The notes under the pieces were generated by a model. It had not been told where the DNA came from. It saw only the letters and a list, made by a program, of their open reading frames with translations, and made no database searches. Both the position numbers and the translations under genes were made by a program. DNA of 37,742 nt from Myxococcaceae bacterium (GTDB lineage: Bacteria; Myxococcota; Myxococcia; Myxococcales; Myxococcaceae). This document shows, in pieces, positions 1-37,742 of this stretch (positions are counted from its first letter, which is position 1; every line of letters starts with the position of its first letter). Location: NCBI GenBank assembly GCA_019694595.1, contig JAIBBQ010000040.1, positions 1-37,742 on the forward strand, written 5' to 3'.

Positions 1-917
1 GGTGCCGGCGCGGGCGCCGGGCGAGCCACCGGCTTCGGGCGGCGCGCCAGCAGGTCGGGGTCGTTGGCGTCGAGCTGGGCGATCTTGTCCCAGATGCCGT
101 CGGCGTCTCCCCCGCGGCCGCGCTCCTGGTAGACCTTCGCCAGCTCCTTGTAGACGGAGACGGTCTTCGAGGTCTGCCCGAGCCCCTGGAACGCGGTGGC
201 GAGCAGCTTCAGCGTGTTGACGTCGCGCGGGTCGGCCTTGAAGCAGACCTGCAGCTTGGCGAGCGCGCGCTTCTGGTCGTTGCGCTGCAGGTACAGCTCG
301 GCGAGCTCGCGCGCGAGCTGCAGGTTGCTCGGCTCGAGCGTGGTGATGCGCTCGGCGACGCGCAGGTAATCGTCGGTGCGGTTGTTGCGCTTGAGGTGGT
401 CGGCCGCCCGGCGGAACTCCCCCACCGCCTCGCCGTTCATCTGCTCGCGCGCGTACAGCTCGGCGAGCTTGATGCGGCTGGCGACGTTGTCGGGGTCCAA
501 GTCGACCATCTTCCGCAGCGTGTCCAGCGAGCGCTTGGTGTCGCCCTTCTGGTCGTAGTGCGTGGCGACGGTCTGGTAGTACGCCATCGACTCGCTCATC
601 AGCTGCAGCTGCTGATGGAGCTCGGCGAGCTTCAGGTTCACCTCGACCAGCGTGGGGTCGAGCTTGAGCACCTGCTTGTAGAGCGCGACTGCCTTGAGGA
701 AGAAGCCGTCGGTCGCGTAGCTCTCGGCGACCTTGGTGAAGAAGAACGCGGCCTGCGTGTTGTCGTTCTTCTTGCCGTAGAGCTCCCCCATCTTCTGGAG
801 GATGCGGACGTCCTTCGGGTCCGCGTCCAAGACCTTCTGGTACTCCTTGATGGCCTTGTCGTACGCGCCCTTGGCGACCAGTTTCGCGGCCGCTTCGATG
901 ATCTTGTTCTTGTCCAA
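1..917 (-). CDS. Tetratricopeptide-repeat protein, C-terminus beyond window
   Basis: About 305 residues are present; the reading frame runs off the left edge, so the C-terminus is missing. The N-terminus reads LDKNKIIEAAAKLVAKGAYD and continues with repeated TPR-type helices (patterns such as KAIKEYQKVLDADPKD, KAVALYKQVLKLDPTLVEV and SLDTLRKMVDLDPDN, each with the small-residue/DP spacing of TPR units). There is no signal peptide or membrane segment, so it is probably a cytoplasmic scaffold. The start is set at a TTG (meaning an initiator Met) because an in-frame stop lies 48 bases upstream and no ATG or GTG occurs between; no strong Shine-Dalgarno is visible. It lies 77 bases downstream of accC in the same direction. 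Toward the cut end the sequence becomes Ala/Pro-rich. TPR identity is clear; the specific role is unknown. Confidence 0.8.
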   Translation of the reverse strand, partial: MDKNKIIEAAAKLVAKGAYDKAIKEYQKVLDADPKDVRILQKMGELYGKKNDNTQAAFFFTKVAESYATDGFFLKAVALYKQVLKLDPTLVEVNLKLAELHQQLQLMSESMAYYQTVATHYDQKGDTKRSLDTLRKMVDLDPDNVASRIKLAELYAREQMNGEAVGEFRRAADHLKRNNRTDDYLRVAERITTLEPSNLQLARELAELYLQRNDQKRALAKLQVCFKADPRDVNTLKLLATAFQGLGQTSKTVSVYKELAKVYQERGRGGDADGIWDKIAQLDANDPDLLARRPKPVARPAPAPA

Positions 918-994
918 GGCGCGAGAAGGACTCGGGTTTCGAAAGCCGGGTCGATCTCGACGCTACCAGAGACTCCGCGAGGCGGCCAGAAGAG

Positions 995-2380
995 CTACGG
1001 GGTCTCTTCCACGGCCTTCTTGAGCCGCTGGGAGCCGGTCTCCGAGGCGTGCAGCCGCTCGACGAACCGGGTGTCGTATTCCCCGCGGATGAACGCATCT
1101 TCTTCGAGCGCCGCCCGGTGAAAGGGAATGTTGGTGCGGATGCCCTGCACCACGTATTCGCCCAGGGCGCGCCGCATGCGGGCGAGCGCGGTGGGGCGGT
1201 CCTCGGCGAAGGTGATGAGCTTGGCGAGCAGCGAGTCGTAGTGCGGCAGCACCACGTAGTTCTCGTAGGCCGCGGAGTCGATGCGCACCCCCAGGCCACC
1301 GGGAGCGCTGTAGGCGGTGATCTTCCCCGGCCAGGGCGCGAAGGTGATGGGGTCTTCCGCGTTCACCCGGCACTCGATGGCCGCGCCCTGGAGCTTCACG
1401 TCGTCCTGGGTGAACCAGAGCGGTTCCCCGGCGGCGAGGCGAATCTGGGTGCGCACCAGGTCGATGCCCGTCACCTGCTCGGTGACCGGGTGCTCCACCT
1501 GCACCCGGGTGTTCATCTCCATGAAGTAGAAGCGGCCCTTCTCGTCCATCAGGTACTCGATGGTGCCGAGGTTGGTGTAGCCGATCTTCCGCATCGCCTC
1601 GAGCGAGACCCGGCCCATCTCCGCGCGCAGCTCGGGGCTCACGCCGGGCGACGGGCTCTCCTCGATGAGCTTCTGGTGCCGGCGCTGCACGCTGCACTCG
1701 CGCTCGAAGAGGTGCACCACGTTGCCGTGCTCGTCGGCGACGATCTGGATCTCGATGTGCCGCGGCTTCTCGACGTACCGCTCGACGTACATGTCGCCGT
1801 TGCCGAACGCCGCCAGCGCTTCCGCGGTCGCGGTGGAGAACGCCTGGGCGACCGCGCGCGGCTCGCGCACGATCTTCATGCCGCGGCCACCGCCGCCCGC
1901 CGCCGCCTTCAAGATGATGGGGAAGCCGATCTTCGCCGCCCACTCCTCGGCCTCGGCCGGGGTCTTCACCACGCCGGGCGAGCCGGGCAGCAAGGGCAGC
2001 CCCGCTTCCCGCGCCGCGTCGCGCGCCCGCACCTTGTTGCCCATCATGCGAATGACGCGCGGGTTGGGGCCGATGAAGGCGATGCGGCAGTTCTTGCAGA
2101 CCTCGGCGAACTCGGCGTTCTCCGAGAGGAAGCCGTAGCCGGGGTGAATCGCGTCGGCGCGGGTGATCTCCGCCGCCGACAGGAGCGCGGGCACGTTGAG
2201 GTAGCTTTCCTTCGACGGCGGCGGCCCGATGCACACCGACTCGTCGGCGAAGCGCACGTGCAGCGCGTTGGCGTCGGCGGTGGAATGCACCGCCACCGTC
2301 GAGATGCCCAGCTCCCGGCACGCGCGAATGATGCGCAGCGCGATCTCGCCCCGGTTGGCGATGAGGACCTTCTTGAACAC
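995..2380 (-). CDS. accC: Acetyl-CoA carboxylase, biotin carboxylase subunit
   Basis: 461 residues, the usual length for AccC. The enzyme carboxylates the biotin of AccB using ATP and bicarbonate, the first half-reaction of malonyl-CoA synthesis for fatty acids, in the cytoplasm. The N-terminal [20 protein letters not shown], the glycine-rich ATP-grasp loop [12 protein letters not shown], the HRDCS-equivalent stretch [18 protein letters not shown], the metal-binding [16 protein letters not shown] and the C-terminal ECRVNAEDP segment are all present, so it looks catalytically intact. The start is GTG, three bases after the accB stop, implying translational coupling. The carboxyltransferase subunits are not in the window. 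AccBC next to efp is a common bacterial arrangement. Confidence 0.97.
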
Positions 2381-2383
2381 GGG

Positions 2384-2968
<585 letters not shown>

Positions 2969-2989
2969 GGCCACGAGTCGTTGAAAGGG

Positions 2990-3568
2990 TCAGCCGCCGG
3001 TCGCCACGCGCGTCAGGTACTTGCCGTCGCGGGTGTCGATCTTGAGCACGTCGCCTTCGTTGATGAAGAGCGGCACGTTCACCGTGTAGCCGCTCTCGAG
3101 CGTCGCCGGCTTCTGCGCACCGGACACGGTGTCGCCGCGCACGCCCGGGTCGCACTTGACGACCTTCAGGTCCACCGAGTTCGGCAGCGTCACGCCGATC
3201 GCCTTGCCGTTGTAGAAGAGGATCGACGCGACGATGTTCTCCTTGAGGAAGTTCTTCGCTTCCCCGAGGTTCACCGCGTTCAGGAACGTCTGCTCGTAGG
3301 ACTTGTTGTCCATGAAGTGGAACTCGTCGCCCTGGGCGTAGAGGAACTGCATCTCCTTTTCCTCGATGTCCGGCCGGGGGAACGTCTCACCGCTCTTGTA
3401 CGTCGGCTGCAGCTGGCGCCCGGAGATGAGGCTGCGGATCGTCGTGCGGCAGATCGCGCTGCCCTTGCCCGGCTTCACGTGCTGGAAGTCGACGATCTCG
3501 AACGGCTCGCCATCGACCTCGATCTTGAGACCCTTACGGAATTCCGACGTATCGACCTGACCAGCCAT
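2990..3568 (-). CDS. efp: Translation elongation factor P
   Basis: 192 residues, slightly longer than E. coli EF-P by a short C-terminal tail. EF-P binds ribosomes stalled at proline runs and restores peptide-bond formation. The tip loop reads HVKPGKGSAICR, placing the modifiable lysine at Lys35, equivalent to the lysylated Lys34 of E. coli. The three beta-barrel domains can be followed: KOW-like (residues 1-65), the central OB domain (about 66-128), and the C-terminal domain ending near VNVPLFINEGDVLKIDTR. The ATG at 3568 has GGGAG eight bases upstream. The 119-base region upstream contains a 16-base palindrome (3616-3631, arms ACCTTG/CAAGGT) of unknown meaning. It begins the efp-accB-accC unit downstream of the pilus operon. 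Confidence 0.97.
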   Translation of the reverse strand: MAGQVDTSEFRKGLKIEVDGEPFEIVDFQHVKPGKGSAICRTTIRSLISGRQLQPTYKSGETFPRPDIEEKEMQFLYAQGDEFHFMDNKSYEQTFLNAVNLGEAKNFLKENIVASILFYNGKAIGVTLPNSVDLKVVKCDPGVRGDTVSGAQKPATLESGYTVNVPLFINEGDVLKIDTRDGKYLTRVATGG

Positions 3569-3687
3569 GAGCCTGCGCTCCCGGAAAAAGGGGGGTGAAC
3601 GCGGGGGCTCTTACCACCTTGAACCCAAGGTACAAGCGAAGGCGGCACCCCGGGGGCGGCCAGCCAAGCTCGCCTGACATCAGCCGG

Positions 3688-4062
3688 TTAGAGCTCGGCC
3701 TTCACCTTGGGCGCGGTGACGCGCAGCACGTAGCGCGCCTTGCCGTAGTTGCCTTCGGGCTTGAGCCCCAGGACCAGGAAATAGTCGGGGTTCACCAGCC
3801 GCATCAGCGTGATCAGCTTCTCGCTGTTCACGCTCACCTCGGCCACCGCGCCCGTCTTCAGCACCTCGGCGGCGTTCTTCAGCTGCTGCAGGATGTTGGC
3901 GTACTCCACCCACGCGTTGCTCAGCTCCATCGAGGTGGCGGCCTCGGCCTGGGCCGTGGCCTGGTGCGTCTCCACCGCGATGCCGTCGAAGCCCATCACG
4001 CTGCACGCGATGGCTCCGTCGACCTGCGACACGATCGACTCCAGGTGGGTGAGGAAGCCCAT
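3688..4062 (-). CDS. Roadblock/LC7-like protein, last gene of the pilMNOPQ unit
   Basis: 124 residues with no signal peptide. The sequence has the alternating amphipathic pattern of the Roadblock/LC7 fold: an N-terminal helix (GFLTHLESIVSQVDGAI), a strand and turn ACSVMGFDGIAVETHQ, a central helix (ELSNAWVEYANILQQLKNAAEVL), strands VAEVSVNSEKLITLMRLV and DYFLVLGLKPEGNYGKARYVLR, and a charged end. Known bacterial relatives such as MglB bind small Ras-like GTPases (MglA) and control motility polarity. The gene follows the lipoprotein gene by 9 bases and pilQ beyond it, so it is very likely co-transcribed with pilMNOPQ. The fold assignment is by pattern, not by search; the GTPase link is inference. 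The start has only a weak Shine-Dalgarno (GAAAG). Confidence 0.75.
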   Translation of the reverse strand: MGFLTHLESIVSQVDGAIACSVMGFDGIAVETHQATAQAEAATSMELSNAWVEYANILQQLKNAAEVLKTGAVAEVSVNSEKLITLMRLVNPDYFLVLGLKPEGNYGKARYVLRVTAPKVKAEL

Positions 4063-4071
4063 GGGTGCTTT

Positions 4072-4662
4072 CTACTGCCGCGTGAAGCGCACCGGGAAGG
4101 TGAACGGCTGGGTGGTGATGCTGCCGCCGGAGTTGATGCGGCCGCGCATGCGGAAGGTGACCAGCACCTGCACCACGTCGCCCGGCTGGGTGGCGTCGAG
4201 CAGCGCCTGCGCCGCGGTGTCCCCGAGGATCTGCACGAAGCCGCCGACCTTGCCGCCGCCCGACTCCACCGGGAAGCCCAGGCGCAGCGTCTCGGCCGGC
4301 AAGGTGAGGCTGGTGGTCTTGCCGTTCGAGATCAGCTGCGCGCTGTAGCTGTGGAGCACCTCTTCCACGAAGACGCGGTTGTGGTTGAGCGGGTCATCGA
4401 GCGTGGTGCCGTTCACCTCGGTGCGCACCACGTTGTCCATGGTGTTCTGCACGCCCATGCAGAGGAAGTTGTCCGTGGGCAGCGCAGTGAAGGTGATGTT
4501 CGCCTCACCCTGCAGGAGGTCGCCGACCTTGCACACCGGCAGCGCCGGAGGCGTGACCGGATCCACCGCGAAGACGCCCAGCAGCACCAGCGGGCTCACC
4601 TGCACGCAGCTCGCGGTCGAGACTGCGAAGGCCAGCAGCATCAAACGAAGGATGTTTTTCAT
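4072..4662 (-). CDS. Lipoprotein of unknown function directly after pilQ
   Basis: 196 residues. The N-terminus MKNILRLMLLAFAVSTASC is a lipoprotein signal with the lipobox STASC, so Cys19 would be lipidated and the protein probably anchored in the outer or inner membrane facing the periplasm. The rest has no TM segment and is rich in beta-type alternation, ending FTFPVRFTRQ. Two further cysteines (CKVGD and LCMGVQ) could form a disulfide. The ATG has a strong AGGAGG that overlaps the pilQ stop region, nine bases away, indicating tight co-expression with the secretin. It has no TPR units, so it does not look like the Tgl/PilF pilotin family. A secretin-associated accessory role is suggested by position only. 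Confidence 0.82.
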   Translation of the reverse strand: MKNILRLMLLAFAVSTASCVQVSPLVLLGVFAVDPVTPPALPVCKVGDLLQGEANITFTALPTDNFLCMGVQNTMDNVVRTEVNGTTLDDPLNHNRVFVEEVLHSYSAQLISNGKTTSLTLPAETLRLGFPVESGGGKVGGFVQILGDTAAQALLDATQPGDVVQVLVTFRMRGRINSGGSITTQPFTFPVRFTRQ

Positions 4663-4671
4663 GGTGTCCTC

Positions 4672-7320
4672 CTAGTTCGCGGCCGCGACAGACCGGTTCA
4701 AGATGCGGGGGGTGATGAAGATGAGCAGTTCCTGCCGCGATTCCTGCTCGCGGTAGTTCTTGAAGAAGAAGCCCAGCACCGGGATCTTCATCAGCAGCGG
4801 AACGCCGCTGCTCGAGGAGCTGCCGCTGCGCACGTAGATGCCGCCGATGACCGTGGTGTCGCCGTCGTGCACCAGCACCTGGGTGTTGGCTTCCTTGCGC
4901 TGGATCGCCGGCTGGCCGTTGGCGCCGGTGTTCGCCGGGTCGGGCTGGTTGTTCTCGGCGCGGATCGTCATCAGCACGCTGCCGTCGGCGGTGATGTGCG
5001 GCGTCACCTCGAGCGAGAGGCGCGCTTCGATGAACGACGTGTTCACGCCGCCCGCCGACACCTGGCTGAACGGAATCGACACGCCCTGGCTGATCTTGGC
5101 GGCCGAGTTGTCGAGCGTGGTCACCTTCGGCGCCGAGATGGTCTTCACCACGCCCTGGTTCTCCAGGGCCGACAGGCGGAGGTTGAGCGAGAGCGCCCCG
5201 CCCGCGGAGCCGAAGACGAAGCCCAAGCCACCGCCGCTGCCGAGGCCGATACCGACCGGAAGATTGACCGCCCAGTTCGGCGTCGTGCTCACGCCGTCGG
5301 TGCCGGTGTTGCCCGCGGCGCCACCCACGCGCACCGTGTTGGGGAACGCCAGGCCGGTGGCGTTGCCGGTCGCCGAGGCGAGCTGGCCCGAGCCACCCCA
5401 CTGGATACCGACTTCACGCTGGTACCGGGTGTTGGCCTCGACGATGCGGCTCTCGATGAGCACCTGCGGCGTCTGGGTGTCCAGGCTCGCCACCAGGCTC
5501 TTCACCTTGCCCATGTTGGAACCCACGTCGCGCACGATGAGGGTGTTGGTGCGGGCGTCGACCGAGATGTTGCCGCGGTCGGTCAGCACGTCGCGCACCC
5601 GGCCCTGCATCTGCTCGGCGCTGGCGTAGTTCACCGGCACCAGCTGCACGATGAGGTCTTCCTGGGCGCGGTTGGCGCGCTTGCGGTCGGCGCGCAGACG
5701 GGCTTCCTCTTCCAGCTTGGTCAGCGGAGCCACGCGCACGATGTTGTTGCCCAGCTCTTCCTGCCCCAGGCCCTTCGACCGCAAGATGAGCTCGAGCGCC
5801 TGGTCCCAGGGAACGTTGCGCAGGCGAATGGTGACCTTGCCGCTCACGTCGTCGGCCACCACGATGTTCTTCTTCGAGACCTCGGCGATGATGCGCAGGA
5901 GGTTGTGGATGTCGATGTCCTTGAACTCGAAGGACACCTTCTTGCCCACGTAGCGCGCCTTCTGCGGGGCGCCCTGCTCCGCGAAGCGCGAGGCTTCAGA
6001 CGAGAACCCGGCCGCCTTGGCCTCGGTCAGCGCCGCCTCGCCGCCGCCCTTGAGCGACAGCCGCCACGACAGCCCGGCCTGGGTCTTGACCACCGTCTCC
6101 TCGATGGGGGCGCCGGAAGCGACCACCACGCGCACCCGGTCGTCGGGCACCGCGAACGCGCTCACCATGGTGATGGGCGTGCCCAGCGCCGAGGTGTCGA
6201 GGCTGCGCTCGAGGCGCTTGGGGAGCGACGCACCTTCGATGGTCAGCACCGCCGACGTGGCGTCGGGGCGGTCGACCTTGAAGCGCGCGCCCTGGGTGAG
6301 CTTGAGCTCCACCTGGCCGCCCGACTCGGCTTCCTTGAAGCTGAGCTCCTTCACCTCGGCCACGCTCGCCTTGGGGGCGACGGGCGCCGCGGCCACCGGG
6401 GTGGTCTCCGCGACCGCCACCACCTGGCCGTCGATGACCACCTCGCTCGCCTCGTCCTTCGCGGCCGGGGCCGCCTTGGCCACCGCGCCCGCGCTCGCCG
6501 CCGACAGGCCGATCTTGAGGCCGTTGGTGGTGCGGCGCGCCTGGTACGCCGGCATGTCGCCGTCGACGTCGAGCACCAGCCGCACCTTCTCGGGCCAGCT
6601 GCCGGCGCGCACGCCCTTGAGCAGGCCGCCGTGCACGTTCTTCACCTTGGCCGACGACTTGAGCCCGAAGAGGTCGACCGCCAGGCGGGGCGGGTTCGCC
6701 AGCTCGATGAGCTCGAACTTGGCCACGTCGCCGTCGGTGGTGAGCACCAGCTCGCCCTTCTTCCACGCCACCGCGGTGAGGTGCTCCGCGGGGTGCGCGA
6801 CCTTCTGCTCGTCGACGCGGGAAGCGACCACGCCGTCTTCACGCGCCGCCGGCTCGGCGGCCGCGGCGACGGGCGCCGGGCTTTCCGCGACCTTGGCCTC
6901 GACCTGCGCCCTGGGCTCGGCGGGCTTCGCCTCGGCGGCGCCGCCGGAGATGGCGATCAGCAGCCGGGTGCCGTCGGCGCGCACGTCGTAGCGGGCGGCT
7001 TCGCGCAGGGCGATCATCACCCGCGCCACCGTCGAGCGCTCGTCGGTGAACTGGGTGGTGACCACGCCGGCCACGGGGCCGACGCCGTCCTGGTGGCCGG
7101 CGATCTTCGCCGCGTCGGCGCCGGTGACGTCGACCACCAGCCGGTCGGGGTCGTTCAGGCGGAAGACGCTGAACACCGGCGTCCTCGCGGCCTCGACCAC
7201 CACCTGGGCCCCCTGGCCCGTCGACTCGACGCGCAGCAGCGACAGGCGGTTGAGCGCCTCCGCCTCGGCCCAGGCCGTCAGCGACAGCGCCAGGCAACCA
7301 GCCACCACGAGCCTCGTCAT
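4672..7320 (-). CDS. pilQ: Type IV pilus secretin PilQ
   Basis: 882 residues. PilQ forms the outer-membrane channel through which the pilus leaves the cell. In order: signal peptide MTRLVVAGCLALSLTAWAEA; three AMIN-like beta domains (about 23-125, 180-273 and 322-424) separated by Ala/Pro/Val linkers, which bind peptidoglycan in relatives; an STN/N0 domain beginning VSFEFKDIDIHNLLRIIAEV (about 460-535); one N1/secretin_N repeat (about 556-615, LVPVNYASAEQMQGRVRDVL); and the secretin core from VLIESRIVEANTRYQREVGI to the C-terminus. Three AMIN domains match what I recall for M. xanthus PilQ. The ATG at 7320 is chosen because it starts the signal peptide and has GGAGGGAG about six bases upstream; longer in-frame starts would overlap pilP and place the signal internally. 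It follows pilP by 38 bases. Confidence 0.97.
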   Translation of the reverse strand: MTRLVVAGCLALSLTAWAEAEALNRLSLLRVESTGQGAQVVVEAARTPVFSVFRLNDPDRLVVDVTGADAAKIAGHQDGVGPVAGVVTTQFTDERSTVARVMIALREAARYDVRADGTRLLIAISGGAAEAKPAEPRAQVEAKVAESPAPVAAAAEPAAREDGVVASRVDEQKVAHPAEHLTAVAWKKGELVLTTDGDVAKFELIELANPPRLAVDLFGLKSSAKVKNVHGGLLKGVRAGSWPEKVRLVLDVDGDMPAYQARRTTNGLKIGLSAASAGAVAKAAPAAKDEASEVVIDGQVVAVAETTPVAAAPVAPKASVAEVKELSFKEAESGGQVELKLTQGARFKVDRPDATSAVLTIEGASLPKRLERSLDTSALGTPITMVSAFAVPDDRVRVVVASGAPIEETVVKTQAGLSWRLSLKGGGEAALTEAKAAGFSSEASRFAEQGAPQKARYVGKKVSFEFKDIDIHNLLRIIAEVSKKNIVVADDVSGKVTIRLRNVPWDQALELILRSKGLGQEELGNNIVRVAPLTKLEEEARLRADRKRANRAQEDLIVQLVPVNYASAEQMQGRVRDVLTDRGNISVDARTNTLIVRDVGSNMGKVKSLVASLDTQTPQVLIESRIVEANTRYQREVGIQWGGSGQLASATGNATGLAFPNTVRVGGAAGNTGTDGVSTTPNWAVNLPVGIGLGSGGGLGFVFGSAGGALSLNLRLSALENQGVVKTISAPKVTTLDNSAAKISQGVSIPFSQVSAGGVNTSFIEARLSLEVTPHITADGSVLMTIRAENNQPDPANTGANGQPAIQRKEANTQVLVHDGDTTVIGGIYVRSGSSSSSGVPLLMKIPVLGFFFKNYREQESRQELLIFITPRILNRSVAAAN

Positions 7321-7358
7321 CTTGAACTCCCTCCAGTGCCGCGGTCGCAGGTGCGAGC

Positions 7359-7907
7359 TCATTCCACGTTCCTGTTGTTGAGCAGATCGAGTGTCGCGCT
7401 GCGCGTGGCGTCGTTCTTCACGCACAGGCTCACCTTGTTCGGGTTCGACTTGCCGTCGGGGGTCTGGAAGAACTCGGTGATCTCCACGCAGTCGCGGCTG
7501 ACCTGCGTCACCTTGCCCCCCTGCTTCCCGATGCGGGTGCCGCGGCGCACGATGAAACCGATGTGCGAGCTGTCTTCCACCATCGCCACCGGGTCGGCGT
7601 CACCGGTGACCACCGCCACCAGCGTCAGCTGATCGAGGTCGAGCTGGCAGAGCGGGTCGCTGCAGAGCTTCTGCGCCGCCTGGTCGCGGCTCGCCGGGGT
7701 GTCTTCCAGCGGGGTGCGGAACGGGTCGCGCTTGCCGACCGGGTTGTAGATGTACCGGACCTCGGTGCTCAGGCCAGCGTCGGGCGTGGCGGTCTCGGCC
7801 TTGGGAGGCGGAGGGCGCACGGCCGGCGGCGGCGGCGGCGGCGGGTCGGAGCAGGCCACCGCGGTGGCTGCCGCGGCGAAGAGGAAATGAAGAAGGTGGC
7901 GGCGCAT
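7359..7907 (-). CDS. pilP: Type IV pilus lipoprotein PilP
   Basis: 182 residues. PilP is an inner-membrane lipoprotein that links the PilN/PilO dimer to the PilQ secretin. The N-terminus ends in a lipobox (ATAVAC, Cys19). It is followed by a striking proline tract: seven consecutive CCG codons (Pro22-28) and a second Pro4 run shortly after, then the conserved NPVGKRDPFRTPLED motif that opens the PilP beta-sandwich (HR) domain. Four cysteines in the mature part could pair. The tract is both a ribosome-stalling sequence and a triplet repeat open to slippage. The ATG lies 15 bases after the pilO stop. Confidence 0.95.
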   Translation of the reverse strand: MRRHLLHFLFAAAATAVACSDPPPPPPPAVRPPPPKAETATPDAGLSTEVRYIYNPVGKRDPFRTPLEDTPASRDQAAQKLCSDPLCQLDLDQLTLVAVVTGDADPVAMVEDSSHIGFIVRRGTRIGKQGGKVTQVSRDCVEITEFFQTPDGKSNPNKVSLCVKNDATRSATLDLLNNRNVE

Positions 7908-7922
7908 GGTCGAAAGGGGCTC

Positions 7923-8513
7923 CTACTTCTTGGGGGCCTTCGGGGCGTCGGGGAAGCGGAAGGTGGTCGCCATGAAGTCGCCGTTGAGCACCACCTTCTC
8001 ACCCACCTTGGAGCCCTGCCCCACGAGGTGGATGTTGGCGACGTTGACGATGCGGTTCATGTTGCCGACTTCCTGCAGGAAGAGCGCGATCTCCTGGTAG
8101 TTGCCGCTGACCGCCATCTTGATGGGGATGCGCACGTAGCTGGTGTCGGGCGACTCGGGCTGCGGGGTGATGCTGCTGATGTCCAGGCCCGACTTGCGGC
8201 CGACGTCGTTCAGGTCGGCGAGCAGCTTGTCGATGTCCTTCGCCTGGGGCAGGTGCACCAGCGCTTCCTGGAGGTCGGCGTTCAGCTTGTCGAACTCCTT
8301 GCGCTTCTCGGGGAGGTTCTGCGCCAGGTACAGCTTGTCGGCGAGCACCGCGTCGAGGCTGATGCGCTGCTGCCGCGCGTTGGCGAAGTTGGTGTCTTCG
8401 GCGCTGACGAAGAAGAAGTAGTTCGCCGCGGTGAGCAGCACCACCACCGCGATGAGCCCGCCGAACTTGAGCGAGTTGGGCGCCTTGTTGAGCCGGTCGA
8501 GGAGCTGTTCCAT
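7923..8513 (-). CDS. pilO: Type IV pilus alignment protein PilO
   Basis: 196 residues from the ATG at 8513; a TTG two codons upstream also gives an open frame but is less likely. Cytoplasmic residues 1-20 (MEQLLDRLNKAPNSLKFGG) precede one TM helix (LIAVVVLLTAANYFFFV), a periplasmic coiled coil (about 60-105, rich in K/E/L heptads) and a ferredoxin-like C-terminal domain containing IPIKMAVSGNYQEIALFLQE. PilO pairs with PilN through the coiled coil and with PilP. It follows pilN by nine bases and precedes pilP by 15. Length and layout are ordinary for the family. Confidence 0.95.
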   Translation of the reverse strand: MEQLLDRLNKAPNSLKFGGLIAVVVLLTAANYFFFVSAEDTNFANARQQRISLDAVLADKLYLAQNLPEKRKEFDKLNADLQEALVHLPQAKDIDKLLADLNDVGRKSGLDISSITPQPESPDTSYVRIPIKMAVSGNYQEIALFLQEVGNMNRIVNVANIHLVGQGSKVGEKVVLNGDFMATTFRFPDAPKAPKK

Positions 8514-8522
8514 GAGCAAGTC

Positions 8523-9200
8523 CTAGATGGCGTAATTCGCGCCGGTGGCGAGTTCGAAGCTGACCACGCGGGTTCCCGTCCCGCTGGTGGGCTGGCTGGT
8601 GCTCTTGAGCTCGACGTTGGTGAAGAAGTTCTTCACGTCGACGTCGTCGATCTCCTCGACCGAGATGCCGTCGGGCCCGGTGATCTCGACCCGGGTGCGC
8701 CCCGCGTTGGGAATGCGCTCGAGGATGCGCCCCATGCCCTTCGGGGTCCACACCACCGCGGCCAGGCCCTTCATGAAGTCCGACACGTCGTCGAGCGTCA
8801 GCGCCGAGCCGACGATGCGCACCGCGCCGCCGACCTCGTTGAAGTCGCTCACCCAGACCTTCTTGGGAATGGCCATGGTGACCGCGTCGAGCATCTTCAC
8901 CGGGCCCTTGCGGCCGGCCTGCAGGGTGGCCAGCGCGGCGAGCTTGGCGCTCACCTCGGCCGACTTCGCCTTGAGCTCGTTGACCTCGCCGATCTCCTTC
9001 TCGAGAGCGGCGATGCGCGCCTGGATGTCGCGCACGTCGCGCGCCTCGCGCTCGGCGGCGTCGTGGCGCACCGAGTACCAGTAGTAGTTGCCGCCCAGCG
9101 CGCCCACCAGCACGATCGCCGCGAGCACCAGGAACTGGCGCCCGAGCTCGCGCTTCTGGGCCTGCCGGACCGGCAGCAGGTTGATTCGGATCATCGTCAT
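8523..9200 (-). CDS. pilN: Type IV pilus alignment protein PilN
   Basis: 225 residues. The N-terminal motif IRINLLP is the short cytoplasmic peptide that docks into the groove of PilM. Next come a TM helix (FLVLAAIVLVGALGGNYYWY), a long periplasmic coiled coil (about 50-95) and a ferredoxin-like domain with the family pattern VWVSDFNEVGGAVRIVGSAL. A Ser/Thr-rich extension of about 60 residues follows (TGPDGISVEEIDDVDVKNFF onward), somewhat long for the family. ATG 9200 has AAGGAG ten bases upstream; the second ATG at 9194 is an alternative. It starts 21 bases after pilM. Confidence 0.95.
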   Translation of the reverse strand: MTMIRINLLPVRQAQKRELGRQFLVLAAIVLVGALGGNYYWYSVRHDAAEREARDVRDIQARIAALEKEIGEVNELKAKSAEVSAKLAALATLQAGRKGPVKMLDAVTMAIPKKVWVSDFNEVGGAVRIVGSALTLDDVSDFMKGLAAVVWTPKGMGRILERIPNAGRTRVEITGPDGISVEEIDDVDVKNFFTNVELKSTSQPTSGTGTRVVSFELATGANYAI

Positions 9201-9221
9201 TTGGCCGGTGCTCCTTGTCCC

Positions 9222-10301
9222 TTACTCGAGCTTGTCGCCCGCGCGACGGAGCGCCAGCCCCACCGCGACCGCCGCCTGCGGCGCCACGTCCATGATGAAC
9301 GCCGGGTCGAACCGGCGGTTGTCGATCTCGATCTGCTTGAAGGGGTTCAAGATCTCCACCGGCACGCCGACCCGGCTCTCGATGGTCTTGAACAGCGCGG
9401 GAATGCGCGCGGTGCCCCCCGACAGGTACACCCGGGCGAAGGTCGCGTCGGCCGCGGTGCCCGCGTAGAAGTCGAGCGACCGCTGGATCTCGCCCGCCAC
9501 CTGCTCGGCGACCGAGGCGATGACCCGCTCCACTTCCTGGGGCACCACCGCGTCGCGGTCACCCTGGCGGCCGCCGATCTTGAGCGCCTCGGCTTCCTCG
9601 TAGCTCACGTTGAGCTGCTTCTGGATTTCCTCGGTGAACTGGTTGCCGCCGATGGTGACGTCGCGGGTGAAGGTGGTCACCCCGCCGGACACGATGTTGA
9701 TGTTCACCACCGCCGCGCCGGCGTTGATGAGCACCACGGTCTCGTTGGGGACCTCGTAGTTCTCGCCGAAGCAGTTCTGCACCGCGAAGGCGTCGACGTC
9801 GACCACCGCCGGCAGGAGCCCCGCCTCGGTGACCACCGACGTGTAGTCGTTGATCATGTCCTTCTTCGCGGCGACCAGGAGCACGTCCATCTGGCCGGTG
9901 GCGTCGTTGGCGTCGGGCTTGAGGATCTGGGTGTCGATGTTGACGTCTTTGATCTCGAAGGGAATGTGCTGCTCGGCTTCCCACTGAATCGCTTCCTCGA
10001 GCTCTTCCTGCGTCATGCGGGGCATCGAGATCTTCTTGATGATCACCGAGTGCCCGCTGACGCCGATCGCCACGTCGCGCTGCTTCACCTTGAGCTCGGA
10101 CATCAGCTCCTGGATCGCCTGCACGATGGCGGTGGAGTTCATCAGCGCGCCGTCGACGATCGCCTCGGGAGGCAGCGGCTTCATGCCGAAGCTCTGCAGC
10201 GCGTAGCCGACCTGGCCGCGCTTGCGCTGTTCCTTGAGCTGGATCAACTTGACGCCGGTCGAGCCGATGTCGAGTCCCAGCGCGAGCTTGCCCTTGGCCA
10301 T
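9222..10301 (-). CDS. pilM: Type IV pilus actin-like ATPase PilM
   Basis: 359 residues. PilM is a cytoplasmic actin/FtsA-like protein that binds the PilN tail and couples the alignment complex to the PilB/PilT motors. The phosphate-1 loop LGLDIGSTGVKLIQL, the phosphate-2-like region VLINAGAAVVNINIV, the FTRDVTIGGNQFTEEI segment and the adenosine motif VYLSGGTARIPALF are visible. The ATG at 10301 matches the family N-terminus (MAKGKLALGL) and has GGAGA just upstream; a GTG 14 codons earlier is rejected because the extra residues are unlike PilM. It heads the pilMNOPQ-lipoprotein-Roadblock series and lies 67 bases after the XRE gene. Confidence 0.97.
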   Translation of the reverse strand: MAKGKLALGLDIGSTGVKLIQLKEQRKRGQVGYALQSFGMKPLPPEAIVDGALMNSTAIVQAIQELMSELKVKQRDVAIGVSGHSVIIKKISMPRMTQEELEEAIQWEAEQHIPFEIKDVNIDTQILKPDANDATGQMDVLLVAAKKDMINDYTSVVTEAGLLPAVVDVDAFAVQNCFGENYEVPNETVVLINAGAAVVNINIVSGGVTTFTRDVTIGGNQFTEEIQKQLNVSYEEAEALKIGGRQGDRDAVVPQEVERVIASVAEQVAGEIQRSLDFYAGTAADATFARVYLSGGTARIPALFKTIESRVGVPVEILNPFKQIEIDNRRFDPAFIMDVAPQAAVAVGLALRRAGDKLE

Positions 10302-10368
10302 TGAGTCTCCGGAAGTGACTGCGGGTGAGAGACTACCCGCCACTGCGCACCGCGAAAGAAAATAGCTT

Positions 10369-10575
10369 CTAGAAGACGCGATCCTTGTCCTGAACGGTCA
10401 ACCCGAGCGCGAGAATGATCTTCCGCTTGGTGTCGAGCCGGCACGCGGCGCCCTTCTCCACCCGGTCGATGGTCAGCACCGAGACTCCGGCCCGACGGGC
10501 GAGCTCCGCCTTCGAGAGCAACTGATCCTCGCGCAGCGTCTGCACGCGGTTGGTGGCGGGTTTTCGGGGGGACAT
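10369..10575 (-). CDS. Small XRE-family helix-turn-helix regulator
   Basis: 68 residues, almost entirely one Cro/C1-type domain: helices 2 and 3 are SKAELARRAGVSVLTIDRVEKG, and helices 4-5 are LDTKRKIILALGLTV. There is no ligand or dimerisation domain, so it would act as a minimal repressor or activator. The N-terminus is basic. The ATG at 10575 lacks a clear Shine-Dalgarno; a weak sigma-70-like pair (TTGACA at 10611-10616 and AACACT at 10588-10593 on the minus strand, 17 bases apart) would give a very short leader. An AT-rich repeat-bearing region lies upstream at 10635-10674. It sits between pilR2 and pilM, where I do not recall a gene in M. xanthus. Control of pilM-Q or of itself is inference. 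Confidence 0.85.
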   Translation of the reverse strand: MSPRKPATNRVQTLREDQLLSKAELARRAGVSVLTIDRVEKGAACRLDTKRKIILALGLTVQDKDRVF

Positions 10576-10634
10576 GCGCGGCCGAGGAGTGTTCCCGAGG
10601 GCGGCAGGCCTGTCAACTTCGTTCGACGCCGCTT

Positions 10635-10674
10635 AGATGTGTCTTTGACATCTCATTGATGTGTCTTCGTACAC
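10635..10674 (-). promoter_or_regulatory. Candidate operator upstream of the XRE gene
   Basis: An AT-rich island in GC-rich surroundings. On the plus strand the 10-mer GATGTGTCTT occurs at 10636-10645 and again at 10658-10667, a 22-base period (about two helical turns). Overlapping it are short inverted repeats: AGATGT/ACATCT (10635-10640 with 10648-10653) and GTGT/ACAC (10661-10664 with 10671-10674). Two phased copies upstream of a lone HTH gene are typical of an autoregulatory operator. No binding is shown by sequence alone. Confidence 0.45.
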
Positions 10675-10731
10675 CAATTAGCGGTGGGACAGGTGCCCAC
10701 CCTCAACCGGTTGGGTGTTCGAAGGGCTCGA

Positions 10732-12147
<1,416 letters not shown>

Positions 12148-12224
12148 GGTTCAACAGGTTATCGCACGGAACGCGCCCGCCCGGCCGAGCGTCTACAGTC
12201 CCCTCACCCGCCAGGAGGCCTTTC

Positions 12225-12476
12225 ATGAGAGCCGTCGCCGCTGCCGTGCTCCTCGTCTCCACCTTCGCCTTCGCGCAGACCGCGAACGGTACGAAGGCCC
12301 CGCCGAAGGAGCGCACCACCCACGTCGACTTCGAGACCGACGATCTCATCGACGGCGTGCGCGCCGGCCCGCTCGGCGGAGTCATCGATTCCCGCCGCCC
12401 GACCACCTTCTCCAACCTCATCAAGGTGCGGCAGGACTTCAGCGACAAGCTCCTCGAGTCCGTGCACGCGCTCTGA
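12225..12476 (+). CDS. Small secreted protein of unknown function
   Basis: 83 residues. The N-terminus MRAVAAAVLLVSTFAFAQTA is a clear signal peptide with a likely cut after AFA, leaving about 65 residues. The mature part has a polar segment THVDFETDDLIDGVRAGP followed by RRPTTFSNLIKVRQDFSDKL. A similar short pattern (acidic DF..D.I.G, then an Arg-rich turn, then LI.(V/L)R..F..(K/E)L..S) recurs, from memory and with low certainty, in small proteins near myxobacterial motility genes. The ATG has AGGAGG six bases upstream, so translation should be efficient. It is divergent from pilR2 (77 bases between starts) and convergent with pilS2. No TM segment in the mature region. Confidence 0.8.
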   Translation: MRAVAAAVLLVSTFAFAQTANGTKAPPKERTTHVDFETDDLIDGVRAGPLGGVIDSRRPTTFSNLIKVRQDFSDKLLESVHAL

Positions 12477-12481
12477 CCGGG

Positions 12482-12695
12482 GCCCCGTCATCCGTCTCCG
12501 CTGCCCCCTGAACGAACGCGAACCCGAGCCCGGTTGGCGAAGTACCCCGCACGTCACGAGGTCCTGGAGCCGCCCGCGCAAGAGGCTCACCTTCGAAGAC
12601 CCTGCGTTCCGGGTCGCGCCAGGACGGGTTCGGGTTCGCGTTCGTTCACGGGGCTTCGGGTTGGCCGGATTTCGGCGGAGACGGAGCGACGGGGC
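12482..12695. repeat. Long nested imperfect inverted repeat
   Basis: Almost the whole intergenic space between the convergent small secreted-protein gene and pilS2 is a nested inverted repeat. Outer arms: 12482-12503 against 12673-12695, nearly complementary with a few mismatches. Inner arms: 12509-12531 against 12626-12648, 22 of 23 bases complementary, each containing GAACGAACGCGAACCCG or its complement. The right side holds about 20 extra bases between outer and inner arms. A further GAGCC/GGCTC pair lies inside the loop. It could be a bidirectional terminator, a MITE-like or REP-like element, or a structured RNA. I see no transposase gene and no clear target-site duplication. Confidence 0.75.
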
Positions 12696-12713
12696 TGCGG
12701 GAACGACCGCCAC

Positions 12714-13817
12714 TCACACCGTCGCCAGGGTGATGGTGAAACACGCCCCACCTTCCGGGTGATTCCTCACCTCCAGGCCGCCTCCCATCGCGGTGAGAAG
12801 ATGGCGCGACACGGCGAGCCCGAGCCCGGTGCCCTGCCCTGCCGGCTTGGTGGTGAAGAACGGCTCGAAGAGCTTGGGCAGCACGTCGGCGGGAACTCCC
12901 GGGCCGCTGTCGCGCAGCTCGAGCGCCGCCTTCCCGTCGCGCACCTCGGCACGCAGCCACAGCCGCCCGCTGCCGTTCATCGCCTGCGCCGCGTTGCGCA
13001 CCAGGTTGATGAGCACCTGGGACAGCGGCCCCACCTCCGCGAGCACCACCAGGCCCGCCGGCACCTCGACCGTGCGCTCGACGCCGCGCAGCTCGGGGCT
13101 CGCCCCCAGGAGCCGCAGCACGTCGTCGACCACCCGCGCCAGCTCCACCGGCGCCGGCTTGCCGCGCGACGGCCGGCCCAGCTCGAGGAGCGAGCGCACG
13201 ATGCCGTCGATGCGCTCGACCTGCACCACCGAGAGGTCGACCAGCTCCTTCGCCTCCGGGTTCACCTTGCCCTTGAGGATCGACAGGTAGCCGAGCAGCC
13301 CGGCCAGAGGGTTTCCCACCTCGTGGGCCACGCCCGCCGCGAGCTTGCCCACCGACGCCAGCCGGTCCGACGACACGAGCTCGGTCTGCGCCCGCAGGAG
13401 CTGGGCGTTCGCGCTGCGCAGCTCGGTGAGCTGGGCTTCCCGCTGCGCGCGCTCGGCGGCGAGCGCGGTGGTGGCATCCTTCAGCGTGCGCGAGATGCGC
13501 GAGACCAGCGGGCCCGAGGGCGCGTCGCCGAAGCCGAGCTGCGGCCGCGCGAGCTGCCCGATGAGCTCGTCGAGCGCCGCCAGCGGGCGACCCACGGTGA
13601 AGAACAGCACCAGGAAGACGAGCGCCGTCGCCCCCAGCACGTCGACCGTGAGGATGACCGGCATCGCCCGCGTCACCCGCAGCACCGCCTCGCCGCGCAC
13701 CGGGTCCACGCGCGCCACCTCGACCAGCGTGCGCACCGCGGGCTGCAGCGACAGCCAGGACAGCCCGGTCGCCGCCGCGCCCAGCATCACCGCGATGGAG
13801 AGCAGCCGTGCGCGCAC
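12714..13817 (-). CDS. pilS2: Membrane sensor histidine kinase PilS2
   Basis: 367 residues. Two TM helices (about 5-22 and 53-74) flank a short periplasmic loop of about 30 residues. Then come a HAMP-like linker, the dimerisation domain with the phosphoacceptor His165 in AAGVAHEVGNPLAGLLGY, and the catalytic domain with N box (LINLVRNAAQAM), G1 (LELRDSGPGVP), F box (KLFEPFFTTK) and G2 (GQGTGLGLAVS). The kinase core looks intact. The GTG at 13817 is chosen because AAAGGAG lies about six bases upstream and the first TM helix starts immediately; longer in-frame extensions run into the divergent gene. By position it is the partner of PilR2. The upstream 112 bases are shared with the divergent GT-C gene and include a small hairpin (CCGGG/CCCGG at 13854-13869). 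Confidence 0.9.
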   Translation of the reverse strand: MRARLLSIAVMLGAAATGLSWLSLQPAVRTLVEVARVDPVRGEAVLRVTRAMPVILTVDVLGATALVFLVLFFTVGRPLAALDELIGQLARPQLGFGDAPSGPLVSRISRTLKDATTALAAERAQREAQLTELRSANAQLLRAQTELVSSDRLASVGKLAAGVAHEVGNPLAGLLGYLSILKGKVNPEAKELVDLSVVQVERIDGIVRSLLELGRPSRGKPAPVELARVVDDVLRLLGASPELRGVERTVEVPAGLVVLAEVGPLSQVLINLVRNAAQAMNGSGRLWLRAEVRDGKAALELRDSGPGVPADVLPKLFEPFFTTKPAGQGTGLGLAVSRHLLTAMGGGLEVRNHPEGGACFTITLATV

Positions 13818-13929
13818 CCGAGGCTCCTTTCGCGGCGGGCCCACACCACGGCTCCGGGTTGTAGCCCGGCACCGCGCCGGCGCCAGTCCTCCGGCGGGAC
13901 ACCCGACTGTGGTACTCGCACGCCACCCC

Positions 13930-15846
13930 ATGCCCACCCGCCTCTCGCCCGCCGTGCTGCGCGCGCTCGAGTGGCTGCTGGTGCTGGGCTGCGTCGCCCT
14001 GGGGACCTGGGTGCGCGTCTGGGTGCCGCTCCACCAGCCCAACTTCCAGCGCGAGCGCCCCGAAGGCATGTTCCGCAGCGACCCGGGCCTCCTCTTCTAC
14101 TTCGTCGAGCGGTTCGTCGAGTCCCACGGGCTGCCCCCCGCCGACCTGCGCGCCGACCCCCGCGTCGAGCACCCGCGCGAGGTCGACCTCCTCACCCTGG
14201 ACACCGTCGGCCAGGAGTTCCTCATCGCCTGGACGCGACCGCTCACCGAGGGCGCGCTGCCGCTCCATCTCCACGCGCTGGGGGTGATGGCGCTCGTCGC
14301 CTCGCTGTCGGTGGTGGGCGTCTTCCTGCTCACCCGCGAGCTCACCCGCTCGCCGTGGTGGGCCGCCGCCGCCGCGCTCCTCTTCACCTTCATTCCCGGC
14401 AACTACCGCACGCTCGGCCTCATCCTCATGCGCGAGGACCTGAGCCTCCCGCTCTTCGCGCTCCACCTCGCCTTCTTCGCCCGCGCGGCGCGGACGCAGG
14501 CGCTGCGCGACGTGGTGGTCTGCGGCCTCGCCGCCGTCGCCTCGCTTGCCACCTGGCACGGCATCCACTTCGTCTTCACCATGGAAGCGGCCTGCCTCGC
14601 CGCGTGGTTCCTGCGCACCGGCGAGACGCCCTTCGCGGCCCGGCGCGCCTGGGTCGCGCTCGCGCTGGTGGTGGTGGGCGCGGTGGTGGTGCCGGTGCTC
14701 GCGCACACCAGCTTCGCCCTGTCCTGGCCCTGTGCGCTCCCGGCCGGCCTGGTGGTCGCCGCCCAGGTGGCCCAGCGCGCTCCGGGCCGCGCCTGGCCGC
14801 CGCGGCTCGCGGCGTTCGCGACCTGGGCCGCGCTGGGCGCGCTGCACAAGGCGATGACCTTCCTCGCGGGCGGCGACGACTACCGCCACGTCTGGCAGCT
14901 GCTCGCCGCCAAGGTGGCCACGCTCGGCGTCCGCCCCGCCGACCCGGACGCCCTGCCCTTCGACGTGCGGCTGATGTGGCAAGGCCCCTTCGAGACCCTC
15001 ACCGCCACCGGCGCGCGCACGCTGCTCGGCGCCGTGCTCGTGCCGCTCGCCGCGCTGCTGGTGCTGGGCGCCGTGGGCTGGGTCCGCCGCCGCGGCAGCG
15101 TGCCGGTGCTGGTACTGCTCGCCTTCACCGGCGCGGCGCTCCTCGGCGCCTGGCTCATCGTGCGCGTCGAGGCGATGGTGGCGCTGCTGTTGCCCGCGAC
15201 CCTCGCCGTCGCGGGCGCCTCGTGGGCCCGGGCGCGCTGGGCGGCGGCGGGCTACGGCGCGCTGCTCGCCTGGCAGCTCGTCACCTTCGTCACCTTCGTG
15301 CGGCACTGTGACATCACCTGGCTGCAGCCGCCGCACGTGCGGGCCGAGTACCAGCGGCTCCTCGCCGCGCTGCCCGGCCTGGTGCCCCCGGGCGAGGCCA
15401 TCGCCTCCGACCCGGTCGACTCCACCACCCTGCTCGCGCACACCCGGCACCCCATCGTGCTCCAGCCCAAGTGGGAGCAGTACGAGAGCCGCGAGCCCAT
15501 CGCCGACTTCCTCCAGGGCTTCTTCCAGGAGAGCCCGGAGCGCTTCCGCGCGTTGCTGCTCGAGAAGTACCGCACCCGCTACCTCCTCATCGACCGGCGC
15601 ATTCTCTGGGTGAACTTCCGCTACGCCGGTGGACTGCCCGAGACGCAGCCCAGCCCCAACCCCGGCACCAGCGCCGAGGTGTTCATGAGCGAGGACCAGG
15701 CCACGCTGGAACAGGTGCCCGGCTACCGGCTGCTCTACCGCTCGCGAGATTCGAACGGGCAGCCCGCCCACGGCGAGGCCGACCTGCTGCGGCTCTACGA
15801 GCTCTCGCCCGAGCCCGTGCCACCGCCGGAGCGCAGCGGCCCCTAG
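13930..15846 (+). CDS. STT3-like GT-C polytopic membrane protein
   Basis: 638 residues with about 11-13 TM helices in the first 460 and a soluble C-terminal domain. Features resemble GT-C enzymes of the oligosaccharyltransferase (STT3/PglB/AglB) type: a first periplasmic loop with RSDPGLLFYFVERFVESHGL (Asp51, like the catalytic Asp after TM1), a second acidic site LMREDLSLPLFALH (Glu169-Asp170), then a TWHGIHFVF helix similar to the TWGG helix of STT3. The C-terminal part has the expected architecture (IASDPVDSTTLLAHTRHPIVL... then YRTRYLLIDRR), but the hallmark WWDYG is absent. It would use a lipid-linked sugar at the outer face of the inner membrane. Acceptor unknown; pilin is a candidate by location. 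Its stop overlaps the pilD stop (shared CTAG, 15843-15846). Confidence 0.8.
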   Translation: MPTRLSPAVLRALEWLLVLGCVALGTWVRVWVPLHQPNFQRERPEGMFRSDPGLLFYFVERFVESHGLPPADLRADPRVEHPREVDLLTLDTVGQEFLIAWTRPLTEGALPLHLHALGVMALVASLSVVGVFLLTRELTRSPWWAAAAALLFTFIPGNYRTLGLILMREDLSLPLFALHLAFFARAARTQALRDVVVCGLAAVASLATWHGIHFVFTMEAACLAAWFLRTGETPFAARRAWVALALVVVGAVVVPVLAHTSFALSWPCALPAGLVVAAQVAQRAPGRAWPPRLAAFATWAALGALHKAMTFLAGGDDYRHVWQLLAAKVATLGVRPADPDALPFDVRLMWQGPFETLTATGARTLLGAVLVPLAALLVLGAVGWVRRRGSVPVLVLLAFTGAALLGAWLIVRVEAMVALLLPATLAVAGASWARARWAAAGYGALLAWQLVTFVTFVRHCDITWLQPPHVRAEYQRLLAALPGLVPPGEAIASDPVDSTTLLAHTRHPIVLQPKWEQYESREPIADFLQGFFQESPERFRALLLEKYRTRYLLIDRRILWVNFRYAGGLPETQPSPNPGTSAEVFMSEDQATLEQVPGYRLLYRSRDSNGQPAHGEADLLRLYELSPEPVPPPERSGP

Positions 15847-16844
15847 AAGCCCATCACGGTGCGCACCGGCCCCACGGGGAGCAGGTCCACCATCACCGGG
15901 CCGAGCAACAGCCACTCCAGCGCCGCCGCCGCGAGCCAGGGACCGAACGGCAGGTTGGTCGCCTCCGGCGTCCACTCCACTTCCTCACCGCCTTCGTCCA
16001 CCGGGTCGTCGGGGATGTTCTGGAGCAGCACCGAGTACGGCACGAGGAGCAGGCGACGGCCGAAGGACAGACCGGGCGCGAGGAAGGCCCAGCTCATCTT
16101 GGGCGGCGCAGGCTCGGGCGGCGGCGGGGCCTGCGGGTCGGCGCTGGCCTCGGGCGCCGTGGGCCCCGCCCGGCCGGTGAGCCACAGCCGCGCGAGACCG
16201 AAGAGCGCGCCCTGGAGCGACGAGAGGAAGACGACCGCCAGGAGCGCCCGCCAGGACAGGAAGGCGCCGATGAGCGCCATGAGGAACTTGTCGCCCGCGC
16301 CCAGCGCTTCCTTGCGGAAGGCGAGCCACCCGAAGAACTCCAGCGCGCGGAACACCAGGTAGCCCAGCACCGCGCCCTTGAGGCCCCCGAGCACCGGCGA
16401 GAGCCCCAGGGGAATGCGCACCAGCAGGCCGAACGCGATGCCCGGCAAGGTGAGCTCGAAGGGGAGGATCCACCGCTCGGCGTCTATGAAGGTGAGCGGG
16501 ATGAGGAAGGTCAGCAGCACCAGGGCCAGCACCAGCGGCCAGTCCCACCCGAAGCGCGCCCACGCGGCGAGGAACAGCAGCCCGGTGAGAAGCTCCACCA
16601 GCAGGTAGCGCGGCGAGATGGGCGTGCCACAGCCACGGCACTTCCCCCGCAGCACCAGCCACGACACCACGGGCACGTTGTCGTACCAGGCGATGGGCTG
16701 CTCGCACTTCGGGCAGCGCGAGCGCGGGGAAACGACGCTCAGCCCTTCGGGCACCCGGGCGATGACCACGTTGAGGAAGCTGCCGATGGAGAGCCCGGCG
16801 AAGAAGAGGAAGCCGACGAAGACCGGTTCCAGGGGCGCGGGCAC
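15843..16844 (-). CDS. pilD: Prepilin peptidase / N-methyltransferase PilD
   Basis: 333 residues. PilD cleaves the short leader of prepilins after Gly and methylates the new N-terminal Phe. The cytoplasmic loop after TM1 has the two zinc-type CXXC pairs (Cys44/Cys47 and Cys69/Cys72). The catalytic aspartates are Asp121 (TFIDAERWILP) and Asp185 in the GxGD motif (LGAGDKFLMAL). It is longer than the roughly 270-290 residues of many PilDs because of a Pro/Ala-rich insert (about 225-250) before the last TM region. Start is GTG at 16844 with a weak AAAGGTG nearby; no better start exists. It lies 47 bases downstream of the GT-C/TPR gene on the same strand. The only prepilin peptidase here, so it should process all three pilins. 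Confidence 0.97.
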   Translation of the reverse strand: MPAPLEPVFVGFLFFAGLSIGSFLNVVIARVPEGLSVVSPRSRCPKCEQPIAWYDNVPVVSWLVLRGKCRGCGTPISPRYLLVELLTGLLFLAAWARFGWDWPLVLALVLLTFLIPLTFIDAERWILPFELTLPGIAFGLLVRIPLGLSPVLGGLKGAVLGYLVFRALEFFGWLAFRKEALGAGDKFLMALIGAFLSWRALLAVVFLSSLQGALFGLARLWLTGRAGPTAPEASADPQAPPPPEPAPPKMSWAFLAPGLSFGRRLLLVPYSVLLQNIPDDPVDEGGEEVEWTPEATNLPFGPWLAAAALEWLLLGPVMVDLLPVGPVRTVMGF

Positions 16845-16891
16845 GACACCTTTCTAGCCGTTGGCGGGGGCGCCGCCACTCTTCCAAGCGC

Positions 16892-19138
16892 TCAGGGCGA
16901 GCGCAGCAGGGCTTCCGACGGCGGCGGCGGCAGCTGGTTCGCTCCGAGCGCCGCGAGCCATTCCGCTTTCCCTGCCGCGCCGTCTTCGAGGGCGGCGATG
17001 ACCTCGCGCGCCCCGGAGAGCTGCCCGCGGCGCACGAGGATCTCCGCGCGCAGGAACGGCGGCCCACTGCCCGAGAGCCGCTCCAGCGGCTGAACGGGGA
17101 ACGGGTGGCCCGGGAAGGCGCCGAAGGCCGCGGCGAGCGATGCACGGGCCTCGTCGTCGCGGCCGGCGAGCGCCAGCGCGCGCGCCTCCCAGTACCGGGC
17201 GAGAGCGAAGTCGGGCACCGCGTCGCGCAACACCCGCGTGGACCCCAGCGCCCGTGCGTGGTCGCCCACCAGCACCTCCCACTCCGCGAGCGCCAGCGAC
17301 GCCGACAGCCGGTCGTGCAGGCGCTCGAGCTCGGCCCGGAAGGGCGACGGCGCGGTGCCGGCGGCCTCGCCGCTCGCCACGCGCGCGGCCAGCGCGGGGA
17401 GCGTGCCCGGCTGGGCCTCGCTCGCCGCGGCGATGAGCGGCGCGGCGCGGGCCGCGTCACCTGCGGCGAGGAAGCAGCGCGCCACCTCGAGGCTGGGCTC
17501 GAGCAGCTGGTCGTACGTCGCGAAGCTCACCCCACTCGCCGTGAGCGCGCGCGCCTCGCCCGCCATCGCCTCGCGCGCGCCGGCGCGCGCGCCCAGCGCC
17601 ACCAGCACCAGCCGCTCGAGCGCGCCCGCGTCGCCGAAGCGCTCGGCGCTGACGGCGCCCGCGGTGCGCGCGAGTTCCGGGGCCTCGAAGTCGAGCCCGC
17701 GGGTGTTCACCTGCCGCAGCACCATCGGCTGTGACGCGAGCATCTCGCCGAGCGTCTTCGCCGCGTCGGCGAAGTGACCGGCGGCGAGCTCGCGCTGCAG
17801 CTGCGGCGCGCGCTGCGAGGACTCGAGGCCGCGGCGTGACCAGGTCGCCGCCGCCTGCACCGGGCCCGCCCCGAAGGCGAGCGCGCCGACGGCGGCCGCC
17901 ACCGCGAGCGGACCTGCGAGCTGCCGGGGCGCACGGCGCGCCGCGAGCGCGAGGTGCACGAGGGCGGCGACCCCGAAGGCGAGCCCCGGCGCAGCGGCGA
18001 TGCGGTAGCGCGAGGTGCCATAGAAGACGACGGTGACCGCGCAGATGGCCACCGCCAGCGCGGCGGCGCCCGCCACTGCGCGGCGGCGCCGTGCGTCGAA
18101 CAGCGCGGCGAGGAGCCCCACGGTCCCCAGCGTGAAGAGCCAGCGGTCGCCGGGCAGCCAGAGTCCGTTCAGCCGGGCATCGAGCAGCCGGGCCTCGGTG
18201 GTGTCGTGGCCCGGAGGCCCGAGCGCGAACAGCACCGCCTTCCAGAACAGGTGGGCGAGCCAGCGCCCGGGGTAGGCCTGCGCGAGCCGCAGCACCTCCA
18301 CGCCCCAGTACGCTTCCTGGGACACCGCGCCGTCGGCGCTCGCCGAGGCCGCCGCGAAGGTGCGGTAGAGCTCGTGCATCTCGTAGCGACCGTGCTGGCG
18401 CTCGAGCATCTTGAGCGCGAAGGGCGACTGCCCGCCGAAGGGCGTGAACTCCGGCCGGTGGCCCATGTGCAGCACGGCGCCCGGGCTCATCGGCGCGGCC
18501 CAGGCGCCCACCGCGGCGTGGGCGAGCAGCTGGCTCACGGCGACGAAGCCCAGCGCCACCACCACCAGCGCCCCCACCACCGCCTTGCGCGACCAGCCAG
18601 CGGCCCACGGCACCGCCGCCGCCACCACCAGCCCCACCGGGCGCAGGCACGCCGAGGCGAGCAGCGAGAGGAGCGCCGCGGCGCGGGAGCGGCGCGTGGG
18701 CTCGAGCGCGAGCCACCACAGCACCAGCGCGTGCAGCGCGCCGATGGCGAGGTCGGGCTCGAGCATCGCCTCGTAGGTCACCCAGCTCGAGGTGAGCCCG
18801 AGCGCGAGCGCGCCCGCGAGGCCGGCGGCGAGGCCCAGCGCGCGCTGGCAGGCGAGCCCCACCGCGAGCACCGCGGCCGCGCCGAGCATCACCTGGGCCC
18901 AGTGCACCGCCTGCGGCGAGAGCAGCGCGTGGAGCGCGAGGTACGCGGGGCTGAAGTCGCCGGCGCGCTGCGAGGCGGCGAAGCCCTGCTCCAGGGCCCT
19001 GGCCGCGTCGGGGTACTTGGTGAAGAGCCAGTCGGGGGCCAGCACCACGGAGAGCGCGGCGTGCGCGGCCGCGACGACGGCCACCGGCCAGCGCGGGCCC
19101 GTGGTTCCCATCGACTCCGAGATCGGCCGTGTCATCAT
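16892..19138 (-). CDS. GT-C-like membrane protein with C-terminal TPR-like region
   Basis: 748 residues. The first 430 or so contain about 10-11 TM helices with features of the ArnT/PMT (GT39-like) fold: an acidic residue after TM1 in LFTKYPDAARALEQGF, EAMLEPDLAIGALHALVLWW after the central helices, and the late motif SRYRIAAAPGLAFG, similar to the RYR..P motif of these enzymes. The C-terminal 300 residues are soluble and helical, with Ala-rich repeats (FLAAGDAARAAPLIAAASEAQPG, LALAGRDDEARASLAAAFGAFPG) resembling TPRs. Probably an inner-membrane glycosyltransferase using a polyprenyl-phosphate sugar, with a periplasmic protein-binding tail. Substrate unknown. The start pair ATG-ATG (19138/19135) is only six bases from the divergent start of the YfhO-like gene. 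pilD follows 47 bases downstream. Confidence 0.72.
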   Translation of the reverse strand: MMTRPISESMGTTGPRWPVAVVAAAHAALSVVLAPDWLFTKYPDAARALEQGFAASQRAGDFSPAYLALHALLSPQAVHWAQVMLGAAAVLAVGLACQRALGLAAGLAGALALGLTSSWVTYEAMLEPDLAIGALHALVLWWLALEPTRRSRAAALLSLLASACLRPVGLVVAAAVPWAAGWSRKAVVGALVVVALGFVAVSQLLAHAAVGAWAAPMSPGAVLHMGHRPEFTPFGGQSPFALKMLERQHGRYEMHELYRTFAAASASADGAVSQEAYWGVEVLRLAQAYPGRWLAHLFWKAVLFALGPPGHDTTEARLLDARLNGLWLPGDRWLFTLGTVGLLAALFDARRRRAVAGAAALAVAICAVTVVFYGTSRYRIAAAPGLAFGVAALVHLALAARRAPRQLAGPLAVAAAVGALAFGAGPVQAAATWSRRGLESSQRAPQLQRELAAGHFADAAKTLGEMLASQPMVLRQVNTRGLDFEAPELARTAGAVSAERFGDAGALERLVLVALGARAGAREAMAGEARALTASGVSFATYDQLLEPSLEVARCFLAAGDAARAAPLIAAASEAQPGTLPALAARVASGEAAGTAPSPFRAELERLHDRLSASLALAEWEVLVGDHARALGSTRVLRDAVPDFALARYWEARALALAGRDDEARASLAAAFGAFPGHPFPVQPLERLSGSGPPFLRAEILVRRGQLSGAREVIAALEDGAAGKAEWLAALGANQLPPPPSEALLRSP

Positions 19139-19144
19139 GGCCCG

Positions 19145-21514
19145 GTGTCACCCGCTCCCATCGTCTCGAGGCGCGAGCTCGCGCTGACCTGGGCCTTCGC
19201 CTGCGCGGCGACGGTGCTGGCCTTCGTGCGGGCGGTGTTCTCGAACGACATCTTCATCGAGCGCGACATCCTGCGGGTCTACTACCCGGCGCACCAGTAC
19301 TGGGCGCAGCGAATCGCCGGCCTGGAGTTTCCCCAGTGGTACCCGTTCGACGGCATGGGGCAACCGTTCGTCGGGGCGGTGGTGACCTCGCCCTTCCACC
19401 CGTTCAACCTGCTGTTCCTGGCGTTCGACTCCGGGGTGGCGCTCAAGGCGGCGATGCTCGCGAGCTACCCCGCGCTCTTCGTGGGCGTGTACCTGCTGGT
19501 GCGCAGCTTCGACGGCCGCCCGATGGCGGCGGCGCTGGGGGCGATGACCGCCGCGTTCAACGGCTACGCCATCGGCATCACCAACAACATGGCGTACCTG
19601 TGGTCGATGGCCGCGGTGCCGTGGGTGTGGCTGTACGCCTCGCGGCTGTTCCGGTCGCCGACCGCGGGCGGGGTGCTGGGCACGGCGGCGGCGCTGGCGC
19701 TGGTGCTCTTCGGGGGCGACAGCCAGAGCTTCGTGGTGGCGGGCGCGAGCGTGGTGGTCTGGTGGGTGGCCGCGCGCTGGGCGCTGGGCGCGAGAACGGG
19801 CTTCGGCTGGCTGGGCGCGGCGCTGGCGCTGGCGGCGGCGCTGGGCGCGGTGCAGCTGCTGCCGGCTTCCCAGGTCTTCCGCGATGCCGACCCGGGCGCG
19901 CAGTCCATCAACGACGCCATGCAGTGGTCGCTGCACCCGATTCGCCTGCTCGAGCTCGCCTTCGGGCCCATCAACAGCTTCGACGCCGCCACGCCCGACG
20001 TGCTCAACCTCTACTACGGGCTCTTCGGGAACAACGGCACCCACTCGCTGTGGGTGAACTCGATTCACGTCGGCGCGGTGGCGCTCGCGCTCTGCGCGCT
20101 GGCGTGCTGGGAGCTGCGCAACCAGCGGCTGATGTTCGCGGGCATCCTCGGCGGGCTGTTCGTGTTCTCGCTGATGCTGGGCCGCTACGGGGTGCTCTAC
20201 GGCGCGCTCTACCGGCTGGTGCCGCTGTGGCGGCCGTTCCGGTACCCCGAGAAGCTGACGCCCTTTCTGCTGTTGCTCGTCGCGCTCGGCGCGGCTGCGG
20301 GGCTCGAGCTGGTGCTGCGCCGGGAAGCGCTGCGCAGCCGGCTGCTGCGCCTGATGCTGGGGGCCGCGCTGCTGGTCGCCGTCGCCGGCGTCGTGGAACG
20401 AACCTGGTCGCCGTACAGCGTGCTCTTGCGCTGGCTGTGGATGGGCACGCCCAAGCCGACCACCCTCGCCACCACCAGCGAGCTCATGGTCGACGGCGCG
20501 CTGGCCACCGCCGGGCAGCTGCTCATCGCCTCGCTGGCGCTCTGGCGCGCGAGCACGGTGAAGCCCGTCGCCGGGCTGCTGGTGGCGCTGGTCTACGGCG
20601 GCCAGGTGCTGGCCAACGAGCACCTCTACTTGCTGGGCATCCCCGAGCTCATCCGCGAGCCGGGCGGCTTCATCAGCCTCATCGACCGGCGGGAACCGAA
20701 CCGCGCGCTCGGCCAGTTCCGGGTGCTCAACATGTCGGGCTCGTTCTTCCTCGGGAAGCTCAACGAGGCGCGCCGGTCCGACGCGCTCTCGGTGGCCACC
20801 ATCACCAAGCTCGACCCGGACACCCCTGGCATCTGGGGCCTGGAGGTGGCGAACGCGTACCTGCCGGCGACCTCGCGCCGCGTGCACGCGATGCTGGAGT
20901 CGACCGGGCTGCCCGTGCAGCGCACCACGTTCCTCTCGAACATCCGGTACATGACGGTGGAAGACCTGTGGTTCGCGGGCCGCCACGGCGCCGCCGCCGC
21001 AGTGGTGGGCGAAGACGGCACGCTGGGCGTGCTGCTGCTCAACAACCCCTACGCCAAGTCACGCGCGTGGTTCTCCCAGCCGGTCTGCGAAGCGAACGCC
21101 AACGTGGTGGGCGCGGCGCTGCGCTACAGCTCGCATTCGCAGGAGCGCACGCCGGTGGAATGCGTGACCCCGCTGCAGGTGTCCGACGGCACCGGCACGG
21201 TGACGGTGCTCGAGTACCGCCCGGAGTCGGTGCTGCTCGAGGTCACCGCGACCAACACCGGCGTCGTGGTGCTCGCCGACCCGTACTACTCGGGCTGGTC
21301 GGCGACGGTCGACGGGGCGCCGGCCGACGTGCTCGCCGCGAACCTCGCCTTCCGCGCGGTGGCGGTGCCGGGCGGAAAGCACGAGGTGCACTTCACCTAC
21401 CGCACCCCACTGCTCGCCGAGGGTGCGGCGACGAGCCTGCTGAGCCTGATCCTGGCGATCGCGCTCGTGCTGCGCGCGGCGCGCCGGCCGCCACCTGCGC
21501 TCGCGTCGGCGTGA
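19145..21514 (+). CDS. YfhO-like GT-C membrane protein
   Basis: 789 residues with about 12-13 TM helices in the first 480 plus a last one near the C-terminus (LLSLILAIALVLRA). The first loop has SNDIFIERDILRVYYPAHQYW, then FPQWYPFDGMGQPF, TSPFHPFNLLF and FNGYAIGITNN, which together resemble the YfhO family (putative lipid-sugar-dependent glycosyltransferases that decorate surface polymers). The C-terminal ADPYYSGWSATVDGAPADVLAANL is the typical YfhO ending, a beta-rich extracytoplasmic domain before the final helix. The start is GTG at 19145 because it gives a short basic N-terminus before TM1; no ATG is available. It is divergent from the other GT-C gene with only six bases between start codons and lies 221 bases before pilin 1. 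Substrate unknown. Confidence 0.82.
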   Translation: MSPAPIVSRRELALTWAFACAATVLAFVRAVFSNDIFIERDILRVYYPAHQYWAQRIAGLEFPQWYPFDGMGQPFVGAVVTSPFHPFNLLFLAFDSGVALKAAMLASYPALFVGVYLLVRSFDGRPMAAALGAMTAAFNGYAIGITNNMAYLWSMAAVPWVWLYASRLFRSPTAGGVLGTAAALALVLFGGDSQSFVVAGASVVVWWVAARWALGARTGFGWLGAALALAAALGAVQLLPASQVFRDADPGAQSINDAMQWSLHPIRLLELAFGPINSFDAATPDVLNLYYGLFGNNGTHSLWVNSIHVGAVALALCALACWELRNQRLMFAGILGGLFVFSLMLGRYGVLYGALYRLVPLWRPFRYPEKLTPFLLLLVALGAAAGLELVLRREALRSRLLRLMLGAALLVAVAGVVERTWSPYSVLLRWLWMGTPKPTTLATTSELMVDGALATAGQLLIASLALWRASTVKPVAGLLVALVYGGQVLANEHLYLLGIPELIREPGGFISLIDRREPNRALGQFRVLNMSGSFFLGKLNEARRSDALSVATITKLDPDTPGIWGLEVANAYLPATSRRVHAMLESTGLPVQRTTFLSNIRYMTVEDLWFAGRHGAAAAVVGEDGTLGVLLLNNPYAKSRAWFSQPVCEANANVVGAALRYSSHSQERTPVECVTPLQVSDGTGTVTVLEYRPESVLLEVTATNTGVVVLADPYYSGWSATVDGAPADVLAANLAFRAVAVPGGKHEVHFTYRTPLLAEGAATSLLSLILAIALVLRAARRPPPALASA

Positions 21515-21633
21515 GTGCTCGGAAGAACCACCTCGCCCCACACGCAGCACCGGGGCACTGCCGAAAATGGTCGGAGCGAGGTGACGAGGTTGAGCACGAC
21601 TGACAAGTTTCGTCGGTCGGACTTTGCGACTAG

Positions 21634-21645
21634 GGTTCGCGAACC
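21634..21645. promoter_or_regulatory. 12-base palindrome, candidate enhancer-binding-protein site
   Basis: A perfect palindrome GGTTCGCGAACC lies about 36 bases upstream of the -24 element of pilin 1, or about 60-73 bases before the expected transcription start. Sigma-54 activators of the NtrC family bind dyad sites upstream of the promoter, so this is a candidate PilR (or PilR2) site. Upstream of pilin 3 only the half GTTCGCG (26018-26024) recurs, not the full dyad. Confidence 0.4.
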
Positions 21646-21680
21646 GCTGGGTTACGTGGCGGCTCGTGGCAAACACTCGA

Positions 21681-21696
21681 AGGCACGCGCGTTGCT
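21681..21696 (+). promoter_or_regulatory. Sigma-54 promoter of pilin 1
   Basis: AGGCAC, five bases, then TTGCT: the GG (21682-21683) and GC (21694-21695) are separated by exactly ten bases, as sigma-54 requires, and the flanks fit the TGGCAC-N5-TTGC(A/T) consensus. Transcription should start near 21707, leaving a leader of about 30 bases with GGAGG. The distance from the -12 GC to the ATG is identical (41 bases) to that at pilin 3. In M. xanthus pilA is sigma-54 and PilR dependent. Confidence 0.85.
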
Positions 21697-21735
21697 TAGC
21701 GTGCAGGCAGTTCACCTCAAGGAGGCAGCACCCGC

Positions 21736-22362
21736 ATGATTCGCAAACTCACGAAGCGCGGCTTCACGCTCATCGAGCTCATGATCGTCGTCGCCATCAT
21801 CGGCATCCTCGCCGCGATCGCGATCCCCAACTTCATCCGCTTCCAGGCCCGTTCGAAGCAGAGCGAGGCGAAGAGCAACCTGAAGTCGTTCTTCACCGCC
21901 GAGCGCTCGTTCTTCCAGGAGAAGGACAAGTACTCCGAGCTCACCAAGGACGTCGGCTTCACCCCGGAGCGCGGTAACCGCTACTACTACGCGGTCAGCA
22001 CCGCGACCATCGACCCCCGCACCGCGGTGACCACCGGCACGGCGACCAACTACACCGCCATCTCGGTCGACACGTTCAAGTACACCTCGGCCGTCTCCAC
22101 CCCGACCATCGTCACCATCACCCCGTCGTTCGCGTCGACCGGTGGCACCAACCCGGGTAACCCGGGCCTCGCCGGCACCTGCCCGGACTGCAACATCTCC
22201 GCGTACGCGGCCGGCAACGTCGACAACGAGACCGGCGGCATCGACACCTGGTTCATCGCCACCAAGGACGCCACCATCACCGCCGTCTGCGGCAACTCCG
22301 ACACCGCTGCGGTCGCCGGCACGCCGTTCAACGTCTACAACGACGTCAACTGCGGCGACTGA
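21736..22362 (+). CDS. pilA: Type IV pilin, copy 1
   Basis: 208-residue prepilin. Leader MIRKLTKRG is cut before Phe10; the mature N-terminus [20 protein letters not shown] is the canonical helix with Glu5. The stretch [20 protein letters not shown] matches myxobacterial PilA. The globular part is Thr/Ser-rich (TTGTATNYTAISVDTFKYTS) and carries four cysteines (149, 152, 185, 206). Three N-X-S/T sites exist: Asn105, Asn153 (within DCNIS) and Asn164. ATG 21736 has AAGGAGG nine bases upstream, a sigma-54 promoter, and an intrinsic terminator after the stop, so it is a complete single-gene unit. It differs from copy 2 by one residue (Val200 versus Thr). Confidence 0.97.
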   Translation: MIRKLTKRGFTLIELMIVVAIIGILAAIAIPNFIRFQARSKQSEAKSNLKSFFTAERSFFQEKDKYSELTKDVGFTPERGNRYYYAVSTATIDPRTAVTTGTATNYTAISVDTFKYTSAVSTPTIVTITPSFASTGGTNPGNPGLAGTCPDCNISAYAAGNVDNETGGIDTWFIATKDATITAVCGNSDTAAVAGTPFNVYNDVNCGD

Positions 22363-22382
22363 AGTCGCAGCCTCCGCTGTGA

Positions 22383-22411
22383 GAGGTCGACTCTTCGACC
22401 TCGGGTTTTTT
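22383..22411 (+). terminator. Intrinsic terminator after pilin 1
   Basis: Eight-base-pair perfect stem GAGGTCGA/TCGACCTC (22383-22390 with 22395-22402), four-base loop CTCT, then GGG and six T residues. This is a textbook Rho-independent terminator 20 bases after the pilin 1 stop and should largely separate pilin 1 transcripts from pilin 2. Confidence 0.9.
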
Positions 22412-22593
22412 CCCACCTCCGCGGCGACCTCATCGAGGCGCCGCGGAGGTGTGGTCTTTCAGGGGTAAGCGTCTGAGGGGTTGTGCAACACGATCGCGCG
22501 CCGTGAGGCGTTTTCCACGGAGGGCGCGTGACCCATTCGCAGCACGCCGAAGTTCACCGGCGCCACACCAGTTCCACTAGGGAGGTAGCACAC

Positions 22594-23220
22594 ATGATCC
22601 GTAAGCTGACCAAGCGTGGTTTCACTCTCATCGAGCTCATGATCGTCGTCGCCATCATCGGCATCCTCGCGGCGATCGCGATCCCCAACTTCATCCGCTT
22701 CCAGGCCCGTTCGAAGCAGAGCGAGGCGAAGAGCAACCTGAAGTCGTTCTTCACCGCCGAGCGCTCGTTCTTCCAGGAGAAGGACAAGTACTCCGAGCTC
22801 ACCAAGGACGTCGGCTTCACCCCGGAGCGCGGTAACCGCTACTACTACGCGGTCAGCACCGCGACCATCGACCCCCGCACCGCGGTGACCACCGGCACGG
22901 CGACCAACTACACCGCCATCTCGGTCGACACGTTCAAGTACACCTCGGCCGTCTCCACCCCGACCATCGTCACCATCACCCCGTCGTTCGCGTCGACCGG
23001 TGGCACCAACCCGGGTAACCCGGGCCTCGCCGGCACCTGCCCGGACTGCAACATCTCCGCGTACGCGGCCGGCAACGTCGACAACGAGACCGGCGGCATC
23101 GACACCTGGTTCATCGCCACCAAGGACGCCACCATCACCGCCGTCTGCGGCAACTCCGACACCGCCGCGGTCGCCGGCACGCCGTTCAACACCTACAACG
23201 ACGTCAACTGCGGCGACTGA
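22594..23220 (+). CDS. pilA: Type IV pilin, copy 2 (tandem near-duplicate)
   Basis: 208-residue prepilin, same leader MIRKLTKRG and the same mature protein as copy 1 except Thr200 for Val200. At DNA level the first 33 bases carry eight synonymous third-position differences, whereas the remaining almost 600 bases carry only four differences (one near the end of the N-helix coding region, three in the last 50 bases). ATG 22594 has GGGAGGT upstream. Unlike copies 1 and 3, no GG-N10-GC sigma-54 element occurs at the expected distance or elsewhere in the 180 bases before the ATG. A terminator follows the stop. It may be expressed by a different sigma factor, by read-through, or act mainly as a sequence donor (inference). 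Confidence 0.96.
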   Translation: MIRKLTKRGFTLIELMIVVAIIGILAAIAIPNFIRFQARSKQSEAKSNLKSFFTAERSFFQEKDKYSELTKDVGFTPERGNRYYYAVSTATIDPRTAVTTGTATNYTAISVDTFKYTSAVSTPTIVTITPSFASTGGTNPGNPGLAGTCPDCNISAYAAGNVDNETGGIDTWFIATKDATITAVCGNSDTAAVAGTPFNTYNDVNCGD

Positions 23221-23244
23221 GGTCGCCCGCTGCTCGCCTCTTCC

Positions 23245-23277
23245 GGGCGGCGCTCCTCACCGGGCGCCGCCCTTTTT
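23245..23277 (+). terminator. Intrinsic terminator after pilin 2
   Basis: Nine-base-pair GC-rich stem GGGCGGCGC/GCGCCGCCC (23245-23253 with 23264-23272), ten-base loop, followed by TTTTT. It lies 24 bases after the pilin 2 stop and separates it from the following exported TPR-like gene, which must then have its own promoter within about 50 bases or depend on read-through. Confidence 0.9.
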
Positions 23278-23328
23278 CTTGGCCCTGCTCCAGAACCCGC
23301 GCCACACTCCGTCGCCGACCGTGCCGTG

Positions 23329-24186
23329 ATGAAAGCCTGGATCGCGCTGCTCCTGAGCCTGGCCGCCGTCGTCGCGCTGAGCCGCCCGCCCGAGGCGAAG
23401 GCTGCCGGCGAGACGGAGCCCCCCCTGCTCCCTCGCCCGGAGGTGATGCAGGTGCTGGGGGCATTCGACCGCCCACTCTTCGCCGACTACTTCTGGCTGA
23501 TGACGATCCAGCAGATCGGGCTGGCGCAGAAGGCGGGGGAGTACCGCGCGGTCGCCGACTACGCCCGCCTCGCGGTGGCGCTGGACCCCGACTTCCGCGA
23601 GGTCTACCGCGTGGCCGGGCTGTCGATTCCCTTCAACCTGGGCCGCGAGAAGTGGGTGAACACCGAGGAATCGACGGCCATCCTCGCCGAAGGGGTGGCG
23701 CGCTTTCCCGACGACCCCCGGCTGGGCATTCCGTACGCGTACAACCTAAGCTTCTTCCACCGGCAGTACGAGCGGGCGGGCGAGATCCTCGGCCGGCTCG
23801 CCAAGCGCCCGGGCGCGCCGCGCTACCTCGGGCAGCTCTCGGCGCGTCTGTACGCCATGGTGGGCCGCTTCGACGACGGGCTCGAGCTCACCCGCAGCCT
23901 CGCCGCCGAGGCGAGCGACCCCGAGTCGCGCGCGCTCTTCGAGGAGCGCGCCCGGGAGCTCGAGCAGGAGCGCCTGCTGCGGGAGATCGAGGTGGCGTGC
24001 AACCGGTTCGCCGAGCGCTCGGGCCGGCAGCCCGCGGCGATGCTCGAGCTGGTCGCGGCCGGCGACCTGCCCGGCCTGCCCATCGACCCGCTGGGCGGCG
24101 ACCTCACGCTCGAGAACGAGTGCAAGGCGCGCAGCTCTTCCCGCTCGCGCCGCTTGAAGGTGTTCCTGCCCCATGTCGACGACTGA
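23329..24186 (+). CDS. pilI: Exported TPR-like protein of the pilGHI group
   Basis: 285 residues from ATG 23329 (a GTG one codon earlier is also possible). N-terminal signal or anchor MKAWIALLLSLAAVVALSRP, then a largely helical protein with TPR-like units (YRAVADYARLAVALDPDF, GVARFPDDPRLGIPYAYNLSFF, RQYERAGEILGRL, RFDDGLELTRSLA), ending in a basic Ser/Arg-rich tail. The stop overlaps the start of the ABC ATPase gene by 14 bases. The symbol is given by gene order only: in M. xanthus pilG-pilH-pilI lie between pilA and pilD, the ABC ATPase is PilH, and this is the member on the pilD side. The PilG and PilI names could be exchanged. Function in pilus export is not defined by sequence. Confidence 0.6.
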   Translation: MKAWIALLLSLAAVVALSRPPEAKAAGETEPPLLPRPEVMQVLGAFDRPLFADYFWLMTIQQIGLAQKAGEYRAVADYARLAVALDPDFREVYRVAGLSIPFNLGREKWVNTEESTAILAEGVARFPDDPRLGIPYAYNLSFFHRQYERAGEILGRLAKRPGAPRYLGQLSARLYAMVGRFDDGLELTRSLAAEASDPESRALFEERARELEQERLLREIEVACNRFAERSGRQPAAMLELVAAGDLPGLPIDPLGGDLTLENECKARSSSRSRRLKVFLPHVDD

Positions 24187-25150
24187 ACGAGCCATGACCA
24201 CCGCGGCGATCCAGACCATCGGGCTGTCGAAGACGTACACCCTGGGCTTCCTGATGAACCGGCGGGTCAAGGCGCTGCAGTCGCTCGACCTCACGGTGCA
24301 GCCGGGGCAGATCTACGGCGTGCTGGGCCCCAACGGCGCCGGCAAGTCGACCACGCTCAAGCTGCTGCTCGCCCTGGTGAAGCCCACCAGCGGGCGCGCG
24401 CTCATCTTCGGGCACCCCGCCGGGTCCAAGGCGGGGCGCGCGGAGGTGGGCTTTCTCCCCGAGAACCCGGCGCCCCACGACTACCTCACCGGCCGGGAAT
24501 TCGTGCGCATGTGCGGCCAGCTGCGCGGCCTGTCGGGGGTGGAGCTCGACCGCGAGGTCGACCAGGCGCTGGCGCGGGTGGAGATGACCCGCACCGCGGG
24601 TCTGGCGATTCGCCGGTACTCCAAGGGCATGGTGCAGCGGGTGTCCCTGGCGCAGTCGCTGCTCGGCAAGCCGAGGCTGCTGATCCTCGACGAGCCGAGC
24701 TCGGGGCTCGACCCGGTGGGCCGGCGACAGTTCCGCGACCTGGTGCTGGAAGAGAAGGCGCGCGGCGCGACGGTGATGCTCTGCACCCACATCATTCCCG
24801 ACGTGGAAGCCATCTGCGACCGGGTGGCGGTGCTCGTGGGGGGCCGGCTGGTGAAGGAAGGGCCGCTGAGCGAGCTGCTGGTGAGCGAGGCGGCGGAAGT
24901 CGAGCTCACGCTCGAAGGGGTCGACGCCGAGGCGGTGCGCGCGGCGTGCCCGGCGCAGGCCCACCTGACGACCGCGGCGGGGCGCGTGCTGGTGCGCACC
25001 AGCGCCGAGTCGGGCACCGCGCTGGTGGGCGCCATGCTCCAGCGCGGCGGGCGGCTGGTCAGCTACACGCCGGTGAAGCACTCGCTGGAGCAGCTGTTCC
25101 TGTCCACGCTCGAGAGCGAGCGCGGCGCGGTGGGAGGAGACCTCACGTGA
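24173..25150 (+). CDS. pilH: ABC transporter ATPase PilH
   Basis: 325 residues: one nucleotide-binding domain of about 230 residues plus a C-terminal domain. Walker A GPNGAGKST (52-60), Q-loop region GFLPENPAPHDYLTG, signature YSKGMVQR (149-156, a variant of LSGGQ common in ABC-2/NatA-type exporters), Walker B LLILDEP (169-175), D-loop SSGLDP and switch His in CTHIIPDVEAICDRV. PilH is reported as an ABC homologue required for pilus formation in M. xanthus. The ATG at 24173 overlaps the previous gene and has AAGGTG ten bases upstream; ATG 24194 is an alternative start. The stop overlaps the permease start as GTGA, so the two are translationally coupled. Confidence 0.9.
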   Translation: MSTTERAMTTAAIQTIGLSKTYTLGFLMNRRVKALQSLDLTVQPGQIYGVLGPNGAGKSTTLKLLLALVKPTSGRALIFGHPAGSKAGRAEVGFLPENPAPHDYLTGREFVRMCGQLRGLSGVELDREVDQALARVEMTRTAGLAIRRYSKGMVQRVSLAQSLLGKPRLLILDEPSSGLDPVGRRQFRDLVLEEKARGATVMLCTHIIPDVEAICDRVAVLVGGRLVKEGPLSELLVSEAAEVELTLEGVDAEAVRAACPAQAHLTTAAGRVLVRTSAESGTALVGAMLQRGGRLVSYTPVKHSLEQLFLSTLESERGAVGGDLT

Positions 25151-25917
25151 TCGGTCAGCTGGCGGCCATCGCCTGGAACGGGTTCCGCGAAGCCCGGCGC
25201 AACCGGGTGACCATCGTGGTGGCGATCTTCGCGGTGGTGCTGATGCTCGCGACCGCGCTCATCACCGAGCTCACGGTGACCACCTTCCGCCGGGTGGTGA
25301 TCGACTTCGGCCTCGGCTCGATGACGCTGCTGCTGGTGGTGCTGGCGGTCTTCCTCTCGACCGGCCAGCTCTCGAAGGAGATCGACCGCCGCACCATCTT
25401 CCTGCTGGTCACCAAGCCCATCGGCCGCGGCACCTTCGTGGTGGGCCGGCTGCTCGGCACCATCCTCACCGTGTCGGTGCTGCAGGCGGCGATGGGCGCG
25501 CTCTTCTTCATCGAGCTCGGCCTGGTGGGCGAGAGCGTGGGTGCGGCGCAGGTGCAGGCGGTGGCGATGCTCACGTTCGAGCTCATGATCCTCGCCAGCA
25601 TCGGCACGCTGATGGCGACCTTCGCCGAGACGCTCACCTCGGTGATGGTGACCGGCAGCGTCTTCCTCGCCGGGCACCTCTCGTCCGACCTGTACCTGAT
25701 GGCCAGCAAGGCGAAGGCGCCGGCCATCAAGCTCGCGGGCCAGGTGGCGTACTGGCTGATTCCCAACCTCTCGCGGGTGAGCTTCCGCAGCCAGGCCACC
25801 TACGACCAGGTCTCATCGGGGGAAACCCTGCTCTCGGCCGCGGGCTACGCCCTGGTGTGGGTCGCGTTTTCCACGTGTGCGGCAGTCATCGTCTTCCAGC
25901 GGCGCGACTTCAAGTAG
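25147..25917 (+). CDS. pilG: ABC-2 type permease of the PilH transporter
   Basis: 256 residues with about six TM helices (for example TIVVAIFAVVLMLATALI, LGSMTLLLVVLAVFLSTG, SVLQAAMGALFFIELGL, and a last one ALVWVAFSTCAAVIVFQRRD). The layout and the cytoplasmic KEIDRRTIFLLVTKPIGRGTFVVGR segment are characteristic of ABC-2 permeases, where this stretch couples to the ATPase. GTG start at 25147 overlaps the PilH stop by four bases, with GGAGGA seven to nine bases upstream. A homodimer with two PilH subunits is likely. The symbol pilG is assigned because it is the group member next to pilA; the biochemical substrate is unknown. Confidence 0.7.
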   Translation: MIGQLAAIAWNGFREARRNRVTIVVAIFAVVLMLATALITELTVTTFRRVVIDFGLGSMTLLLVVLAVFLSTGQLSKEIDRRTIFLLVTKPIGRGTFVVGRLLGTILTVSVLQAAMGALFFIELGLVGESVGAAQVQAVAMLTFELMILASIGTLMATFAETLTSVMVTGSVFLAGHLSSDLYLMASKAKAPAIKLAGQVAYWLIPNLSRVSFRSQATYDQVSSGETLLSAAGYALVWVAFSTCAAVIVFQRRDFK

Positions 25918-26036
25918 CCCAAGGAAGGTGACAGCACGCGTCGGCGCATCGACAATTCCCGTCAACACCCGGCGGGCGTGTGGCGGCGACCGAGGAAGTT
26001 CAAGGTGCTCCGCACGCGTTCGCGCAGGCCGACGGG

Positions 26037-26052
26037 GGGCAAGGGTCTTGCA
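26037..26052 (+). promoter_or_regulatory. Sigma-54 promoter of pilin 3
   Basis: GGGCAA, five bases, TTGCA. The GG (26038-26039) and GC (26050-26051) are ten bases apart. From the GC to the start ATG is 41 bases, the same as at pilin 1, which supports both the promoter and the start-codon choice. The -24 element deviates from TGGCAC at the first and last base, so it may be weaker than at pilin 1. Confidence 0.75.
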
Positions 26053-26091
26053 ACGCCAGGGGTCACGATGCGCACCAGAGGAGCACGCCGA

Positions 26092-26712
26092 ATGCGTTCG
26101 ATGGTCAGGGGTTTCACGCTGATCGAATTGATGATCGTGGTGGCGATCATCGGAATTCTCGCCGCCATCGCGATTCCCAACTTCATCAGGTTCCAGGCGC
26201 GCTCGAAGCAGAGCGAGGCCAAGAGCAACCTGAAGTCGTTCTTCACCTCGGAGCGCGCGTTCTTCCAGGAGCGCGACAAGTACAACGAGATCGTGAAGGA
26301 AGTCGGCTTCTGGCCGGAGCGCGGCAACCGCTACTACTACGTCGTCAACAGCTCGACGATCGACGCGCGCACCGCGGTCACCTCGGGCACCGCGACCAAC
26401 TACACCGGCTACTCGGTGGACACGTTCAAGTACTCGTCGGCGGTGTCCACCCCGACCATCTCCACCGTCACCCCGTCCTTCACCTCGACGGGCGGCACCA
26501 ACCCAGGCAACCCCGGCCTCGCCGGCACCTGCCCCGACTGCAACATCTCGGCGTACGCGGCGGGCAACGTGGACAACGAGACGGCGGGCATCGACACGTG
26601 GTTCGTCGCCACCAAGGACGCCACCATCACCGCCAACTGCGGCAACTCGGACACCGCGGCGGTCGCCGGCCAGCCGTTCAACACCTACAACGACGTGAAC
26701 TGCGGCGACTGA
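26092..26712 (+). CDS. pilA: Type IV pilin, copy 3 (diverged)
   Basis: 206-residue prepilin with leader MRSMVRG before Phe8 and the same canonical N-helix with Glu5. The rest is clearly homologous to copies 1 and 2 but diverged in the middle ([40 protein letters not shown]); the four cysteines and the DCNIS site are kept, and the last 25 residues are nearly the same ([14 protein letters not shown]). ATG 26092 is chosen: it has AGAGGAG eight bases upstream and the exact promoter spacing of copy 1; an ATG at 26068 would lie in the leader. It is the copy next to pilR, the position of pilA in M. xanthus, so it may be the ancestral locus. Confidence 0.96.
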
Positions 26713-26730
26713 AGGCGCGCAGGCCTTCAG
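26709..26730. terminator. Hairpin spanning the stops of pilin 3 and pilR
   Basis: Eight-base-pair stem CTGAAGGC/GCCTTCAG (26709-26716 with 26723-26730) with a six-base loop covers both convergent stop codons. It lacks a T-run on either strand, so it would be a weak or Rho-assisted bidirectional terminator. Confidence 0.4.
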
Positions 26731-28109
26731 GAGTCGTTGGCGTCGCCCAGGCCGTGCTTCGCCAGGCGGTAGCGGAACGAGCGGAACGACAGCCCGAGCA
26801 GCTCGGCGGCGCGGGTCTTCACCCCCACCGCCTGCACCAGTGCCTGCTTCAAGTAGCGCCGCTCGGCGTCGTCGAGGAAGCGTTCCAGCGAGAAGCCGGA
26901 GTTGAGCGAGACCGAGCCGTCGATGGGGTCCGGCTCCCCGCGCAGCGAGTTGGGGAGCGATGACGGCTCGAGGTGGTCGGACACCGACAGCGTGGCGGCG
27001 CGCTCGATGATGTTCTGCAGCTGCCGCACGTTGCCGGGGAAGTGGTAGCGCTGCAGCAAGGCGAGCGTCTCGGGGTCGAGCCGCAGGCCCGGGCGCCCCA
27101 GCTGGTCGGCGCACTGGGCGAGGAAGTGCTGCGCCAGCCCGGGAATGTCCTCGGCGCGCTCGCGCAGCGGCGGCACGTCGATGGTGATGACGTTGAGGCG
27201 GTAGAGCAGGTCTTCGCGGAACTTGCCCGAGCGCACCTCGGTCTCGAGCCGCTTGTTGGTGGCGGCGAGCACGCGCGCCTCGACCGGCTGCTCCTGGGTG
27301 GCCCCCACCGGCCGCACCATGCGCTCCTGGAGCACGCGCAGCAGCTTCACCTGGATGGCGGGGCTCACCTCGCCGATCTCGTCGAGGAAGACCGTGCCCG
27401 CTCCGGCGGCGGCGAACAGCCCGTCGCGCTGGCTGACCGCGCCGGTGAAGGCGCCCTTCACGTGACCGAAGAGCTCGCTCTCGAGCACCCCCTCGGCGAG
27501 CGCGGAGCAGTTGACCGCGAGGAACGGCTGCGACGCCCGCTCGCTGCGCTGGTGAATGGTGCGGGCGACGAGTTCCTTGCCGGTGCCCGACTCGCCCTGG
27601 ATGAGCACGGTCGCCCGCGGCGAGGCCGCCACCCGGTCGACCAGGGTCCACACCTGCTCCATCGCCTTGCTGGTGCCGAGCACCAGCCGCCGGTCGGCGA
27701 TGCCCTTGCGCAGCGCCTGGTTCTCCTGGCGAATGGCGCGCTTCTCGAGCGCGCGTTCCACCAGCAGCCTGATGTCGTCGTTGTCGAACGGCTTGGTGAT
27801 GTAGTCGTAGGCGCCTTCGCGAATGCACTCGATGGCGGTGGCCGGGGTGCCGAAGGCGGTGATGATCAGCACTTCGGGGGGGAACGGGCGCGCCCGCGCC
27901 GCCTTCAGCACCTGCACCCCGGAATCGTGCCCCAGCTTGAGGTCGGTGATGACCAGGTCGGGCTCGTGGGCCTCGAGGAGCCTCAACCCTTCGGACAGGT
28001 TCTTCCCCGTGGCGACCCGGTACCCCGCGCGCTCGAGCAAGAGCTGCAGGTATTCCCGCATCGACAGCTCGTCGTCGACCACCAGCACGCGCATGCCGTC
28101 GTTCTTCAT
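26727..28109 (-). CDS. pilR: Sigma-54 response regulator PilR
   Basis: 460 residues. Receiver domain with acceptor Asp56 (LVITDLKLG) and Lys107 (YITKPF), AAA+ domain with Walker A GESGTGKE (172-179), canonical sigma-54 contact loop GAFTGA (219-224), Walker B GTVFLDEIGE, and a Fis-type C-terminal HTH (KTRAAELLGLSFRSFRYRLA). It should activate the sigma-54 promoters of the pilins after phosphorylation by PilS. The ATG at 28109 overlaps the pilS stop as ATGA, so the two are translationally coupled. An internal ATG at 28094 is less likely because the overlap is typical. Confidence 0.97.
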   Translation of the reverse strand: MKNDGMRVLVVDDELSMREYLQLLLERAGYRVATGKNLSEGLRLLEAHEPDLVITDLKLGHDSGVQVLKAARARPFPPEVLIITAFGTPATAIECIREGAYDYITKPFDNDDIRLLVERALEKRAIRQENQALRKGIADRRLVLGTSKAMEQVWTLVDRVAASPRATVLIQGESGTGKELVARTIHQRSERASQPFLAVNCSALAEGVLESELFGHVKGAFTGAVSQRDGLFAAAGAGTVFLDEIGEVSPAIQVKLLRVLQERMVRPVGATQEQPVEARVLAATNKRLETEVRSGKFREDLLYRLNVITIDVPPLRERAEDIPGLAQHFLAQCADQLGRPGLRLDPETLALLQRYHFPGNVRQLQNIIERAATLSVSDHLEPSSLPNSLRGEPDPIDGSVSLNSGFSLERFLDDAERRYLKQALVQAVGVKTRAAELLGLSFRSFRYRLAKHGLGDANDS

Positions 28110-29720
28110 GCCGCGGCGATGGTAGCTGGACTGCGGGGCAGCATCACCACGAACTCGGTGCCGCGCTCGGGGCTCGAGCTGACGAGGATCTCGCCTCCGT
28201 GGGCGCGCACGATGGAGTGCGCGGTGGACAGCCCGAGCCCGGTGCCGCCTTCGTGGGTGGTGAAGAACGGCTCGAAGAGGCGCTGCAGGTCGGCGGGGGG
28301 AATCTTGCCGGCCGAGTCCCACACGTGCAGCTCGCCGTGCGACGGGGCGGCTGCCGCCCACGCCTTCACCCGCCCGCCGGGCCGGGCCGCCTGGAGCGCG
28401 TTGCGCAGCAAGTTGAGCAGCACCTGCCGCAGGAGCGCCGCGTCGCCCACGCCGTCGACGTGCGCCAGCGGCGACTCCAGGCTCACCCCCTGCGCGAGCG
28501 GGTCGACCCGCAGGAGCTCGGCCGTCTCGTGGACCAGTGCGCCCAGGTCGAGGTTCTTGAGCACCGGCGGTGGCGGCCGCGCGAAGCGCAGGAAGTCGTC
28601 GACCAGCTTGGCGAGCCGGTCGGACTCCCGCAGGAGGATGCCCGACAGCCGTACCCCGCTGCTGGAAGCCGACACCTCGTCGGCGAGGAGCTGGGCCGCG
28701 CCGCGCATCGACGCCAGCGGGTTGCGGATCTCGTGGGCCAGCTGGGCCGACAGCGTGCCCAGCGAGGCGAGGTGGTCGCTCTTCTGCAGCAGCGACTCCG
28801 CGCGCCGCAGCTCGGTGAGGTCCTGGAAGACGACCAGGGTGCTCTCCACCGGCGCGGCCAGGTGGGTCACCGCGAGCCCCAGCACCCGCTGCCCCTGGGG
28901 CGTGGGCACGGTGAGCTCGGCGCGGCGCGCCTCGGCGCTCAGCCGCGACAGGCCGGGGAACAGCGCCGACACCGCCGGTGGCTGGACGCCGTCGGGCAGG
29001 CCGAGAATGGCGCGCGCCGCCGGGTTCATGAACGTCACCGTGCCGTCGGCGTTGAAGGTGAGCAGCCCCGACGGCATGGCGGACACGATCTCGTTCTGCA
29101 GCCCCACCAGCTTCTGGATCTGCGCTTCCTGCTGGCGCACCTGGCCGCCCGCCGCCGCCACCTGGCGGGCGAGCTGCCCGGCGAGCACCGCCACGAAGAG
29201 CTGCGCGGCCGCGTTGCTCGCCAGCACGAAGAAGAAGCGGGCCGGGGTGAGCGTCTGTGCCCCCGACGGAGGCGCCAGCACCCCCACCTGCACCAGGAGC
29301 CCCAGCGACGCGAAGGCCACCACCGAGATGGCGGCGAACCACAGCGCCCCGCGCTGGCCGACCACCGTGGCCGCGGCGATGACCGCCACCGAGTAGGTGA
29401 AGGTGAAGGGCGACTCCAGCGCCCCGGTGAGGAAGATGAGCCCCGAGGCCACCACCACGTCGCCCAGGAGCTGCCCGTAAGCGGCCAGCGGCGAGGCCCG
29501 GTTGCCCCGCAGGGAGAGCGCGTAGAGCACGGTGAGGGCGAAGACGCCGCCGATGACCGCGAAGGTGGCGGTGTCGGCCGACGTCAGCTCGGCGACGGGC
29601 CCCGACAGCCGCCGGGCCCCGATGAACAGCAACAGCACCACGGTGACCACGGTCCGGAAGACCGTGAGCCACACCAGCCGGAGCTTGAGCGCCTCGCCCT
29701 TGAGCGTGGGCAGCGCGTCG

Positions 29721-29734
<14 letters not shown>
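28106..29734 (-). CDS. pilS: Membrane sensor histidine kinase PilS
   Basis: 542 residues. Six TM helices in the first 190 residues (first VFRTVVTVVLLLFIGA, last FFFVLASNAAAQLFVAVLAG), a short coiled-coil linker, a PAS domain (about 208-310, EIVSAMPSGLLTFNADGTVTF), then HisKA with His334 (LSAQLAHEIRNPLASMRG) and the ATPase domain (N box LLRNALQAA, G1 HVWDSAGKIPP, F box LFEPFFTTHE, G2 GGTGLGLSTA). Multi-helix PilS kinases sense pilin in the membrane in Pseudomonas and affect pilA expression in M. xanthus. GTG 29734 lies within the last codons of pilC (14-base overlap); no alternative start precedes TM1 convincingly. It is coupled to pilR downstream. Confidence 0.96.
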
Positions 29735-31010
<1,276 letters not shown>

Positions 31011-31073
31011 CGCGTCACTCCTTGAAAAGCCGTGGGCGCGCGCCTTCAGGCGTCGCACCGGAACCGGGCGCCG

Positions 31074-31102
31074 ATACTACCCCCGTCTGCGAACTTTCCT
31101 AA
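31074..31102 (-). promoter_or_regulatory. Candidate sigma-70 promoter ahead of pilC
   Basis: On the minus strand TTAGGA (31097-31102) and TAGTAT (31074-31079) are separated by 17 bases; the -10 matches four of six consensus bases and the -35 three. A GTGGGC/GCCCAC hairpin (31106-31122) sits between the pilT stop and this element. Weak evidence, given as the best promoter-like pair in the 118-base pilT-pilC gap. Confidence 0.25.
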
Positions 31103-31128
31103 TCCGTGGGCACGGAGCCCACCTGCGC

Positions 31129-32241
31129 CTACCTGCCCGGCGGCTTCACGTTCATGCCCGGCGGCGGCTGGGCGATGGTGCCCGACGCCAGGATGTTGCG
31201 CAGCTCGTCGGGGTCGGACGAGCGGGCGAAGCCTTCGTCCTGGGAGATGAGCTTCTTCTGCATCAGGTAGCCCAGCGCCTGGTTGAAGGTCTGCATGCCG
31301 AACTTCGCCTGACCGACCTGCATCGACGAGTAGATCTGGTGCACCTTGTCTTCGCGGATCAGGTTGCGAATTGCAGGGTTGGGCACCATCACCTCGAGCG
31401 CCAGCACGCGGCCGGCGCCGTTCGACCGGGCGATCAGCGCCTGCGACATGATGCCTTCGACGACGAACGACAGCTGCGCGCGCACCTGCGGCTGCTGGTA
31501 CGGCGGGAACACGTCGAGGATGCGGTTGATGGTCTGCACCGCGCTGTTGGTGTGCAGGGTCGCGAAGGCGATGTGACCGGTCTCGGCGATCACCAGCGCC
31601 GCCTCGATGGTCTCGAGGTCGCGCATCTCGCCGACCAGCACCACGTCGGGGTCCTGCCGCAAGATGTACTTGAGCGCGGTCTTGAAGCTGCGGGTGTCGG
31701 CGCCCACCTCGCGCTGGTTCACCAGGCAGTTCTTGTGCGGGTGGAGGTACTCGATCGGGTCCTCGATCGTCATGATGTGCTCGTGACGCTCGGTGTTGAT
31801 CTTGTCGATGATCGACGCCAGCGTCGTCGACTTGCCCGACCCGGTGGGCCCGGTCACCAGGATGAGGCCGCGCGGCTTCTTCGACAGCTCGGTCACCACC
31901 GGCGGCAGACCCAGTTCCTGGAAGGTGAGGATCTTGAACGGAATGGTGCGGAAGGCGCCCGCCACCGCGCCGCGCTGCATGAAGGCGTTGGCGCGGAAGC
32001 GCGAGAGCCCCTTCACGCCGAACGAGAGGTCGAGCTCGTTCTCTTCTTCGAACTTGTGCTTCTGCGCGTCGGTGAGAATCGAATAGCAGAGCTGCTTGGT
32101 CTCGACCGGCGTCAACGGCGCCGTCTTCAGCGGCACCAGCTCGCCGTCGATGCGCAGCTGGGGCGGGCTGCCGGTGGTGATGTGCAGGTCGCTGGCACCC
32201 TTCTCGACCATCGCCTTGAGCAGCTGGTGCAGGTTGGCCAC
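31129..32241 (-). CDS. pilT: Type IV pilus retraction ATPase PilT
   Basis: 370 residues. PAS-like N-terminal domain (MANLHQLLKAMVEKGASDLH onward) and RecA-like motor: Walker A GPTGSGKST (131-139), Asp box TIEDPIEYLH, Walker B DPDVVLVGEMRD, His box TGHIAFATLHTN, and the retraction-specific AIRNLIRED motif followed by the conserved Q/M-rich SMQVGQAKFGMQTFNQ. All motor motifs are intact. It powers pilus disassembly and hence the pulling stroke of S-motility. GTG start at 32241 with AGGAAGAG upstream. It lies between pilB (58 bases) and pilC (118 bases). Confidence 0.98.
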   Translation of the reverse strand: MANLHQLLKAMVEKGASDLHITTGSPPQLRIDGELVPLKTAPLTPVETKQLCYSILTDAQKHKFEEENELDLSFGVKGLSRFRANAFMQRGAVAGAFRTIPFKILTFQELGLPPVVTELSKKPRGLILVTGPTGSGKSTTLASIIDKINTERHEHIMTIEDPIEYLHPHKNCLVNQREVGADTRSFKTALKYILRQDPDVVLVGEMRDLETIEAALVIAETGHIAFATLHTNSAVQTINRILDVFPPYQQPQVRAQLSFVVEGIMSQALIARSNGAGRVLALEVMVPNPAIRNLIREDKVHQIYSSMQVGQAKFGMQTFNQALGYLMQKKLISQDEGFARSSDPDELRNILASGTIAQPPPGMNVKPPGR

Positions 32242-32299
32242 GGTTGGCTCTTCCTTTCGAAACGAAGGTTCGTGCGCCGCAGCGGCGCGAAAGGGACTT

Positions 32300-34003
<1,704 letters not shown>

Positions 34004-34050
34004 GTCTTGACGACTCCCTTTCAGGGCAAAGCAGACGGGCGATTAAACCC

Positions 34051-34977
34051 TCATTGCGCCGTGCGCGCCACGGCTTCGCGCGCCCGTTCCAGATCTCGAG
34101 CAATCTGCTGGGCGAGTTCCTGCGCCGACGCGAAGCGCTGCTCCGCGCGCAGCCGGTCGAGGAACTGCACCCGCAAGGTGGCCTTGTAGAGGTCGCCCGA
34201 GAAGTCGAACAGGTGCGCCTCGATGGTGACCGCCCCGCCCCCGAAGGTCGGCTTCACCCCGATGTTCGCCGCGCCGCCCCGCCACGGCCCCGCCCCACCC
34301 ACCTGTACCCGCACCGCGTACACGCCGGGAGCCGGCCGCAGCTCGTTGGGGGTGTCGACGTTGGCGGTGGGAAACCCGATGGTGCGCCCGCGGCCCTGCC
34401 CCGAGACCACCACCCCGTCGAGGTCGAAGGGGCGGCCGAGCAGCTGCGCCGCCTGGGCCACCCGGCCTTCGAGCACGAACTGGCGCACCCGGGTCGAGCT
34501 CACCGGGATGCCGTCGAGCGTCACCGGGTCGACCACGTGCACCCGCGCCCCGCGGCCCTGCGCGGCCTTGATCAGCATCGGCAGCGTGCCCGAGCGCTGG
34601 GCGCCGTAGGTGAAGTCCTGCCCCACCACCACGTGGCCCACGCCGAGCGCGTCGAAGAGGTCGGACTCGAAGCGCGCCGCCGAGGTGCGCGCGTACTCGA
34701 GCGAGAAGGGCTGCACCACCGCCTGGGTGACGCCGGCCTGGGCGAGCAGCTCGAGCTTGCGCGCGCGGGTGGTGATGAGCCGCGGGGCGAGCTCGGGCTG
34801 GAGCACCTTGCCCGGGTGAGGGTCGAAGGTGAGCACCGCCGCCGCCGCCTGGGCGCGCGCGCGGGCGATGAGCGCCTGGTGGCCCTTGTGGACGCCGTCG
34901 AAGTTTCCCAGGGCGACCGCCAGGCCCTTCAAGGCCCCGGCGCGGGCCGCGTCGTCGATGGAAGCATGGAGCTGCAT
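34051..34977 (-). CDS. ribF: Bifunctional riboflavin kinase / FAD synthetase
   Basis: 308 residues, normal for RibF. Makes FMN and FAD from riboflavin. The N-terminal nucleotidyltransferase part has ALGNFDGVHKGHQALI, LTFDPHPGKVL and the site VSSTRVRQFVLEGRVAQA; the C-terminal flavokinase domain has GRGRTIGFPTANVD, PGVYAV, ANIGVKPTFGG, and IEAHLFDFSGDLYKATLRVQFLDRLR. Both active sites look complete. The ATG at 34977 fits the family start; a TTG eight codons upstream is open but unlikely. It precedes pilB by 47 bases in the same direction, a chance-like housekeeping neighbour. The 70 bases upstream are shared with a divergent membrane-protein gene. Confidence 0.96.
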   Translation of the reverse strand: MQLHASIDDAARAGALKGLAVALGNFDGVHKGHQALIARARAQAAAAVLTFDPHPGKVLQPELAPRLITTRARKLELLAQAGVTQAVVQPFSLEYARTSAARFESDLFDALGVGHVVVGQDFTYGAQRSGTLPMLIKAAQGRGARVHVVDPVTLDGIPVSSTRVRQFVLEGRVAQAAQLLGRPFDLDGVVVSGQGRGRTIGFPTANVDTPNELRPAPGVYAVRVQVGGAGPWRGGAANIGVKPTFGGGAVTIEAHLFDFSGDLYKATLRVQFLDRLRAEQRFASAQELAQQIARDLERAREAVARTAQ

Positions 34978-35047
34978 CAGGGCGGGCGAGGTTACCCCCA
35001 AGCGCGCACTTCTCCACTAGGCTCGTGCGTCCGCGAAAGGACGGCGA

Positions 35048-35461
35048 ATGGCGATCGAGGGCTTGGGGGACCGCAGCGTCGCGCAGGTGCAGCAGGAAGT
35101 GGCGCAGGGCGCGAAGTTCGTGATGTTCAAGTACTGCATCTCGGTGCTGGTGATGACGTTCCAGCGCAGCTCGGCGGTGATGTACGTGGCCCCCGGCGAG
35201 AGCGTGTTCATGAAGGGCCTGCCGTACACCCTGCTCTCGTTCTTCCTCGGCTGGTGGGGTTTCCCGTTCGGCCTCATCTTCACCCCGGTGTGCATCATCA
35301 CCAACCTGGTGGGCGGCAAGGACGTGACCAAGGAAATCATGGCCGCGATCGCCGCCGACGCCTCGCCGTCGCCGTACGACCCGTCGATGGCCACCGTGCG
35401 CCCTCCGGAAGCCGCGGCGGCCCCGGGCACGCCCCCGCCGACCGGCTGGGTCGGGCGCTGA
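35048..35461 (+). CDS. Small membrane protein of unknown function
   Basis: 137 residues. The N-terminal 30 residues are amphipathic; two hydrophobic stretches follow (KFVMFKYCISVLVMTF, and GLPYTLLSFFLGWWGFPFGLIFTPVCIITNLVGG), the second looking like a helical hairpin with a conserved-type GWWGFPFG turn. The C-terminal 40 residues are Pro/Ala-rich and probably disordered. The ATG has AAAGG eight bases upstream. I do not recognise a named family. It is divergent from ribF (70 bases between starts) and followed by trmB. Confidence 0.8.
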   Translation: MAIEGLGDRSVAQVQQEVAQGAKFVMFKYCISVLVMTFQRSSAVMYVAPGESVFMKGLPYTLLSFFLGWWGFPFGLIFTPVCIITNLVGGKDVTKEIMAAIAADASPSPYDPSMATVRPPEAAAAPGTPPPTGWVGR

Positions 35462-35481
35462 AGCGACGGAAAAAACGATTC

Positions 35482-35498
35482 TGCGCGCGGTGCGCGCA
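35482..35498 (-). terminator. Hairpin with T-run on the minus strand
   Basis: Seven-base-pair stem TGCGCGC/GCGCGCA with a three-base loop. On the minus strand six bases later comes a run of six T (complement of 35469-35475). It resembles a terminator oriented against the flanking plus-strand genes, perhaps limiting antisense transcription, or it is a chance GC repeat. Confidence 0.25.
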
Positions 35499-35522
35499 AA
35501 GCGCTGTAAGCGGCTGACCGTC

Positions 35523-36143
35523 ATGTCCCGAGTTCCCCTGCGGCCCGAGGTGGCCGGCGAAGCCTTTCTCGCGCTGTCGGCGCCCCCCGACTGGAAGACC
35601 GTCTTCCACGGCAGCGAGGGGCCGCTCGAGCTGGAGATCGGCTGCGGCGCGGGAGGCTTCGCGCTGGAGTACGCGGCCCGGCACCCGCAGGTGCGCTTCG
35701 TGGCCTTCGAGTGGCGCAAGAAGTTCGCCCGCGAGGTGGCCTTTCGCAGGGACAAGCGCGCCCTGAAGAACCTGGTGGTCATCGAAGGCGACGCCAAGCA
35801 CTGCGTGCCCAAGCTGTTCGCCAAGGGCTCGCTGAGCGCGGTGCACCTGCAGTTCCCCGACCCGTGGTGGAAGCGGGCGCACCAGAAGCGGGCGATCCTG
35901 GTGCCGGACTTCACCCCGGTGCTCTTCGGGTTGCTCAAGCCGGGGGGCGTCTTCGACCTGCGGACCGACGTGGAAGACCGCGCCCAGGCGATGCTCCACG
36001 AGCTCGAGGCCGCCGGCTTTCACAACCCGCTGGGTCCGGGTGTGTTTCACCCGTACGATCCCGACGACGTGCCTTCCACCCGAGAGCGGCGCTACCTGGT
36101 CACCGGCCAGCCAGTGTTCCGCGCCCGCCTGACCCGCCCCTGA
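35523..36143 (+). CDS. trmB: tRNA (guanine-N7)-methyltransferase
   Basis: 206 residues, normal length. TrmB methylates G46 of tRNAs using S-adenosylmethionine. The SAM motif LELEIGCGAGGFALEYA, the acidic FVAFEWRKK (motif II), VVIEGDAKH, and the signature FPDPWWKRAHQKRAI are present, plus the C-terminal ERRYLVTGQPVFRARL. The ATG at 35523 is preferred; a GTG 11 codons upstream falls inside the GC-rich hairpin region. The Shine-Dalgarno is weak. Independent of the pilus system as far as sequence shows. Confidence 0.95.
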   Translation: MSRVPLRPEVAGEAFLALSAPPDWKTVFHGSEGPLELEIGCGAGGFALEYAARHPQVRFVAFEWRKKFAREVAFRRDKRALKNLVVIEGDAKHCVPKLFAKGSLSAVHLQFPDPWWKRAHQKRAILVPDFTPVLFGLLKPGGVFDLRTDVEDRAQAMLHELEAAGFHNPLGPGVFHPYDPDDVPSTRERRYLVTGQPVFRARLTRP

Positions 36144-36179
36144 CCGCCGGCCCCCACCGGCCTCCTTTCCCCTCCTCGA

Positions 36180-37211
36180 ATGCCCCCTCGCCGAACCAGG
36201 ACGCTGGAGAACGCCCGCCGGGTGACCGCGCCGGTGAAGCCCGCCGCCACGGTGCTGCTCGCCGACGACGACGCGGCGATGCTCAAGCGCATCCGCGAGC
36301 ACCTGGCGCCGGCGCGCTACCAGTTCCTCGAGGCGTCCGACGGGGCGGCCGCGCTCTCGCTCCTGCGCGAGCACCGGCCCGACCTGCTCCTGATGGACGT
36401 GGAGATGCCGGGCCTGGGCGGCGTCGAGGTCTGTCGCATCGTGAAGGCCAACCAGACCGAGACCGGGTTCGGCTTCGTGCCGGTGATCCTGATGACCGCG
36501 CGGCGGGGCGGCAAGGTCGAAGGCCTCGAGCTCGGCGCCGACGACTACCTGGTGAAGCCGTTCGACCTGCTCGAGCTGTCGGCCCGGGTGAAGTCGATGC
36601 TGCGGCTCAAGGCCCTGCAGGACGCGCTGGTGGAACAGAACCGCGCGCTCGACCTCGCCAACAAGGAACTCGAGCAGAAGCGCGAAGAACTGCTGCGGCT
36701 CTCGCGTACCGACGGGCTCACCGGCCTCTACAACCGCCGCCACTTCAACGAGCGGCTGGAAGCCGAGCTCGCGCGGGCCGCGCGCTACCACGCCGCGCTG
36801 TCCTGCGTGATGGTGGACATCGACCACTTCAAGAAGGTCAACGACACCTACGGCCACCTCTTCGGCGACGTGGTCATCAAGGAAGTCGCCCAGGTGCTCA
36901 AGAAGGCGCTGCGCGACGTCGACGTGCTCGCCCGCTACGGCGGCGAGGAACTGGTCGCGCTGCTGCCCGAGACCGGCCCCGTCGACGCGCGGCGCGCCGC
37001 CGAGCGGGTGCGCGCGGGGGTGGCCGGGCTCGAGCTCACCTGCGAACTCAAGGGCAAGAACGTGCCGGTGCGGTGCACCGCGAGCCTGGGGGTGGCCACC
37101 TGGCCGTCGCCCACGCTCGCCTCGCCCCAGGCGCTCCTGGGCGCCGCCGACGCCAGCCTCTACCGGGCCAAGCAGGGCGGGCGGAACCGGGTGGAACAGC
37201 ACCAGGATTGA
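36180..37211 (+). CDS. PleD-like response regulator diguanylate cyclase
   Basis: 343 residues. An N-terminal receiver (about 22-140; acceptor Asp73 in LLLMDVEMPG; Lys126 in YLVKPFD) is joined by a coiled coil (about 145-175, heavily E/K/Q/L) to a GGDEF domain (about 177-340) with the active-site signature RYGGEELV (GGEEL, 254-258) and an intact product-inhibition site RDVD (245-248) five residues upstream. It should make c-di-GMP when phosphorylated and be feedback-inhibited. No adjacent kinase is in the window. The start ATG 36180 lacks a Shine-Dalgarno; GTG 36222 with GGAGA upstream is a realistic alternative that removes 14 residues. PilB, about 2 kb away, has c-di-GMP-binding motifs. Confidence 0.94.
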   Translation: MPPRRTRTLENARRVTAPVKPAATVLLADDDAAMLKRIREHLAPARYQFLEASDGAAALSLLREHRPDLLLMDVEMPGLGGVEVCRIVKANQTETGFGFVPVILMTARRGGKVEGLELGADDYLVKPFDLLELSARVKSMLRLKALQDALVEQNRALDLANKELEQKREELLRLSRTDGLTGLYNRRHFNERLEAELARAARYHAALSCVMVDIDHFKKVNDTYGHLFGDVVIKEVAQVLKKALRDVDVLARYGGEELVALLPETGPVDARRAAERVRAGVAGLELTCELKGKNVPVRCTASLGVATWPSPTLASPQALLGAADASLYRAKQGGRNRVEQHQD

Positions 37212-37243
37212 TCGCCATGACCCGGGTCCTTATGAAGGAACAC

Positions 37244-37675
37244 ATGCGGCTTTCCCTGCTCGCCGCGGTGGCGCTGGCCTTCAGCTGCGCGGCCCCGCGC
37301 ACCGATTCCCCCGAGCTCGCCTACCTCGCCTTCGCCAACGCGGCGCGGCGCGGGGAAATCAAGGTCGCCGCCAGCCACCTCTCGTCGCGCACCCAGGCGG
37401 CGCTCGAGGCCCGCCTCAAGGGGCTCGCGCTCGCGCTGCCCGACGCGGGCATCAAGGAAGAGGCGTTCATGGCGCTGTCCAGCGGGGTCCGGGCCCAGCC
37501 AGTGGCCGGCCTGCGCGTGGTGCGTCAGGATGCCACCCAGGCGGTGCTCGCGGTGAAGGTGGGCGAGCGCACGGAGAACCCGGCCGAGCAGGTGGAGGTG
37601 GAGGTCACGATGGTGAAGGAAGGTTCGCGCTGGCTGCTCGAGGTGCCCGAACTTCTCGATGGGGGCATGCCGTGA
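37244..37675 (+). CDS. Small lipoprotein of unknown function
   Basis: 143 residues. MRLSLLAAVALAFSC is a lipoprotein signal with lipobox LAFSC (Cys15). The mature part (SPELAYLAFANAARRGEIKVAASHL ... VEVEVTMVKEGSRWLLEVPELL) has the helix-then-beta pattern of NTF2-like/DUF4878-type periplasmic lipoproteins, an assignment by pattern only. ATG 37244 is chosen because AAGGA lies four bases upstream and the signal begins at once; ATGs at 37217 and 37232 are in frame but add charged residues. The stop overlaps the next gene start as GTGA. Confidence 0.75.
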   Translation: MRLSLLAAVALAFSCAAPRTDSPELAYLAFANAARRGEIKVAASHLSSRTQAALEARLKGLALALPDAGIKEEAFMALSSGVRAQPVAGLRVVRQDATQAVLAVKVGERTENPAEQVEVEVTMVKEGSRWLLEVPELLDGGMP

Positions 37676-37742
37676 AGGACAAGAAGACGTCGCCCCTGGT
37701 CGAGGTGGTGCGCAAGCAGGCCGGGCTCGCCGCGGCCACCCC
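37672..37742 (+). CDS. Start of a gene cut by the right window edge
   Basis: Only about 23 residues are visible (MKDKKTSPLVEVVRKQAGLA and a few more). A GTG start overlaps the lipoprotein stop by four bases (GTGA), indicating translational coupling. No family can be named from so short a piece; it looks like a soluble, basic N-terminus. Confidence 0.6.
   Translation, partial: MKDKKTSPLVEVVRKQAGLAAAT

Follow-up and report, generated by a model that had tools for sequence, protein, structure and literature searches.

Predicted GT-C glycosyltransferases within a myxobacterial pil cluster suggest a variable pilus-glycosylation module

Three genes within the pil cluster of a Myxococcaceae bacterium encode predicted periplasm-facing GT-C glycosyltransferases, which on balance probably form a lineage-specific pilus-modification module, and for which we infer the donor, the pilin substrate, the linkage and one shared target. 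The window, that is the whole stretch of 37,742 nucleotides analysed (contig C100), derives from a 7.28-Mb genome (99% complete, 0.3% contaminated), and its gene content is that of a myxobacterial pil cluster. On the minus strand, pilQ, P, O, N, M, pilR2 and pilS2 are followed by GTC1 (+), pilD (-), GTC2 (-) and the YfhO-like gene (+), the last of which lies directly upstream of pilA1 in the same direction; pilA1, pilA2, pilG, pilH, pilI and pilA3 (+) and then pilR, S, C, T and B (-) complete the order. The three polytopic, enzyme-like proteins that an earlier, sequence-only reading had placed between pilS2 and the pilins were reproduced exactly by a codon-model gene caller, as was pilD:

12714-13817, minus strand: pilS2 sensor kinase, divergent from GTC1 (Pfam HisKA, HATPase_c; start by the gene caller)
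13930-15846, plus strand: GTC1, predicted DPY19-like GT-C glycosyltransferase, 638 residues (Pfam Dpy19, AlphaFold, Foldseek, family profile)
15843-16844, minus strand: pilD prepilin peptidase, among the GT-C genes (Pfam A24_N_bact, Peptidase_A24)
16892-19138, minus strand: GTC2, predicted PMT/ArnT-like GT-C domain with C-terminal TPR helices, 748 residues (AlphaFold, VIA-align)
19145-21514, plus strand: predicted YfhO-like GT-C protein, 789 residues (Pfam YfhO; weak NCBIfam PgfM1/PgfM2; full-length homologues)
21681-21696, plus strand: sigma-54-like -24/-12 element 5' of pilA1, AGGCACGCGCGTTGCT, one mismatch; such matches occur window-wide at chance frequency, so that position alone speaks for it
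21736-22362, plus strand: pilA1 major pilin (CPDC-NIS; NCBIfam typeIV_PilA_Myxo, E 1.9e-64, under the model's curated cut-off)
22594-23220, plus strand: pilA2, a copy almost identical to pilA1
23329-25917, plus strand: pilG, pilH and pilI (TPR protein, ABC ATPase, permease)
26101-26712, plus strand: pilA3, 88% identical to pilA2; start approximate

The assignment of pilH as an ABC ATPase follows NCBIfam, and pilG and pilI were named by the gene order kept in relatives. Both flanks of GTC1 consist of pil genes that neighbour each other in relatives, which makes a chimeric assembly unlikely. The pilA1/pilA2 tandem is a recent duplication. Within it (21736-23220), a terminator-like hairpin stands behind each of the near-identical copies. 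Between pilM and pilR2, a 68-residue helix-turn-helix protein is encoded (10369-10575, minus strand), and small helix-turn-helix-like genes are also present in other Myxococcia pil loci, for example at L103:13220-13417 and L121:5174-5479. Neither a sugar-activating enzyme nor a flippase was found among the genes of the window.

GTC1 had been proposed to be an STT3-like protein. Rather, it scores above the cut-off of the Pfam Dpy19 profile (PF10034; 2.5e-7, 29.7 bits, cut-off 27.2), and several of its planctomycete relatives do so clearly, one with 55.0 bits, whereas the STT3 family (PF02516) found no match anywhere in the window's genome in a search with positive archaeal controls. The AlphaFold model of GTC1 (pLDDT 89.5, pTM 0.90) retrieves CeDPY19 first in Foldseek (E 1.9e-14, TM 0.73-0.75), followed by STT3, AglB and PglB, and in VIA-align CeDPY19 (Z 30.1, 577 residues, rmsd 3.2) is level with STT3 (Z ~30). 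A family profile of nine members retrieves CeDPY19 with an E-value of 1.1e-12 and STT3B with just 0.023; single-sequence searches against PDB chains gave no match for GTC1, GTC2 or the YfhO-like protein. The alignment of nine family sequences reveals invariant D51 (EL1), R160, E169-D170 (EL2), W209-H210, H320 (EL5), K328, R347, WQGPF (350-354), R412, D494, K514 and E516. CeDPY19 R211 and R471, which together with E71 serve catalysis and phosphate binding (PMC10154233), align with R160 and R412 of GTC1 in the well-scored part of the family profile alignment, whereas E71 aligns with D51 in a weak, separate segment. E71 is essential in CeDPY19, but an E71D variant retains most activity and human DPY19L4 has Asp at this position (PMC10154233). 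The WWDYG motif is absent from GTC1 and from all nine aligned sequences, in which the first metal-site Asp of STT3 (EL2) is also substituted. Thus, with the Dpy19 profile, the fold and the aligned catalytic residues in agreement, GTC1 is, by sequence and model, a bacterial DPY19-like enzyme, and the missing STT3 profile match and WWDYG motif rule out a classical STT3. By inspection of the sequence, the EL5 region (about 317-356) contains no Cys, and the EL5-dome disulphide that is conserved in C-mannosyltransferases (PMC10154233) is absent; we therefore name GTC1 DPY19-like rather than a C-mannosyltransferase.

Among 195 Myxococcota genomes, single-protein searches returned no clear relative of GTC1 and the nine-relative profile retrieved the window alone. 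Weak matches were dropped in two genomes, G161, where the protein looks like an RND-type transporter, and G134, where the match is short and unrelated, and the Dpy19 match of a GT-C-like protein in G186 is confined to a C-terminal stretch. A search of 294 Planctomycetota genomes found relatives in 8 of them; the eight sequences that were aligned show 35-42% identity, and the neighbourhoods viewed contain no pil cluster. Absence from other Myxococcota together with relatives in Planctomycetota suggests that GTC1 was acquired horizontally. At two planctomycete loci, the neighbours considered as lipid-sugar genes are conserved transhydrogenase genes; at L135, also from a planctomycete, a Wzy_C ligase-TPR fusion is located two genes upstream of the DPY19-like gene (L135:7380-9557, plus strand). 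The part of the literature that we searched, which is open access, yielded no report of a bacterial DPY19 or of GT-C genes in myxobacterial pil loci.

The AlphaFold model of GTC2 (pLDDT 86.2) bears out the proposal of an ArnT/PMT-like protein with a TPR-like tail, in that a PMT/ArnT-like GT-C domain (residues ~10-440) precedes TPR helices (~456-738). In VIA-align, residues 10-440 superimpose on Pmt4 (Z 23.3, rmsd 3.0, 297 residues) and on ArnT (Z 19.5, rmsd 4.0, 283 residues) and also match PMT1-PMT2, while residues 465-738 match TPR proteins. Foldseek by itself is weakly informative on GTC2, since matches to the TPR helices fill its list, and the family profiles comprise weak TPR matches alone in Pfam and none in NCBIfam, with no significant PMT match. 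Across the class, 18 further genomes encode relatives of GTC2. These adjoin pilD in G091 and G125, and comparison of contig positions places them away from pil genes in most Myxococcus-like genomes. The confident models of both GTC1 and GTC2 match GT-C enzymes that depend on lipid-phosphate sugars.

The YfhO-like identity of the third protein also stands, with a match to Pfam YfhO (PF09586; 1.5e-10, 40.6 bits versus 28.5) that covers the C-terminal part only, in an upstream-extended frame, as well as weak NCBIfam PgfM1/PgfM2 matches. Full-length relatives are numerous: 94 of 145 genomes contain matches, often more than one each, and at least 16 other genomes have copies no more than ~10 kb away from pilD, several adjoining pilA or pilD. 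The tree of these proteins contains a pil-specific clade in one group of genus g5 and cannot be explained by fewer than four switches between pil-linked and other positions; YfhO-like genes were thus probably recruited to pil loci more than once. The GT-C type claimed for all three proteins is thus supported by fold for GTC1 and GTC2 (AlphaFold and PDB comparison) and by profile for the third. Of the enzymes proposed for structural comparison, ArnT, like Pmt4, indeed resembles GTC2, whereas GTC1 is nearer to CeDPY19 than to PglB in Foldseek.

From relatives in the class, we extracted 79 stretches of at most 20 kb surrounding pilD or pilA, of which 57 are true pil loci by gene content; stretches of 20 kb leave out genes that lie further away. 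Extra large polytopic proteins, falling into ~25 sequence clusters, are encoded between pilA, pilI, pilR and pilD in many Myxococcia pil loci. Of 49 large polytopic non-pil proteins scanned, 14 match PMT_2, nine match YfhO and two are AglB-like by AglB_L1, both of the latter also matching archaeo_STT3 (4e-47 and 9e-39) below NCBI's cut-off. AglB_L1 matches occur in 30 of 145 genomes and lie at most 9 kb from pilD in five (G003, G020, G069, G123, G127); profile comparison gave no support for a close kinship of GTC1 with the AglB-like proteins. Some of these loci additionally encode WecE (above NCBI's cut-off), WbqC, an AglJ-like GT2, WecG or an initiating sugar-phosphate transferase. Examples from the pil loci of relatives are:

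L096:7272-9467 (-), L098:1060-3399 (-) and L176:1-1809 (+): AglB-like, oligosaccharyltransferase-type proteins
L069:339-2176, L071:17670-19519 and L123:18151-19985: WecE (dTDP-4-amino-4,6-dideoxygalactose transaminase) and a WbqC-family gene beside GT-C genes, in three genomes; WecE confirmed in L069, the L071 and L123 copies recognised by eye
L114:10378-12201 (-) and L125:1611-3524 (-): membrane sulfatase-superfamily proteins, possible phosphoethanolamine-type transferases

As controls, we chose by hand 40 windows of 20 kb, at set fractions along long contigs in 20 of these genomes. Among the families listed for 15 control proteins of matching size and topology, 25 of 27 in all, there was no GT-C family; those listed were transporters and other non-glycosyltransferases. 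A large polytopic gene of any kind is present in 24 of 57 pil loci and in 12 of 40 control windows, a difference that is not significant (p 0.29), and the two sets differ only in the kind of gene. Genome-wide, PMT_2 proteins number about nine per genome, or about one per Mb. In one clear case, pilin type and GT-C genes switched together: the core genes of G030 nest among GT-C-bearing g5 species in the core-gene tree, its locus is without GT-C genes and its pilin groups with GT-C-free 198-residue pilins. The pilins of g2 group with the GT-C pilins of g7, whereas its core genes group with g5. Collectively, the sequences suggest a variable pilus-glycosylation module, for which relatives would use different enzymes of like kind.

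It is possible, though rather unlikely, that the GT-C enzymes instead decorate another envelope polymer, such as O-antigen, exopolysaccharide or a secreted protein, with the pil locus being merely a tolerant insertion site. Indeed, Gram-positive bacteria use YfhO and PMT_2 enzymes to modify teichoic acids and the glycans of their cell walls (PMC8035078), and WecE, WbqC and WecG are typical of polysaccharide loci. Moreover, occurrence away from pil loci, which the sequence-only reading had raised against a pilin-directed role, is the case for most relatives of GTC1 and GTC2, whereas some YfhO-like copies are pil-linked, as described above. Such an insertion site would, however, have to accommodate unrelated GT-C genes beside pilA, pilD and pilI in several Myxococcia families, and neither the coupled switch of pilin type and GT-C gene content in G030 nor the control windows without GT-C Pfam matches would be expected. 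The same three observations, the recurrent genes being non-orthologous and accompanied by sugar genes, support a pilus-glycosylation route encoded in part at the locus, as had been hypothesised, although not its N-linked form.

The DPY19-like nature of GTC1 raises the prospect, which we regard as quite unlikely, that a bacterial enzyme of this type attaches a sugar to a type IV pilin or another exported protein through carbon or in some other unusual way. In its strict form, GTC1 would be a tryptophan C-mannosyltransferase acting on Trp163 of the pilin or on another exported protein, as might be expected from CeDPY19 being its best Foldseek and profile match, from the conserved catalytic residues and from the tolerance of CeDPY19 to E71D (PMC10154233). 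We consider this very improbable, given that the EL5-dome disulphide is missing and that the window pilins lack WxxW and WxxC, which led us to reject C-mannosylation at such a pilin motif. Furthermore, the M. xanthus counterpart of the Trp163 segment presumably also has Trp, in a locus type without GTC1, our statements on M. xanthus resting on locus type, papers and general background.

As noted previously, D-C-N-I-S, N-Y-T and N-E-T are present in all three window pilins, which are rich in Ser/Thr (21-22%). Two of the three are near-identical copies, however, so that the shared D-C-N-I-S is not independent conservation. The pilin bodies contain 3-4 N-X-S/T sites each, compared with 2.8-3.4 in shuffled sequences, and at least one D/E-X-N-X-S/T arises in 23-28% of shuffles; thus, the window sequons are not above chance. 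Compared with pilins from relatives' pil loci, D-C-N-I-S is restricted to the window, where it comprises the second half of the CPxC motif (CPDC) and a trailing Asn, Asn144 of the mature pilin; GT-C-free loci likewise encode pilins with Asn directly after CPxC, an example being G036 (CPGCNIS). The second Cys of this motif in myxobacterial pilins is surface-exposed and unreactive in M. xanthus (PMC11046646). The window pilins retain the CPxC Cys, and the modification suspected in M. xanthus might itself be a sugar or a lipid.

Pilins were compared between 27 GT-C-bearing and 27 GT-C-free loci, the former called by size, topology and position and including several proteins without a Pfam GT-C match, so that the comparison is equally loose. 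With p-values that ignore kinship, pilins of GT-C-bearing loci are shorter (191 versus 202 residues, p 8e-5), contain more Ser/Thr (17.5% versus 15.4%, p 0.02) and have fewer N-X-S/T sites (1.04 versus 1.52, p 0.05); the sole Pfam matches in two members of the GT-C-bearing set, G080 and G104, are to a sulfatase or methyltransferase. In kinship-corrected tests over seven independent core-tree pairs, none of length, Ser/Thr or sequons is significantly associated with GT-C presence, length and Ser/Thr keeping the same direction (4.4 to 0.8 and 4.3 to 1.2, respectively). N-glycosylation at D-C-N-I-S by an STT3/PglB-like oligosaccharyltransferase, to which the sequon in all three pilins and the STT3/DPY19 fold of GTC1 (VIA-align Z ~30 to both) had pointed, is thus dropped as the leading idea and appears highly improbable, since the sequons are at chance level, overlap CPxC, show no tie with GT-C presence and are if anything fewer where GT-C genes are present, and since the genome has no STT3-family match and GTC1 has neither WWDYG nor the first EL2 metal-binding Asp.

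We therefore return to a pilus-modification module, for which multi-component transmembrane glycosylation systems provide a model of the order GT2, flippase and GT-C enzyme (PMC8035078). By this analogy, a GT2 enzyme encoded elsewhere in the genome would make a polyprenyl-phosphate sugar, a flippase would turn it over, and each GT-C enzyme would most likely move one sugar from the polyprenyl-phosphate carrier to the pilin before pilus assembly or, alternatively, extend a sugar already bound to the pilin. The window would supply the last step alone, namely sugar transfer in the periplasm. Acceptor, sugar and linkage are inferred as well, and the sugar would probably be attached by an O-linkage within the Ser/Thr-rich globular domain and not by an N-linkage at D-C-N-I-S.

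If this is correct, pilus glycosylation would be a widespread and changeable myxobacterial trait, carried out by enzymes unlike TfpO and TfpW. Myxobacterial pili power social motility, and in Pseudomonas pilin glycosylation guards against pilus-specific phages, which makes phage pressure a plausible driver in myxobacteria as well. A DPY19-like enzyme from a bacterium that retains the catalytic residues would offer a bacterial system for chemistry so far described only from animals and alveolates and, if the carbon-linked reading were true, would extend this chemistry beyond them.

The PMT/ArnT-like domain of GTC2 followed by TPRs is reminiscent of PMT/ArnT (GT39/GT83) enzymes and of TMTCs, whose architecture is a PMT-like domain plus TPRs, but GTC2 differs from the former in having no significant Pfam PMT match. 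GTC1 shares with the DPY19 C-mannosyltransferase CeDPY19 the fold, the catalytic acid, the phosphate-binding arginines, the EL5 D-x-H motif and the C-terminal dome, yet it is bacterial, has Asp for Glu at the catalytic site, lacks the EL5-dome disulphide and resides beside pilins without the WxxW/C of DPY19 acceptors; C-mannosylation itself is restricted in the literature to metazoans and alveolates (PMC12990085). Archaeal AglB has likenesses in the pil loci of relatives, namely the AglB-like proteins with DGDSYYHL or DGDSLYHL and DHH motifs, but none in the window; the WWDYG motif of these proteins is degenerate and the pilins adjoining their genes in G003 and G123 contain no N-X-S/T, raising the question of what role an oligosaccharyltransferase has beside a sequon-free pilin. 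The window's YfhO-like protein is similar in its C-terminal part to YfhO and PgfM1/PgfM2, and the Pgf proteins of Streptococcus mutans modify adhesins rich in Thr (PMC5856776); the window's protein is distinct in belonging to a Gram-negative pil locus and in having no PgfS-like partner in the window. The closest working parallel is provided by the pilin-accessory cassettes of Pseudomonas aeruginosa, in which a pilin-type-specific glycosyltransferase gene, tfpO or tfpW, lies beside the pilin gene, TfpW being a GT-C enzyme (PMC11841053). In contrast to these cassettes, the GT-C genes of the window are not downstream of the pilin, and the myxobacterial loci employ different GT-C families, up to three per locus, scattered over the pil cluster.
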